Positions 1-64,000 of a stretch of 64,000 nt of DNA are shown piece after piece. Source of the stretch: Parafannyhessea umbonata (GTDB taxonomy: Bacteria; Actinomycetota; Coriobacteriia; Coriobacteriales; Atopobiaceae); NCBI RefSeq assembly GCF_900105025.1, contig NZ_LT629759.1:1860001-1924000 (forward strand), written 5' to 3'. Both the position numbers and the translations under genes were made by a program. Numbering within the stretch: position 1 is the stretch's first letter; each line of letters begins with the position of its first letter. A model generated the notes under the pieces. It was not told where the DNA came from. It made no database searches and saw only the letters and a program-made list of their open reading frames with translations.

Positions 1-142
1 CTCCGGCCAATACGATAGCGCCGCGCCACGCCTACCCGGGCGCGACGCGGCGTATCAACACGTTATCCATCGGCCCTCGTCGGCAGCGGCAGGGCCATGA
101 GGCCCACCGCTTCCGGACGAGAAGCGCCATCCTCCCGGCCCG
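1..142. other. left-edge intergenic sequence
   Basis: GC-rich stretch downstream of the minus-strand trkA-like gene. I see no complete gene, no clear terminator with a T-run and no tRNA here. Whatever follows the TrkA pair (a TrkH/TrkG-type channel gene would fit) lies outside the window. Confidence 0.4.
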
Positions 143-802
143 CTACGCAAACGCCCGCTTCAGCTCGCGCTTTGCCGCGGCGCTCGTAAACGCCAGAACG
201 TTGTCGCCGGCGATGAGGCCCGTGTCGCCGCGAGGGATGATGATGTCCCCCGCGCGGTCGATCGCGATCACGACGGCCTCGTCCGGCAGGGCCAGGTCAG
301 AGATCTTCCTCCCCGCCGCCGACGACCCCGGGCGCACCTCAAGCTGCACGAGTGCATGCTCGTCCTTGCCCAGGCGCATGATGGTGAACACGTCCTCCAT
401 GTCCAGACCCTCCTGCACGGAGCGCGCCAGCAGGTCCGCCTGGTTGATCCCCACGTCCACGCCCATCGACTCGTTGAACATCCACGAGTTCTTCGGGTTG
501 TTCACGCGCGCGACCACGCGCGGCACCTGGTACTCCATCTTCGCCAGAGTCGACGCCACCAGGTTCACCTCGTCGGAGCCCGTCGCCGCTATGAGCACGT
601 CCGCGCTCATCACGCCGCACCTCTCCAGCACCTCCGGGCTCGTACCGCTCCCGAGCACGACCTTCTGGCCCGGCAGCTCCTCCTGCAGCTTGCGCACCAC
701 GTCGCGCCTGCTCTCCACCACCACGACGGACGAGCCTCCGTCCGTGAGTATGGGCGCCAGGTAGCGACCGGTCTTGCCGCCGCCTACGATGATGATGTTC
801 AT
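143..802 (-). CDS. TrkA/KtrA-family potassium transport regulatory subunit (first)
   Basis: Protein of 219 residues with one RCK_N Rossmann domain (about 1-125) and one RCK_C domain (about 140-217). It is therefore half the length of E. coli TrkA and closer to KtrA or single-unit TrkA. The dinucleotide-binding glycine motif is at residues 7-12 (GGGKTG), with an acidic residue at the end of the second strand. Such proteins sit in a cytosolic ring on a Trk/Ktr channel and gate it in response to NAD(H), ATP or c-di-AMP. It lies 9 bp downstream of a second TrkA-like gene, in an apparent operon with a P-type ATPase. No channel gene is visible; it may lie just beyond the left edge. The family call is firm, the partner is inferred. 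Confidence 0.88.
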   Translation of the reverse strand: MNIIIVGGGKTGRYLAPILTDGGSSVVVVESRRDVVRKLQEELPGQKVVLGSGTSPEVLERCGVMSADVLIAATGSDEVNLVASTLAKMEYQVPRVVARVNNPKNSWMFNESMGVDVGINQADLLARSVQEGLDMEDVFTIMRLGKDEHALVQLEVRPGSSAAGRKISDLALPDEAVVIAIDRAGDIIIPRGDTGLIAGDNVLAFTSAAAKRELKRAFA

Positions 803-811
803 GGCAACCTC

Positions 812-1465
812 CTACTCGCTCTTACCGAGCATGTGGGCGAACTTCTCCTGCGCGCTCGACGCCACGGCCGCGTACACCACGTCGCCGTGTCCAAGCACCG
901 TGCCCTCCGTCGGGATGAACGTCTGGCTGTTGTGCGACACGGCGACGATCTTCACCTCGCCGATCGCGCTTATCTCGCGCACGGGGTGCCCCTCAAGCAG
1001 CGTCGGCACGTCGGCACGCACTATCTGCACCTCGCCGGTGCCCACGGCAAGCACGCTGTCCTGCTGGTGGTACGTCAGAAGCTCGCACGCGCGGCGCACG
1101 CCCCAGTCCGTCGTCGATATGGTCTGTATGCCCAGGCGGCGGTACGTCTCGGCCTTGCTCACGTCGTACATGCGCGCGATGACGCGCGGCACGCGGTACG
1201 AGTCGCGCGCGATCCGCGCGATCACGATGTTCGTCTCGTCCGAGGTGGTGCAGGACACGACGGCGGACGCACGCTCGATACCGGCCTTCTCCAGCACGTC
1301 GCGATCGATTCCCACGCCGCACACCTTGCGCCCGGCAAACCCGTCGCCCAGAAGCTCCAGGCGCTCCGGGTCCTGGTCGACGGCGCACACGTTGTGGCCC
1401 TGGCGGTCCAGCTTGCGCGCGAGCCCGGTGCCCATGCGCCCCAGTCCAACGACAATCACGTTCAT
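812..1465 (-). CDS. TrkA/KtrA-family potassium transport regulatory subunit (second)
   Basis: Protein of 217 residues, homologous to its downstream neighbour. An N-terminal Rossmann NAD-binding domain has the glycine motif at residues 7-12 (GLGRMG) and is followed by an RCK_C ligand-binding domain. Two consecutive single-unit genes could form a hetero-oligomeric ring, equivalent to the two halves of E. coli TrkA. It starts 6 bp after the P-type ATPase stop codon, so the two are probably translationally linked. The position next to the ATPase and downstream of a KdpD/KdpE-like pair indicates potassium or sodium homeostasis. The family is recognised directly; the choice of ion is inferred. Confidence 0.88.
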   Translation of the reverse strand: MNVIVVGLGRMGTGLARKLDRQGHNVCAVDQDPERLELLGDGFAGRKVCGVGIDRDVLEKAGIERASAVVSCTTSDETNIVIARIARDSYRVPRVIARMYDVSKAETYRRLGIQTISTTDWGVRRACELLTYHQQDSVLAVGTGEVQIVRADVPTLLEGHPVREISAIGEVKIVAVSHNSQTFIPTEGTVLGHGDVVYAAVASSAQEKFAHMLGKSE

Positions 1466-1471
1466 GATGCC

Positions 1472-4339
1472 CTACCTTTCGACATTTTCCTGCTCGATGC
1501 GGACGCCGTTGCGGTCGATCCCCAGGTGCCTGCGCACGATGGCCTTCCTGCCCTCTTCCAGCGCCAGCACGATGGGAGGGAGAAGAACGAGGAATCCATA
1601 GTCCGCAAGGCCAAGCGGGCAGGTGTGGAACACGCCCTGGAACGGCGGGAACACCGTCAGGAGCACGATGAGCGCCACCTCGAACAGTATGCCCTTGTTC
1701 ACCTGCCTGTTAGAGAACAGACCAACCGAGAAGACCGAGGCAAGCTCCGTGCGGCAGTTCATGACCTCGCCTATCTGCGTAAACACGATGGCCGCGAGCG
1801 CCATGGTCGTGGCACGGACGTACGTGGGATCCAGGTCCTTGCCAACGCCAAACATGACGGTACCCATGTGCCAGCCGGCCTGCGCCTGCGCGAACACAAA
1901 CGCCGCAAGCGAGGCGGCCGCGCCCAGAAGGCCGTACCACAGAAACGCCTTGCGCATGACCTCCTTGTTCAGAAGGTGCTCGTGGGGGTCGCGCGGCGGA
2001 CGGTTCATCACGTCCCTCTCGGGCGGCTCGGAGCCCAGGCCCAGGGCAGGCAGCATGTCCGTTCCCAGGTCGATGGTAAGGATCTGCATCGTGGTCAGCG
2101 GCAGCGGCACCGCACCGCCAGAGAGCAGGTACACGGCGGAGGGCACGGCCTCGGGCACGTTGGAGTTGAGGATGTAGAGCATGAACTTGCGGATGTTGGC
2201 GTAGACCGCACGGCCCTCCTCCACCGCATGCACGATGGAGGCAAAGTTGTCGTCGGTCAGGATCATGTCCGCCGCCTCCTTGGCGACGTCCGTGCCCGTG
2301 ACGCCCATGGCAACGCCGATGTCGGCCTTCTTGAGCGCCGGCGAGTCGTTCACGCCGTCGCCCGTCACCGCCACGACCTCACCCATGGCCTGCAGGTTCT
2401 CGACCACGCGGAGCTTCTGCTCCGGCGCCATGCGGGCAAACACGACCTCGCCCTTGAGGGCGCGGCGCAGCTCCTCGTCGGAGGTCTTCTCCAGCTCCAG
2501 GCCCGAGAACACCTTGGGGTGCGCCCCCTTGACGATGCCGATCTTGCGTGCGATCGAGACGGCGGTCAGACCGTAGTCGCCGGTGATCATGATGACGCGG
2601 ATGCCGGCGCGGCGGCACTCGGCCACTGCGGCCGCGACCTCGGGACGCGGCGGGTCCTGCATGACCTCCAGACCCACGAACGTCAGGTCCTTCTCGATTG
2701 CGTCGGGGGTGTACTGGCTCACGGAAGCGGGCACGCCCGGCTCGTCCCTGTGGATGGGACGGTACGCCACGGCAAGCACGCGCAGGCCGTCGGCCGCATA
2801 GGAGTCGTTCGCGTTCATGATCTTGCTGCGCAGCGAGTCGGTCATGGGCACGACCTCGCCGTTCATGCGGACCTTGGTGGAGAGGCGCACGACCTCGTTG
2901 GGCGCGCCCTTGGTAAAGGCCACGCGCGTGGCACCGTCGAGCGGCTCCTCCAGCTGGTGGATGGTGGACATGCGCTTGCGGCGGCTCTCGAACGGCAGCT
3001 CGCGCACGCGCGGCATGCGGCGCTCCACGTCCTTGGGGTCGAGGCCGGCCTTCTGGGCGCTTACCAGGAGGCACGCCTCCGTCGGGTCGCCGAGCACCGT
3101 GTAGCGGCCACCGTCCTCCTCCGGAGGGAGCAGGCGCGCGTTGGAGCAGAGGGCACCGCCCTCGAGCAGCAGCTCCAGCTCCTCATCGTCTGCGGCCGAG
3201 AAGGACTTGCCCTCCGCCCGGACCTCGCCCTTGGGCGCATAGCCCACGCCGGTGACCTCGTACTCGCGCGCCGGGGTCCACAGGTGGTTGACCGTCATCT
3301 CGTTCTGCGTGAGGGTGCCGGTCTTGTCCGTGCAGATGACGCTGGTTGAGCCCAGCGCCTCCACGGACGAGAGCGACTTCACGAGGGCGTTGCGCTTGCT
3401 CATGCGCTGCACGGCCATGGCCAGGGACAGCGTCACGGTGGGGAGCAGCCCCTCTGGGATGAACGCGACGACCATGCCGAGCGCGAAGATGAACGACGCC
3501 GCGAGCCCGTTGTGCACGAAGAGCACGTCCAGCAGGAAGAACGCCACGCCCATGCACAGCGCGAACGCCGTGATCTGCTTGGTCAGGTGGTCGAGCTGCC
3601 TTTGCAGCGGGCTCTCCTTCTGCTCCATGTTCTGCGTCAGGCTCGCGATCTTGCCAAACTCCGTGGCCATGCCCGTCTGCGTCACGACGACGCGGCCGTT
3701 GCCCTCCGACACGCTGGTGCCCTCGAACACGAGGTTGGGCATCTCGGCGTTGGTGAGGTTCTCCTCGAGCACCGCGTCGGCCGTCTTGCGCACGGGGTTT
3801 GACTCGCCCGTGAGCGTGGACTGGTCCACCTGCAGGTCGCTGGAGCGCACCACGCGCCCGTCGGCCGGGACCTTGTCGCCTTCCTCCAGCGTGAGCACGT
3901 CACCGGGCACGAGGTCCTCTGCCAGGACCTTCTGCTCCTGCCCGTCACGAATGACGTTCACGTAGGACGGCAGCATCTTCTTGAGCGCCTCGGTCGCCTT
4001 GTCGGCCTTGCTCTCCTGCCAGTAGCTGAAGCAGCCGTTGATCACGTTGACCAGCCACACGGCCACGCCCAGCTCCGGCATGCCTGCCGCGAAGGCGATC
4101 ACGCCGGCCACCCACAGCAGAATGGCCATCATGTGCGTGAAGTTCGACAGGAACACCAGCACCCTGGACTTCTTCTTGCCAGACTGGATGACGTTCTTGC
4201 CATAGCGCCGCTGCCTGGCCTCCGCCTCCTGCGCGCTGAGGCCCGCGGCGGACGTGCCCAAGGCCGAGAAGACCTTGTCGCTCGTGAGCCGGGGAATCTG
4301 CGCCACCCGCACGGCGGCGCCCTCCTTGGAATCCTCCAC
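1472..4339 (-). CDS. P-type cation ATPase, Na,K-ATPase alpha-like (P2 type)
   Basis: Protein of 955 residues with all P-type ATPase landmarks: TGES at 177-180, PEGLL in the fourth membrane helix at 295-299, phosphorylated Asp338 in DKTGTLTQNEM, KGAP at 477-480 and TGDGVNDS at 659-666. The PEGLL sequence, the ICTDKTGTLTQNEMTV block and the later IDLGTDMLPALGL segment resemble Na,K/H,K-ATPase alpha subunits more than SERCA-type calcium pumps (PEGLP). An N-terminal cation-ATPase domain precedes the first helices, and about ten membrane segments are expected. The start is GTG at 4339, with GGAGG-type pairing just upstream. Two TrkA subunits follow directly, so I infer Na+ and/or K+ transport. Ca2+ cannot be excluded from sequence alone. 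Confidence 0.85.
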   Translation of the reverse strand: MEDSKEGAAVRVAQIPRLTSDKVFSALGTSAAGLSAQEAEARQRRYGKNVIQSGKKKSRVLVFLSNFTHMMAILLWVAGVIAFAAGMPELGVAVWLVNVINGCFSYWQESKADKATEALKKMLPSYVNVIRDGQEQKVLAEDLVPGDVLTLEEGDKVPADGRVVRSSDLQVDQSTLTGESNPVRKTADAVLEENLTNAEMPNLVFEGTSVSEGNGRVVVTQTGMATEFGKIASLTQNMEQKESPLQRQLDHLTKQITAFALCMGVAFFLLDVLFVHNGLAASFIFALGMVVAFIPEGLLPTVTLSLAMAVQRMSKRNALVKSLSSVEALGSTSVICTDKTGTLTQNEMTVNHLWTPAREYEVTGVGYAPKGEVRAEGKSFSAADDEELELLLEGGALCSNARLLPPEEDGGRYTVLGDPTEACLLVSAQKAGLDPKDVERRMPRVRELPFESRRKRMSTIHQLEEPLDGATRVAFTKGAPNEVVRLSTKVRMNGEVVPMTDSLRSKIMNANDSYAADGLRVLAVAYRPIHRDEPGVPASVSQYTPDAIEKDLTFVGLEVMQDPPRPEVAAAVAECRRAGIRVIMITGDYGLTAVSIARKIGIVKGAHPKVFSGLELEKTSDEELRRALKGEVVFARMAPEQKLRVVENLQAMGEVVAVTGDGVNDSPALKKADIGVAMGVTGTDVAKEAADMILTDDNFASIVHAVEEGRAVYANIRKFMLYILNSNVPEAVPSAVYLLSGGAVPLPLTTMQILTIDLGTDMLPALGLGSEPPERDVMNRPPRDPHEHLLNKEVMRKAFLWYGLLGAAASLAAFVFAQAQAGWHMGTVMFGVGKDLDPTYVRATTMALAAIVFTQIGEVMNCRTELASVFSVGLFSNRQVNKGILFEVALIVLLTVFPPFQGVFHTCPLGLADYGFLVLLPPIVLALEEGRKAIVRRHLGIDRNGVRIEQENVER

Positions 4340-4501
4340 GAAGGCCCTCCTTTCCTAACGGAGCGGCCTCGGCACCCGCCGGGGCCAACCACGGCCGGCA
4401 CGCGCCGGCCAGGGCCGGGTTCGCCCGGTCCGGAGGGAAGAATATCCGTTGCGACGACCATGCATGCGCACGTTGGCGCACGGGCGCAAATCGCCACGTC
4501 A

Positions 4502-4544
4502 GCGGCATAAAGTAACGTTAAGACTGGTATAAATGCGGCATAAA
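4502..4544 (-). repeat. direct repeat TTTATGCCGC x2, 33 bp apart
   Basis: The minus strand reads TTTATGCCGC at 4544-4535 and again at 4511-4502. The period of 33 bp is about three helical turns, and the repeats flank the candidate -10 of the ATPase promoter. This is the arrangement expected for an OmpR-family response regulator such as the KdpE-like protein encoded just upstream. Function is inferred. Confidence 0.5.
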
Positions 4545-4557
4545 AAAGGCAGGTCAA
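4528..4557 (-). promoter_or_regulatory. candidate promoter of the ATPase-trkA operon
   Basis: On the minus strand TTGACC (4557-4552) is followed after 18 bp by TTTATA (4533-4528). Transcription would produce a leader of about 185 nt before the GTG start at 4339. The element is unusually AT-rich for this DNA. Confidence 0.45.
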
Positions 4558-4608
4558 CGCACGTGCGCGGCTGGCACGGCAGCCAGCGGGCGTCCCGCGG
4601 CACACACA

Positions 4609-4657
4609 GCCGCCTCACTTTCTGACAGATGCAGGATTTGTCAGAAAGTGAGGCGGC
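4609..4657. repeat. 19-bp perfect inverted repeat, 11-nt loop (hairpin 1)
   Basis: The arms are GCCGCCTCACTTTCTGACA at 4609-4627 and its exact complement at 4639-4657. No T-run follows on either strand, so it is not a classical intrinsic terminator. The inner 14 bp recur in hairpin 2, 81 bp away, with a compensated base change. Confidence 0.75.
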
Positions 4658-4694
4658 AATAGGGCGCAGGACCGCGTTTTCCCAGGATTTCCCG

Positions 4695-4733
4695 CTCACT
4701 ATCTGACACAAGCGAGATCTGTCGGATAGTGAG
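4695..4733. repeat. 14-bp inverted repeat, 11-nt loop (hairpin 2)
   Basis: The arms are CTCACTATCTGACA at 4695-4708 and TGTCGGATAGTGAG at 4720-4733, with one G-T wobble. Sequence and loop length match hairpin 1, except that a T-A pair has become A-T. It lies 38 bp downstream of the response regulator stop codon. It could be an operator, a processing site or a small mobile palindrome. Confidence 0.7.
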
Positions 4734-4770
4734 GATCGCGGACGGGCGCAAAGCGCGCGAAAGGCCGCGC

Positions 4771-5688
4771 CTACACGCTCATCATGCGGTACCCCACGCC
4801 CACGTGCGTCTGGATGTAGCGCGGGTGCGCCGTGTCGCGCTCTATCTTCTTGCGCAGAGACCCCATGTACACGCGCAGCGTCGCAAGGTCGCCCGCCTGT
4901 CCGGAAGGACGTCCCGCCCCGCCCGCGCCCGCAGCCGCGGAATCGTCGCGCGAGCCCCAGACCTGGTCCAGGATGTAGCGGTGCGTGAGGACCTTGCCCA
5001 CGTTGCGCGACAGAAGGCACAGCAGGCGGTACTCGATGGGCGTGAGGTGGACCTCCGCGCCGTCGAGCGTGACGACGCCCGCGGAGTAGTCGATGGCAAG
5101 TCCCCCGTCGCGAAACACCGCCGGCGCGGGCGCGGCGGATGCCGAGAAGGACGTGGCGCCGGGAGCGGCAGCCGCGCCGGGGGCGCCGGCGGGCGACGCA
5201 GGGCGCGCGCCCGCGGGGTCGGCGGCGCGAGCGGCCGTCGCAATGGCCAGGTGGCGCTCCGTGGCGCGGATGCGCGCGAGAAGCTCGCCGACCGAGAAGG
5301 GCTTGCACACGTAGTCGTCGGCGCCGGCGTCCAGCGCGCCGATCTTGTCCGCGTCCTCGCTGCGCGCGCTGACCACGATGATGGGCACGACGGACCACGC
5401 GCGGATGGCGCGAACGACCTCGATGCCGTCTATGTCGGGAAGCCCAAGGTCAAGCAGGATGATGTCCGGCGCGGACGTCGCGGCGAGCGCAATGGCCTCG
5501 CGACCCGTGGACGCGCCCCGGTGCGCGTAGCCGTGCGCGTCAAGCGTGGCCGCAACGAAGGCGCGGACCTCCGGGTCATCCTCGACCACGAGGATGGTGG
5601 GCGCAGGCGCGCCAGACGCGGCGGATGCGGCGGACGTCGCAGGTGCGGCGGGCGCGGACGGCTCGATCGGTGTGGCGTCGCTACTCAT
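4771..5688 (-). CDS. KdpE-like OmpR-family response regulator
   Basis: Protein of 305 residues when started at the ATG at 5688. This start has GGAGG upstream and overlaps the kinase stop codon, whereas a longer frame would need TTG at 5706. After an Ala/Pro-rich N-terminus comes a receiver domain with the acidic pair in LVVEDDPEV and the phospho-acceptor Asp in LLDLGLPD. A winged-helix Trans_Reg_C domain with LTPIEYRLLCLL follows. The two domains are joined by an unusually long Ala/Pro/Gly-rich linker of about 45 residues. It pairs with the KdpD-like kinase upstream and probably controls the ATPase-TrkA operon beyond the gap. The KdpE assignment rests on gene pairing and domain type. Confidence 0.85.
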   Translation of the reverse strand: MSSDATPIEPSAPAAPATSAASAASGAPAPTILVVEDDPEVRAFVAATLDAHGYAHRGASTGREAIALAATSAPDIILLDLGLPDIDGIEVVRAIRAWSVVPIIVVSARSEDADKIGALDAGADDYVCKPFSVGELLARIRATERHLAIATAARAADPAGARPASPAGAPGAAAAPGATSFSASAAPAPAVFRDGGLAIDYSAGVVTLDGAEVHLTPIEYRLLCLLSRNVGKVLTHRYILDQVWGSRDDSAAAGAGGAGRPSGQAGDLATLRVYMGSLRKKIERDTAHPRYIQTHVGVGYRMMSV

Positions 5689-7456
5689 CAAGGCCGCCTC
5701 CCCCAAGGTCGCTCTCTAGGTCGCAGGCCGGAAGGTCGAAGCTGAACACGCAGCCGTGGCCGTCCGCCCGGTTTGGCTCGAGGCGGATGGTGCCGCCATG
5801 CGCCTCGACGATGGACTTGCAGAGCGCGAGCCCCAGCCCAAAGCTGCGGCGCCCGTCCGCGAGCCCATGGCCCACAGTATAGAACGTGTCGAACACGCGG
5901 TCGCGGTCCGCTGGGGCGATGCCGGGGCCATCGTCGGCCACGCTCGTGGTGACCACGTCCTTCTCGCCCGTGGCGGAAGCCTGGCCGGAAGCGCACCCCA
6001 ACCCCTCCACGGGGGTGTGACGCTCCACGCGAACGGTGATGCGGCTGCCGGCCGGGGTGTACTTGACGGCGTTGTTGACCAGGTTGACCAGCACCTGCAC
6101 CATAAGGCGCGCGTCGACGCTCACCAGGCAGAGGCCGCGCGAGGGCTCTGCCGCGAGGACGTGCTCCGCGACCTTGGGGTCCACGTGGCGCAGGGCCTCC
6201 TCCACGACGTCGTCCATGAGCTCCAGCGTGCGCGTCAGGTGCACACCCCCGCCCGCGAGGCGGGTCATCGCGAGCAGGTTCTCGACCGTCGCGGCAAGCC
6301 AGCGCGCGTCGTCGCGGATGGAGCGCTCCAGCCGGATGCGGCGCTCCGGCGCAAGTGCGGGCGAGGCCGGAGCCGCCGGCGCGGGGTCATCCGCCTCGAG
6401 CAGCACGTCGGCCGCGCCGCCAATGGACGTGAGCGGCGTGCGCAAATCGTGCGAGATCGAGCGCAAAAGATTGGCCCTGAGCTGCTCGTTCTTGGCCAGG
6501 ACCATGGCCTGCTCGCGCTTCTGCGCCGCAAGCTCGCGGCCCAGGGCCAGGCTCGTCTCGCCCGCGACGGCACGCGCCATGTCGCGCTCGCCCTGCGAGA
6601 GCGGCTCGCCCAGGCTCAGCACCGCGAACACGCCAAGGGGGCCGTCCTTCTCGCCCACGGGCAGATAAAAACCAGATGCGGACGAGAAGAGCGAGGTGCC
6701 GTTGCCGGCGGGCTCTCCGTTTTCGAACGCGCGCATGGCGACCGTGACCTCGACGGGGACGTTGGGCTGGCGCGGCGCGCGGGGGCCGGCGATGACACCG
6801 GTGCCGTCGAGGGCGCCCGCGTCCGGCAGAGGCGCGTCCGTGCCGTCCGGCAGGAAGAGCGCTCCGGGCTCGAGCAGGCCGGAGGCGTTGGGCAGGTAGA
6901 GCACGACGGTGCCGCTGACCAGCCGCGCAAGCTGGCGGCCGGCCTCGCCCATGACGGACTGGACGGAGTCGCAGCGCTGCAGCGCGTGGTTTGTCTGCAG
7001 CAGCACGCGCATCATGTGGCTTGCCGCCTGGCTTTCACGCGCGTTGCGGCGCAGGCGCACGGATATCATGCTTGAAACGAATGCCACGACGCACATGACC
7101 GCGAACGTGCCGGGATACTCGCTGCCCCACGCAACAAGGTGGTAACGCGGCTCCGTGAAGAAGAAGCAGAAGAGCGCGGCGGACAGCGCCGTGGCCACGC
7201 CGCAGACCACGTGGCTGGCCGTGGCGAGCGACACGACCTGCACCGCGAGCACGTAGACGATCACGATGGCGTCCGCCCCGAGGCCCAGGCGGTCGAGCAC
7301 GGCGCCGACGAGCGTCGCGAGCGCAAGGTCGACGGCGACGATGGCCAGCTCCGCGAGGATGCGGCGCGGCATGGGGCCCTCCGTCCAGGCGGACGTCAGC
7401 GCGAGCCACCTCTTGGTGATCGCCGTTCCGTCCGCATCGACCGCTGGCGCTCTCAT
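5681..7456 (-). CDS. KdpD-like membrane sensor histidine kinase (short form)
   Basis: Protein of 591 residues. Four membrane helices at about 35-130 form a DUF4118-type KdpD membrane domain (FFFTEPRYHLVAW at 98-110). A GAF-like segment follows at about 155-300, then HisKA with phospho-acceptor His336 in SISHDLRTPLTS, then HATPase_c with an N box (NLVNNAVKYTP) and a G box (DDGPGIAP). The N-terminal KdpD and UspA-like cytosolic domains of E. coli KdpD are absent, so this is a short sensor. It overlaps the response regulator by 8 bp. It probably senses potassium or osmotic status; the signal is inferred from the membrane domain and from neighbouring genes. Confidence 0.85.
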   Translation of the reverse strand: MRAPAVDADGTAITKRWLALTSAWTEGPMPRRILAELAIVAVDLALATLVGAVLDRLGLGADAIVIVYVLAVQVVSLATASHVVCGVATALSAALFCFFFTEPRYHLVAWGSEYPGTFAVMCVVAFVSSMISVRLRRNARESQAASHMMRVLLQTNHALQRCDSVQSVMGEAGRQLARLVSGTVVLYLPNASGLLEPGALFLPDGTDAPLPDAGALDGTGVIAGPRAPRQPNVPVEVTVAMRAFENGEPAGNGTSLFSSASGFYLPVGEKDGPLGVFAVLSLGEPLSQGERDMARAVAGETSLALGRELAAQKREQAMVLAKNEQLRANLLRSISHDLRTPLTSIGGAADVLLEADDPAPAAPASPALAPERRIRLERSIRDDARWLAATVENLLAMTRLAGGGVHLTRTLELMDDVVEEALRHVDPKVAEHVLAAEPSRGLCLVSVDARLMVQVLVNLVNNAVKYTPAGSRITVRVERHTPVEGLGCASGQASATGEKDVVTTSVADDGPGIAPADRDRVFDTFYTVGHGLADGRRSFGLGLALCKSIVEAHGGTIRLEPNRADGHGCVFSFDLPACDLESDLGGGGLDE

Positions 7457-7611
7457 CGGTCGCCTCCCGCGTGATCGCGGCGCCGGGCTGGGGCGCCGGC
7501 CCCTGTCTTAACAGCGCACATGATATCGCAGGCGGAGCGAGGCGGGCAGCCGGGGGTGCCACGACGCACCCCCTCGTGCGCCCCTGGCACCAGACATACA
7601 CACCCTGGCGC

Positions 7612-7617
7612 TATACT
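7612..7617 (+). promoter_or_regulatory. candidate -10 box for galE
   Basis: TATACT lies 75 bp upstream of the galE ATG and is preceded by GGCGC. No good -35 is visible at 16-18 bp, so this is a -10 call only. Confidence 0.4.
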
Positions 7618-7691
7618 TTAAAGGATGTGCGCCGCCACGCGGGCCCAGGGGCCGGCCGACGACGCCCACAACCTCGGACAAGGAGACTCAC

Positions 7692-8747
7692 ATGAGCCAG
7701 AAGAAGGACCCCAAGGACACCTGCGTGCTCGTCACCGGCGGCGCGGGCTTCATCGGCAGCCACACCGTGGTCGAGCTTCTGCAGGACGGCTACCAGGTCG
7801 TCGTGGTGGACGACCTCTCCAACGCAAGCGAGAAGGTCATCGACCGCATCGACACCATCGTCGGCGAGGAGGCGGCCCAGAACCTCACGTTCTACAAGGC
7901 GGACGTGAACGACCGCGAGGCCATGGAGGCCATCTTCGACCAGAACGACATCGACCGCGTCATCCACTTCGCCGGCTTCAAGGCCGTGGGCGAGTCCGTC
8001 AGCAAGCCCATCGAGTACTACACCAACAACCTGGGCAACACCCTCACGCTCGTGGACGTGATGCGCAACCACGGCTGCAAGGACATCATCTTCAGCAGCT
8101 CCGCCACGGTCTACGGCGCGCCCGACAGCCTGCCCCTCACGGAGGAGTCGCCCAAGAAGCCCGCGACCAACCCGTATGGCTGGACCAAGTGGATGATCGA
8201 GCAGATCCTGACCGACCTTAACACCGCGGACCCGGAGTGGAACGTCGTGCTGCTCCGCTACTTCAACCCCATCGGCGCGCACCCCTCCGGACTCATGGGC
8301 GAGGACCCCAAGGGCATCCCCAATAACCTGCTGCCCTACGTGGCGCAGGTCGCCATCGGCAAGCGCGAGTGCGTGCACGTCTTTGGCAACGACTACAACA
8401 CGCCCGACGGCACCGGCGTGCGCGACTACATCCACGTGTGCGACCTCGCGACCGGCCACGCGGCAGCCCTCAACTGGATGAACGGCCGCACCGGCGTCGA
8501 GATCTTCAACCTGGGCACCGGCCGTGGCACCAGCGTGCTCGAAATCATCAAGGCCTTCGGCAAGGCCTGCGGCAAGGACCTCCCCTACCAGATCGACCCG
8601 CGCCGCCCGGGCGACGTCGACGCCAACTACGCCGACTGCTCCAAGGCAAAGCGCGAGATGGGCTGGGAGGCCAAGTACACCATCGACGACATGTGCCGCG
8701 ACTCCTGGAACTGGCAGTCCAAGAACCCCAACGGCTACGAGGACTAG
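7692..8747 (+). CDS. galE: UDP-glucose 4-epimerase
   Basis: Protein of 351 residues of the extended short-chain dehydrogenase family. The NAD-binding motif GGAGFIG is at 16-22, the catalytic Ser is in SSSATVYG at 135-142, and Tyr162 and Lys166 form the YxxxK pair in NPYGWTK. Length and motifs match GalE, which interconverts UDP-glucose and UDP-galactose in the Leloir pathway and supplies cell-envelope sugars. An AAGGAG-type ribosome-binding site precedes the ATG. A prenyl diphosphate synthase gene starts 8 bp after its stop, so the two are probably cotranscribed, which would suit envelope precursor supply. Confidence 0.95.
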   Translation: MSQKKDPKDTCVLVTGGAGFIGSHTVVELLQDGYQVVVVDDLSNASEKVIDRIDTIVGEEAAQNLTFYKADVNDREAMEAIFDQNDIDRVIHFAGFKAVGESVSKPIEYYTNNLGNTLTLVDVMRNHGCKDIIFSSSATVYGAPDSLPLTEESPKKPATNPYGWTKWMIEQILTDLNTADPEWNVVLLRYFNPIGAHPSGLMGEDPKGIPNNLLPYVAQVAIGKRECVHVFGNDYNTPDGTGVRDYIHVCDLATGHAAALNWMNGRTGVEIFNLGTGRGTSVLEIIKAFGKACGKDLPYQIDPRRPGDVDANYADCSKAKREMGWEAKYTIDDMCRDSWNWQSKNPNGYED

Positions 8748-8755
8748 GGGCCATC

Positions 8756-9820
8756 ATGTCCCAGGACCAGACCGCGCCGGCCGCGGCCAACCCGTTCGTG
8801 ACCTACCTCGCCAGGCAGCGCCCCCTCATCGAGGGCGCCCTGGCCGAGAAGTGCCCGCGCCCTCAGCCGGATCACGCCCGCGCGGAGCAGGCGGACCTCG
8901 ACCGCTACCTCTACGCTCCTCTCGCCCGCTTCACCAAGTCGGGCGGCAAGCGCACGCGGCCGGCGCTGTGCCTGCTGGGGGCCGAGGCCGTGGGCGGGCG
9001 CGCGCAGGACGCGCTGTCCGTCGCGTGCGCCATCGAGTACTTCCAGTCCGCGGCGCTCATCCACGATGACATCGCGGACAAGAGCGAGCTGCGCCGCGGC
9101 GAGCCGTGCGTGTACGTGACGGAGGGCACGGGCGTCGCCGTCAACGTGGGCGACCTCGCGCTCACCACCGTGGCGCGGCTCGTCCTGGACGATCGCGGCC
9201 TTGCGCCGGACGTGCGCCTGCGCGTGCTGGACGAGGTCGTCGCCATGGAGGAGCGCACGCTGGAGGGCCAGGCGCTCGACCTTGGCTGGGCGCGCGACGG
9301 CCGCTGGGACATCTCCGTGGACGACTACCTGTGCATGGCGAGCCACAAGACGGCCTACTACAGCGCCGCCGTGCCGCTCGCCACGGGCGCCATCTGCGCC
9401 GGCGCCTCGGACGCGCAGGTGGACGCCCTGCGCGCGTTTGGCATGAAAGCCGGCCTCGCCTTCCAGCTGCAGGACGACCTGCTGAACCTGGTGGGCGATG
9501 CCGCCGCCCAGGGCAAGGACTTCCGAAGCGACGTGACGGAGGGCAAGCGCACGCTCGTCGCAGTCTGGGCGCTATCTCACCTGCCAGAGGGGCCCGCGGC
9601 CGAGCTGTCGCAGATCCTCTCGTCCCACGCGACGGACGAGGCCCAACTGGCGCGCGCCGTCGAGCTCATGCGCCAGTCCGGGGCGATCGACCACACCCGC
9701 GCCTTCGCGCGCGACCTCGTGGACGAGGCGAAGTCCCACCTCTCGTCTGCGGACTTTTTGCCTGAGGCGCACAAAGTGCTTCTCGCTATGGCAGACTTCT
9801 TTGTTGAGCGCCTGGGCTAG
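8756..9820 (+). CDS. polyprenyl (isoprenoid) diphosphate synthase
   Basis: Protein of 354 residues starting at ATG 8756, 8 bp after galE. Class I trans-prenyltransferase features are clear: GGKRTRPAL at 63-71, the first Asp-rich motif DDIAD at 104-108 and the second at QDDLLNLVGD, which is DDxxN rather than the more common DDxxD. These residues bind Mg2+ and diphosphate during chain elongation of allylic diphosphates. The chain length of the product cannot be told; octaprenyl or geranylgeranyl type are both possible. Asn in place of the last Asp of the second motif is mildly unusual. Grouping with galE suggests lipid-carrier or quinone side-chain supply. Confidence 0.85.
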   Translation: MSQDQTAPAAANPFVTYLARQRPLIEGALAEKCPRPQPDHARAEQADLDRYLYAPLARFTKSGGKRTRPALCLLGAEAVGGRAQDALSVACAIEYFQSAALIHDDIADKSELRRGEPCVYVTEGTGVAVNVGDLALTTVARLVLDDRGLAPDVRLRVLDEVVAMEERTLEGQALDLGWARDGRWDISVDDYLCMASHKTAYYSAAVPLATGAICAGASDAQVDALRAFGMKAGLAFQLQDDLLNLVGDAAAQGKDFRSDVTEGKRTLVAVWALSHLPEGPAAELSQILSSHATDEAQLARAVELMRQSGAIDHTRAFARDLVDEAKSHLSSADFLPEAHKVLLAMADFFVERLG

Positions 9821-9853
9821 GCGCCGCGCATACCCGCGTAAACAGGAGACCAC

Positions 9854-10771
9854 ATGGAACCAATCCGAGAGGGCGCCGTCGGCGCCGCTGTCGAAGACAT
9901 ACAAGAGCGCCTCGCATCGCTGGGCTACAAGATCGACGCCGGCGAGCTGGGCGAGAAGAGCTTTGGCCCCTCGACCGCAACGGCGGTCGGGCGCTTCAGG
10001 ATAGACCAGGACATCCCGCTGGGCAGCGAGGTGGACGGCGCCACGTGGTCCGCTCTGGTGGACGCGTGCTACAAGATGGGCGACCGCACGCTATACCTGC
10101 GTCTGCCCAACCTGCACGGCAACGACGTGCTCGAGCTGCAAAAGTGCCTGAACATCCTGGGATTCTCGTGCGGCAAGCCCGACGGCTGCTACGGCGTGTA
10201 CACGGAGGCCGCCGTGAAGCAGTTCCAGGAGAGCCAGGGCATGCTTGCCGACGGCATGGCGTTCCCGGACACGTTTGACGCCATCGAGCGCCTGCACCAC
10301 GTGTGGGCCGGCAAGCCCGCGGCGGGCCCACACCCCATGGGCGGCATGGGCTTCGCGCGCGCGGCCGGCGTGCTGGAGAGCGTGCAGATCTCGCTCACCG
10401 CGGAGGACCCCATCAGCCGCAACGTCGCGGGACGCATCTGGAACCTCGCCTCGGCCACGAGCGAGAAGAGCGGGCTGGACATTGTGGAGAGCGTCGCCTC
10501 TGCCCGCCCGGACGACGACGTGGTGATAGTCCTTGGCACGACGGACCTGCCGGAGGGCAGCAAGCTCGCGAACCTCTCGACCGACGAGGTGGAGACCCTG
10601 CCCCAGCGCCTGCGCACCACCGTCGAGAGCGCCCGCGCCAACGGCGTGCGCCCGGTCGTCCGCCTGGAGCTGCCGCACGGCCTGTCCTACGACGGCACGT
10701 TCACGGTGAGCGACGCGCAGACGTTCGCCGTCATGCTGCTGGACGCCATCTGCTCCGCGTTCAACCTGTAG
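9854..10771 (+). CDS. peptidoglycan-binding-domain protein with uncharacterised C-terminal domain
   Basis: Protein of 305 residues. Two PG_binding_1-like repeats occupy roughly 5-70 and 75-145 (for example VLELQKCLNILGF and AAVKQFQESQGML). A linker rich in Gly, Pro and Met follows, then a C-terminal domain of about 130 residues that I do not recognise. There is no signal peptide or membrane helix at the N-terminus, which is odd for a wall-binding protein. The C-terminal domain ends in LLDAICSAFNL and may be an enzyme-like alpha/beta fold (VVIVLGTTDLPEG). Function is unknown; association with the envelope is inferred from the repeats only. Confidence 0.65.
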   Translation: MEPIREGAVGAAVEDIQERLASLGYKIDAGELGEKSFGPSTATAVGRFRIDQDIPLGSEVDGATWSALVDACYKMGDRTLYLRLPNLHGNDVLELQKCLNILGFSCGKPDGCYGVYTEAAVKQFQESQGMLADGMAFPDTFDAIERLHHVWAGKPAAGPHPMGGMGFARAAGVLESVQISLTAEDPISRNVAGRIWNLASATSEKSGLDIVESVASARPDDDVVIVLGTTDLPEGSKLANLSTDEVETLPQRLRTTVESARANGVRPVVRLELPHGLSYDGTFTVSDAQTFAVMLLDAICSAFNL

Positions 10772-10813
10772 CGCGGAGGGCGTCCCCGGCAACCGCGGCG
10801 GGCGCACATCTGA

Positions 10814-10819
10814 TACACT
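10814..10819 (+). promoter_or_regulatory. candidate -10 box for tRNA-Gln
   Basis: TACACT lies 56 bp upstream of the mature tRNA 5' end. No strong -35 is visible. Confidence 0.3.
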
Positions 10820-10875
10820 TATCCAGCGGCGCGCACGCGCGCCCGGTTGGCGGCGGCCCAACGTAGCGACTACAT

Positions 10876-10950
10876 TGGGGTATCGTCCAAGGGTTAGGAC
10901 ACGGGTTTTTGGTGCCTGGAATGTGGGTTCGAATCCTACTACCCCAGCCA
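10876..10950 (+). tRNA. tRNA-Gln (anticodon TTG)
   Basis: A complete cloverleaf can be folded: acceptor TGGGGTA with TACCCCA, a D arm GTCC...GGAC, an anticodon loop TTTTGGT giving anticodon TTG (reads CAA/CAG), and a T arm GTGGG-TTCGAAT-CCTAC. The discriminator is G and CCA is encoded. The unpaired-looking U1-A72 start is typical of bacterial tRNA-Gln. A strong terminator follows after 10 bp. Confidence 0.95.
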
Positions 10951-10960
10951 ACGCACACAT

Positions 10961-10993
10961 GCCGGAGGGCCCACGCGGGCCCTCCGGCTTTTT
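10961..10993 (+). terminator. intrinsic terminator after tRNA-Gln
   Basis: A 12-bp perfect stem (GCCGGAGGGCCC / GGGCCCTCCGGC) with loop ACGC is followed by TTTTT. Confidence 0.95.
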
Positions 10994-11013
10994 GTTGCCT
11001 GATGCGTCCCGCC

Positions 11014-11859
11014 CTACGGCCTGCCAGGCGCCCCCGCGGAAGGTTCCGCCACCATCCCCGCCGGCGGCTCGGCCGCAAACAGGCCGTACGCGCGCACGCC
11101 GTCCTTCTCGCACGGCACGGCCGTGACGCCAAACGCGGCGGGAAGCGCGGGGCCGCCCGCGACTGCCCCGGGCGAGCCCTGGGCCAGAAGCCGCGTGGGC
11201 CGCTCGCGCCCCAGCACCGCCACCTCGTCGCAGAAGCGCAGGGCCAGGTCGATGTCATGCAGCACGGCCACGACGGTCGTGCCTCGCTCGGCCACAAGGC
11301 GCCGCACGAGCGACATCAGCTCGTGCGCAGCGCTCACGTCGAGGTACGTGGTCGGCTCGTCAAGGAGAAGGACGTCCGCCTCCTGCGCAAGCGCCATCGC
11401 GATGAAGGCCCGCTGCCGCTCGCCGCCAGAGAGCCGGCGCGCGTTGCGGTGCGCCAGCGCCTGGAGCCCCATGAGCGAGAGGGCATCGTCCACGGCACGC
11501 TCGTCCTTCTCGCCCAGTTGCCCAAACGGACCCATGTGCGCGTAGCGCCCGCAGGCCACGAGGTCCCTTACCCGCATGGACGGGGTCCTGTGCACCTGCG
11601 GCAGAAGCGCGATGCGCCCGGCCCGCTCCCGGGCGGAGAGCCCGGCCACCGGCCTGCCGCCCACGAGCACCGTCCCGCGCGCCGGCATCCCAAGGCCGTC
11701 CGCAAGGCCAAGGAGCGTCGACTTTCCGCAGCCGTTGGGGCCAAGGACGCCAAGCACCTTCCCCCTGGGAACCGCGAGGTCGAAGCCGTCGAAGAGCGGA
11801 CGCGGGCCGCAGAGGCACGCTATGTCGCGAAACTCGAGCGCCGGGCCGGCGTCACTCAT
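11014..11859 (-). CDS. ABC transporter ATP-binding protein, siderophore/corrinoid type (FecE/BtuD-like)
   Basis: Protein of 281 residues started at the ATG at 11859, which overlaps the permease stop. Walker A is GPNGCGKST at 40-48, the signature is LSGGERQ and Walker B is VLLLDEPT, followed by the His switch (VLHDIDLAL). It resembles FecE/FhuC/BtuD importers of iron chelates, haem or cobalamin. It is the last gene of a minus-strand operon: JAMM fragment, cbiK, binding protein, permease, ATPase. The C-terminal 60 residues are Ala/Pro/Gly-rich and beyond the usual domain. Substrate is not determined; the cobalt chelatase neighbour makes a corrinoid, cobalt or haem-related substrate plausible. 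Confidence 0.9.
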   Translation of the reverse strand: MSDAGPALEFRDIACLCGPRPLFDGFDLAVPRGKVLGVLGPNGCGKSTLLGLADGLGMPARGTVLVGGRPVAGLSARERAGRIALLPQVHRTPSMRVRDLVACGRYAHMGPFGQLGEKDERAVDDALSLMGLQALAHRNARRLSGGERQRAFIAMALAQEADVLLLDEPTTYLDVSAAHELMSLVRRLVAERGTTVVAVLHDIDLALRFCDEVAVLGRERPTRLLAQGSPGAVAGGPALPAAFGVTAVPCEKDGVRAYGLFAAEPPAGMVAEPSAGAPGRP

Positions 11860-12895
11860 CGCGATACCCCCTTCCGCGCATGAGGAGCCAGACGAAGAAC
11901 GGCCCTCCCATGAGCGCCATGAGGATGCCGACCGGCAGCTCGTACGGCGCGAACGCCGTGCGCGCCACCACGTCGGCGAGGACGGTGAACGTGGCGCCCC
12001 AGAGGGCCGCGATGGGGATGACCCGGCGCAGGTCGTGGCCGACGAAGCGCTTTGCCACGTGCGGGACCATGAGACCGACAAATCCGATGAGGCCGCAGAA
12101 GCTGACGGCGGCACCCGCAAGCAGCGACGCGCACGCCAGGCCGGCGGCTCGGAGCGCCCCCACGCGCACGCCAAGCGCGTGGGCGGTCTCGCGCCCCAGC
12201 GCGAGCACGTTGATGCGGGCCGCGAGGGCGAGCGCCAGGGCGAGACCCGCCGCGATGAGAGCCGCGGGGGCTGCCAGGCTGCCCAGCACGACGCCCGAGA
12301 GGCCGCCCACCAGGTAGGAGGACGAGCCGACGTACGCGTTGGGCGAGACTGTGAGCACGAGGTTCATGCCCGCTCCGAACACGGCGTTCACCGCGACGCC
12401 CGCAAGCACGACCGTGAGGCGCGACACGCCGGCGCGCGACGACACCGCGAGTATCAGCCCCGACGCGGCAAGCGCCCCCAGAAACGCCGCCACGGGCAGG
12501 GGCACGGCGACGCGCACGCCCGCCGACGCGAGCGCCGCGACGAGAAGGACCGCCATCCCGGCCCCGGAGTTGACGCCAATGACGTTGGGGCTGGCAAGCG
12601 GGTTGTCGAGCACGGCCTGAATGAGCGCGCCGGACGATGCGAACGCGGCGCCCGCGAGCAGCCCGCCAAGCACGCGCGGAATGCGGATCGAGACGAGGAT
12701 GCTCCGTGCGGTGCCCGTCAGGCGGCCGCCAGAGAGCAGGGCGAACACGTCCGCGACGCCGACGCCGGACGCGCCGAGCACGAGGCCGACGAGGGACGCG
12801 GCAAGCAGTGCCGCGAGCGAGAAGAGCACGAGCGCGGGCAGCCGACCGCCGCGGGAGCGTGCCGCTTCCGTCATGTTGGACCCCGACCTCCCCAT
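11852..12895 (-). CDS. FecCD-family ABC transporter permease
   Basis: Protein of 347 residues from ATG at 12895, which has AGGGGAG seven bases upstream. An ATG at 12874 with GGAGG further away is the alternative (340 residues). About nine or ten hydrophobic segments are visible, with the FecCD signatures RIPRVLGGLLAGAAFASSG near the N-terminus and GLIGFVGLMVPHVAKRFVG near the cytoplasmic coupling loop. It forms the membrane channel for substrate delivered by the upstream lipoprotein and overlaps the ATPase gene by 8 bp. The frame stays open upstream through a 15-bp tandem repeat, so the exact start is uncertain. Confidence 0.9.
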   Translation of the reverse strand: MGRSGSNMTEAARSRGGRLPALVLFSLAALLAASLVGLVLGASGVGVADVFALLSGGRLTGTARSILVSIRIPRVLGGLLAGAAFASSGALIQAVLDNPLASPNVIGVNSGAGMAVLLVAALASAGVRVAVPLPVAAFLGALAASGLILAVSSRAGVSRLTVVLAGVAVNAVFGAGMNLVLTVSPNAYVGSSSYLVGGLSGVVLGSLAAPAALIAAGLALALALAARINVLALGRETAHALGVRVGALRAAGLACASLLAGAAVSFCGLIGFVGLMVPHVAKRFVGHDLRRVIPIAALWGATFTVLADVVARTAFAPYELPVGILMALMGGPFFVWLLMRGRGYRDE

Positions 12896-12910
12896 TGGCT
12901 CGCTCCCCTT

Positions 12911-12955
12911 CGCAGCGCTTTCCTTCGCAGCGTTTTCCGTCGCAGCGTTCACTAC
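12911..12955. repeat. 15-bp tandem repeat, about three copies
   Basis: Units CGCAGCGCTTTCCTT, CGCAGCGTTTTCCGT and CGCAGCGTTCACTAC lie head to tail between the permease start and the binding-protein stop. On the minus strand they present repeated purine-rich AAGGAA/ACGGAA segments just upstream of the permease ribosome-binding site. Confidence 0.75.
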
Positions 12956-13995
12956 TTGTTGAGCGCCTTGCCCGCGAGCACGTAGGACTCGGCCCAGTCC
13001 GCGTTTGGCTTGTACAGGAAGTGCGCCGCATCGAGCATCGTGACGCGCCCCTCCTTTACGGCATCCATCCCCTGCCAGGCAGAGCTGGAACCGGCCACCT
13101 GGTCGTAGTACCTCTGGGCGGTCGCCGCGTCGTCGCTTGCCGCGAGGACGAGGACGTAGTCGGGGTTGGCCTCGACGGCAGCCTCGAGACTGAAGTCCGA
13201 AAGGAGGCTCGGGTGCTCGTCGGCCACGTTGACCGCGCCGAGGTCCTTCACGATGGCGCCGGCCATGCCGGAGGAGTTCTGCACCACGAGCCCCTTGGAG
13301 AACGCGCTCACGACAAGGACGGAGGGAGACTTGCTCGCCACGGAATACCTGCTGACGGCAGACTTGATCTTCTCGCCCACCTTGGTCACGTTCTTCTTGT
13401 ACAGGTCGTTGCGGCCGGTGATCGCGCAGAGGGTGCCCATCATGCGCTTGTAGTCGGCAAACGTGGTCACCTTGAAGAACGCGACGGGCACGCCGGCCTC
13501 GGTGAGCGCGGACTTGGCATCTGCCTGGGAGACGCCGGTCGAGTGCTTTCCGTCCGCGATGCCGGTCATGATGACGAAGTCGGGCTTGAGGGCGAGGATG
13601 CTCTCGAGGTTGAGCGAGGTGGACCTGCCGACGCCCGAGACCTTGGAGGAATCGACGGGGTAGTGGCCGAACGCGTCGTCCGAGGCGCCGACGAGGGTGC
13701 CGCCCGCCAGCTGCCATGCGTCGGCAAGGCTTCCCATGCACGCCACGACGCGCTTGTGTCTCTTGACGGTCACCTTGCGGCCAAGGTCGTCCGTGAAGGT
13801 GTACGCCTTGCCCTTCTCGGCCTTGCCGGCCTTTGCCTTGCCAGGCTTCGCCGCACTGGACGCGGCGCTCGACGTCGACGCGTCGTTGCCCGCGCCGGAA
13901 GCCGAGCCACAGGCGGGCAGGGCAAGAAGCGACGCCGCAAGAAGGGCCGCGAGCGGCAGGGCCAAAAGGCGACGTCGGGAAGAGGGCTGCATCAT
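12952..13995 (-). CDS. ABC transporter substrate-binding lipoprotein (FecB/BtuF-like)
   Basis: Protein of 347 residues with a lipoprotein signal peptide: a basic N-terminus, a Leu/Ala-rich core and a lipobox LPAC with Cys29 as the lipidated residue. A Ser/Ala/Lys-rich tether to about residue 70 follows, then a Peripla_BP_2 fold (for example LGRKVTVKRHKRVVACMG near its start). Two lobes joined by a long helix are expected, as in FecB, BtuF or haem-binding HmuT. It captures the chelate outside the membrane for the downstream permease and ATPase. Specificity cannot be read from sequence. Confidence 0.9.
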   Translation of the reverse strand: MMQPSSRRRLLALPLAALLAASLLALPACGSASGAGNDASTSSAASSAAKPGKAKAGKAEKGKAYTFTDDLGRKVTVKRHKRVVACMGSLADAWQLAGGTLVGASDDAFGHYPVDSSKVSGVGRSTSLNLESILALKPDFVIMTGIADGKHSTGVSQADAKSALTEAGVPVAFFKVTTFADYKRMMGTLCAITGRNDLYKKNVTKVGEKIKSAVSRYSVASKSPSVLVVSAFSKGLVVQNSSGMAGAIVKDLGAVNVADEHPSLLSDFSLEAAVEANPDYVLVLAASDDAATAQRYYDQVAGSSSAWQGMDAVKEGRVTMLDAAHFLYKPNADWAESYVLAGKALNK

Positions 13996-14053
13996 GATCG
14001 TGAATCCTCGCTTCTGTTGGTGGATGGGGCTGGCCTGGGGCCGCCGCGTTGCG

Positions 14054-14836
14054 TCATGGCCGCAGGGCCACGCGCGCGTGGTTTAAGAATACCGTTCGGA
14101 TGGCGGGAAGGGAGCCGAGGCCGCGCATGTCGAGATCTGCCTCGACCCCCGCCGCGCGGAGCCGGGCCTGCCAGCCGTCTGGCGCGCCGGCCGCAAGCTG
14201 GCGCGACACGTGGCTTCCCGCCGTGAGCATGAGGGGCACGAGCGTGGCCGTGCCGAGGCCGGCCGCCTTGATGCCACCGGTGACCTCGTCGACCCCGGGC
14301 GCCCCGTCGAGCAGGCCGAGAAACGCGTCCGCCCTCCCCTGTGCCCGCAGCTCGTCAAGCAGGGCAAGGTACGGCTGGTTTGCGCCGCCGGTTGCGCCGT
14401 GGCCAACGAGCACCAAGGCGCGTCCCGGCCGCACGGGATGCGCCTCTGCGATCGCGCGGGCCACGTCGCGCAGGTCGCGCGCGGACGACAGGAGCGGCTC
14501 GCCGACGGCGACGCCGCCGGGGAAGGCGCCCTCCCAGCCAGAGGCCTCGGCGAGAAGGGCGTCGAGCGTCGAGCCCGCGACGATTAGCGCGGGCTGCACG
14601 CAGGCGCGCTCCGCGCCGGCGTCCGCGAGGGCGGCAAGCGCGTCGCCGAGCGCGCCCGGCGCGGACACCCCCTTGCGCCGCAGCATGCGCCTCACGGGCG
14701 CGCTGAGGTACGCCTCGCAAAACGGCGCGCCAGGCGCTGCGGCGCAAAGATCGCGCGCGAGCGGCTCGATGTCGCGCCGGCGGGCGTCCTGCCGCGTCGT
14801 CCCATAGCTCGCGAGCACCAGCCCCCTACGCGTCAT
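14054..14836 (-). CDS. cbiK: sirohydrochlorin cobaltochelatase, CbiK type
   Basis: Protein of 260 residues. The N-terminal ASYGTTRQDAR block, a mid-protein region around PALIVAGSTLDALL and the C-terminal LVGHGATGGANQPYLAL with its metal-binding His match anaerobic CbiK chelatases. These insert Co2+ into sirohydrochlorin during cobalamin synthesis; relatives can insert iron or nickel. It overlaps the upstream JAMM-like fragment by 11 bp and precedes a FecBCD-like importer. Other cobalamin genes are not in the window, so a role in metal-tetrapyrrole handling linked to the transporter is inferred. No B12-box riboswitch is visible upstream of the operon. Confidence 0.85.
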   Translation of the reverse strand: MTRRGLVLASYGTTRQDARRRDIEPLARDLCAAAPGAPFCEAYLSAPVRRMLRRKGVSAPGALGDALAALADAGAERACVQPALIVAGSTLDALLAEASGWEGAFPGGVAVGEPLLSSARDLRDVARAIAEAHPVRPGRALVLVGHGATGGANQPYLALLDELRAQGRADAFLGLLDGAPGVDEVTGGIKAAGLGTATLVPLMLTAGSHVSRQLAAGAPDGWQARLRAAGVEADLDMRGLGSLPAIRTVFLNHARVALRP

Positions 14837-15053
14837 GGGTGATCATCAGCCGGCGCACCGCGCGCTTCTCGTCCTGCGCATACGCCACGATCGAGGGCCA
14901 GTCGGGGCCCTCGCTCTCGAGGCAGAACACGCGCTCCGCCCAGGCCTCGTCTTCCCGTCGCCTTCCGGCGAGAAGCCCGCACGCCCCTTCCGGAAGGTGC
15001 TCCCGGGCCCACGAGGCCATCTGGTCGAAGGCGCCTGTCGTAAGATGCAGCAT
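14826..15053 (-). CDS. truncated JAMM/MPN (M67)-like protein, first gene of the cbiK operon
   Basis: A 75-residue frame with REHLPEGACGLLAGRR at about 17-32, closely resembling the N-terminal strand-helix of JAMM-domain (Mov34/M67) proteins (PEEACGLLLG). The downstream zinc ligands (HxH and D of the HSHP...SxxD signature) are absent: the frame stops after ITHDA and overlaps cbiK by 11 bp. It could be a functional short regulatory peptide, but it looks like a remnant kept for translational coupling. An ATG at 15053 is preceded by a purine-rich stretch (GAAGGGAACG). The family assignment is tentative. Confidence 0.5.
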   Translation of the reverse strand: MLHLTTGAFDQMASWAREHLPEGACGLLAGRRREDEAWAERVFCLESEGPDWPSIVAYAQDEKRAVRRLMITHDA

Positions 15054-15128
15054 CGTTCGTTCCCTTCCGCGCTAGACGGCGCTTCCGTGCCGGGCGGCCG
15101 CAGAGAGGCTCCCCGATCCCACAGATGT

Positions 15129-15134
15129 ACTTTA
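15129..15134 (-). promoter_or_regulatory. candidate -10 of the cbiK-ABC operon
   Basis: TAAAGT on the minus strand lies 76 bp upstream of the first start codon in an AT-rich patch (GAAATACAAGACACGATAAAG). The same hexamer serves as -10 in the well-formed str promoter at 51971. No clear -35 is seen. Confidence 0.3.
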
Positions 15135-15195
15135 TCGTGTCTTGTATTTCTCGTCCTCGCGCGCGGGCGGCTGGCACACGCGCGCGCACCCGCGC

Positions 15196-15201
15196 TATCA
15201 T
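15196..15201 (+). promoter_or_regulatory. candidate -10 of glmU with GGGGAGCGT extension
   Basis: TATCAT followed directly by GGGGAGCGT, about 119 bp before the glmU ATG. The same arrangement is found before nfnA (19221) and the small membrane protein gene (17838). Confidence 0.45.
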
Positions 15202-15319
15202 GGGGAGCGTCGTGCAACAGTCCAGCTACGACGCCTGCCCGGATGCCCGGGCGACCGCCATGCGGCCGCGCCACGCAAACGCCCGCCGGCGCGCTGGACC
15301 CAAACGCTGGAGGCATCAC

Positions 15320-16711
15320 ATGCCAGTAACCGCGATCGTCCTCGCCGCCGGCGAGGGAACGCGCATGAAGTCGCACCACCCCAAGGTGATGCACAAGGTG
15401 CTGGACCGGCCGCTCGCATGGTGGGTGGTCAACGCGGCGCGCCAGGCCGGGATCGAGCACATCGTGCTCGTCATCGGCAACGGCGCGCAGGAGGTCCGCT
15501 CCTATTTCGCGGACGAGAAGGACGTGGAGTTCGTCGAGCAGACGCAGCGCCTTGGCACCGGGCACGCGGTCCGCGTCGTGAGAGACGCGCTCGGCAGCTT
15601 CGACGGGCCCGTCGTCGTGCTCAACGGCGACCTGCCGCTCGTCCGCCCGGAGACCGTCCGTGCCCTCGTGGACCGCACGCGCAACAACCACGACGCCTGC
15701 ACAGTCCTCACCATGACCCCGCCGGACGTCACGGGCTACGGCCGCGTCCTTCTGGACGACTCCGGCCAGGTCCAGGCCATCATCGAGCACAAGGACTGCA
15801 CGCCGGAGCAGCGCGCCACACTCCTGGAGTGCAACGCCGGAGCGTACTGCTTCTGCGGCGAGCGCCTTTCCGCCAACATCGACAAGCTCACGAACGACAA
15901 CGTCCAGGGCGAGTACTACCTCACGGACATGGTCGGCATCTACGTGGGCATGGGCGAGCCCGTCACCGCCGTCCACTGCGACGACTACCGGGAGCTCTTG
16001 GGCGTGAACGACCGCGTGCAGCTCTCGCAGGTCACCAAGATCATGCAGCGTCGCATCAACGAGGGCCTCATGCGCTCCGGCGTGTCGATGCTCGACCCGG
16101 ATCAGGTCTGGGTTGGGCCGGAGGCGACCATCGGCATGGACACCGTCCTTCTCCCCCAGACCATCGTCTGGGGCAAGACCGTCGTGGGCGAGGCCTGCAC
16201 TATCGGCCCCAACAGCCGCCTGGTCAACGCGACCGTGGGCGACAACTGCATCGTGGACGAGACCGTGATCGTGGACTCCGCCATCGACGACGACGTCAAC
16301 TGCGGCCCGCGCGCCTACCTGCGCGGCGGCGCCCACTTCCACAAGGGCGCGAAGGCCGGCACGCACGTGGAGATCAAGGGATCGGAGGTCGGCGAGGGCT
16401 CCAAGGTCCCGCACCTCAGCTACATCGGCGACGCGCGCCTGGGCAAGGGCGTCAACATCGGCGGCGGCTCCATCACCTGCAACTACGACGGCAAGCACAA
16501 GAGCCACACGGAGATCGGCGACCACGTGTTCGTGGGGTCCGACACCATGATGGTCGCACCCGTCACCATTGGCGACAACGCGCTCGTGGGCGCAAGCTCG
16601 TGCATAACGAAGGACGTTCCGGCTGGTGCCCTCGCGCTGGAGCGCTCGAAGCAGACTGTGATCGAGGGTTGGGCAGACCGCTATTGGGACCGTCTGAAAA
16701 GAGAGGACTAG
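15320..16711 (+). CDS. glmU: bifunctional N-acetylglucosamine-1-phosphate uridyltransferase/glucosamine-1-phosphate acetyltransferase
   Basis: Protein of 463 residues from ATG 15320 (GGAGG upstream); longer frames to the left are not needed. The N-terminal nucleotidyltransferase starts with the signature LAAGEGTRMKS and contains NGDLPL. The C-terminal half is a left-handed beta-helix with hexapeptide repeats ending in the acetyltransferase site (GGGSITCNYDGKHKS). The enzyme makes UDP-GlcNAc, the committed precursor of peptidoglycan. It is followed 6 bp later by prs, an arrangement conserved in many Gram-positive bacteria, linking nucleotide-sugar and PRPP supply. Confidence 0.97.
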   Translation: MPVTAIVLAAGEGTRMKSHHPKVMHKVLDRPLAWWVVNAARQAGIEHIVLVIGNGAQEVRSYFADEKDVEFVEQTQRLGTGHAVRVVRDALGSFDGPVVVLNGDLPLVRPETVRALVDRTRNNHDACTVLTMTPPDVTGYGRVLLDDSGQVQAIIEHKDCTPEQRATLLECNAGAYCFCGERLSANIDKLTNDNVQGEYYLTDMVGIYVGMGEPVTAVHCDDYRELLGVNDRVQLSQVTKIMQRRINEGLMRSGVSMLDPDQVWVGPEATIGMDTVLLPQTIVWGKTVVGEACTIGPNSRLVNATVGDNCIVDETVIVDSAIDDDVNCGPRAYLRGGAHFHKGAKAGTHVEIKGSEVGEGSKVPHLSYIGDARLGKGVNIGGGSITCNYDGKHKSHTEIGDHVFVGSDTMMVAPVTIGDNALVGASSCITKDVPAGALALERSKQTVIEGWADRYWDRLKRED

Positions 16712-16717
16712 CACACA

Positions 16718-17713
16718 ATGTACGAGGACCTTTGCAAGCCCCTTAACGTCGAGAAGAACATCCGCCTCTACACGGGAACCGGCAACCCCGCGCTGGCGCA
16801 GCGCATCGCGAACGTGCTTCACCTGGAGCTTTCCGGCCTCATGATCACGAAGTTCGCCAACGGCGAGATCTACGCCCGCTTCGAGGAGACCGTGCGCGGC
16901 TGCGAGGTGTTCTTCGTGCAGTCCATCGCCGGCAAGAACGTGAACGACCTGCTGATGGAGACCCTCATCGTGGCCGACGCCGCCACACGCGCCTCCGCGG
17001 CCAGCTTCACGGCGGTCATCCCCCACTACGGCTACGCCCGCCAGGACCGCAAGGCCGCCTCGCGCGAGCCCATCACCGCGCGCCTGGTCGCGAACCTGCT
17101 CGAGGCCGCCGGCGTGGACCGCGTCATCACGCTCGACCTGCACTCCAACCAGATCCAGGGCTTCTTCGACATCCCGGTCACGCACCTCACCGCGCTGTAC
17201 CAGTTTGGCGACTACTTCAAGGCCAAGAACTTCGACCTCAACAACACCGTGGTCGTGAGCCCGGACATGGGCCGCGCCAAGGTCGCGAAGAAGCTGTCCG
17301 ACTACCTGGGCTGCGAGGTCGCCATCGCCCACAAGAGCCGCCCGAAGCACAACGCAGCCGAGGTCATGGGCATCATCGGCAACATCAAGGGCAAGACCTG
17401 CATCGTGAACGACGACATGATCGACACGGGCGGCACCCTGGTGGGCTCCATCCACAAGCTGAAGGAGATGGGCGCCGGCGACATCTACATCAGCGCCACG
17501 CACGGCATCTTCAGCAAGCAGGCCATCCAGCTGCTCGAGGACGCCCCCATCGAGGAGTGCGTCGTGACGGACTCCATCCCCTGCGCCGTCGCAAACACCG
17601 AGGGCTCGAAGATCAAGCAGATCTCCGTGGCCAAGGAGCTGGCGGACGCCATCTTCGCGGTGTACGCGAACTTCTCGGTCAGCGGGCTTGCCGGCGGCAA
17701 TTCCGAGATGTAG
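16718..17713 (+). CDS. prs: ribose-phosphate pyrophosphokinase
   Basis: Protein of 331 residues, slightly above the usual 310-320. Class I PRPP synthetase motifs are present: FANGEIYARFEETVRG, the RQDRKAASREPI loop, DLHSNQIQGFFD, and the PRPP-binding loop NDDMIDTGGTL. It transfers diphosphate from ATP to ribose 5-phosphate, feeding purine, pyrimidine, His, Trp and NAD synthesis. It lies 6 bp after glmU and is likely cotranscribed with it. pyrE, a PRPP user, is 6 kb away. Confidence 0.97.
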   Translation: MYEDLCKPLNVEKNIRLYTGTGNPALAQRIANVLHLELSGLMITKFANGEIYARFEETVRGCEVFFVQSIAGKNVNDLLMETLIVADAATRASAASFTAVIPHYGYARQDRKAASREPITARLVANLLEAAGVDRVITLDLHSNQIQGFFDIPVTHLTALYQFGDYFKAKNFDLNNTVVVSPDMGRAKVAKKLSDYLGCEVAIAHKSRPKHNAAEVMGIIGNIKGKTCIVNDDMIDTGGTLVGSIHKLKEMGAGDIYISATHGIFSKQAIQLLEDAPIEECVVTDSIPCAVANTEGSKIKQISVAKELADAIFAVYANFSVSGLAGGNSEM

Positions 17714-17800
17714 CCCCACCCGCCTCAGAGCTCGCGCCATCCCGCGCGACGCTCGCGACGCAACACGCAGAGCCCCGTCCGCGGGGCGAGAAGAACCCTC

Positions 17801-17836
17801 GGCCCGCGCGGCAGCCCCCTCGGCACCGCGCGGGCC
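17801..17836 (+). terminator. possible terminator after prs
   Basis: An 11-bp stem GGCCCGCGCGG / CCGCGCGGGCC with a 14-nt loop is followed only by TTAT, so it is either a weak terminator or a Rho-assisted site. The candidate -10 for the next gene abuts it. Confidence 0.45.
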
Positions 17837-17837
17837 T

Positions 17838-17843
17838 TATGCT
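17838..17843 (+). promoter_or_regulatory. candidate -10 with GGGGAGCGT extension
   Basis: TATGCT followed directly by GGGGAGCGTG, 68 bp before the TTG start of the small membrane protein gene. Confidence 0.4.
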
Positions 17844-17911
17844 GGGGAGCGTGCGTCCACCCGCTGGCGCACGAACTTCTCGCCATTCCCCGACCGAAGG
17901 GAGGGGTCGCC

Positions 17912-18358
17912 TTGACCGGCCTCGTCGCACTGTTTGCGCTCTACGCAACCACGATCGCGCTGCCTGGCTTCATCGTGTGGGCGCTGCTGGTGATCGCGCG
18001 GTGGAAGATGTTCCAGAAGGCCGGGGAGGCCGGGTGGAAGTCGATCATCCCCGTGTACTCAACCTACATCTCGTTCAAGATCTGCTGGGGCACGGCGCCG
18101 TTCTGGGCGCTCATTGCGATGGCGGCGTTTGCCGGGGCGTTTGCCGGCACCAGCGCCCCGGCCGACTACCCCGCGCTCGGCATGCTGGTGGCGCTTCTGT
18201 ACTGCGCCATCGCGGTGGTGGGGCTCGTGATGCTGTACAAGACGTCTCTCGCGTTTGGGCACGGTATTGGCATGGCGCTCGCGCTGCTGTTCTTCCCCAA
18301 CGTGGCCACGCTCGTGCTGGGCTTTGGCTCGTCCAGATACGTGGGGCCGCAGGCGTAG
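17912..18358 (+). CDS. small four-helix membrane protein (DUF5684-like)
   Basis: Protein of 148 residues starting at TTG 17912, which has GGGAGGGG at ideal spacing. Four hydrophobic segments are visible at about 5-28, 58-78, 86-108 and 113-135. The loop after the first helix reads MFQKAGEAGWKSIIPVYSTY, which is characteristic of a family of small actinobacterial and firmicute membrane proteins (DUF5684, often annotated as signal-peptidase-associated). Its biochemical role is not known. It stands alone between prs and pth and has its own candidate promoter. Confidence 0.7.
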   Translation: MTGLVALFALYATTIALPGFIVWALLVIARWKMFQKAGEAGWKSIIPVYSTYISFKICWGTAPFWALIAMAAFAGAFAGTSAPADYPALGMLVALLYCAIAVVGLVMLYKTSLAFGHGIGMALALLFFPNVATLVLGFGSSRYVGPQA

Positions 18359-18407
18359 AGGCGGCGCCCAAGCCCCTCTAATCACACAAACGTGCAGTTC
18401 AGGCGCC

Positions 18408-18518
18408 ATGGGAGCAGACCTGCGACGCTTTGGCTTGCGCCGTTTAGGAAAAAAAGGAAAAATTAGGAAAAAAAGGAAAGGGCCACTCCGCGGGCGCCGG
18501 CGCCCCGTATCTGGCTGA
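18408..18518 (+). CDS. possible 36-residue very basic peptide
   Basis: An ATG frame of 36 codons ending at TGA 18518 and encoding a peptide in which about half the residues are Arg or Lys (for example GKKGKIRKKRKG). The central part is the purine-rich 19-bp tandem repeat. No convincing ribosome-binding site precedes it and I recognise no family. It could be an accidental frame over the repeat; recorded because of its composition and its place just upstream of pth. Confidence 0.2.
   Translation: MGADLRRFGLRRLGKKGKIRKKRKGPLRGRRRPVSG
18444..18480. repeat. purine-rich 19-bp tandem repeat
   Basis: Two copies of TTAGGAAAAAAAGGAAA with period 19. This AT-rich, one-strand-purine tract stands out sharply from the surrounding GC-rich DNA, 75 bp before the pth start. 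Confidence 0.85.
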
Positions 18519-18554
18519 CCACCTTAGGAAGACCCAAGGCTAGACGGAGGCACC

Positions 18555-19145
18555 ATGGCCCAGCAGGCACGACCGAAGGACGTCCGCATCATCTGCGGGC
18601 TGGGAAACCCCGGGGCGGACTACGCCGCCACGCGGCACAACGCGGGCTTCGCCACTGTGGACGCGCTCGCGGAGCGCCACGGCGCCCGCTACTGGAAGAG
18701 CGAGGCGGGCTGCATGGTTGCCCGCGTGCGGATGCGTGCGCCCGAAGGGACGCGCGAGGTCATCCTGGCCAAGCCGCAGGACTTCATGAACACGAGCGGC
18801 GGCCCGCTTTCCAAACTGCTGCGCCAAGAGAGGGCCACGCCGCAGGAGGTGCTCGTCATCCACGACGAGGTGGACCGTCCCGCCGGGGCCGTCGACGTCA
18901 AGTTTGGCGGCGGCCTCAACGCGCACAACGGACTGCGTTCCATCGCCAACAAGCTGGGCACGCGCGACTTTGCCCGGCTGCGCTTTGGCATTGGCCGCCC
19001 GCCGGGAAAGATGCAGGTGGCCGACTACGTGCTGCGCACGCTCAAGGGCAGCTACCTGCAGGAGTTCGAGCTCGAGGCGCAGGATGCGGCATCGCTTGCG
19101 GAGCGCGTCGTCGAACGCGGGGTGCAGGCCGCGGCCAACGGCTAG
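18555..19145 (+). CDS. pth: peptidyl-tRNA hydrolase
   Basis: Protein of 196 residues, the usual length. The N-terminal ICGLGNPGADYAATRHNAGF contains the conserved Asn and catalytic His of bacterial Pth. KPQDFMNTSGGPL and VIHDEVDRPAG (catalytic Asp region) follow, then GGLNAHNGLRS. The enzyme releases peptides from prematurely dropped peptidyl-tRNA. A purine-rich repeat lies upstream and nfnA follows at 19300 behind its own candidate promoter. Confidence 0.96.
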   Translation: MAQQARPKDVRIICGLGNPGADYAATRHNAGFATVDALAERHGARYWKSEAGCMVARVRMRAPEGTREVILAKPQDFMNTSGGPLSKLLRQERATPQEVLVIHDEVDRPAGAVDVKFGGGLNAHNGLRSIANKLGTRDFARLRFGIGRPPGKMQVADYVLRTLKGSYLQEFELEAQDAASLAERVVERGVQAAANG

Positions 19146-19220
19146 GGGCCGCGCATGGGCGCAGGCCCAAACTTGGGAACAGCCGGATGGCATTGTCCTT
19201 CTCGCCCAATTTCATCGCTG

Positions 19221-19226
19221 TATACT
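19221..19226 (+). promoter_or_regulatory. candidate -10 of nfnAB with GGGGACGT extension
   Basis: TATACT followed directly by GGGGACGTT, 73 bp before the nfnA ATG; same layout as the boxes at 15196 and 17838. Confidence 0.5.
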
Positions 19227-19299
19227 GGGGACGTTATGCCGGCGCGTCCGCTTCTGCGGGGCGCGCCCGAGGATGGGGCTTCAGGAGAGGAGTTCGTTA

Positions 19300-20145
19300 A
19301 TGTACAAGATCCTCGAAAAGACGCAGTTCTCCGAGAAGGTGTTCGAGTTTCGCGTAGAGGCGCCCGAGATGGCAAAGCACGCGCATGCGGGCCAGTTCCT
19401 CATGGTTCGCGCCAACGAGTGCGGCGAGCGCGTGCCGTTTACCTTCGCGGACTGGAACGCCGAGGAGGGCTGGGTCGAGTTCATCTTCATGGTGGTCGGC
19501 AAGACCACGGAGATGCTCTCTAAGTACGAGGCCGGCGACGAGATCGAGGACCTCACCGGTCCCCTGGGCCAGCCCACGGACATGAGCGGCGAGGGCGCCT
19601 GGTGCGTCATCGGCGGCGGCGTTGGCCTGGCCATCGCCTACCCCGTCGCGCGCCAGCTTGTCGCGACCGGCCACGAGGTGCACGCCATCATGGGCGCCCG
19701 CACCAAGGACCTGCTGCTGCTCGAGGAGCAGTTCCGCAGCCTGCTGCCGGAGGACCACATCCACATCACCACGGATGACGGTTCCTACGGCGAGAAGGGC
19801 GTGGTCACCGCCCCGCTGGAGCGCCTGCTCCAGGCCAAGGCCGTCGACCAGGTCTTCTGCGTCGGCCCCGTGCCGATGATGAAGTTCTCGTCCCTCACGG
19901 CCGAGAAGTACGGCACCCCCATCACCGCGTCGCTCAACCCCATCATGGTCGACGGCACGGGCATGTGCGGCTGCTGCCGCGTCGAGGTTGGCGGCGAGAC
20001 CAAGTTCGCCTGCGTCGACGGTCCGGACTTTGACGCGACCAAGGTCGACTGGAACGACCTTCGCGCGCGTCAGGCTGCATACCGTACCGAGGAGGGCCAG
20101 GCCCTCAAGGCCTATGAGGAGGCGAACTGCGCATGCCAGAGGTAA
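19300..20145 (+). CDS. nfnA: NfnA-like FAD/NAD-binding subunit (sulfide dehydrogenase/ferredoxin:NADP+ oxidoreductase small subunit)
   Basis: Protein of 281 residues from ATG 19300 (AGGAGAGGAG upstream). A ferredoxin-reductase-type FAD domain (VPFTFADWNAEEGWVEF) is followed by a NAD-binding domain (VIGGGVGLAIAYPVARQL), then a C-terminal cysteine cluster GTGMCGCCRVEVGGETKFACVDGP that would hold a [2Fe-2S] centre. This is the layout of NfnA, SudB and DHODB-K proteins. It overlaps the following nfnB-like gene by 13 bp. Together they most likely exchange electrons between NADH, reduced ferredoxin and NADP+ (electron bifurcation). A glutamate-synthase-associated role is the alternative. Confidence 0.85.
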   Translation: MYKILEKTQFSEKVFEFRVEAPEMAKHAHAGQFLMVRANECGERVPFTFADWNAEEGWVEFIFMVVGKTTEMLSKYEAGDEIEDLTGPLGQPTDMSGEGAWCVIGGGVGLAIAYPVARQLVATGHEVHAIMGARTKDLLLLEEQFRSLLPEDHIHITTDDGSYGEKGVVTAPLERLLQAKAVDQVFCVGPVPMMKFSSLTAEKYGTPITASLNPIMVDGTGMCGCCRVEVGGETKFACVDGPDFDATKVDWNDLRARQAAYRTEEGQALKAYEEANCACQR

Positions 20146-21551
20146 ACGGTCGCTGGGTCGCGGACATGAAGGCTCCGCGCACGCCAGATAACGAGGAGCC
20201 CGCCGCCGAGCGCGCCCATGACTTCCGTCCCGTCGACAAGGGCTTCACGGAGGAGATGGCCGTGGCCGAGGCCGCGCGCTGCATGAGGTGCAAGAAGCCC
20301 CTCTGCGTGCAGGGCTGCCCCGTCAACATCAACATCCCCGCGTTCATCCAGAAGATCTACGAGCACAAGTTTGGCGAGGGCCTCGACATCATCCACGAGC
20401 AGTCCATGCTGCCCGCCATCTGCGGCCGCGTCTGCCCGCAGGAGACCCAGTGCGAGGGCAAGTGCATCCGTGGCGTCAAGAGCCAGCCGGTCGCCATCGG
20501 CCAGCTCGAGCGCTTCCTGGGCGACCAGCCCGAGCTTGCCAGCAAGCCCAAGCTCGCCCCCAAGAACGGCAAGAAGGTCGCCGTCATCGGCTCCGGCCCG
20601 TCCGGCATCACCTGCGCCGGCGAGCTTGCCCGCAACGGCTTTGACGTCACCGTGTTCGAGGCGTTCTTCACCGGCGGCGGCGTGCTCGTGTACGGCATCC
20701 CCGAGTTCCGTCTGCCCAAGACGGTCGTCAAGCGCGAGATCGACGGCCTCAAGGACCTGGGCGTCAAGTTCCAGTTCAACTCCGTCATGGGCAACCTTGC
20801 CAACGCCGAGGAGCTTCTGGGCGAGAAGGGCTTTGATGCCATCTACGTGGCAACCGGCGCCGGCCTCCCCAAGCTGCTCAACATCCCGGGCGAGAACCTC
20901 CCCAACGTGTTCTTCGCGAACGAGTACCTCACGCGCGTGAACCTGATGAAGGCGAACAAGTTCCCGCAGTACGACACCCCCACCAAGCACGGCAAGCACG
21001 TCGTGGTCTTTGGCGGCGGCAACGTGGCCATGGACTCCGTCCGCACCGCGCTGCGCCTGGGTGCCGAGGAGGTCACCCTGTGCTACCGCCGCACCGAGGC
21101 CGAGATGCCCGCGCGTCGCGCCGAGGTCCTTCACGCCAAGGCAGAGGGCGTAAAGATTCACGAGCTCGTCTCGCCGCTCGAGTTCATCGCCGGCGAGGAC
21201 GGCGCCGTGCGTGCCGTCAAGGTGCAGGACATGGAGCTTGGCGAGCCGGACGCCTCCGGACGCCGTCGCCCCGTTCCCATCGAGGGCGCCATCGAGGAAA
21301 TCCCCTGCGACGTCGCGATTTCCGCCATCGGCACCAACGCCAACCCCTTCGCGAAGAAGATCGGCGGCATGGAGCTGAACAAGTGGGGCTACATCGTGGC
21401 TGACGAGGAGACCGGCCGCACCTCCAACCCCAAGATCTGGGCTGGCGGCGACATCGTGACCGGTGCCGCGACCGTCATCCTGGCCATGGGCGCCGGCAAG
21501 AAGGCCGCCGCGGACATGACCAAGGTGCTCCTGGGCAAGGACGGCGAGTAG
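20133..21551 (+). CDS. nfnB: NfnB-like NADPH-dependent oxidoreductase (GltD-like large subunit)
   Basis: Protein of 472 residues. The N-terminal Fer4_20 domain has two four-cysteine clusters (CMRCKKPLCVQGCP and CGRVCPQETQCEGKC), and a paired Rossmann flavoprotein follows, with VIGSGPSGITCAGELA for FAD and VVFGGGNVAMDSVRTAL for NADPH. Size and motifs match NfnB and the GltD family. The 13-bp overlap with nfnA supports a heterodimer. A catalytic GltB glutamate synthase subunit is absent from the window, which favours Nfn over glutamate synthase. An IS element sits 50 bp after the stop codon. Confidence 0.87.
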   Translation: MPEVNGRWVADMKAPRTPDNEEPAAERAHDFRPVDKGFTEEMAVAEAARCMRCKKPLCVQGCPVNINIPAFIQKIYEHKFGEGLDIIHEQSMLPAICGRVCPQETQCEGKCIRGVKSQPVAIGQLERFLGDQPELASKPKLAPKNGKKVAVIGSGPSGITCAGELARNGFDVTVFEAFFTGGGVLVYGIPEFRLPKTVVKREIDGLKDLGVKFQFNSVMGNLANAEELLGEKGFDAIYVATGAGLPKLLNIPGENLPNVFFANEYLTRVNLMKANKFPQYDTPTKHGKHVVVFGGGNVAMDSVRTALRLGAEEVTLCYRRTEAEMPARRAEVLHAKAEGVKIHELVSPLEFIAGEDGAVRAVKVQDMELGEPDASGRRRPVPIEGAIEEIPCDVAISAIGTNANPFAKKIGGMELNKWGYIVADEETGRTSNPKIWAGGDIVTGAATVILAMGAGKKAAADMTKVLLGKDGE

Positions 21552-21642
21552 CCGCACGCCCCCAGCTGGCATCTGCCTGAAGCCGAGCCCCGACCGCAAC
21601 GTGAACTGCGCCCCAAAACTTGGACGCGATAAATCATAACCG

Positions 21643-22551
21643 CTAGGCGGCCCCCCGGAGGGCCTGGTCCCGGAACTCGATCGGGGTCAGGCCCTTCAGC
21701 TTGGCCTGGCGCCTCGCATGGTTCCAATGGTGGATGTACGCCTCGAGGTCGCGCTTGAACTCCTCGAACGTCTCCCAGTCCCTGCCCCTGTAGAACTCGT
21801 CCTTCAGGTGGCCGAAGACCTGCTCGGTGGCGCCGTTGTCGATGCAGTTGCCCTTGCGCGACATGCTCTGCACGAAGCCGTTCTCCCTGAGCTTCGCGAC
21901 GTAGGACACGTGCTGGTACTGCCAGCCCATGTCGGAGTGCAGGACCGGCGCCGCGCCCTCCGGCTTCGCCGCCACGAGCATTGAGAGCATCTCCTCCTGC
22001 TGAGCGAGGTCCGGATGCTCCGAGACCGACCAGGCCACGATCTCCTTGCTGCCGAAGTCGTACACGGGCGCGAGGTAGGCCTTGCCGAACCCGCACTTGA
22101 ACTCGGTGACGTCGGTGCCCATCTTCTGCCAGGGGCCGTCGGCGGCGAAGTCGCGGCCGAGCACGTTCTCGAAGGTCTCGCCGACCTTCCCCCTGTAGGA
22201 GCTGTACCTGTGGTGGTCGGTCTCCCGGCGGATGCCGCACCTGAGGCCCATCTCGTTCATCATCTTGAGCACGGTCTTGTCCGCTATCCGCGCGCCGTCG
22301 ACGGCGCGCAGCTCCATCGCCACCTGCCTGTGGCCGACGCCGTTGGGGAGCCTGCCGAAGATCTCCGTCACCCTGGCGCGCAGCTCCGGCCTGGTGGGGG
22401 CCTTGGGGTGCGAGACGGCGTAGTAGTAGCTCGACCTGGGGAGGCCGGCGGCCTCGAGGAGGTCGGAGAGGTCGTGCCGCCCTGAAAGCTCGGCGACCGC
22501 TAGGGCCTTCTCCCGGTTCGGGAGCGCAGCTCCGCCTTCAGGGCTATCGAT
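21643..22551 (-). CDS. IS3-family transposase OrfB (made by -1 frameshift), copy 1
   Basis: The 302-residue part of the fused OrfAB transposase that follows the slippery A7 (T7 on the plus strand at 22551-22557). It has an HTH_21-like N-terminal region (RSSYYYAVSHPKAPTRPELR) and an rve integrase core with the DDE residues in GTDVTEFKCG, LHSDMGWQYQ and NGATEQVFGHLKDEFY. The frame has no ribosome-binding site of its own, so expression by programmed -1 shifting from orfA is expected (457-residue OrfAB). Intact, no stops; probably active. Confidence 0.93.
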   Translation of the reverse strand: MDSPEGGAALPNREKALAVAELSGRHDLSDLLEAAGLPRSSYYYAVSHPKAPTRPELRARVTEIFGRLPNGVGHRQVAMELRAVDGARIADKTVLKMMNEMGLRCGIRRETDHHRYSSYRGKVGETFENVLGRDFAADGPWQKMGTDVTEFKCGFGKAYLAPVYDFGSKEIVAWSVSEHPDLAQQEEMLSMLVAAKPEGAAPVLHSDMGWQYQHVSYVAKLRENGFVQSMSRKGNCIDNGATEQVFGHLKDEFYRGRDWETFEEFKRDLEAYIHHWNHARRQAKLKGLTPIEFRDQALRGAA

Positions 22552-23015
22552 TTTTTTAGGTACGCCACCTGCGCCTCGAGCCTCCTGACCTCGCGCTCGA
22601 GCTCCTGCTCGCGGGTCATCGGCGCGGCCTTCGCGCCCGACCCCCTCGGCCTGCCCTTCGGCTTGGGCCTCAGGGCCTCGGCCCCGCCCCCGCGGTACAG
22701 CCTGCACCACTGCTTCAGCGGCGTCGCGCTCGCGATGCCGAAGCGCTCCATCGCCTCGGGCTTGGCCATCCCGTCGTCGACCACGGCCCTGGCTGCGGCG
22801 ACCTTGGTCTCGAAGTCGTATCTCGCGTGCTTCTCGCCCATTTTCAGCAGGCCGTCCCTCCCGGTCGCGCGGTACGTCTTCTGCCAGTTTCTCACAGCCT
22901 CGGCGGGCACGCCAAGCCCCCTTGCGACGGACCCGTAGCCGAGGCCCCTCTCGAACATCTCGGCTGCGCGCTCGCGCAGCGACCGGTCGTGCCTCAATCT
23001 CAGGTCGACGGACAT
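22500..23015 (-). CDS. IS3-family transposase OrfA, copy 1
   Basis: Protein of 171 residues starting at ATG 23015 with GGGAGG six bases upstream. It contains two helix-turn-helix-like units (ERGLGYGSVARGLGVPAEAV and MERFGIASATPLKQWCR) and a C-terminal leucine-zipper-like heptad segment (ELEREVRRLEAQVAYLKK) for dimerisation. Unshifted translation ends 16 codons after the slippery run. OrfA binds the IS ends and, when made alone, usually inhibits transposition. Confidence 0.92.
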   Translation of the reverse strand: MSVDLRLRHDRSLRERAAEMFERGLGYGSVARGLGVPAEAVRNWQKTYRATGRDGLLKMGEKHARYDFETKVAAARAVVDDGMAKPEAMERFGIASATPLKQWCRLYRGGGAEALRPKPKGRPRGSGAKAAPMTREQELEREVRRLEAQVAYLKKSIALKAELRSRTGRRP

Positions 23016-23154
23016 GGAAAGCCTCCCATCTCTCGGACTTCTATTTCCCTGTCCAAGAAATGGGAGGCAGTTCAACGCGCGGCCGGGGCTCTTCTCGTCC
23101 AAGGCGTGGGAGCGCGGCGTACCAAACCTCCCCCATGGCGACAAGGCGGAGACG

Positions 23155-23445
23155 ATGGACCTGAGACAGAACGTCATCGAGAGCATCCGCACCCTCGCAA
23201 AGCGGAACGGGGTTTGCAAGGTCATACTCTTTGGGTCCCGCGCGCGTGGCGACAACTCTGCGAGAAGCGACATCGACTTTGCGGCATCCGGTGGGAATGT
23301 CGCAAAGTTTGCCTTGGACGTTGACGAGGAGACGCCCGCGCTGCTTTCATACGACGTCGTCGACCTCGACCGACCCGTAAGGCAGGAACTTATCCAGGAC
23401 ATTCGTCGCGATGGGGTGGTCCTCTTTGAGCAACAGAAAGCTTGA
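23155..23445 (+). CDS. MNT-type nucleotidyltransferase (HEPN-MNT antitoxin-like)
   Basis: Protein of 96 residues with the minimal nucleotidyltransferase signature GSRARGDNSARSDIDFA (GSxARG...SDxD), the two Asp being the metal ligands. Proteins of this size pair with HEPN-domain partners in toxin-antitoxin modules, where MntA-like enzymes adenylylate the HEPN toxin. An overlapping short frame directly downstream reads like the start of a HEPN/HI0074-type partner but is broken. The gene starts 78 bp from the IS right end, so the insertion may have removed or altered its original promoter. Confidence 0.8.
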   Translation: MDLRQNVIESIRTLAKRNGVCKVILFGSRARGDNSARSDIDFAASGGNVAKFALDVDEETPALLSYDVVDLDRPVRQELIQDIRRDGVVLFEQQKA

Positions 23446-23552
23446 GAACTTCTCGAAGTAGGCCCTCGATCAGTAAGACGCGCGAGAAGTACATCTCAAT
23501 CTTCCAGGAACTGGAACGCGAGTTGAAGGAGAACTGGTCGCTCGAGGAATAG
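23426..23552 (+). pseudogene. decayed HEPN/HI0074-like partner of the MNT gene
   Basis: A TTG start at 23426 overlaps the MNT gene and gives SNRKLENFSK, then an in-frame TAG (23459-23461), then ALDQ. This matches the typical opening of HI0074-family substrate-binding/HEPN proteins (KLENFxKALxxL). After a change of frame, the segment KYISIFQELERELKENWSLEE up to TAG 23552 resembles the C-terminal helix of the same family. About 80 internal residues are missing. The interpretation is by pattern only: it looks like a deleted, frameshifted toxin or partner gene. Confidence 0.5.
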
Positions 23553-23640
23553 GGCCGGCAGGTGCAAGCCACCGATTCTGACGGCATTCCAACCATGCTG
23601 TTGATGCGAAGCGGCGAGGGACGTACCTCGCCGCCTTGAA

Positions 23641-23683
23641 GCCTGCGAGGTGCGGCAACGCCGGTTGCGGGCGCCTCGCAGGC
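23641..23683 (+). promoter_or_regulatory. long hairpin upstream of pyrE
   Basis: Arms GCCTGCGAGG (23641-23650) and CCTCGCAGGC (23674-23683) enclose a second stem GCAAC/GTTGC. It sits just before a candidate -10 TACCAT (23694-23699) and about 50 bp before the pyrE ATG. No T-run follows. It may end upstream transcription or be an operator; a PyrR attenuator is not evident. Confidence 0.4.
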
Positions 23684-23731
23684 ATCCCTGCGCTACCATG
23701 AATGCGACGCCATCGACGAGAGGAGAGGCCA

Positions 23732-24415
23732 ATGGAGGCCTACAAGCAGGAGTTCATCGATTTCATGGTCCAAAGCGACGTGCTAAAGTTTGGCGACTTC
23801 ACGCTCAAGAGCGGGCGCAAGTCCCCGTTCTTCATGAACGCCGGCGCGTATGTGACGGGCGAGCAGCTCAGCCGCCTGGGCAAGTTCTACGCGCAGGCGA
23901 TCCACGCCAACTTTGGCGACGACTTCGACGTGGTGTTTGGCCCGGCGTACAAGGGCATCCCCCTGGCCGTGGTGACGGCCATCGCGTATCACGAGCTGTA
24001 TGGCAAGGAGGTCCGCTACTGCAGCGACCGCAAGGAGGCGAAGGACCACGGCGCAGACAAGGGCCAGCTGCTGGGCGCCGACCTTCACGACGGCGACCGC
24101 GTGGTGATCGTGGAGGACGTGACCACGTCCGGCAAGTCCATCGACGAGACGTACCCCAAGCTGAAGGCCGCCGCGGACGTGCAGGTGGTGGGCCTGATGG
24201 TCTCGCTCAACCGCATGGAGGTGGGCAAGGGCGGCAAGGTAACCGCACAGCAGGAGATCCAGGAGCGCTACGGATTCCCCGTGGCGTCCATCGTGACCAT
24301 GGCAGAGGTGGTGGACGCGCTGTACGACCACGAGGTAGAGGGGCGCGTCGTGATTGACGACGGGCTCAAGGCCGCAATCGACGAATACTACGAGAAGTAC
24401 GGCGTCAAGGAGTAG
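23732..24415 (+). CDS. pyrE: orotate phosphoribosyltransferase
   Basis: Protein of 227 residues when started at ATG 23732 (AGAGGAGAGG upstream); the frame is open 30 bp further. The PRPP-binding motif VVIVEDVTTSGKS is clear, as are FTLKSGRKSPFFMNAG near the N-terminus and VFGPAYKGIPL. It converts orotate and PRPP to OMP in pyrimidine synthesis. The gene stands apart from other pyr genes, between the IS/MNT block and pepT, with a hairpin and a candidate promoter upstream. Confidence 0.95.
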   Translation: MEAYKQEFIDFMVQSDVLKFGDFTLKSGRKSPFFMNAGAYVTGEQLSRLGKFYAQAIHANFGDDFDVVFGPAYKGIPLAVVTAIAYHELYGKEVRYCSDRKEAKDHGADKGQLLGADLHDGDRVVIVEDVTTSGKSIDETYPKLKAAADVQVVGLMVSLNRMEVGKGGKVTAQQEIQERYGFPVASIVTMAEVVDALYDHEVEGRVVIDDGLKAAIDEYYEKYGVKE

Positions 24416-24503
24416 CAAGACATCCGCAAGCCTTGGGCGGGGCGCGGCCGGCGCACGACGAGCCGGCATGCGCCCCGCAGCCATGTGAAAGAAAGGAACC
24501 CGT

Positions 24504-25769
24504 ATGAGCGACGTTCTCGACCGCTTCCTGCGCTACTGCGCGGTGCCGTCGCAATCGAACCCCCTGACGGCAGATGCCGTGCCCTCCACGGCAAGCCAGC
24601 TTGACATGGCAAACGTGGTGGCCGCGGACCTGCGCGCACTTGGCGCCCAGGACGTGACGGTGACGCCAAACGCCTACGTGACGGCACACTGGCCGGCAAG
24701 CGCGGGCGCGGAGGGACTGCCGGCGCTGGGCCTGTGCTGCCACCTGGACACCGCGTGGCAGACGTACGGCGACCCCGTGCGCCCGCAGGTCAGGCACTAC
24801 GACGGCGGCACCCTTACCATCGGTCGCGGGCGCGACGGACGCGAGGTCGCCATAAGCCCCGCCACGAACCCGCAGCTTGAACACATGGTGGGCTGGGATT
24901 TGGTGACGAGCGACGGCACGTCGCTTCTGGGCGGCGACGACAAGGCCGGCGTCGCCATGGTGGTGTCGCTGCTTGCGCGGCTTCGTCAGGACCCCACGCT
25001 CCCCCACCCGCGGCTGGCGGTTGCCTTTGTGCCGGACGAGGAGATCGGCCACGGGGCGGCGCTTCTCGACCTTGAGGAGTTTGGCGCAAGCTTTGGCTAC
25101 ACCATCGACGGCGGTCCCCTGGGCGAGTTCTGCTACGAGACGTTCAACGCCGCGGAGGCAAAGGTACGTGCAAGCGGGACCTCCGTTCACACGGGCACGG
25201 CGAAAGGCATCATGGTGAACGCTTCCGAGGCCGTCATGAGGTTCCACGCGATGATCCCCGCGCAGGAGCGGCCGGAGTACACCGAAGGTTACGAGGGCTT
25301 CTATTACCTGGAGCGGATGGAAGGCAACTGCGAGGAGGCGCGTGCCGACTACATCATTCGCGACCACGACCAGGCGAAGGTGGAGTCTCGCAAGGACGTG
25401 ATGAGGCGCGCCGTGGACCTTGTGAACCAGACGTACGGCGGCGGGCGAGAAGTGCTGACCATCCAGATCGAGGACCAGTACCACAACCTGGCAAACGTGG
25501 TGACGCGTCCCGAGTACCGACACCTGATAGAGAACGCCCGGACGGCGTATGCGAAGGTGGGGCAGCAGATGCGCTGCGTGCCCATGCGTGGCGGAACCGA
25601 CGGCAGCCAGCTGAGCTTTAGGGGCTTTGCGTGCGCGAACCTCTCCGCGTGCTACTACAACGCGCACGGGGTGCGCGAGTTTGTGCCCGTGCCGGAGCTC
25701 GAGGCCATGGTGGACGTCCTGCAGGAGCTGGCGGCGCTGTACGCCCGCCCGCAGGCAGCCGCAAGATAG
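24504..25769 (+). CDS. pepT: peptidase T (tripeptide aminopeptidase)
   Basis: Protein of 421 residues, an M20-family metallopeptidase. Zinc ligands can be placed in LCCHLDTAWQT (His, with the catalytic Asp two residues later), in GGDDKAGVAM (bridging Asp) and in DEEIGHGAA (catalytic and ligand Glu). Length and the order of blocks match PepT, which removes the N-terminal residue of tripeptides in the cytosol. AAAGGAA precedes the ATG. It converges with the glycosyltransferase gene across a 17-bp perfect hairpin. Confidence 0.93.
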   Translation: MSDVLDRFLRYCAVPSQSNPLTADAVPSTASQLDMANVVAADLRALGAQDVTVTPNAYVTAHWPASAGAEGLPALGLCCHLDTAWQTYGDPVRPQVRHYDGGTLTIGRGRDGREVAISPATNPQLEHMVGWDLVTSDGTSLLGGDDKAGVAMVVSLLARLRQDPTLPHPRLAVAFVPDEEIGHGAALLDLEEFGASFGYTIDGGPLGEFCYETFNAAEAKVRASGTSVHTGTAKGIMVNASEAVMRFHAMIPAQERPEYTEGYEGFYYLERMEGNCEEARADYIIRDHDQAKVESRKDVMRRAVDLVNQTYGGGREVLTIQIEDQYHNLANVVTRPEYRHLIENARTAYAKVGQQMRCVPMRGGTDGSQLSFRGFACANLSACYYNAHGVREFVPVPELEAMVDVLQELAALYARPQAAAR

Positions 25770-25774
25770 CAAGG

Positions 25775-25818
25775 TGCCGGGGGACCGTCCGGTCACATGC
25801 GCGGACGGTCCCCCGGCA
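25775..25818. terminator. 17-bp perfect hairpin between convergent genes
   Basis: TGCCGGGGGACCGTCCG and its exact complement with a 10-nt loop, placed between the pepT stop and the convergent glycosyltransferase stop. No T-run adjoins either side (GGGTTTT only 5 bp beyond). Likely a bidirectional transcription barrier, but it also resembles dispersed GGGGACCGTCCCC-type palindromes. Confidence 0.55.
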
Positions 25819-25841
25819 GCCACGGGTTTTGCGGATGGGCG

Positions 25842-26912
25842 CTAGCGGTTGGCTTTCAGCGTCGCGAACACCTTGGTGTTGTGGCGCTTCACGAACGAGA
25901 TGAACTTGCCCTCCTGATAGGCCAGGACGGCGTTGCGCTGCTTGATGGGCACGAGCATCGCGGCCATCATGCGGGAGCGCGGACGCGCCGCAACCACCGC
26001 GATCTGCGCACGCTCGCTGTTGATCATGGCGTCGATCTGGGAGAGCTTGTCCTTCTCGCTCAGCTCGCACTTGGGGTTGCACACGTTCTCGATGCAGCCG
26101 ACGAGACGCTCGATGTAGCGGCGCTGAATCATCTCGTTGCTGGCGGCATCGCCGGACAGGCCCCAGTGCTTGTAGAGGTCGAGCATCCAGGTGTGCTCCT
26201 CCTCGCGCTTTGCGTACATGTCCGGGCGCCAACGGGCGGTCTCGGACTCGCTGCGCTGACGGATGAAGTGGTAGTACGGGCGCGACATGACGCCGACGCG
26301 CTGCACGTCGCGGATGAAGTCGAGCACGAAGGGAAAGTCGTCCCAGAACGTGGGGCGGAAGCGGATGCCCAGACGCTCGATGCGCTCGCGCAGGAACAGC
26401 TTGTTCCAGGGCGGATACAGCTGGTTCTGGTCGAACAGGCGAAACGCCGCCGCGCGGAACTCCCCCTGCGTCTGGTACACGGCGTCTGCGCAGGACTTGA
26501 GCTCCGTCGTGTGCTCGTCCGCACTGCCGTAGTACGTGTCGATGTAGAAGCCGGAAATAGCGAGCTCCAGGCGGTTTGCCTGGGCAAACTCGTACATCTC
26601 TTCCAGCATGCGCGGCTCGACCCAGTCGTCCGCGTCCATGAACATGACGTACGTGCCGCGCGCGCGGTCGAGCGCGTAGTTGCGGGCCGCCGGGGCGCCG
26701 CCGTTCTGGCGGTGGTACACCGTCACGCGGATGTCACGGTCTGCGATGGAGTCCAGAATCTGCCCGGTGCGGTCCGTCGAGCCATCGTCCACCACCAGGA
26801 GCTCGAAGTCGCCAAACGTCTGATGCTGCAGGCTCTCGACGGCACGCCGCACATATCCGTCCACGTTGTACGCCGGCATGATGACCGATATTCCAGGCGT
26901 GTGAGGAACCAT
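25842..26912 (-). CDS. family 2 glycosyltransferase
   Basis: Protein of 356 residues. The GT-A fold starts with SVIMPAYNVDGYVRRAVESL, then VVDDGSTDRTG and the metal-binding DxD region FMDADDW at about 90-110. The C-terminal half (about 220-356) is rich in Arg and Lys and has no membrane helix, so the enzyme is cytosolic or peripheral. Such enzymes extend surface glycans from nucleotide sugars. The next upstream gene on the strand encodes an LCP-like protein, which would suit wall polymer assembly, but donor and acceptor are unknown. Confidence 0.88.
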   Translation of the reverse strand: MVPHTPGISVIMPAYNVDGYVRRAVESLQHQTFGDFELLVVDDGSTDRTGQILDSIADRDIRVTVYHRQNGGAPAARNYALDRARGTYVMFMDADDWVEPRMLEEMYEFAQANRLELAISGFYIDTYYGSADEHTTELKSCADAVYQTQGEFRAAAFRLFDQNQLYPPWNKLFLRERIERLGIRFRPTFWDDFPFVLDFIRDVQRVGVMSRPYYHFIRQRSESETARWRPDMYAKREEEHTWMLDLYKHWGLSGDAASNEMIQRRYIERLVGCIENVCNPKCELSEKDKLSQIDAMINSERAQIAVVAARPRSRMMAAMLVPIKQRNAVLAYQEGKFISFVKRHNTKVFATLKANR

Positions 26913-27071
26913 TCCGCAAGCTCTCCAAACGACGATTGGGCGACCGTGCCGCGCGATGCGGCGGATAGTGCTGCAGGTCGAATTATCCCCTACCGTACCC
27001 GGTGTCGTGTGATGGAGCGGTGGAGTTCAACAACTGTACAAACCGCGGGGCGCGATGGCGCCGCAACGTCG

Positions 27072-27839
27072 CTACGCCGCGGGCACCATAATCCCGATGT
27101 CCGCCCCAAGCTGCGCGGAGTTGAGGACCGACCAGCTGCCGCCCGCACCGTCCGCCTCCTGGCTCGCCGGCGCGTCCATGCGCTTCAGGTTGTTCACGCC
27201 GATGGACTGCACCAGCTCGGCCACGTCCATCAGGTCGCCGGTGCTCATGTCCGTGTTGATGCTGTACAGCAGGTCGGCGCCGTGGCTCAAAAGCGCACTC
27301 ACGCCGGCGCCCTTGTAGCTCTCGATCTTGTCCCACACGTCGTCCGAGGCCAGCATGGCGTGGGTCATGCGCAGGTTCGCGGCCTTCGACAGCGACACGA
27401 TGCACGCGGACGCGCCGGAGCCGGAGTACAGGTCCCGCAGGCGCACGTCCGCCTTGCCGTCGTTCACCTTGGCGTCCAGGGGGATGGTCACGAGCGTGCC
27501 CTTGCGCGCCGTGGCGTCCAGGCTCAGGATCTGGGCCTTCGTGAGCTTGGGCGACTGCGCGTTCACGTCGTCTACCGTGAGCACCAGGATGTTCGTGAAC
27601 GAGTCCTGCGACACGGTATAGCCGTCCGGGCTCGTCACCTGGCCCTGCGCCTGAATCGACTTGCTCAGGGACTCGTTGCCGACGCTGATGGGCTTCTGCG
27701 CCTTCGCCCACAGCGTGCTCACCAGCACCACCAGAAGCACGCCCACAGCCACCAGCACGCCTATGGCGATGGCGTTGCGATACGGGCTGTAGCGAGGGAC
27801 GTCCGTACGCTCGAACCTCTCGCGCTGTCTAAATGGCAT
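27072..27839 (-). CDS. membrane-anchored LCP (LytR-CpsA-Psr)-like protein
   Basis: Protein of 255 residues with a basic cytoplasmic N-terminus of about 22 residues, one membrane helix (about 24-45, AIAIGVLVAVGVLLVVLVST) and an extracellular domain. The latter resembles the LCP fold: NILVLTVDD, then ILSLDATARKGTLVTIPLDAKV, where catalytic LCP enzymes have SIPRDT and further Arg residues. The replacement of the conserved Arg and the short length suggest a non-catalytic or diverged LCP relative rather than a wall teichoic or glycan transferase. The call is moderate. Confidence 0.55.
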   Translation of the reverse strand: MPFRQRERFERTDVPRYSPYRNAIAIGVLVAVGVLLVVLVSTLWAKAQKPISVGNESLSKSIQAQGQVTSPDGYTVSQDSFTNILVLTVDDVNAQSPKLTKAQILSLDATARKGTLVTIPLDAKVNDGKADVRLRDLYSGSGASACIVSLSKAANLRMTHAMLASDDVWDKIESYKGAGVSALLSHGADLLYSINTDMSTGDLMDVAELVQSIGVNNLKRMDAPASQEADGAGGSWSVLNSAQLGADIGIMVPAA

Positions 27840-27878
27840 GCTTCCTCCCCAGGGCCGAATGCGCCCGAGGGCGCCCTA

Positions 27879-28925
27879 TCAGAAGATGATACCTAATCCC
27901 GCGACCACAAGCCCCAGAACTACGCCCACCACGTACACGAACGCCGTGATAATGAGGTTCTGCCGCATGTCGCGGTTGGTGCGGAACAGCACGAGCAGCC
28001 CCATGCCACCAGAGACCAGAAGGCCCGCCATCATGGGGCCCGCCGCCAGCGAGCCCTGCAGGTACAGCTGGGTGATCGCCACGGAGGCGCCGCAGTTGGG
28101 GATGAGCCCGATGAGCGCGGCCAGCATGGTGGCGCGCACGGGGTGGCTGCCCAGAGCATGGGCGATCGCATCGGTTCCGGCTGCCTCGATCACGAAGCCA
28201 AACACCAGCGTTACCAGGAAGATGAAGAACGTAACCTCCGCCGTGTGCACCAGCGCGCTGCGCACGATGTGCCACGCGCGGCGCCCGCGCGAAGCGCCGT
28301 GGCCGTGCGCGTGCCCGTGGCCGTGCGCGTGCCCGTGGCCGTGCGCATGGCCGTCGGCATCGCCATGCGCCGCAGCCAAGACGGTGTTCTTCTCGCCCGC
28401 GGTGGGCGCTTCGGGCGAGAAGGGCGCGCAATCCGGCTCTGCGTCAATCTCCCCGCAATCGCAGTGGGCGGCCTCGCACAGCTCTGCGATGTGCGCGTGA
28501 CCATCGCCCGCGCGGTGCAGCGCGCGCAGCACCATGTCGACCGCAAGGCCGACGGCCATGCCCGCGACCACCTTGAAGCCGATGATCGCGAGCATGCGGC
28601 CCGCCGGCTCCGCATGCGCCACGAAGACGGGAATCATCTCGTCGGACGTCGCGAGGATGACGGAGACGAGCGTGCCGGCCGACACGACGCGCGCCGCGTA
28701 CAGCGTGCCGGCCATCGCGGAGAAGCCGCACTGAGGCAGCGCGCCCAGCAGCGCGCCCACGACGGGGCCGGACTTGTCCGCACGCGCGATGATACGCTCC
28801 GTGCGGCCGCCGGCCGTGTGCTCGAGCGCCTCCATCGCAAGGTAGGTGAGAAAGAGGAACGGAATCAGCTCCAGCGTGTCGTGCACGCTGTCAAGAAGTA
28901 CATCCAATATGACGCTTGGTGTCAC
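27879..28925 (-). CDS. heavy-metal exporter, ArsP_2/DUF2899 permease family
   Basis: Protein of 348 residues starting at GTG 28925 (GGAG seven bases upstream). It is an internal duplication: the motif ALPQCGFSA in the first half and LIPNCGAS in the second half mark the two repeats, each with four or five membrane helices. The central cytosolic loop holds a cysteine pair (CEAAHCDC) and a His-Gly-Ala run encoded by an 18-bp tandem repeat (HGHGHAHGHGHAHGHG), a likely metal-binding segment. The family is annotated as a ten-helix putative metal or manganese/arsenic exporter. A palindrome of ArsR-operator type lies between its -10 and start codon, supporting metal-induced control. Confidence 0.75.
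   Translation of the reverse strand: MTPSVILDVLLDSVHDTLELIPFLFLTYLAMEALEHTAGGRTERIIARADKSGPVVGALLGALPQCGFSAMAGTLYAARVVSAGTLVSVILATSDEMIPVFVAHAEPAGRMLAIIGFKVVAGMAVGLAVDMVLRALHRAGDGHAHIAELCEAAHCDCGEIDAEPDCAPFSPEAPTAGEKNTVLAAAHGDADGHAHGHGHAHGHGHAHGHGASRGRRAWHIVRSALVHTAEVTFFIFLVTLVFGFVIEAAGTDAIAHALGSHPVRATMLAALIGLIPNCGASVAITQLYLQGSLAAGPMMAGLLVSGGMGLLVLFRTNRDMRQNLIITAFVYVVGVVLGLVVAGLGIIF
28303..28350. repeat. 18-bp tandem repeat encoding His-rich loop
   Basis: Two exact copies of CCGTGCGCGTGCCCGTGG (28303-28320, 28321-28338) plus a partial third. It encodes the HGHAHG units of the exporter; copy number could vary by slippage. Confidence 0.85.
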
Positions 28926-28995
28926 GTGTGCTCCAAACTGTTTACACCTTTATGTTTAGTGCCGTCGCGCCGGGCGTCCACATCGCCAAGCGTCA

Positions 28996-29019
28996 ACATA
29001 TGAGCAGATGAACATATGT
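28996..29019 (-). promoter_or_regulatory. probable ArsR/SmtB-type operator
   Basis: ACATATG-N10-CATATGT, a 24-bp dyad between the -10 (29055-29060) and the start of the metal exporter gene. The AT-rich ATATG half-sites and spacing resemble operators of ArsR/SmtB repressors. An ArsR-family gene with a zinc-type site lies at 52058. Confidence 0.55.
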
Positions 29020-29054
29020 ATTTACCTGCGCTTATGTCGTAAAACGCGGAGTGC

Positions 29055-29060
29055 ATTATA
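29055..29060 (-). promoter_or_regulatory. candidate -10 of the metal exporter
   Basis: Perfect TATAAT on the minus strand, 130 bp upstream of the GTG start and just upstream of the operator-like palindrome. It abuts a CCCAAGG/CCTTGGG hairpin. No good -35 is visible. Confidence 0.5.
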
Positions 29061-29156
29061 CCCAAGGCACACAATGTGCACCTTGGGCTAAAAATATTCA
29101 CACACGTTAACTTGAGTCCATGCGGCCGCAAGCGGCGGTCGCAAGCGGCGGCATGG

Positions 29157-30050
29157 CTACCCCCACGCCTCGAGCGCCCCGTCGGGGTAGTCGACCCGCT
29201 CGAACACGAGCCCCTTCGCCGGCGCCGTGGGCCCGGCGGCCGAACGGTCGCGCGCCGCAAGCGCACCCTCGAGCCACGCGGCGTCGCGATGGCCGCGCCC
29301 AACCTCCACGAGCGACCCCACGATGATCCTAACCATGTTGTGCAGGAAGGCGTTGCCCGTCACGTCCACGGCCACAAGCTCCTCGCCCGCCTCGCACACG
29401 CGACTCACGCGCACTTTCGAAAGGCAGCGGCACGTGGAGCGCCCGTCCGCCTCGAGCAGGTGGGCGGACGTCGCCTTGCAGAAGCTGCGGAAGTCATGCT
29501 CCCCCACAAGCGCCTGCGCCGCCTCGTTCATCGCGTCCGCATCCAGAGCCGGCACGCAGCGCAGCCACCACGCGTGATCCCACGCCAGCACGGGCCGAAC
29601 CGGACCGCAGCAGATGCGGTAACGGTACGAGCGCTGCGTCGCGTCAAACCTGGCGGAGAAGGACGGCCCTCCCAGTCGAAGCCCGCGTACGGAAAGGTCG
29701 TCCGGCGTGAGCGCAACGAGCGACGCCGTCAGACGGCGTGGCGGCCGTTGCACCTCCTCCGCGGCGACGGGCACGCTCACGACCTGTCCAAGCGCGCTCA
29801 CCCCCGCATCCGTACGGCCAGCGCACTCCATGTCAACGTCGCGCCGCAGCAGCGTTTCCAGCGCCCCCCGAAGCTCGCCAGCCACGGTACGCTGGCCGGG
29901 CTGCTCCGCATAGCCCGCAAATCCCTCGCCACGGTAGCCAATCGTAATCGCAAGGGTTCCGGCAACAAGGTCCTCGGGCAGCGCGAGTTCCCTTACGGGC
30001 CCGACGGCACCTTCGCGAATGTCACCGCACACCATGTCTTGACGTTCCAC
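29157..30050 (-). CDS. truA: tRNA pseudouridine(38-40) synthase
   Basis: Protein of 297 residues starting at GTG 30050 (GGAG seven bases upstream); an internal ATG six codons later is less well placed. The catalytic Asp lies in CAGRTDAGVSA, and the family segments ARFDATQRSYRYRI and FLHNMVRIIVGSLVEVGRG are present. TruA isomerises U38-U40 in the anticodon arm of many tRNAs. It follows rplQ on the same strand, as in many Gram-positive bacteria. Here a terminator and a separate promoter lie between them, so it is expressed independently. The N-terminal 30 residues exceed the usual start. Confidence 0.93.
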   Translation of the reverse strand: MERQDMVCGDIREGAVGPVRELALPEDLVAGTLAITIGYRGEGFAGYAEQPGQRTVAGELRGALETLLRRDVDMECAGRTDAGVSALGQVVSVPVAAEEVQRPPRRLTASLVALTPDDLSVRGLRLGGPSFSARFDATQRSYRYRICCGPVRPVLAWDHAWWLRCVPALDADAMNEAAQALVGEHDFRSFCKATSAHLLEADGRSTCRCLSKVRVSRVCEAGEELVAVDVTGNAFLHNMVRIIVGSLVEVGRGHRDAAWLEGALAARDRSAAGPTAPAKGLVFERVDYPDGALEAWG

Positions 30051-30124
30051 GTAAGGCTCCGTTTCGTCCAGAGGGCGTCATCGCTCTCCACGCAGCGTGT
30101 GCTGCCCCATCAGCTATCCAAGCG

Positions 30125-30153
30125 ATTGTAAGGCCATATTCGGCCCGTTTCAA
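30125..30153 (-). promoter_or_regulatory. truA promoter
   Basis: TTGAAA (30153-30148) and TACAAT (30130-30125) are separated by exactly 17 bp on the minus strand, 75 bp before the truA start. Confidence 0.7.
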
Positions 30154-30301
30154 AGTTGACGTAAAGACAACTCGCCCGCAACGCAAAACGCCCCAAATCC
30201 GGCATCAGGGCAAGCCAGTGGGCCGTAAGACAGGCTTCCGTCGATCCAAGTGGCGCCGTCAAGCCACACGCCAAGCACTTCTCGCCCATAGGCGAGGTAT
30301 T

Positions 30302-30328
30302 AAAAAGGGGCCCGCACGTGCGAGCCCC
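30302..30328 (-). terminator. terminator of the alpha (rpoA-rplQ) operon
   Basis: On the minus strand GGGGCTCGCA-CG-TGCGGGCCCC is followed by TTTTT. It ends transcription 30 bp after rplQ. Confidence 0.92.
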
Positions 30329-30358
30329 TGGCAAAGCTATGTGCGAAGTGGCAAGAGC

Positions 30359-30805
30359 CTACTCCTCGGTGGTCTCCTCGGCAGCAGCCTCCTCGACCGG
30401 CTCCACCTTGGTGACGGTGGTCTCGGCCTTGGCGCCCTTCACCGGCTCGGTCACGAGCTCGATGATGACGACCTCGGCGGCGTCGCCCTTGCGGGGACCA
30501 AGCTTCATGATGCGGGTATAGCCGCCGTTGCGGTCTGCCCACATGCCCTGAGCGGCCTTCTCGAAGACCTCGCGGACGATCTCCTTGTCGCCCACCTTGG
30601 CAATGGCAAGACGGCGAGAGTGCAGGTCGCCCTTCTTGGCCCAGGTGATGACCTTGTCCACGTCAGGACGAATGGCCTTGGCGCGCACATCGAGGGTCTT
30701 GATGCGGTCGTTGGCGAGGAGGGAAGCGACGAGGCTCCTCTTCATGGCCTTGGTGTGGCTGGCATCGGTGCCAAGCTTCATGCCACGCTTCTTGTTGTGT
30801 CTCAT
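30359..30805 (-). CDS. rplQ: 50S ribosomal protein L17
   Basis: Protein of 148 residues; the L17 core (MRHNKKRGMKLGTDASHTKAM...) occupies about the first 117 and ends in IIELV. A Glu/Ala-rich tail of about 30 residues (EPVEEAAAEETTEE) is longer than in E. coli but common in actinobacteria. L17 sits near the exit tunnel of the large subunit. It is the last gene of the alpha operon, after rpoA, followed by a strong terminator. Confidence 0.97.
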   Translation of the reverse strand: MRHNKKRGMKLGTDASHTKAMKRSLVASLLANDRIKTLDVRAKAIRPDVDKVITWAKKGDLHSRRLAIAKVGDKEIVREVFEKAAQGMWADRNGGYTRIMKLGPRKGDAAEVVIIELVTEPVKGAKAETTVTKVEPVEEAAAEETTEE

Positions 30806-30841
30806 GGTCTAGATACTCCTAAGTAAAACTTGCGACTAGTC

Positions 30842-31783
30842 CTAGGCCTTGAGGCTAAGACCCATGGATTCGAGCTTGTCCTTGACTTCCTCGATGGACT
30901 TGACGCCAAAGTTGCGGATGTTGAGCAGGTCGTTCTCGGAGAACTCCACCAGCTGGCGGACGGAGTGAATCCCGGCGCGCTTGAGGCAGTTGTAGGAGCG
31001 GACGGAAAGGTCCAGATCCTCGATCTGCTTGTCAAGCTCCGTGTTGTCCTCGACCTCGCCGGTGGCGAAGATGGAGGTGTCCTCGGCGGGCTCCTCCTCG
31101 TCGGCCAGGCTCATGAATGCGTTCATGTGCTGGTCTACGATGTTTGCGGCCTCGACCACCGCATCACGCGGCGAAACGGAGCCGTCCGTCTCGACCTCGA
31201 GGATCAGACGGTCATAGTTGGTGTGCTGGCCAACACGGCAGGGCTCGACCGTCTTGGCGCAGCGGCGCACGGGCGAGAAGAGCGAGTCCACGTGGATGAT
31301 GCCGATGGGGTCGCCCTCGCGCTCGTTGTCGTCGCCGGACACGTAGCCGCGGCCGACGCCGATGCGCATCTGCATCGTCAGGTGAGCACCCTCGCCCAGC
31401 GTGCAGATGACGTGGTCCTTGTTCACGAGCTCGAACTCTGCCGGGACGTGGAAGTCGCCGCCGGTGACGGTGCACGGGCCGTCGATGCTGACGGTCGCAG
31501 TAGCCTCGTCGCCAGTGCCCATACTCTTGAACACCAGGCCCTTGACGTTCAGGACGATGTCGGTGACGTCCTCGTAGGCGCCCTCGACGGTCGTGAACTC
31601 GTGCTGCACGCCATCAATCTGGATGGCCTCGACTGCCGCTCCCTCAAGGGACGACAGGAGAACGCGGCGAAGAGAGTTTCCGAGGGTATCTCCGTAGCCA
31701 CGCTCCAGCGGCTCCGCGGTAACGCGGGCGAGATTCTCGGAAATCTCCTCGACCGACACCTGCGGTCGGATGAATTCGGACAT
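30842..31783 (-). CDS. rpoA: RNA polymerase alpha subunit
   Basis: Protein of 313 residues. The N-terminal domain, used for dimerisation and assembly of beta and beta-prime, spans about 1-230 (with LGNSLRRVLLSSLEGAAV). An acidic linker (LADEEEPAEDTSIFATGEVEDN) leads to the C-terminal DNA/activator-binding domain of two HhH motifs (YNCLKRAGIHSVRQL and NFGVKSIEEVKDKL). It lies between rpsD and rplQ in the standard alpha operon order. Confidence 0.98.
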   Translation of the reverse strand: MSEFIRPQVSVEEISENLARVTAEPLERGYGDTLGNSLRRVLLSSLEGAAVEAIQIDGVQHEFTTVEGAYEDVTDIVLNVKGLVFKSMGTGDEATATVSIDGPCTVTGGDFHVPAEFELVNKDHVICTLGEGAHLTMQMRIGVGRGYVSGDDNEREGDPIGIIHVDSLFSPVRRCAKTVEPCRVGQHTNYDRLILEVETDGSVSPRDAVVEAANIVDQHMNAFMSLADEEEPAEDTSIFATGEVEDNTELDKQIEDLDLSVRSYNCLKRAGIHSVRQLVEFSENDLLNIRNFGVKSIEEVKDKLESMGLSLKA

Positions 31784-31806
31784 GAAAACCTCCTACCGGT
31801 CCAGAC

Positions 31807-32403
31807 TTACTTGGAGTAGAGCTCGACGATGAGCTGAGCGTCAATGTCAAGGTCGATCTGGTCGCGGACGGGGAGCTGCAGGACGGTACCCTGGAGCTTC
31901 TCGATGTCCACCTCGAGCCACGCGGGAACCGCGACGTGCTCGGAGGAGATCAGGGCCTCCTTGATGGGGAGAAGGTCCTTGTACTTGGGAGCGACGGCAA
32001 CGACGTCGCCGGCCTTCACCTGGTAGGAGGGGATGTCGACGCGGTGGCCGTTCACGGTGATGTGGCCGTGACGGACGGTCTGACGGGCCTCCTTGCGGGT
32101 GCGCGCAAAACCAAGGCGGAAGATGACGTTGTCCAGGCGGGACTCGAGGATGGTCATCAGGTTGTCGCCCGTGATGCCCTCGACCTTCTTGGCCTTGTCA
32201 TAGTAGCCGCGGAACTGCTTCTCCAGAACGCCGTAGATGAACTTGGCCTTCTGCTTCTCGCGGAGCTGCTGGCCGTACTCGCTCTCCTGGCGACGACGAC
32301 GCTGGTGCTCACCGCGATTGCTCTTCTTGTTGTAGCCCATGGTAACGGGCTCGATGCCGAGCTGGCGGCACCTCTTGAGGACAGGGGTCCTATCAACTGC
32401 CAT
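31807..32403 (-). CDS. rpsD: 30S ribosomal protein S4
   Basis: Protein of 198 residues with the S4 RNA-binding domain in the middle (LDNVIFRLGFARTRKEARQTVRHGHITVN...). The four-cysteine zinc site found near the N-terminus of some S4 proteins is absent, which is the C-minus form. S4 nucleates assembly of the 16S 5' domain and can regulate the alpha operon. Here it precedes rpoA by 23 bp. Confidence 0.97.
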   Translation of the reverse strand: MAVDRTPVLKRCRQLGIEPVTMGYNKKSNRGEHQRRRRQESEYGQQLREKQKAKFIYGVLEKQFRGYYDKAKKVEGITGDNLMTILESRLDNVIFRLGFARTRKEARQTVRHGHITVNGHRVDIPSYQVKAGDVVAVAPKYKDLLPIKEALISSEHVAVPAWLEVDIEKLQGTVLQLPVRDQIDLDIDAQLIVELYSK

Positions 32404-32421
32404 TGCTACTGTCCTTCCTTA

Positions 32422-32826
32422 CTACACGCGACGACGCTTGCACGGACGGCAACCGTTGTGCGGAATGGGGGTCTTGTCCTGGATGCCCGAAACCTCGAGG
32501 CCCGCGGCCTGGAGGGAACGGATTGCGGTCTCGCGGCCGGAGCCGGGACCCTTCACGAACACAGCGACCCTGTGAAGGCCGTGCTCCATGGCTGCCTTGG
32601 CGCAGGCCTCAGCCGCGACCTGGGCGGCAAACGGGGTGGACTTGCGGGAGCCCTTGAAGCCGACGGTGCCACCGGACTGCCAGGCGATGACGTTGCCCTG
32701 GGGATCGGTGATGGAGATGATCGTGTTGTTGAACGTGCTCTTGATGTGAGCCTGGCCCACAGCGATGTTCTTGCGGTCGGCGCGACGGACGCGCTGGGTG
32801 CCGCGCTGGTTCTTCTTCTGTGCCAT
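32422..32826 (-). CDS. rpsK: 30S ribosomal protein S11
   Basis: Protein of 134 residues with the family blocks [25 protein letters not shown]-like helix and the C-terminal [16 protein letters not shown] and [19 protein letters not shown]11 binds the 3' major domain and platform near the E site. It lies between rpsM and rpsD with short spacers. Confidence 0.98.
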
Positions 32827-32837
32827 TTATCTACTCC

Positions 32838-33209
32838 CTACCCGCGCTTCTTTGCACCGATCTGACGCTTCTTGCCCTTGCGGGTACGAGCGTTGGTGTG
32901 GGTGCGCTGGCCGTGGACAGGAAGGCCCTTGCGGTGACGGAGGCCGCGGTAGCAGCCAATCTCCATCAGGCGGGCAACGTTCTGACGAACCTCGCGACGG
33001 AGATCGCCCTCGGTGGTGAAGTTCGCGTCAATGTAGTCGCGAATCTTCGTCACGTCGTCCTCGGTGAGGTCCTTGACGCGGGTGTCGGGATTCACGCCAG
33101 TCTCAGCGCAGATCTTGGTTGCGCTGGTCTGACCGATGCCATAGAGATACGTAAGACCAACCTCAACGCGCTTCTCGCGGGGAAGGTCAACGCCGTTGAT
33201 ACGTGCCAA
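32838..33209 (-). CDS. rpsM: 30S ribosomal protein S13
   Basis: Protein of 123 residues. It starts [21 protein letters not shown], has an HhH-type core, and ends in the basic [26 protein letters not shown] tail that contacts P-site tRNA. S13 forms bridges with the large subunit in the head. It follows rpmJ closely. Confidence 0.98.
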
Positions 33210-33224
33210 CTTCGAGCTCCTCTC

Positions 33225-33338
33225 TTAGCCCTGACGCTGCTTGTGGCGAGGGTTCTCGCAGATCACGTAAACCTTGCCATGGCGACGAATGATCTTGCAC
33301 TTGTCGCACATCTTCTTGACCGAAGGACGTACCTTCAT
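33225..33338 (-). CDS. rpmJ: 50S ribosomal protein L36
   Basis: Protein of 37 residues, the normal length, too short for ordinary ORF cut-offs. It reads [15 protein letters not shown] at the start and has the zinc ligands Cys11, Cys14, Cys27 and His32 (C-plus form). It lies between infA and rpsM as in most bacteria. Confidence 0.96.
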
Positions 33339-33483
33339 TTTGCGTTTCCTTTCGGTAGTTCTAACACGAACTGGTGTTGCTCGACGCCTCAGGTGGTGCT
33401 AAGACGCCTCTATGTACTCGCCCAGCCGCAGGCGTGAATATCCAAGGCTGGATGCGCCCATACGGACGCACGTCCACAAGGGA

Positions 33484-33702
33484 CTACTTGTAGCGATAGG
33501 TGATGCGACCCTTCGTGAGGTCGTACGGGGAAATCTCCACCACGACCTTGTCTCCCGGCAGGATGCGGATGTAGTTCATCCTGATCTTGCCCGAGATGGT
33601 GCAGAGGATCGTCTTTCCATTCTCAAGCTCAACGTTGAACATTGCGTTGGGAAGGGGTTCGATGACCTTTCCCTCCAGCTCGATTCCGCTTTGCTTTGCC
33701 AC
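33484..33702 (-). CDS. infA: translation initiation factor IF-1
   Basis: Protein of 72 residues when started at the GTG at 33702 ([22 protein letters not shown]). This gives the exact family length, whereas the open frame extends nine codons upstream. It is a single OB-fold S1-like domain ([36 protein letters not shown]). IF-1 occupies the A site during initiation. Located between map and rpmJ; 145 bp separate it from rpmJ. Confidence 0.96.
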
Positions 33703-33837
33703 CTTGCCTACTTTCTCCCTGTGAATCACAGCGACTGAATATCATACATAAATCAACACAGCACGTCCATGACATGCCGGCCGATTCATCTTTGGTGCAC
33801 ATATCGCCAGGCGAGAATAGCCTGGCGCCGCGCTCCG

Positions 33838-34641
33838 CTATTCCTCTGAGCCCACCTTGCCGCCTTGCATGCGACACCATGGGCCAAACGAGTCCTGCGT
33901 CAGGATGACGGGACCATCCTTGGTGATGCCAATCGTGTTCTCGTAGTGGGCGGCAGGCAGACCGTCGTCCGTCACCACGGTCCAACCGTTCCGCCGCACG
34001 TGGGTCTGGGCAAGCCCCAGCGTAAGCATGGGCTCTATGGCTATCATCATGCCCACCTGCAGCAGCACTCCCCTGCCCTTCTTGCCATAGTTTGGCACGT
34101 TCGGGTCCTCGTGCATCGAGTGGCCTACGCCATGGCCCACGTAGTCACGCACAACGCCGTAGCCGTTCTTCTCGGCCTTAGACTGGACGGCGTAGCCAAC
34201 GTCACCAAGGCAATTCCCAGGGACTGCCTGCTCTATGGCGTCCTTGAGGCAGTCGCGTGCGCACTCGCACAGCCCCTTGACCTGATCGGATACCGTGCCC
34301 ACGTAGAACGTCCACGCGTTGTCGCCCGCCCAGCCGGCCTTGTTTGCGCCCACGTCCACGGAAATGATGTCGCCGTCGCGCAGGTACACCTCCGGCGAGG
34401 GAATGCCGTGCACGACCTCGTCGTTGATGGAGGCGCATATGCTACCAGGGAAGCCGCCGTAGCCCTTAAAGCCGGGCTTGGCACCGTTCTGCCTGATGAA
34501 GCCCTCTACCGCCAGGTCAATCTGCTTCGTGCTCGTTCCAGGCTTGGCAAGAGACCCCGCAAGGCGCAGGGCCCTCTTGGAGAGGTCCCCGGCACTTGCG
34601 CGGTACGTGTCCATGTCTAGCTGGGACTTGATGTGGATCAT
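33838..34641 (-). CDS. map: methionine aminopeptidase, type I
   Basis: Protein of 267 residues. Metal ligands can be located in ISVDVGANKAGWAGDNAWT (two Asp), YVGHGVGHSMHE (His), IAIEPML (Glu) and the C-terminal HYENTI (Glu). It removes the initiator Met from nascent proteins. Its ATG overlaps the adk stop (ATGA), indicating translational coupling. There is no N-terminal zinc-finger or SH3 extension. A CGCCAGG/CCTGGCG hairpin at 33805-33827 lies between map and infA. Confidence 0.96.
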   Translation of the reverse strand: MIHIKSQLDMDTYRASAGDLSKRALRLAGSLAKPGTSTKQIDLAVEGFIRQNGAKPGFKGYGGFPGSICASINDEVVHGIPSPEVYLRDGDIISVDVGANKAGWAGDNAWTFYVGTVSDQVKGLCECARDCLKDAIEQAVPGNCLGDVGYAVQSKAEKNGYGVVRDYVGHGVGHSMHEDPNVPNYGKKGRGVLLQVGMMIAIEPMLTLGLAQTHVRRNGWTVVTDDGLPAAHYENTIGITKDGPVILTQDSFGPWCRMQGGKVGSEE

Positions 34642-35264
34642 AGTCCAAGGAGCGCCTTGACGTCGGCGTACACCTCGTCGACGGGGCGGTCTCCGTCAAC
34701 CTCCTTCAGGATGCCATGCTCGCGGTAGTATCCAACGAGCGGAGCCGTTTGGCTCTCGTAGGTGTCCAGACGCTTCTTGATGGTCTCGGGCTTGTCGTCG
34801 TCGCGCTGGTACATCTCGCCACCGCAGCGGGGGCAGACGTCGACACCGGCGCCTGCGGTATAGCCACAGGATCGGCACGTGCGCCTCGAGCTCAGGCGGT
34901 TGATTATCACGTCTGCCTTCACGTCAACAAGAAGCGCCGCATCAAGCGCTATGCCCATGCCCGAGAGCTCCTTGTCAAGCACCTCGGCCTGTGCGTTGTT
35001 GCGCGGGAAGCCATCGAGGATGAAGCCCTTCTGCGCGTCATCCTGCGCAAGACGCTCCTTCACCAGGTCGATAACCAGCTGGTCGGGAACGAGCTTGCCC
35101 GCATCCATATACCCCTTGGCCTCGATGCCAAGCTTGGACTGGGCCTTGACGGCCGCACGGAGCAGGTCGCCCGTAGAGATGTGGGCCACGCCGTAGTCCG
35201 CAACGAGCTTCTGTGCCTGGGTTCCCTTGCCAGCACCCGGGGCGCCGAGAAGGACGATCTTCAT
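34638..35264 (-). CDS. adk: adenylate kinase
   Basis: Protein of 208 residues from ATG 35264. The P-loop GAPGAGKGT is at 7-15, followed by the AMP-binding ISTGDLLRAAV and GFPRN segments. The lid contains a four-cysteine zinc knuckle (CRSCGYTAGAGVDVCPRCG), typical of Gram-positive enzymes. It interconverts ATP + AMP and 2 ADP. Unlike the classical spc operon, adk is separated from secY by a terminator and has its own candidate promoter. Confidence 0.97.
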   Translation of the reverse strand: MKIVLLGAPGAGKGTQAQKLVADYGVAHISTGDLLRAAVKAQSKLGIEAKGYMDAGKLVPDQLVIDLVKERLAQDDAQKGFILDGFPRNNAQAEVLDKELSGMGIALDAALLVDVKADVIINRLSSRRTCRSCGYTAGAGVDVCPRCGGEMYQRDDDKPETIKKRLDTYESQTAPLVGYYREHGILKEVDGDRPVDEVYADVKALLGL

Positions 35265-35322
35265 GGGTTTCCACCTTTCGCATTGCCTTGCGCCGTACCT
35301 CTCTCGACGCACCAACAACCCT

Positions 35323-35352
35323 AGTCTAGCCCCTAAGCAAGGCCGTTGTCGT
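35323..35352 (-). promoter_or_regulatory. candidate adk promoter
   Basis: ACGACA (35352-35347), 18 bp, then TAGACT (35328-35323) on the minus strand, 59 bp before the adk start and downstream of the secY terminator. Confidence 0.5.
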
Positions 35353-35412
35353 TCGCAACACCGGAATTGCCCTTTCGTTCTGGCGGACGGAACCGTTGCA
35401 CAGAGGCCCTGC

Positions 35413-35442
35413 AAAAAAGGAGGGGGCCCGAAGGCCCCCTCC
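35413..35442 (-). terminator. terminator after secY
   Basis: On the minus strand GGAGGGGGCC-TTCG-GGCCCCCTCC is followed by TTTTTT. A UUCG-capped perfect stem with U-run, 34 bp after the secY stop, separates secY from adk. Confidence 0.95.
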
Positions 35443-35475
35443 CCGTGTGGTTGCGCGTTCGACGCAGTCCGAAGG

Positions 35476-36756
35476 CTACTTGAAGAAACCCTCGTAGTTA
35501 TGCATCTTCAGCTGGCTCTCGAGCTGAGAGATCGTGTCCATGGCCACGCCGACCATGATCAGGACCGAAGTACCGCCAAAGGACTGCATCAGGGTGTTGC
35601 CCGTGATGGAGAACAGGATGGACGGAACGACGGCCAGAATCGCCATGAAGAGCGCACCGGGAAGCGTGATGTGATCAAGCACGCTCTTGATGTACTCGGC
35701 GGTCGCGTTGCCGGGGCGTACGCCCGGGATGAAGCCGCCCGCCTTGCGAAGCTGGTCAGCGGTCTCATCCGGGTTGAACACCATGGAGGTGTAGAAGTAC
35801 GCGAAGAACACGATGAGAAGAACGGAGAGCACCCAGTTCACCCAACCGGAGGCAAGCGCGTTCGCAACGAACTGAATCCATCCCACGTTGGGGAAGAAGA
35901 CCGCAAGCTGCGCCGGCAGGTAGAGGAGGGCGGATGCAAAGATGATGGGCACGACACCAGCCGTGTTCACCTTGATCGGCAGATAGGTGGACTGTCCACC
36001 CATAATCCTTCTGCCAACGACCCTCTTCGCATACTGAACCGGGATGCGACGCTGTCCGCGCTCGATGTAAACGATCACCGGAATGATCGCAATCATCACC
36101 AGCACGGTAATCAGCGTTACGACGGTTCCCGTGCTCGAGGTCTTAACCGAGGAGATCAGGGCAGAGGGAAGACCGGCCATGATGTTCGCAAAGATGATGA
36201 GCGACATGCCGTTGCCTATGCCACGCTGCGTGATGACCTCGCCAAGCCACATGATGATGATGGCTCCGGTGAGAAGCACTCCGACGATCACGATGTCCTC
36301 GATGAACTCGGGGAAGCCGAGCTGGGAGAAATCGATGCCGTAGCTCTTGAAGAGGAAGAGGTAGCCAATCGCGTTGATGAGCGCGAGGCCAATCGTAAGA
36401 TAACGCGTGTACTGCGTAATCTTGCGCTGGCCGGACTCCCCTTCCTTTGCAAGCTCTCCAAGGGAGGGAATGACAGCCTGGAACATCTGCAGAATAATCT
36501 GCGCGGTGATGTAAGGCATGATTCCGAGGCTGAAGACAGAGACGCGGGAAAGAGCGCCACCAGAGAACAGGTTGAGCACCGCGATGGCACCGCTACCGGC
36601 GGCAGCCGTCTGGAACGCCTCGAGCATGCTCGCGAACGGCACGCCCGGGGTGGGCAGATAGGCACCAAAGCGATACAGGGCGAGGATTCCGATGGTAATC
36701 AGAATCTTCTTCCTGAGCTCCGGAATGCGGAACGCATTTGCGATTCCCTTTAGCAC
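35476..36756 (-). CDS. secY: protein translocase subunit SecY
   Basis: Protein of 426 residues with ten predicted membrane helices. Family blocks include [16 protein letters not shown] near the N-terminus, the [17 protein letters not shown] segment, [17 protein letters not shown] (cytosolic loop) and [14 protein letters not shown] before the last helices. SecY forms the protein-conducting channel with SecE and SecG. It follows rplO with a 7-bp overlap in the usual spc order, but the downstream terminator isolates it from adk. Confidence 0.97.
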
Positions 36757-37199
36757 GCCTGCTCGACCTTTCCTCCAGCCGCCTCAATCTTGGCCTTGGC
36801 GGAAGCAGAGACCTTGTCGACCTTGACGGTGAGCTTCTTGGTAATCTCGCCGTCACCGAGGACCTTGACGGGGATGTAGTCGTGCTTGATGACGCCCTTG
36901 GCCATAAGGGACTCGCCGTCGACGGTCTCGCCGTCAGCGAAGAGAGCCTCAAGTCGGGCGACGTTCACGGGAGCGTACTCGACGCGGTTGTGGTTCACGA
37001 AGCCAGGGAGCTTAGGAAGACGCATCGCGAGCTGGGTCTGACCACCCTCGAAGCCAGCGCCCTTACCGCCACCGGAGCGGGAGAGCTGACCATTGGTGCC
37101 GCGACCAGCGGTGGTGCCGTGGCCAGAAGAGTTGCCGCGGCCGATGCGCTTGCGGGACTTCTTGGAGCCTTCCGCGGGACGAAGATCATTGAGCTGCAT
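36750..37199 (-). CDS. rplO: 50S ribosomal protein L15
   Basis: Protein of 149 residues, starting [20 protein letters not shown] and followed by the Gly-rich basic extension ([19 protein letters not shown]) that reaches into 23S rRNA, then the globular L15 domain. Its 3' end overlaps the secY start by 7 bp, a common coupling. Confidence 0.97.
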
Positions 37200-37211
37200 T
37201 TGGTTGACTCC

Positions 37212-37403
37212 TTAGTTCTCTTCAACCTCAACAAGGTGCTTGACCTTGAAGATCATTCCACGAACGCTCGGGTTGTCGGGCAGCACGGCGACGTCGCCGA
37301 TCTTGCGGAGACCCATAGCGAAGCAGGTCCTCGTCTGGTCCTTCTTGACCGACGCGACGGCGCTGCGGACGAGCTTGACAGTGAGCTTCTTCTCGTCTGC
37401 CAT
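37212..37403 (-). CDS. rpmD: 50S ribosomal protein L30
   Basis: Protein of 63 residues, the bacterial short form (KLTVKLVRSAVASVKKDQTRT...). Located between rpsE and rplO with 2- and 12-bp spacers, the conserved spc order. Confidence 0.96.
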   Translation of the reverse strand: MADEKKLTVKLVRSAVASVKKDQTRTCFAMGLRKIGDVAVLPDNPSVRGMIFKVKHLVEVEEN

Positions 37404-37405
37404 AG

Positions 37406-37927
37406 TTAGTCCTCCTTACCGTTGAACATCTCGCTGACGGTAAGGCCACGACGCTCAGCAGCCTCCTCAGGGCTGGAGAGGGACTTGAGGCCCTCGGCGG
37501 CAGCCTTGATGATGTTGAGAGCGTTGTCGGTACCGAGCGACTTGGACAGCACGTTGGTGATACCAGCGAGCTCGAAGAGTGGACGGACGGGGCCACCGGC
37601 GATGACACCGGTACCCTCGATAGCCGGCTTGATCAGAACATGGCCAGCACCGAAGTGGCCGTCAACGGGATGAGGAACCGAGCCGCCGGCGGTAACGGGG
37701 ACGTGGAACATGTTCTTCTTTGCGTCCTCGACGCCCTTCTGGATGGCCAGAGGGACCTCGGCGGACTTACCCTGACCAAGGCCGATGTTGCCCTTGCCGT
37801 CACCGACGACGACGAGAGCGACGAGCGACATGCGGTGGCCGCCCTTAACGGTCTTGGAAACACGGTGGATGTAGACTACGCGCTCCTGAAGATCGGAGTC
37901 ATTCTGGCGCTTACGATCACGTGGCAT
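37406..37927 (-). CDS. rpsE: 30S ribosomal protein S5
   Basis: Protein of 173 residues with the double-stranded RNA-binding-like N-terminal domain ([20 protein letters not shown]) and the C-terminal S5 domain ([20 protein letters not shown]). The basic loop around residue 30, site of spectinomycin-resistance changes in other bacteria, looks intact. It follows rplR by 11 bp. Confidence 0.97.
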
Positions 37928-37938
37928 TCAAATTCCTC

Positions 37939-38307
37939 CTAGAACTTCAGGCCCGCGGCACGGGCACCGTCTGCCAGAGCCTGGACGCGGCCGTGATAGA
38001 TGAAGCCACCGCGGTCAAACGTGACCTCGGTAACACCCTTGGCGACGGCGCGCTCACCAACGAGCTTGCCGACGAACTCCGCGGCCTCCTTGTTGGAGCC
38101 GATCTTGCCAGTCTCCTTGAACTCGGGGCTCAGGGTAGAGGCGGAGCAGATGGTCTTGCCATCCTTGTCGTCGATGACCTGGGCGTAGATGTGAGCGTTA
38201 GTGCGGTGGACGCTCAGACGAGGACGCTCGGCGGTGCCGAAAACCTTGGCGCGAACGCGGCGCTTACGGCGCTGAAGGCTCGCACGCTTAGCCTGGTTCT
38301 TGTTCAT
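37939..38307 (-). CDS. rplR: 50S ribosomal protein L18
   Basis: Protein of 122 residues when started at ATG 38307 (GAAGGAG upstream); a longer frame begins eight codons earlier but lacks a binding site. It starts [20 protein letters not shown] and ends with [21 protein letters not shown]18 binds 5S rRNA with L5 and L25. Confidence 0.96.
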
Positions 38308-38369
38308 ACCTTCTCCTTCAATCGCCATCACCTGACGGGGTGATGGTCTTATCTATGGCCTAGCGAAGA

Positions 38370-38906
38370 CTACTTACCAGCCTTGCCGAGCTTCCTACGA
38401 ATGTGTTCGCCTTCGTAGTGGATGCCCTTGCCCTTGTAAGGCTCGGGCGGACGCTTGGCGCGGACCTCGGCGGCAACCTGGCCGACCTGCTCCTTGGAGA
38501 TGCCCTTGACAACGATGTGGGTGTTGTCGGGAACCTCGAAGGAGATGCCCTCGGGAGCATCAACGAGGACGGGATGAGAGTAGCCGAGGGAGAGGTCGAG
38601 ACCAGTGCCCTTGAGAGCGACACGGTAGCCGACGCCGGTCAGCTCGAGCTTCTTAGCGAAGCCTTCGGAGACGCCGATCACCATGTTGTGGATGAGGGTG
38701 CGGGTAAGGCCCTGCTGAGCGTTAGACTCAGTGGACTCGTCGTTGCGGGTAACGAGAACCTCGGAACCCTCCTGAGCGATGGTCACCAGGTCGGAGAAAG
38801 TGCGAGTGAGCTCGCCCTTGCCGCCCTTGACCGTAACGGTGGCGCCATCGATGGTCACAGTAACACCAGCGGGAACCGTGACAGGCTTCTTACCAATACG
38901 AGACAT
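38370..38906 (-). CDS. rplF: 50S ribosomal protein L6
   Basis: Protein of 178 residues with two L6 domains and the C-terminal signature [20 protein letters not shown]. It starts [20 protein letters not shown]6 lies near the GTPase-associated centre. Position between rpsH and rplR is standard. Confidence 0.98.
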
Positions 38907-38936
38907 TGTCTCCTCCTATCTAGATTCGTCCGTTGG

Positions 38937-39335
38937 TTACCAGATGTAGCAGATGACCTCGCCGCCGATGCCGAGCTTGCGAGCATCGCGGTCGCACATC
39001 ATGCCCTTGGAGGTGGAGATGACGGCAGTGCCGAGACCACCCTGGACGCGCGGCATGTCAGCTGCGGTGGTGTAGATGCGAAGGCCAAGCTTGGAGACGC
39101 GACGGATGCCGCGGATGACCTTGGCGTGACGGGCGCCATACTTGAGCGTGATGTGGAGGGTCTTCTGAGGCTTGGTGTCCTCGACCTCGTAGCCCTTGAT
39201 GTAGCCCTCTTCGCAGATGACGCGGGCAATCTCAACCAGGACCTTGCTCGAGGGCATGGAGACCTCGGACTTGCCGGCAGAGTTAGCGTTGCGAATGCGC
39301 GTCAGCATGTCTGCGATGGGATCAGTAACCTTCAT
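38937..39335 (-). CDS. rpsH: 30S ribosomal protein S8
   Basis: Protein of 132 residues starting MKVTDPIADMLTRIRNAN. It has the C-terminal core GLGTAVISTSKGMMCDRDARK that binds helix 21 of 16S rRNA. In E. coli S8 is the translational regulator of spc; no matching mRNA target is recognised here. Confidence 0.98.
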   Translation of the reverse strand: MKVTDPIADMLTRIRNANSAGKSEVSMPSSKVLVEIARVICEEGYIKGYEVEDTKPQKTLHITLKYGARHAKVIRGIRRVSKLGLRIYTTAADMPRVQGGLGTAVISTSKGMMCDRDARKLGIGGEVICYIW

Positions 39336-39422
39336 TGATTCCTTCTCCTTCGTTAGTGATGAAACTGCGCGTCTGGTTCATCCAAGCCCGTAGCAAGGAT
39401 GCCTAAACGCCAGAGCCCTTTG

Positions 39423-39608
39423 CTACCAAGAAGCCTTGGTGACGCCAGGGAGCTCGCCCTTGCTCGCCATCTCGCGGAAGCAGACACGGCAGAGACCGAA
39501 CTTGCGATAGACGGAGTGGGGTCGGCCACAGCGCTGGCAACGGTTCTGCTTGCGCGTCGAAAACTTCGGCTCGCGGTTCGCCTTGACGATCATCGATGTC
39601 TTAGCCAC
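39423..39608 (-). CDS. rpsN: 30S ribosomal protein S14, type Z
   Basis: Protein of 61 residues when started at the GTG at 39608 (GGAGG upstream), the exact length of the zinc form. It reads [19 protein letters not shown] and has the zinc ligands in [10 protein letters not shown] and CRVCFREM. The open frame extends ten codons further upstream but has no better start. Located between rplE and rpsH. Confidence 0.96.
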
Positions 39609-39668
39609 AAATCCTCCTTCAGGAAGAGACCCCGGCACCCCGCCGGGGTGTTTGACAAACTATATTGA

Positions 39669-40226
39669 CTAGTCCTTCTTGAACGGGAAGTGGAAGGCCG
39701 CGATGAGCGCCCTGCCCTCCTCGTCAGTTGGGGCGGTGGTCACGATGGTGATGTCCATGCCGCGGGTGTGATCGATCTTGTCGAAGTCGATCTCGGGGAA
39801 GATCAGCTGCTCGGTGACGCCCATGGAGAAGTTGCCGTGGCCGTCGAAGGACTTGCTGCTGATGCCGCGGAAGTCGCGGATGCGGGGGATCGCGATGCAG
39901 ATCAGACGATCGAGGAACTCGTACATGCGGTTGCCACGCAGGGTCACCTTGGCGCCGATGGCCTGGCCCTCACGCAGGTGGAAGGTTGCGATGGACTTGC
40001 GGGCGTGGGTCACCATGGGCTGCTGGCCGGTGATGGCGCGGAGGTCGGCAACAGCGCCCTCGATGGCCTTGGAATCGGTAGCAGCCTCCCCGACACCCAT
40101 GTTCACGACGATCTTCTCGATCTTGGGAATCTGGTTGACGTTCTTGTACTCGAACTTCTTCTGCAGCTCGTCGCGGATCTCGGAGACGTACATCTCCTTA
40201 AGACGAGGAACGTACTTGTCTGCCAT
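39669..40226 (-). CDS. rplE: 50S ribosomal protein L5
   Basis: Protein of 185 residues from ATG 40226 (TGAGGAG at good spacing); an upstream in-frame ATG at 40244 gives 191 residues and cannot be excluded. It starts [21 protein letters not shown] and has the family block [21 protein letters not shown]5 binds 5S rRNA and contacts P-site tRNA. It is preceded by an unusual 335-bp gap with a terminator and a large hairpin. Confidence 0.96.
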
Positions 40227-40270
40227 GTGGCACTCCTCACTCATGGGGTTTTAAGTGCGGGGTTGGTCCT

Positions 40271-40305
40271 CGCACCTCCTGGTCCCTGTGACCAGGAGCC
40301 GTGCG
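40271..40305 (-). promoter_or_regulatory. large hairpin in the rplE leader
   Basis: Inner arms CTCCTGGTC / GACCAGGAG with loop CCTGT, extended by outer arms CGCAC / GTGCG across a two-base bulge. No T-run follows, so it is not a simple terminator. A binding site for L5 or another ribosomal protein, or an mRNA-processing site, are possibilities. Confidence 0.6.
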
Positions 40306-40506
40306 TCCGTTCCCGAGACATACCTATCCCGTTCATAGAGACGCAAGGTCAAATATTACGTGTTCGCAAGACAAATTTCCAGCACGAACTGGTCTGCGGC
40401 AAATCTCCGCATATCAGACACTATTTCGAGGTGGCTTTGGCGGCATGCCCCGCTCTTCTCGCCTGCCCTTGCTCCAAGATTCTTTCCGAAAAGTTCATTG
40501 CGCACA

Positions 40507-40539
40507 GAAAAAGGGACCCGCCCGAAGACGAGTCCCTTT
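40507..40539 (-). terminator. terminator after rplX
   Basis: On the minus strand AAAGGGAC and GTCCCTTT pair around a TTCG-containing loop and are followed by TTTTT. It would stop or attenuate S10-segment transcription before rplE. Confidence 0.8.
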
Positions 40540-40561
40540 AAATCTCGCTGGGCGAGAAGGA

Positions 40562-40876
40562 CTAGAACTTGGCGCCGCACTTCTTGCAGACGCGGACCTT
40601 CTTGCCGTCCTCCTCGGCGTGGCCGACGCGAGTGGCCTTGCCGCAGGTGGGGCACACGAGGGCGACGTTGGAGACGTCGATCGCGGCCTCCTTCTCGACA
40701 ATGCCGCCCTGCTGGTTGGCCTGGGTCGGACGCTGAGCCTTCTTCACGACTGCAACGCCACGAACGACAACCTTGCCCTCAGAGGGAAGGGCCACGATGA
40801 CCTCGCCGCGCTTGCCCTTGTCCTTGCCGGACAGGACCTCGACCTGGTCGCCCTTCTTAACGTTCATCTTTGCCAT
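40562..40876 (-). CDS. rplX: 50S ribosomal protein L24
   Basis: Protein of 104 residues. A KOW motif lies near the N-terminus ([20 protein letters not shown]). The C-terminal part carries a CxxC...CxxC zinc ribbon (CPTCGKATR and CKKCGAKF), the zinc-binding variant of L24. L24 initiates large-subunit assembly. It ends just before a terminator, making it the last gene of the S10-rplN segment here. Confidence 0.97.
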
Positions 40877-40890
40877 TCGTTCTCACTCCC

Positions 40891-41259
40891 CTACAGCGTC
40901 TCGGGTGCGAGCGAGACGATCTTCATGTACTTGTGATCGCGCAGCTCGCGTGCCACAGGCCCGAAGATACGGGTGCCCTTGGGCTCGCCATCCTTGTTGA
41001 CCAGGACGCAGGCGTTCTGGTCGAACTTGATGTAGCTGCCGTCCTTGCGGCGGGTCTCCTTGGTGGTGCGGACGACAACGCAGCGAACGATATCGCCCTT
41101 CTTCACAGAACCGCCCGGCGTAGCCTCCTGCACGGCGCACATGATGACGTCGGCGAGGCCAGCATAACGGCGCTTGGAGCCACCCATGACCTTGATGCAC
41201 TTCACGCGCTTAGCGCCACTGTTATCAGCGACGTTGAGCATGGTCTCCATTTGGATCAT
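40891..41259 (-). CDS. rplN: 50S ribosomal protein L14
   Basis: Protein of 122 residues from ATG 41259 (AGGAACAGC upstream), the normal length; the frame is open 17 codons further. It starts [17 protein letters not shown] and has the signature [15 protein letters not shown]14 contacts the 30S subunit in bridge B8. Confidence 0.97.
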
Positions 41260-41334
41260 TGCTGTTCCTCCATACCTGCCCGCAAGAGGCGCTCGCTTGC
41301 GCGCGCACATTGTCGGGCGGGGTGAATACGATCG

Positions 41335-41601
41335 TTACTTTGCCTTCTCCACGATCTCCACGACACGCCAACGCTTGGTCTTGGACATGGGACGGGTCTC
41401 CATGACGCGGACGGTGTCGCCGAGGCCACACTCGTTCTTCTCGTCATGGCAGTGGAGCTTCTTGCTGATGGTCATCATCTTGCCGTACTTGGGGTGGTGC
41501 TTACGGTAGGTGATCTGAACGGTGACGGTCTTGTCGCCAGAGAGGGAGATGACCTCACCGGTGCGGACCTTACGTGCGTTCCTGCTTTCGGTATCTGCCA
41601 T
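41335..41601 (-). CDS. rpsQ: 30S ribosomal protein S17
   Basis: Protein of 88 residues with the OB-fold core [20 protein letters not shown] and the signature [20 protein letters not shown]. It binds the 16S 5' domain. A 75-bp spacer precedes rplN. Confidence 0.97.
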
Positions 41602-41617
41602 TTCTTATCTCCTGCGA

Positions 41618-41833
41618 CTAGTTCTGCGCAGCGGCGTTGTCCGCTGCGATCTGACGAGCGCGCATCTCGGTCTGGATGCGAGCAATGTCACGCTTGACGA
41701 CGCTGACGCGTGCCGTGTTGTCCAGCTGGCTGGTAGCCATCTGGAAGCGAAGGTTGAACAGCTCCGCGCGGCCGTCCTCGAGCTTCTGAGCAAGCTCCTC
41801 GTCGGAGAGCTCGCGAATATCCTTGTACTTCAT
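41618..41833 (-). CDS. rpmC: 50S ribosomal protein L29
   Basis: Protein of 71 residues from ATG 41833, starting MKYKDIRELSDEELAQKL and containing the LFNLRFQMATSQLDNTAR helix hairpin. L29 sits at the tunnel exit beside L23 and helps dock the signal recognition particle. It starts 5 bp after rplP ends. Confidence 0.96.
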   Translation of the reverse strand: MKYKDIRELSDEELAQKLEDGRAELFNLRFQMATSQLDNTARVSVVKRDIARIQTEMRARQIAADNAAAQN

Positions 41834-41838
41834 GTTGA

Positions 41839-42264
41839 CTACTCCTCCACGTCCTGCTCGGCGCGGGTGATGATCTTGGTCTTGATCGGCATCTTGTACT
41901 GAGCAAGACGGAGTGCAGCCTTGGCGGTTGCCTCGTCGACGCCGTCGATCTCGTACATGACGCGACCCGGCTTGACAACGGCCACCCACTCCTCGGGATT
42001 GCCCTTACCCTTACCCATGCGGGTCTCGGCCGGCTTCTTGGAGATCGGCTTGTCGGGGAAGATGGTGATCCAGATCTTGCCGCCACGCTTCATGCGACGG
42101 ACGATGGCGATACGGCCGGCCTCGATCTGACGGTTGGTGATCCAGTGACGCTCGAGCGCGACAAGACCCCACTTGCCAAAGTGCAGCTCGGTGTTGCCCT
42201 TGGCCTGACCCTTCATGGAGCCGCGCTGTACCTTGCGGTGAAGGACTCGCTTAGGAGCCAGCAT
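41839..42264 (-). CDS. rplP: 50S ribosomal protein L16
   Basis: Protein of 141 residues starting [19 protein letters not shown], with the signatures [16 protein letters not shown] and [21 protein letters not shown]16 helps position A-site tRNA. Its start codon shares a base with the rpsC stop (TAATG). Confidence 0.98.
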
Positions 42265-42974
42265 TAGCGACCCCTCCTCTCGTTACGGCGACGGGGACGG
42301 CTGGAGCCCTCAAGCGCCGGGTTGGGCGCAGGCTGACCAGGCATCTTCTCGCCGAGATAGATCCAAACCTTAACGCCGCAGGCACCCATGGTGGTGCGGG
42401 CGGTAGCCTCGCCGAAGCCGATCTTGGCGCGCAGGGTGTGCAGAGGCACGCGACCCTCGCGGGACCACTCGCGGCGGCCCATCTCTGCGCCGTTCAGACG
42501 GCCGGAGCACTGGATGCGGATGCCCTTGGCGCCTGCCTTGCGGGCGGACTGGATGGCCTTGCGGACGGCGCGGCGGAAGGCGATGCGGCCCTCGAGCTGC
42601 TCGGCGATGGACTGGGCCACCAGCTGAGCGTCAAGCTCCGGACGCTTGATCTCGATGACGTCGACGGAGATGTTGCCCTTGGAGACGCCAGCCATCTTCT
42701 CGAGCTCGGCACGCAGGGCGTCGATCTCGGAGCCCTTCTTGCCGATCACGATGCCCGGGCGGGCGGTGTAGATGATGACCTTCACCTTGTCGCCGGCGCG
42801 CTCGATGTCGACGCGGGACAGCGCCGCGCTCGCAAGCTTCTTCTCAAGGAACTTGCGGATCTGCATATCGTTGCCAAGGTTCTTGGCGTAGTCCTTCTTA
42901 TCGGCGTACCAACGGGAACGCCACTCCTCGGTGATGCCGAGACGGAAGCCGGTAGGCTGTACTTTCTGACCCAT
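42264..42974 (-). CDS. rpsC: 30S ribosomal protein S3
   Basis: Protein of 236 residues from ATG 42974. It has [15 protein letters not shown] at the start, a KH_2 domain ([20 protein letters not shown]) and a C-terminal S3 domain ([20 protein letters not shown]). It ends in a basic tail of about 25 residues. S3 lines the mRNA entry channel. Confidence 0.97.
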
Positions 42975-42981
42975 ACTTCCC

Positions 42982-43335
42982 CTACGCCTCCTTTCGAGGT
43001 GCAACGACGACGGTGATGTGGCTGGTGCGCTTGTTGATGCGCGAAGCGGAGCCCTTTGCACGCGGGCGGATGCGCTTCAGGGTCGGGCCCTCGTCCACGT
43101 AGGCAGCCTTGATCACGAGGTTGTCGGAACGAAGGTTGTTGTTGTTCTCGGCGTTGGCCACCGCGGAGCGGAGGACCTTCGCGACGGGCTCAGCGGCCGC
43201 GCGGGTCGAGAACTGGAGGACCTCAAGGGCCTGCTCCACGGACTTGTTACGAATCTGGTCGACGACCATGCGCACCTTGCGCGGCGCCATGCGCACGTAC
43301 TTAGCGGTGGCCTTGACCTCGTTGTTGTTAGCCAT
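42982..43335 (-). CDS. rplV: 50S ribosomal protein L22
   Basis: Protein of 117 residues ([20 protein letters not shown]...; hairpin near [20 protein letters not shown] that lines the exit tunnel). No insertion of the kind linked to macrolide resistance is seen in the hairpin. Confidence 0.97.
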
Positions 43336-43352
43336 TTACTCCATACCCCCTG

Positions 43353-43613
43353 TTAAGCCTGCTTGTGACCACGGAAGGTGCGGGTGGGGGCGAACTCGCC
43401 CAGCTTGTGACCAACCATGGACTCGGTGACGTATACGGGGACATGCTTGCGGCCGTCGTGGACGGCGATCGTGTGGCCAACCATCTCGGGGAAGATGGTG
43501 GAGGAACGCGACCAGGTCTTCACGACCTCCTTCTTGCCTGCCTCGTTCATCGCGGCGACACGCGCAAGGAGGCGAGTCTCCACAAACGGGCCCTTCTTGA
43601 GACTTCTGCTCAT
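43353..43613 (-). CDS. rpsS: 30S ribosomal protein S19
   Basis: Protein of 86 residues, starting [20 protein letters not shown] and ending in [17 protein letters not shown]. The head protein S19 pairs with S13. Located between rplB and rplV. Confidence 0.98.
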
Positions 43614-43643
43614 TCTTGGAATCTCCTAATGTTCGTGTTCCGG

Positions 43644-44480
<837 letters not shown>

Positions 44481-44616
44481 TACTGCTTCCCTTTCTTGTC
44501 CGTTGGCCGGCGCACCCGGGAATGGCGCGCCGACACCGGATTACCACGGTACCGCGCGTATCCATCATGCGCGGCATGAAAGCCCGGCCTCCAAGGAGGC
44601 TCGGGCGAAAAACCAC

Positions 44617-44922
44617 TTACTCCTCAGCAGCAGCCTGCTGGTTTGCGAAGACCTCGATCTGCTCACCCTCGGCGACGGTGACGACGGCCTTCTTCCAAGT
44701 GCGGGTCTTGCCGGTGACATAGCGGACGCGCTTGTTCTTCGGCTTCACCCACATGGTGTTGACCTTGAGGACGTGAACGTTGAAGAGCTTCTCGACTGCG
44801 TCGGCAATCTCCTCCTTCGGAGCCTTGGCGGCAACCTCGAAGGTGTACTTGCCCTGGGACATCAGGTCGAACGAACGCTCGGAGACAACCGGGCGGATGA
44901 TGACGTTATAGATGGAGTTCAT
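44617..44922 (-). CDS. rplW: 50S ribosomal protein L23
   Basis: Protein of 101 residues (MNSIYNVIIRPVVSERSF...; VHVLKVNTMWVKPKNKRVRY), with a globular domain and tunnel loop. L23 docks trigger factor and the signal recognition particle. It starts where rplD ends. Confidence 0.97.
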   Translation of the reverse strand: MNSIYNVIIRPVVSERSFDLMSQGKYTFEVAAKAPKEEIADAVEKLFNVHVLKVNTMWVKPKNKRVRYVTGKTRTWKKAVVTVAEGEQIEVFANQQAAAEE

Positions 44923-45548
44923 TACGCGAGCACCTCCTCGAGCTGCTTGGCAACCGCGGTGGACATGACGAGGGCGCCATTGTCGAGCAGGTTGCGGGTG
45001 TTGGACTCGGAGACACCGATCACGTTGACCTTCGGGAGGTTCCTGAAGGCGAGGTAGGTGTTGATGTCCTCGTCGTCGACGACGACGGTCACGCGCTTGC
45101 CATCGAGGGCAAGGGCGCTGAGAAGAGCGACGGCCTGCTTGGTCTTGGGAGCCTCGAACTTCAGCTCGTCCACGAGCACGAGCTCGCCATCAGCGAGCTT
45201 TCCGGAGAGGACGGAGCGCATTGCGAGCTTCTTCTCCTTGTTGTTGGCGCGCTTCGCGTGGCTGCGGACCTGGGGCCCGAAGATGACGCCGCCGCCGACC
45301 CACTGGCCAGCGCGGATGGAACCCTGGCGGGCACGACCGGTGCCCTTCTGACGCCAAGGCTTGACGCCGCCGCCGGAGACCTCGTGACGGTTCTTGACGG
45401 AGTGGGTGCCCTGACGCAGGGAGGCCTCGTAGGCCACGACGACCTGGTGCACCACGGGGATGTTCGGCTCAATGCCGAAGACGTCGGAGGAAAGCTCGAC
45501 CTCGCCGGCCGCCTTCCCCTCAACGTTCTTAACTTCGATCTTGGACAT
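44922..45548 (-). CDS. rplD: 50S ribosomal protein L4
   Basis: Protein of 208 residues with the tunnel loop KPWRQKGTGRARQGSIRAGQ intact. It ends in the globular RNase-E-inhibitor-like region of the family. In E. coli L4 represses the S10 operon from a leader upstream of rpsJ; here the rpsJ-rplC junction is interrupted by an IS. Confidence 0.97.
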   Translation of the reverse strand: MSKIEVKNVEGKAAGEVELSSDVFGIEPNIPVVHQVVVAYEASLRQGTHSVKNRHEVSGGGVKPWRQKGTGRARQGSIRAGQWVGGGVIFGPQVRSHAKRANNKEKKLAMRSVLSGKLADGELVLVDELKFEAPKTKQAVALLSALALDGKRVTVVVDDEDINTYLAFRNLPKVNVIGVSESNTRNLLDNGALVMSTAVAKQLEEVLA

Positions 45549-45591
45549 TAGTCCTCCTTGTTAGCCTTAGGGTGTGATTACGAACGGGCCC

Positions 45592-46212
45592 TTAGGCCAT
45601 GCGGATCGAAACGAGAGCGTTCTTGCCGCCGGGGACAGCGCCCTTGATGAGCATCAGGTTCTGCTCGGCGTCGACACGAACGAGCTTCAGGTTCTTGACG
45701 GTGACACGCTCGTTGCCCATGTGGCCAGCCATGTGCAGGCCCTTGCGGACGCGCGCGGGGTAGGCGCACTGGCCGATGGAGCCCGGCTCGCGCTGGTTGC
45801 GGGAACCGTGTGCCATGGGGCCGCGGGAGAAGTTCCAGCGCTTGATGGTGCCCTGGAAGCCCTTGCCCTTGGAGGTGCCGGTGACATCGACGGTCTGGAC
45901 GTCTGCGAAGTCTGCAACGGTGACCTTCTCGCCAGTGGCGTGCTCCTCGCCCTCGGGGACGCGGACCTCGCGCAGGTAGCGCATGGGCTCGACGCCGGCG
46001 GCGGCAAAGTGGCCCGCCATGGGCTTGTTCACGTGCTTGGCAGAGACGTCTCCGAAGCCAATCTGGACGGCATCGTAGCCGTCAGTTGCCTTCGTCTTGA
46101 CCTGCGAGACAGTGCAGGGGCCAGCGAGGACGACGGTGACGGGTACGACGTTGTCGTCCTCATCCCACACCTGCGTCATCCCGAGCTTGCGGCCGAGGAT
46201 AGTGTTGACCAT
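45592..46212 (-). CDS. rplC: 50S ribosomal protein L3
   Basis: Protein of 206 residues from ATG 46212 (AAAGGACCAGGA upstream), starting MVNTILGRKLGMTQVWDED. The extended loop near FSRGPMAHGSRNQREPGSIG reaches the peptidyl-transferase centre. It is the first gene of a transcription unit of its own: 700 bp of spacer and an IS separate it from rpsJ. Confidence 0.97.
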   Translation of the reverse strand: MVNTILGRKLGMTQVWDEDDNVVPVTVVLAGPCTVSQVKTKATDGYDAVQIGFGDVSAKHVNKPMAGHFAAAGVEPMRYLREVRVPEGEEHATGEKVTVADFADVQTVDVTGTSKGKGFQGTIKRWNFSRGPMAHGSRNQREPGSIGQCAYPARVRKGLHMAGHMGNERVTVKNLKLVRVDAEQNLMLIKGAVPGGKNALVSIRMA

Positions 46213-46916
46213 TCCTGGTCCTTTCCTTCGGTGGTCATGGGACCTTAGAGACGCATCCTGCGCCTCTCCCCAGCGGACCACATCCAACGAGTGCCGTGCG
46301 GCATGTCGCCACCTCGCGGGCAGGCGTCCCCTCACAGGTTGGGGACGAGCGATTTAGACGGCATAAGCCATAAAAACACAGCTTGACTAGTGTACACGCT
46401 CGGGACCGTGGTAAGCATCCACATTTTTTGCGCCACAATCCCTGCAAAAATCGCAGACTAGACGGCGAGAAGAACTTCGCGTGCCGTGCAGGCGTAGCTC
46501 TCGCACGGGAGGGCACCTGAACCCACTCTGAGCGGAGCTTACTCCATGGCGAACTTCCTCGATTTCCGCGAGCCCTAAGTTTTTCGCAAGAGACTATGTG
46601 CGCCGCCCACGCGTAGAGGACTCTCGTCCTGCGAACCTCCCCCATTCGTACCGCACGCTCTTCTCGCAAGGAATACTGTCGACGCCGGTGCTTCGCGCTC
46701 TTCCACGACCCGTTGACATCATTGTTGAAAGGGATTCCGACCGGCTCTATGGCAACCAGATTCGAAATTGCGTCTTGATGGAACCACCGCAGGCACGAGC
46801 CCCAGGTGATGAAGCAAGTTCCCCAAGCGACGCCACCTGAGGATTTGCGTCGCCTCATTCGGGATTTGCGGCCACACGCCCGCTTACCGCGCATGCAAAA
46901 GCCCCGCCACTCGAGT
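46213..46916. other. 0.7-kb spacer between rplC and IS copy 2
   Basis: No convincing gene on either strand; frames present lack ribosome-binding sites and known motifs. It contains a candidate minus-strand -10 (46390-46395) for rplC and a TTTTTGC/GCAAAAA inverted repeat at 46425-46450. Without the IS, rpsJ and rplC would still be about 740 bp apart, so this is probably the native promoter/leader region of the rplC-led operon. Confidence 0.5.
46390..46395 (-). promoter_or_regulatory. candidate -10 for the rplC-led operon
   Basis: TACACT on the minus strand, 178 bp upstream of the rplC ATG and inside a GTGTACAC palindrome. TGCTTA at 17 bp is a weak -35. Confidence 0.35.
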
Positions 46917-46975
46917 TGAACTGCCTCCCATTTCTTGGACAGGGAAATAGAAGTCCGAGAGATGGGAGGCTTTCC

Positions 46976-47491
46976 ATGTCCGTCGACCTGAGATTGAGGC
47001 ACGACCGGTCGCTGCGCGAGCGCGCAGCCGAGATGTTCGAGAGGGGCCTCGGCTACGGGTCCGTCGCAAGGGGGCTTGGCGTGCCCGCCGAGGCTGTGAG
47101 AAACTGGCAGAAGACGTACCGCGCGACCGGGAGGGACGGCCTGCTGAAAATGGGCGAGAAGCACGCGAGATACGACTTCGAGACCAAGGTCGCCGCAGCC
47201 AGGGCCGTGGTCGACGACGGGATGGCCAAGCCCGAGGCGATGGAGCGCTTCGGCATCGCGAGCGCGACGCCGCTGAAGCAGTGGTGCAGGCTGTACCGCG
47301 GGGGCGGGGCCGAGGCCCTGAGGCCCAAGCCGAAGGGCAGGCCGAGGGGGTCGGGCGCGAAGGCCGCGCCGATGACCCGCGAGCAGGAGCTCGAGCGCGA
47401 GGTCAGGAGGCTCGAGGCGCAGGTGGCGTACCTAAAAAAATCGATAGCCCTGAAGGCGGAGCTGCGCTCCCGAACCGGGAGAAGGCCCTAG
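46976..47491 (+). CDS. IS3-family transposase OrfA, copy 2
   Basis: Identical in sequence to copy 1 OrfA (171 residues). ATG 46976 has GGGAGG six bases upstream; a further in-frame start at 46916 lies inside the terminal repeat and is unlikely. Helix-turn-helix units precede a C-terminal zipper. Confidence 0.92.
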   Translation: MSVDLRLRHDRSLRERAAEMFERGLGYGSVARGLGVPAEAVRNWQKTYRATGRDGLLKMGEKHARYDFETKVAAARAVVDDGMAKPEAMERFGIASATPLKQWCRLYRGGGAEALRPKPKGRPRGSGAKAAPMTREQELEREVRRLEAQVAYLKKSIALKAELRSRTGRRP

Positions 47492-48348
47492 CGGTCGCCG
47501 AGCTTTCAGGGCGGCACGACCTCTCCGACCTCCTCGAGGCCGCCGGCCTCCCCAGGTCGAGCTACTACTACGCCGTCTCGCACCCCAAGGCCCCCACCAG
47601 GCCGGAGCTGCGCGCCAGGGTGACGGAGATCTTCGGCAGGCTCCCCAACGGCGTCGGCCACAGGCAGGTGGCGATGGAGCTGCGCGCCGTCGACGGCGCG
47701 CGGATAGCGGACAAGACCGTGCTCAAGATGATGAACGAGATGGGCCTCAGGTGCGGCATCCGCCGGGAGACCGACCACCACAGGTACAGCTCCTACAGGG
47801 GGAAGGTCGGCGAGACCTTCGAGAACGTGCTCGGCCGCGACTTCGCCGCCGACGGCCCCTGGCAGAAGATGGGCACCGACGTCACCGAGTTCAAGTGCGG
47901 GTTCGGCAAGGCCTACCTCGCGCCCGTGTACGACTTCGGCAGCAAGGAGATCGTGGCCTGGTCGGTCTCGGAGCATCCGGACCTCGCTCAGCAGGAGGAG
48001 ATGCTCTCAATGCTCGTGGCGGCGAAGCCGGAGGGCGCGGCGCCGGTCCTGCACTCCGACATGGGCTGGCAGTACCAGCACGTGTCCTACGTCGCGAAGC
48101 TCAGGGAGAACGGCTTCGTGCAGAGCATGTCGCGCAAGGGCAACTGCATCGACAACGGCGCCACCGAGCAGGTCTTCGGCCACCTGAAGGACGAGTTCTA
48201 CAGGGGCAGGGACTGGGAGACGTTCGAGGAGTTCAAGCGCGACCTCGAGGCGTACATCCACCATTGGAACCATGCGAGGCGCCAGGCCAAGCTGAAGGGC
48301 CTGACCCCGATCGAGTTCCGGGACCAGGCCCTCCGGGGGGCCGCCTAG
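47440..48348 (+). CDS. IS3-family transposase OrfB (made by -1 frameshift), copy 2
   Basis: The 302-residue DDE portion, identical to copy 1. The slippery A7 is at 47434-47440 (codons CTA AAA AAA TCG in the orfA frame). A -1 shift on A-AAA-AAA yields a 457-residue OrfAB. DDE residues lie in GTDVTEF, LHSDMGW and NGATEQVFGHLKDEF. No inactivating changes are seen. Confidence 0.93.
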   Translation: MDSPEGGAALPNREKALAVAELSGRHDLSDLLEAAGLPRSSYYYAVSHPKAPTRPELRARVTEIFGRLPNGVGHRQVAMELRAVDGARIADKTVLKMMNEMGLRCGIRRETDHHRYSSYRGKVGETFENVLGRDFAADGPWQKMGTDVTEFKCGFGKAYLAPVYDFGSKEIVAWSVSEHPDLAQQEEMLSMLVAAKPEGAAPVLHSDMGWQYQHVSYVAKLRENGFVQSMSRKGNCIDNGATEQVFGHLKDEFYRGRDWETFEEFKRDLEAYIHHWNHARRQAKLKGLTPIEFRDQALRGAA

Positions 48349-48431
48349 CGGTTATGATTTATCGCGTCCAAGTTTTGGGGCGCAGTTCAGAGTGAGCGGC
48401 GGGGCCCTTCAGCGCATTAGGTCGCTAATGC

Positions 48432-48740
48432 TTAGAGCTTGATCTCGATGTCGACGCCAGCGGGAAGGTCGAGACGCATGAGCGAGTCGACGGTAGAGGA
48501 GCTGGGGTCGAGGATGTCGATGAGGCGCTTGTGGGTGCGCATCTCAAACTCCTCGCGAGAGTCCTTGTCCTTGTGCGGCGAGCGGATGACCGTGTAGAGG
48601 TTGCGCTCGGTCGGCAGGGGGATAGGACCAGAGACGCGGGCACCGGTCTTCTGAGCGGTGTCGACGATGAGCTTCGCGGACTGGTCAACGACCTCGTGAT
48701 CGTAGCCCTTGAGGCGGATCCTGATCTTCTGGCTTGACAC
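48432..48740 (-). CDS. rpsJ: 30S ribosomal protein S10
   Basis: Protein of 102 residues when started at the GTG at 48740, which has GGAGG eight bases upstream and gives the family length ([22 protein letters not shown]). The loop signature [20 protein letters not shown] is present. S10 is also NusE, part of antitermination. It follows fusA by 50 bp, with no tuf gene between, and is separated from the rest of its classical operon by the IS. Confidence 0.97.
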
Positions 48741-48790
48741 TTCTAATACCTCCATCAAATGGCAGCCTGAGCTACCGTTGGCTACTTAAC

Positions 48791-50884
48791 TTAGGCGTTG
48801 ACGCCACTCTTTGCGACGATCTCGTCCTTGATGTTCTTCGGGACGGGCTCGTAGCTGGAGAACTGCATGGTGTAGGACGCGCGGCCCTGCGTCTGGGAGC
48901 GCAGGTCGGTCGCGTAACCAAACATCTCGCCCAGGGGCACCTTGGCGCGGATGAGCTTGGTGTTGGCACGGTCCTCCATGCCCTCGATCTTGCCACGACG
49001 GCCAGAGAGGTTGCCCATGACATCGCCCATGTACTGCTCGGGCGTCTCGACGGTGACCTCCTCGACGGGCTCGAGAAGAACGGGGTCAGACTGCTGAAGA
49101 GCGTTCTTGATCGCCATGGAGCCTGCGATCTTGAAGGCCGCCTCGGAGGAGTCGACCTCGTGGTAGGAGCCGTCGACCAGGGTGACCTTGATGTCCTGGA
49201 CGGGGTAGCCAGCGATAACGCCGGACTCCAGCGCCTCCTGGATGCCCTTGTCGACAGAGGGGATGTACTCCTTGGGGACGGAGCCGCCGACGGTGCCGTC
49301 GACGAACTCGTAGCCAAAGCCCGGCTCCATCGGCTCGAGGTCGATGATCGCGTCGCCGTACTGGCCGCGACCGCCGGACTGACGGACGAACTTGCCCTGG
49401 ACGTGGCTCACGGCGTGGCCAGCGGTCTCGCGGTAGGCGACCTGCGGCTTGCCGACGTTGCAGTCGACGTGGAACTCGCGACGGAGACGGTCGACGATGA
49501 TCTCAAGGTGAAGCTCGCCCATGCCGGCGATGATGGTCTGGCCGGTCTCGTGGTCGGTGTGGACGCGGAAGGTCGGGTCCTCCTCGGCGAGCTTGGCGAG
49601 GCCAACGGACATCTTGTCCTGCTCGGCCTTGGACTTCGGCTCGACGGCGACGTCGATGACGGGGTCAGCAAAGTCGATGGACTCGAGCACGATGGGGTGC
49701 TTCTCGTCGCAGAGGGTGTCACCGGTGGAGGTGTTCTTCAGGCCGACGCAGGCGACGATGTCACCGGCGGAGCACTCCTCACGGTCGACACGGTCGTTCG
49801 CGTTCATCTCGAGGATGCGGCCAAGGCGCTCGCGGCCGTCCTTGACGGAGTTGTAGACGTAGCTACCAGCCTCCGCCTGACCAGAGTACACGCGGATGTA
49901 GGTGAGCTTGCCGACGAACGGGTCGGTCATGATCTTGAAGGCAAGGGCCGAGAAGGGCTCCTTGACGTCCGCGTGACGGACCTCGTCCTCGCCCTCGAGG
50001 TTCTTGCCGTCAATCTCCTTGACGTCAAGCGGGCTGGGCAGGTAGTCGACGACGGCGTCCAGAAGCTCCTGGATGCCCTTGTTCTTGTAGGCGGAACCCA
50101 CGAAGACGGGGTTGAGCTCGTTGGCGATGACGCCCTTGCGGATGGCGGCCTTCAGCTGATCGACAGGAACCTCCTCCTCCATGAGGATCTTCTCCATCAG
50201 GTCGTCGTCGTAGTTGGAGGCTGCGTCCAGGAGCTCCTCGCGCTTCTCGGCGGCAATGTCCTTGAACTCGTCAGGAATCTCGTCCATGGGCTCGGGGTAG
50301 ATCATGCCCTTGGCGTCTTCCTTGAAGTCCCACGCGGTGTTGGTGACGAGGTCGATGAGGCCCCAGAAGTTGGACTCGGAGCCCATGGGGATCTGGGCGG
50401 CCACGGCGTTGGAGCCAAGGCGCTCCTTCATGGTCTCGATGGCGTGGAAGAAGTCAGCGCCGACGCGGTCGTACTTGTTGATGAAGGCGATGCGCGGGAC
50501 GTTGTAGTTGGCAGCCTGACGCCAGACGGTCTCGGACTGCGGCTGGACGCCGGCAACGGCGTCGAAGACCGCGACGGCACCGTCGAGGACGCGCAGGCAG
50601 CGCTCGACCTCTGCGGTGAAGTCAACGTGGCCCGGGGTGTCGATGATCTGGATGACGTGGTCCTTCCAGAAGCACGTGGTTGCGGCGGAGGTGATGGTCA
50701 CGCCGCGCTCCTGCTCCTGAACCATCCAGTCCATGGTGGCTGCACCGTCATGGACCTCGCCGATCTTGTGGGTCTTGCCGGTGTAGTACAGGATGCGCTC
50801 GGTGGTAGTCGTCTTACCAGCATCGATGTGGGCCATGATGCCGATGTTGCGAAGGTCTTCGAGCTTGTACTTAACTTTTGCCAT
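48791..50884 (-). CDS. fusA: elongation factor G
   Basis: Protein of 697 residues with five EF-G domains. GTPase motifs are [18 protein letters not shown] (P-loop), [14 protein letters not shown] (switch I), DTPGHVDF (G3) and NKYD (G4). The C-terminal domains carry the [19 protein letters not shown] signature. It drives translocation and, with RRF, ribosome recycling. Located in the order rpsL-rpsG-fusA-rpsJ. Confidence 0.98.
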
Positions 50885-50903
50885 GTGTCGCTACTCCCCT
50901 GGA

Positions 50904-51374
50904 CTAGAAGCGATAGTGCGAGAACGCGCGGTTGGCCTCTGCCATCTTGAAGAGGTCCTCACGGCGCTTCACGGAAGCGCCAACGCCGTTGGCCGCATCC
51001 ATGATCTCGTTGGCGAGGCGCTCCGCCATGGTCTTCTCCTTGCGGGCGCGGCTGAAGTTGACGATCCAGCGGATGGCGAGGGTCGTCGCGCGACGAGAGT
51101 TGACCTCCATAGGAACCTGGTAGGTAGCGCCACCAACGCGCTTGGGCTTGACCTCGAGGGTCGGGCGGACGTTGTCCATGGCCTTCTTGAAGGTGGCCAG
51201 GGGATCGGAATCGGTCTTCTCCTTTACGAGGTCGAAGGCACCGTAGACGATGCGCTCGGCGGTGGCCTTCTTGCCATCCAGGAGGACCTTGTTGATGAGC
51301 TGGGTCACGAGACGGTTGTTGTAAACGGCGTCCGGCTGGACCTCACGACGGACTGCTGCTGCACGACGCGGCAT
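50904..51374 (-). CDS. rpsG: 30S ribosomal protein S7
   Basis: Protein of 156 residues starting [20 protein letters not shown], with VARRELTS-like head-binding helix region ([20 protein letters not shown]). S7 organises the 16S 3' major domain. It lies 47 bp after rpsL. Confidence 0.98.
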
Positions 51375-51421
51375 GTTGTATCTCCTAAAAACTCGTAGCT
51401 AATTCAGATGGGACCTTGCGG

Positions 51422-51796
51422 CTAGTTCTTTGGGCGCTTTGCGCCGTAGCGGGAACGAGCCTTCTTGCGGTCCTGAACTGCCGCGCAGTCATAGGCGCCG
51501 CGGATGATCTTGTAACGGACACCAGGCAGGTCGCGAACACGGCCGCCACGAATCAGGACGATGGAGTGCTCCTGCAGGTTGTGGCCCTCGCCCGGGATGT
51601 AAGCGGTGACCTCGATGCCGTTGACCAGGCGGACACGCGCGACCTTACGAAGTGCAGAGTTAGGCTTCTTGGGGGTCGTGGTGAACACACGGGTGCAGAC
51701 GCCACGCTTCTGGGGGTTGTGCTGGAGGGCGGCGTTCTTGGACTTGGCCTTGTGGGAGACGCGACCCTGACGGACGAGCTGGTTGATAGTAGGCAA
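51422..51796 (-). CDS. rpsL: 30S ribosomal protein S12
   Basis: Protein of 124 residues started at the TTG at 51796 (AGGAGAG upstream), giving [15 protein letters not shown]. The loop [11 protein letters not shown] keeps Lys43 and Lys44, but [12 protein letters not shown] has Arg at residue 88 where E. coli and mycobacteria have Lys. That substitution is a known streptomycin-resistance change in other bacteria. S12 controls decoding accuracy. It is the first gene after a strong promoter. Confidence 0.97.
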
Positions 51797-52057
51797 AGCT
51801 TCTCTCCTTAATAGGATCAAACGGAATTTGGTGCGCGAGCACCTATGTATCAGAGGCAACGCAGCACCGCTACCTCGGATTGTTGGGGACAGATACCTGC
51901 GACTTTGCCCTGGAAGGCCACCCTGCAGCGGATACAGACAGACTCCTAGCGCAATTTGACGCAATGGTGAACTTTAATCTCTTGAAGACCAGATGTCAAA
52001 ACGCCACGGTGCCGGGCGTATCCCTTTTCCACGCCCCGTGCACATTCGCGCGAAGTC
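51797..52057 (-). other. str operon leader and promoter region
   Basis: A 261-bp gene-free stretch between the ArsR-type regulator gene and rpsL. It contains the promoter at 51971-51999 and a leader of about 165 nt. No other clear element is visible. Confidence 0.6.
51971..51999 (-). promoter_or_regulatory. str operon promoter
   Basis: Perfect TTGACA (51999-51994), 17 bp, then TAAAGT (51976-51971) on the minus strand, 175 bp before rpsL. This is the best-formed sigma-70 promoter seen in the window. Confidence 0.85.
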
Positions 52058-52426
52058 CTACTCCGGGCGCGCGTCCTCGGCCGCATGCGACAGACCCACG
52101 CGCAGCAGCTGCTCCACGTGCTCGTCCGCAAGCGAGTAGATCATGCGCTGCCCGTCGCGGCGCGCGTTCACAAGGCCGCGGTCGCGCAGGAGCCTGAGCT
52201 GGTGCGAAATGGCGGACTGGGACACATGGCAGACTTCCTGCAGGTCAGACACGCTCTTCTCGCCCAGCACGAGCACGCCCAAGATCTGGAAGCGCGTGGA
52301 GTCGGAAAGCGCGTCGAAAATCTGCGTCGCGCTGTAGACCACGTCGTCGTTGGCGAGGTGCGCGCGAAGCGTGTCGTCGTTCGCAATCTTGCACCCGCAG
52401 CCGTTCGTCATGTGAGTTTCTGCCAT
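52058..52426 (-). CDS. ArsR/SmtB-family metal-responsive repressor
   Basis: Protein of 122 residues from ATG 52426 (AGGGAG upstream). The winged HTH is clear (DLQEVCHVSQSAISHQLRLLR). The C-terminal helix reads DEHVEQLLRVGLSHAAE, that is D-x-H-x10-H-x2-E, the alpha-5 zinc/nickel site of SmtB, CzrA and NmtR types. An extra Cys pair near the N-terminus (NGCGCKI) recalls CadC. It is a likely zinc or cadmium sensor. Its target may be the exporter at 27879, whose promoter carries an ATATG dyad; no metal transporter adjoins it here. Confidence 0.9.
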   Translation of the reverse strand: MAETHMTNGCGCKIANDDTLRAHLANDDVVYSATQIFDALSDSTRFQILGVLVLGEKSVSDLQEVCHVSQSAISHQLRLLRDRGLVNARRDGQRMIYSLADEHVEQLLRVGLSHAAEDARPE

Positions 52427-52570
52427 GCGGCTCCCTTCGGCTTGCCCGCGGCATCGCCGCGCGGCCACCACGCTTGGGCGGGCCGCGCATGCCGGGCGGG
52501 CATCACCCTAGTATAGCGGCGCCGTGCACCCACGCGGCTCGCGGTGCCCTTGCGTCACGCGACGCCACGC

Positions 52571-52602
52571 AAAAGCCGCCCGCCGCACGCGCGGCAGGCG
52601 GC
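52571..52602 (-). terminator. terminator downstream of the fatty-acid-isomerase-like gene
   Basis: On the minus strand GCCGCCTGCCGC-GCGT-GCGGCGGGCGGC is followed by TTTTG. A second small hairpin (CGCCTGCA/TGCAGGCG, about 52635-52657) precedes it. Confidence 0.8.
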
Positions 52603-52664
52603 CCAGCAAAAAATCCCAAAGCAACCCGCAGACGCCTGCAAGGTACCTGCAGGCGCCCGTAGAC

Positions 52665-54041
52665 CTAGTGGAAGAAGCGGCGCACCAGGTCGCGCGAGTA
52701 CTCCGCGGTCTCCTCCATGTCGCCAAACGACATGACCTCGCCCGCAAAGTACGTGTTGCGCTCGCCCTGCAGGGCCTCGACCTTGTCGTACCAGCCGTCG
52801 GCGTAGTCTGCCGAGCTCACATGCGGGAAGTAGTACCAGTCGTCAATCCGCTCCGTCTTCATCACGGGCAGGCCGGACTTCGCCATGTCGGAAAGCGTGG
52901 TGTCGCGCGCCTCGTCAAACGGCACGTCCTCCGCCCCCTCGTGGTTGCGCAGCGTGAACGTCACCAGCGGCTGCGCGCCCGCGTCCGGCCAGCGGTGATA
53001 GAACACCATAAGGTGGCCGCGGGTCTCGGGCGTCATGTTGGCAAAGTAGTAGTAGCTGATGTCGGGGCTCTTCTCCTCCTCCGTGCGCACGGCCATGGTG
53101 AAGTACTCCTTGTGCTGGATCTTGCCAAACAGCTCGCGCTCCTGCTCCGTGGCGTCGCCGTAGGACGTGAACATCTCAAGCGGCGTGCAGATGACCAGCT
53201 TGTCAAACTCCTGCTCCTCGCCGCCGTTCACGCGCACGTACACGTGGTCCTCCGTGCGGCGCACGGCCGTGACCTCGCTGTTGAGGTTCGCCGGATGGCG
53301 CAGCGCGCTGTTGACGCCGGTCCAGATGGAGTTGGTGCCGTTCTTCCACGTCCAGAGCCTGCCGGTGGAAAGGAACTGCTTCACGGTGAACGCGTCCAGG
53401 TACTTCAGGACGTAGGCCGCGGGAATCTCGTCGAAGTATCCGTAGCCAAAGCTCGTGAACGGCCCCTTCCACACAAGCTCGGCGTCCTCGCAGTCGTTCA
53501 GCTTAAGAAACTCGCTAAACGGCATGCTCAGGTCCTTCAAGTTTGGGTTCTCGCCCTCGATGTGCGCCAGCTTCATCTTTGGAGAAGGACATGGTCCCTC
53601 GTAGCGGCCTTGTGCCACGCCGCGGTGACCGTTGACGTCGTAGCCCTTGTACTTGGTCGCGAGCAGGTGGTTGAGCTTGCGCATCTTCATGACCTTCTTG
53701 AGCAGCCCCAGCTTGCTCTCCTTGATGGGGGTGCCGTCCGTGTTCATGAAGCGACGACCCATCTGCGGGCCGTCCGCGTGGGACGTGTGGCCAAACTCCT
53801 CGCACTCGTGCACCGCGAAGTACGTGTCGCACCCCATGACCGCGCCCATCTCGATGGTACGGTCCTCCCACTCGCCCTTGCTGTTCTTCACCTTCATGAG
53901 CGGGCTGAACGCCTTGCCGCCCACTCGCCCGCTGCGCTCGAAGATGGTGTAGTGGCCAAACCCGTTCTTCTCGAGGTACATAGCCAACGAGAGCCCGGCG
54001 GGGCCTCCGCCCACGATGCAGATCCTGCTGTTCCTGTCCAC
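52665..54041 (-). CDS. FAD-dependent fatty acid (linoleate) isomerase-like protein
   Basis: Protein of 458 residues from GTG 54041 (AAAGGGGA upstream; ATG 54059 is the alternative). The FAD-binding Rossmann motif ICIVGGGPAGLSLAMYLEK lies near the N-terminus, followed by ERSGRVGGKA. Many blocks match the Propionibacterium acnes polyunsaturated fatty acid isomerase as I remember it: LLATKYKGYDVNGH, FTSFGYGYFDEIPAAYVLKY, LWTWKNGTNS, WYYFPHVSSADYADGWYDKV and NTYFAGEVMSFGD at the end. That enzyme makes trans-10,cis-12 conjugated linoleic acid. Substrate here is inferred; a general amine-oxidase-like flavoprotein is the cautious call. Confidence 0.78.
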   Translation of the reverse strand: MDRNSRICIVGGGPAGLSLAMYLEKNGFGHYTIFERSGRVGGKAFSPLMKVKNSKGEWEDRTIEMGAVMGCDTYFAVHECEEFGHTSHADGPQMGRRFMNTDGTPIKESKLGLLKKVMKMRKLNHLLATKYKGYDVNGHRGVAQGRYEGPCPSPKMKLAHIEGENPNLKDLSMPFSEFLKLNDCEDAELVWKGPFTSFGYGYFDEIPAAYVLKYLDAFTVKQFLSTGRLWTWKNGTNSIWTGVNSALRHPANLNSEVTAVRRTEDHVYVRVNGGEEQEFDKLVICTPLEMFTSYGDATEQERELFGKIQHKEYFTMAVRTEEEKSPDISYYYFANMTPETRGHLMVFYHRWPDAGAQPLVTFTLRNHEGAEDVPFDEARDTTLSDMAKSGLPVMKTERIDDWYYFPHVSSADYADGWYDKVEALQGERNTYFAGEVMSFGDMEETAEYSRDLVRRFFH

Positions 54042-54386
54042 TGGATTCCCCTTTCCCATCCGTGCTGACGCGGCATGCATGGCCTTGCGTAGACAACTGA
54101 TTCGACACTAGTTCAGTCACATTACATAATGTCTACACAAGTATACTCCGACGAGCCACCGGACCACCCAAAATTTGGAAGCAGACGACCGGACCCTCCC
54201 CGCCAGGCCAGCGCGGGGGTCCGTGGCAACAAACAGCCGCCGGATGACGAAGGTTGCCATGTGAGCCCAGCCGGAACTGGGTCCACATGGCAACCATAGC
54301 CCCGCTCCGCCCGCATTGACCCGAGAAGAGCGCGGCGCCTTTGCTCGCACGCCTTTGGCGCCTCGCGGGATGCCGCGGTCCTGGCG
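54042..54386. other. 345-bp gap with long imperfect hairpin
   Basis: Between the isomerase-like gene and gldA, both on the minus strand. It holds the hairpin at 54252-54295 and an AT-rich patch (54110-54145, TACATAATGTCTACACAAGTATAC) that may contain the isomerase promoter. I see no gene. Confidence 0.5.
54252..54295. repeat. 44-nt inverted repeat GGTTGCCATGTG...CACATGGCAACC
   Basis: Perfect 12-bp outer arms, one mismatch, one G-T pair, then inner CCCAG/CTGGG around loop CCGGAA. It lies about 90 bp downstream of the gldA stop. No T-run follows. Confidence 0.8.
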
Positions 54387-55484
54387 CTACTCGTATGCCA
54401 TGAGCTCGTTTCTGCCCAACGCGTCCGCCGCGAGCATCGCGTTCGCAACCTTCTCTGGCGTTACCTCGAACGGCATGTTGTGCAGCGTGTCGTTCGGCGC
54501 GCACGCGAGCTTCGCAACCTCAAGCACGCGGTCAAAGCTCGCGTCCTTCACGCCCAGCTGCGCAAACGTGACCGGAAGGCCAAGCTGCGCGCAGAAGTCC
54601 AGCACCTCGGGTAGCTCGTCGGCATCCTCAAGCACCAGCTGGGACAGCGTGCCAAACGCAACCTTCTCGCCGTGGTAGAACGCGTGCGTCTCGGGCATGG
54701 CGGTAAGGCCGTTGTGGATGGCGTGCGCCGCCGCGAGGCCCGCCGACTCGAAGCCCAGGCCAGAGAGCAGCGTGTTGGCCTCGATGATCTTCTCGACAGA
54801 CTCGGTGCACGCCCCTGCCTCGAGCGCGATCTTCGCCTTGACGCCGTCCGACATCAGCGTGTCGTAGCACAGACGCGCAAGTGCCATTGCCGCAGAGGTG
54901 ACCTTGTCGCCGGCGCAGGTCGTGGCGTCGGAGCGCTTGCACGCGCGCGCCTCGAAATACGTCGCGAGCGCGTCACCCATACCGCTCACGGTCAGGCGCA
55001 CGGGACTCTTGCTGATGACGTCTGTGTCCATGAGCACCAGGTTCGGGTTTGCCTTGAAGAATTGGTACTCCTTAAACTGGCCGTCGTCCGTGTACACGAC
55101 CGACAGCGCAGAGCACGGCGCGTCAGTCGCGGCGATCGTAGGAACCACGACCACCGGCGCATCCACGGCACTCGCGACGGCCTTCGCGGTGTCGAAGATC
55201 TTGCCGCCGCCGATGCCCACGATGACGTCCGAGCCCTTCTCGCGCGCGTCGCGCACAAGGCGGTCAATCTCGGCCTGCGAGCACTCGCCGTTGAACTCGT
55301 CGAAGTCGAATGCGACCTTGGCGTCCGCAAAGCTCTTCTTCACCACGTCGCCAGAGCGGCGGATGCCACCCGCCGATATCACGACAAGTGCCGTCTTGCC
55401 GTAGCTTTCCACGTAGCTGCCGAGCTTTGCCAGCTCCCCAGGACCCTGGACGTACTTGCTGGGACTGATGAACACACGTGCCAT
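54387..55484 (-). CDS. gldA: glycerol dehydrogenase
   Basis: Protein of 365 residues from ATG 55484 (AAGGGA upstream). This iron-type alcohol dehydrogenase has the NAD motif GIGGGKIFDTAK and the segment VPTIAATDAPCSALSVVY. Metal ligands are the Asp of GMGDALATYFEA and the His residues in AAAHAIHNGL and ETHAFYHGEKVAFG. It oxidises glycerol to dihydroxyacetone with NAD+. No dihydroxyacetone kinase lies nearby. Confidence 0.94.
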   Translation of the reverse strand: MARVFISPSKYVQGPGELAKLGSYVESYGKTALVVISAGGIRRSGDVVKKSFADAKVAFDFDEFNGECSQAEIDRLVRDAREKGSDVIVGIGGGKIFDTAKAVASAVDAPVVVVPTIAATDAPCSALSVVYTDDGQFKEYQFFKANPNLVLMDTDVISKSPVRLTVSGMGDALATYFEARACKRSDATTCAGDKVTSAAMALARLCYDTLMSDGVKAKIALEAGACTESVEKIIEANTLLSGLGFESAGLAAAHAIHNGLTAMPETHAFYHGEKVAFGTLSQLVLEDADELPEVLDFCAQLGLPVTFAQLGVKDASFDRVLEVAKLACAPNDTLHNMPFEVTPEKVANAMLAADALGRNELMAYE

Positions 55485-55592
55485 AGCTAATCCCTTCGAC
55501 AGATTTGATGCAAGAGGCTTACGCACCGCGCACGGCCCGCAAGCCTATGACATTAGGCGACATGCCTGGCCTCGCCCGTCCAGGCGCGTCCG

Positions 55593-56129
55593 TTAGCCCT
55601 CCTGCTTCGGCATCTTGATGCCCTGCGCGATGTGGACGAGGCCCGTATAGATGAGCGCGATGCCACCAACGGACATGGCGACGTTGGCCATGGTGAACGG
55701 AGACATGATGACGAGGATGCCCAGGATGACGGAGAGCATGGAGAGCACGATTCCTGCGCCCGAACCCCTGACGCCGAGGATGCGCAGGGCGTTGGAGCCC
55801 GCAAGCGTTGAGAACCCCGCCGCGATGACGTAGAGGCCGAGCATCACGAAGATGAAAGCGACGAAGAACTCGGGCCACGCAAGGATGAGCATGCCAAACA
55901 GGAGTGAAAGGGCGCCGGCATAGAGATCGAGCGTGGACAGGATGATGCTCCAATGCGTGAATGCCCCTATTAGGGCGATGACTCCCGCGATGGTGAGCAC
56001 CCAGCCAAAGAGGACCGTGACGCCCTTTGCCGTGGCGCCAGGATTTACGAACATGAAGATGCCCAGAACGGCGCTGGCGACGCCCCAGAGAATGGTCCCC
56101 CACTTAGAGCGCGTGAACTTGACTTGCAT
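55593..56129 (-). CDS. HdeD-family membrane protein
   Basis: Protein of 178 residues from ATG 56129. Six hydrophobic segments of 17-22 residues are arranged as three hairpins (for example WGVASAVLGIFMFVNPGATA and LYAGALSLLFGMLILAWP), the layout of DUF308/HdeD proteins. In E. coli HdeD is linked to acid resistance, but most members are uncharacterised. It ends in a short basic tail. It lies between gldA and rpoC and has no obvious operon partner. Confidence 0.82.
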   Translation of the reverse strand: MQVKFTRSKWGTILWGVASAVLGIFMFVNPGATAKGVTVLFGWVLTIAGVIALIGAFTHWSIILSTLDLYAGALSLLFGMLILAWPEFFVAFIFVMLGLYVIAAGFSTLAGSNALRILGVRGSGAGIVLSMLSVILGILVIMSPFTMANVAMSVGGIALIYTGLVHIAQGIKMPKQEG

Positions 56130-56229
56130 AACGACACCACCCCTTCGCGACCCGCAACGCACCACGGGCGCGTCACCGAACGACGTCCGAACGTTGCCTA
56201 TGGCATGTGATACCCATTTGTGCGCACGT

Positions 56230-56266
56230 AAGACAAAGGCCCCGGCTCTTGGTTGAGTCGGGGCCT
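56230..56266 (-). terminator. terminator of the rpoBC operon
   Basis: On the minus strand AGGCCCCGACTC-AACCAA-GAGCCGGGGCCT is followed by TTGTCTT, 43 bp after the rpoC stop. Confidence 0.88.
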
Positions 56267-56309
56267 GCTGGCCGTTATGTCGCGGGCTTACGCCGCGCTA
56301 ACCTATGAG

Positions 56310-60752
<4,443 letters not shown>

Positions 60753-60757
60753 GTTCG

Positions 60758-64000
<3,243 letters not shown>

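Follow-up and report, generated by a model that had tools for sequence, protein, structure and literature searches.

The polyunsaturated fatty acid isomerase (PAI) of Propionibacterium (Cutibacterium) acnes acts on free fatty acids only (PMC5442254), a hydride mechanism has been described for it (PMC12131681), and work in E. coli and in Lactococcus has proven that it makes trans-10,cis-12 conjugated linoleic acid (t10,c12-CLA; PMC2885616). Domains 2 and 3 of its three-domain fold are said to be without another structural homologue (PMC2885616). The fatty acid t10,c12-CLA depresses milk fat, and its rumen producers "have been difficult to identify" (PMC11770317). When 28 cultured strains were tested, trans-10 products came from C. 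acnes only, and the authors deemed this species an unlikely main trans-10 producer in vivo; their strain table includes no Coriobacteriia strain (PMC7339423).

PAI-type genes have been reported in 7 of 228 rumen MAGs (two Lachnospiraceae, one Oscillospiraceae and four unclassified) at a criterion of at least 40% identity to PAI, so the family as such is not new to the rumen (PMC10019597). In the accessible sections of that study no difference in PAI gene abundance between high- and low-milk-fat cows is reported, while BBI differs and LAI shows a tendency, and milk t10,c12 was tied to a single Lachnospiraceae MAG with PAI and to two MAGs with LAI (rs > 0.4). The gene described below shares family and habitat with those MAG genes; the words Olsenella and Coriobacteria are absent from that paper, and its accessible sections mention neither partner genes nor transfer. 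A search of the open-licence literature found no earlier report of the isomerase in Coriobacteria (Olsenella-type Atopobiaceae), or of its transfer or partner genes.

The window, a 64,000-nucleotide stretch of DNA, belongs to a genome assembled as one contig of 2,353,093 bases that carries a single PAI-type gene; three other matches are short and confined to the FAD motif. The gene, predicted to encode a PAI-type FAD-dependent polyunsaturated fatty acid isomerase, occupies 52665..54041 on the minus strand (458 codons plus stop, GTG start) and is open from end to end. The longest version of the reading frame begins at ATG 54080 (471 residues). We prefer the GTG at 54041 because a ribosome-binding site, AAGGGGAA (54046..54053, minus strand), lies 4 nt before it, because homology to relatives starts there and because two relatives (L016 and L040) have an open frame with just one residue ahead of the matching position. 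Downstream of the stop codon lie two stable hairpins (52573..52663, minus strand; fold z -3.70, with 1 of 200 shuffles as good), which make the earlier suggestion of an own terminator plausible; a terminator pattern scan did not add to it: it found 2 candidate sites, and shuffled sequences averaged 2.4, so the count is not above chance.

To place the gene we scanned one genome per species and kept the best 80 of 418 relatives, a set that leans to close relatives because the search was seeded with window peptides. Of these best 80 of 418, Parafannyhessea umbonata 105184 is the closest that bears a name (98% protein identity; 90-97% at the DNA level over aligned blocks). It belongs to the family Atopobiaceae and class Coriobacteriia, which bears out the earlier description of a coriobacterium-like genome. 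The window's genome is that of a Parafannyhessea close to P. umbonata. Tractidigestivibacter and Olsenella isomerases within the same set are 84-85% identical to that of the window. A ruminant is mentioned in the titles of 13 of these best 80 of 418, and a further 25 have "RUG" names, presumably from a rumen MAG series, so that the "gut or oral" habitat first proposed can be narrowed towards the ruminant gut. Strains of P. umbonata, whose type strain is DSM 22620, were isolated from goat rumen fluid (PMC10901824), and the title of the species description names sheep rumen and pig jejunum (in the reference list of PMC7222830).

A phmmer search against PDB chains returned four distinct sequences at E <= 1e-5. 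The top sequence was PAI (2b9w and 5 further entries; E 1.2e-114, 386.7 bits), followed by three LkcE amine oxidase sequences at E about 7e-6, placing full-length similarity to PAI far above that to any amine oxidase. The earlier note had called the protein a homologue of the P. acnes isomerase, and PAI is indeed its only strong relative of solved structure. The two proteins are 48.5% identical over 412 aligned positions, and the C-terminal block NTYFAGEVMSFGD, also singled out beforehand, aligns with NTFYAGEIMSFGN of PAI. An AlphaFold model of the window protein (pLDDT 89.9, from 33 sequences) retrieved 2b9w first with Foldseek (E 5.7e-51, TM 0.96 by target length) and 9kp8 second (E 5.5e-23, TM 0.76). 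VIA-align matched the model to 2b9w over 420 of 423 residues (Z 52.3, rmsd 1.4), compared with Z 32.9 and rmsd 3.0 for 9kp8; the fit to 2b9w spans the whole chain, domains 2 and 3 included.

The residues expected of a PAI family member are also in place. The FAD-binding Rossmann motif ICIVGGGPAG (residues 7-16; 53994..54023, minus strand) corresponds to Pfam NAD_binding_8 (match at residues 22-60 of the 471-residue version), its GGGPAG fits the N-terminal GxGxxG of the family, and G13, P14, A15 and G16 are invariant in 33 relatives. R96 (codon at 53754..53756), F198 (53448..53450) and F223 (53373..53375), all on the minus strand, align with PAI Arg88, Phe168 and Phe193, which we take to be the gate residues, Arg88 presumably serving as gate and carboxylate contact. 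These positions hold R in 85 of 87 rows and F in 86 of 87 rows each, the exceptions being L047 (S at 88) and L110 (Y, R, L). The earlier note had allowed that the active-site set might prove unlike that of the isomerase; as far as the comparison was run, with the presumed gate roles, the set is kept. L110, a 50% identical isomerase relative from an Atopobiaceae genome (G087; also L159:4103-5476), possibly has another function, judging by its residues at these positions, and may serve as a natural control.

Apart from its percentage identity, the protein differs from C. acnes PAI in an insertion of ~28 residues after the NGH motif (about residues 140-168; 53538..53624, minus strand) and in its host, a strict gut anaerobe. 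The insertion is absent from PAI and was seen in the 15 aligned sequences printed, those of the window and of 14 relatives from both clades described below, and it is modelled with two strands (pLDDT 80-96). On sequence, predicted fold and the presumed gate residues the gene is a well-supported new member of a known enzyme family, that of PAI.

The alignment used for the tree comprised 85 of the 107 loci with a match (L001-L080 and L110-L114), the remainder being second copies of included genes. The tree falls into two clades, A and B, with fully supported defining branches. Clade A holds the window gene, and its members among the best 80 of 418 are 67-98% identical to it; clade B holds PAI and is about 50-55% identical to the window protein. 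The window gene and C. acnes PAI are therefore in different subclades, and we do not treat the subclade as a defining feature of a PAI-type isomerase. A tree constrained to group PAI with clade A is 21.7 log units worse (p-AU 0.032, L110 left out); as PAI sits on a long branch, this is moderate evidence. When 396 genomes drawn from across the phylum were screened with PAI, just two were positive, one of them the window's own, so PAI is the single row of its lineage in the tree. Within the Atopobiaceae the isomerase was detected in 22 of 140 genomes, 17 of type A and 5 of type B (near 50-56%), and each positive genome had one match, never both types.

The distribution of clade A points to horizontal transfer. 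We compared the isomerase with EF-G, obtained for 24 of 25 genomes. In 14 clade A Bacillota genomes (L014, L015, L017-L024, L026-L028 and L030) the isomerase is 74-81% identical to that of the window while EF-G is 55-63% identical; in Hugonella and Curtanaerobium (Eggerthellaceae, the same class as the window's genome) EF-G is 78% and the isomerase 53% identical. These values show that the gene spread horizontally, across phyla, and the window's copy would have been acquired in this way. The GC content of the isomerase follows that of its host flanks (L022, 39.5% vs 35.7%; L001, 63.2% vs 64.3%), so the transfer was not recent enough to leave a compositional trace. Gene and flanks agree within about 6 points in 22 clade A loci from Bacillota or an unnamed phylum, with flanks ranging from 34.7 to 63.0%. 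Contamination as the source of the Bacillota copies is unlikely given this agreement and the many separate assemblies, and is possible for single MAGs.

We surveyed neighbouring genes by tblastn at 81 loci (38 of clade A and 43 of clade B). In the window the isomerase sits inside the rpoC-rpsL interval, next to the glycerol dehydrogenase gene gldA (54387..55526, minus strand; NCBIfam, 524 bits vs a cut-off of 336), as had been noticed, and on the other side next to a gene for an ArsR/SmtB-type regulator (52058..52471, minus strand). Both neighbours accompany the isomerase in 3 of the 81 loci, all Parafannyhessea-type, and in Tractidigestivibacter ArsR and a gldA relative of 44% identity lie between rpoC and rpsL without an isomerase. 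The gldA neighbour thus says little about the isomerase substrate, the view that it suits lipid-derived substrates is not supported, and we rejected glycerol dehydrogenase as a functional partner. In the window the interval (52058-56165) includes ArsR, the isomerase, gldA and a DUF308 protein; at another locus (L162) only about 240 bases separate rpoC from rpsL, and all four genes are missing there. The interval is a variable insertion spot in a usually compact operon. Near the str operon, at 47281-48348, lies an ORF whose translation, judged by eye, resembles an IS3-type transposase/integrase.

The reading we consider quite probable is that the window gene encodes a PAI-type isomerase that converts linoleic acid into CLA, was acquired horizontally and works in this genus without a redox partner, so that CLA accumulates. 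The FAD-dependent enzyme would turn linoleic acid into a conjugated product, most likely t10,c12, in a redox-neutral reaction, by the hydride mechanism that we assume to carry over from PAI. Its use to the cell would probably be detoxification of polyunsaturated fatty acids. No reductase partner lies beside the isomerase in the window, and in Parafannyhessea, lacking a redox partner, the conjugated acid should pile up instead of being reduced further, as it does in C. acnes.

Relatives often carry such partners. In clade A, an Fe-S/FAD NAD(P)H oxidoreductase of 950-1000 residues lies downstream on the same strand at 25 of 38 loci, often 5-130 bases past the isomerase, with hypB and hypA at 17 of 38 loci each. 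It was found at 19 of 22 loci from Bacillota or an unnamed phylum and at 6 of 16 from Coriobacteriia; it is absent beside the window gene and at L001-L007, L033, L035-L037 and L016 (a short contig). At clade B loci, where flanks are often cut and counts are therefore lower bounds, we found at 43 loci at least 31 acyl ligases, 28 carotenoid-desaturase-like flavoproteins, 26 thioesterases, 26 acyl carrier proteins and 24 BenC-like reductases, as well as at least 11 Fe-S/FAD proteins (mostly 40-49%) and at least 10 FadR/GntR-like regulators. Among NCBIfam models, hypB passes its cut-off (217 bits vs 121), and no carotenoid, ligase or Fe-S model reached cut-off for the partner proteins. The clade A oxidoreductase (L018:6060-8924 and 24 further loci), in many genomes placed between hypB and hypA, has a Cys-rich and highly conserved N-terminal region of 320 residues (13 rows) with no Pfam match at E <= 1; the model of this region (pLDDT 59.3) was too poor for use.

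The association extends beyond adjacency. The Fe-S/FAD protein is present at 64% or more in 18 of 140 Atopobiaceae genomes, and 14 of these belong to the 17 genomes that carry a type A isomerase (uncorrected for descent, Fisher p is 2.9e-13 by genome and 1.1e-4 by genus); the 64% line was set after the scores were seen, and four genomes at 59-61% fall outside it. The partner adjoins the isomerase in six of these genomes (G007, G017, G076, G077, G086 and G157), lies on contigs other than the isomerase's in seven Tractidigestivibacter-type genomes and is present without an isomerase in four (G008, G022, G079 and G144). In G022 the last 32 codons of an isomerase remain 21 bases before hypB (L148:6725-6820), a remnant of a lost copy. 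Three Parafannyhessea genomes have the isomerase, but their only counterpart of the partner is 53-54% identical and of a kind widespread in Atopobiaceae, whether an isomerase is present or not. The hypB and hypA genes directly adjoin each other in the window's genome, which looks as though the partner was lost from between them or had never been inserted.

The redox or acyl-carrier genes beside the isomerase in many relatives suggest a trans-10 biohydrogenation module, and raise a tentative, wider possibility: that the window gene is one remaining part of a trans-10 biohydrogenation system that moves horizontally among gut anaerobes, and that those Atopobiaceae, Erysipelotrichaceae and Clostridia that carry it, not C. 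acnes, are the chief makers of trans-10 fatty acids in the rumen. In clade A the isomerase would usually be followed by hypB, the Fe-S/FAD oxidoreductase and hypA; in clade B it would face the acyl ligase, acyl carrier protein and acyl-ACP thioesterase genes and be followed by the carotenoid-desaturase-like flavoprotein and its NAD(P)H/2Fe-2S reductase. The partners would load the fatty acid, reduce the trans-10,cis-12 diene to a trans-10 monoene and release it, and Parafannyhessea, without them, would stop at CLA. Partner proteins in genomes without a detected isomerase make a fixed module less convincing. The Fe-S/FAD partner occurs in more distant forms in 76 of 140 genomes, which indicates a general partner family not tied to the isomerase, and the clade B flavoprotein occurs without a detected isomerase in G147, G148, G152, G154, G159 and G161. 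In G152 it is paired with the BenC-like reductase (L157:2148-4924), and five more genomes of that genus (g9) carry it; none of the six showed an isomerase, and the pair perhaps serves another conjugating enzyme.

Because PAI lies in the sister clade, regiospecificity could differ, and we lowered our claim on the exact product. The protein might instead be a PAI-family isomerase that makes c9,t11-CLA or conjugated linolenic acids or acts on a non-dietary polyene, as the distinct clade, the roughly half of residues that differ from PAI, the insertion and the clade A partner genes, unlike those of clade B, would all allow. Retention of the whole fold and of all three presumed gate residues speaks against this, as does the presence of either an A-type or a B-type match, never both, in each of the 22 positive Atopobiaceae genomes, which looks as if the two clades filled one role. 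We regard such a difference as improbable.

It is less probable still that the gene has no function or that the trans-10 fatty acids it yields are ecologically negligible. The isomerase stands alone in Parafannyhessea, the related genome G022 keeps only its fragment, and in one table of a lamb study, with no trans-10 contrast, Olsenella did not differ between two diets (PMC8355377). Opposed to these points are the intact reading frame with its good ribosome-binding site and the intact copies, 98% and 91% identical, that two other Parafannyhessea genomes carry.

That the protein is just a flavin amine oxidase or other same-fold oxidoreductase is very improbable, and we rejected this reading: although the one superfamily-level Pfam call is Amino_oxidase (44.9 bits vs a cut-off of 19.8) and no NCBIfam model exceeds its cut-off, the E-value for PAI is about 109 orders of magnitude below that for LkcE, the structural Z of 52.3 for PAI compares with 32.9 or less, and LkcE, CpaO and monoamine oxidases share the superfamily fold at 10-18% identity among the structural alignments listed, with far lower scores. 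We likewise rejected an oleate hydratase. MCRA-type oleate/linoleate hydratases and the Lactobacillus hydratase pathway resemble the PAI-type isomerase as FAD proteins that act on linoleic acid on a route to CLA, but PF06100 has no match in the window protein (Pfam, E <= 0.001) or anywhere in the genome.

As a PAI-type isomerase the protein is ordinary; the interest lies in which organisms produce trans-10 fatty acids. In one study, increases in Olsenella, in its OTU64 and in O. scatoligenes OTU984 accompanied a higher trans-10/trans-11 ratio; that study calls the "possible functions in BH" of Olsenella "unknown" (PMC9853040). More Olsenella was found in low-marbling cattle, and Bulleidia (Erysipelotrichaceae) is cited as correlated with t10,c12-CLA (PMC7222830). 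These links, like that of habitat, are correlations only, and the isomerase gene offers a mechanism for the Olsenella correlation with the rumen trans-10 shift. A gut or rumen bacterium with a close PAI relative is a ready-to-test candidate source of trans-10 CLA. T. scatoligenes SK9K4, which we take to be the former Olsenella scatoligenes, carries an isomerase 85% identical to that of the window, so a cheap test of available strains could link genus, gene and fatty acid. Since the gene is also widespread in Bacillota, it would be a better metagenome marker than 16S, and its discovery here makes an open rumen question directly testable.
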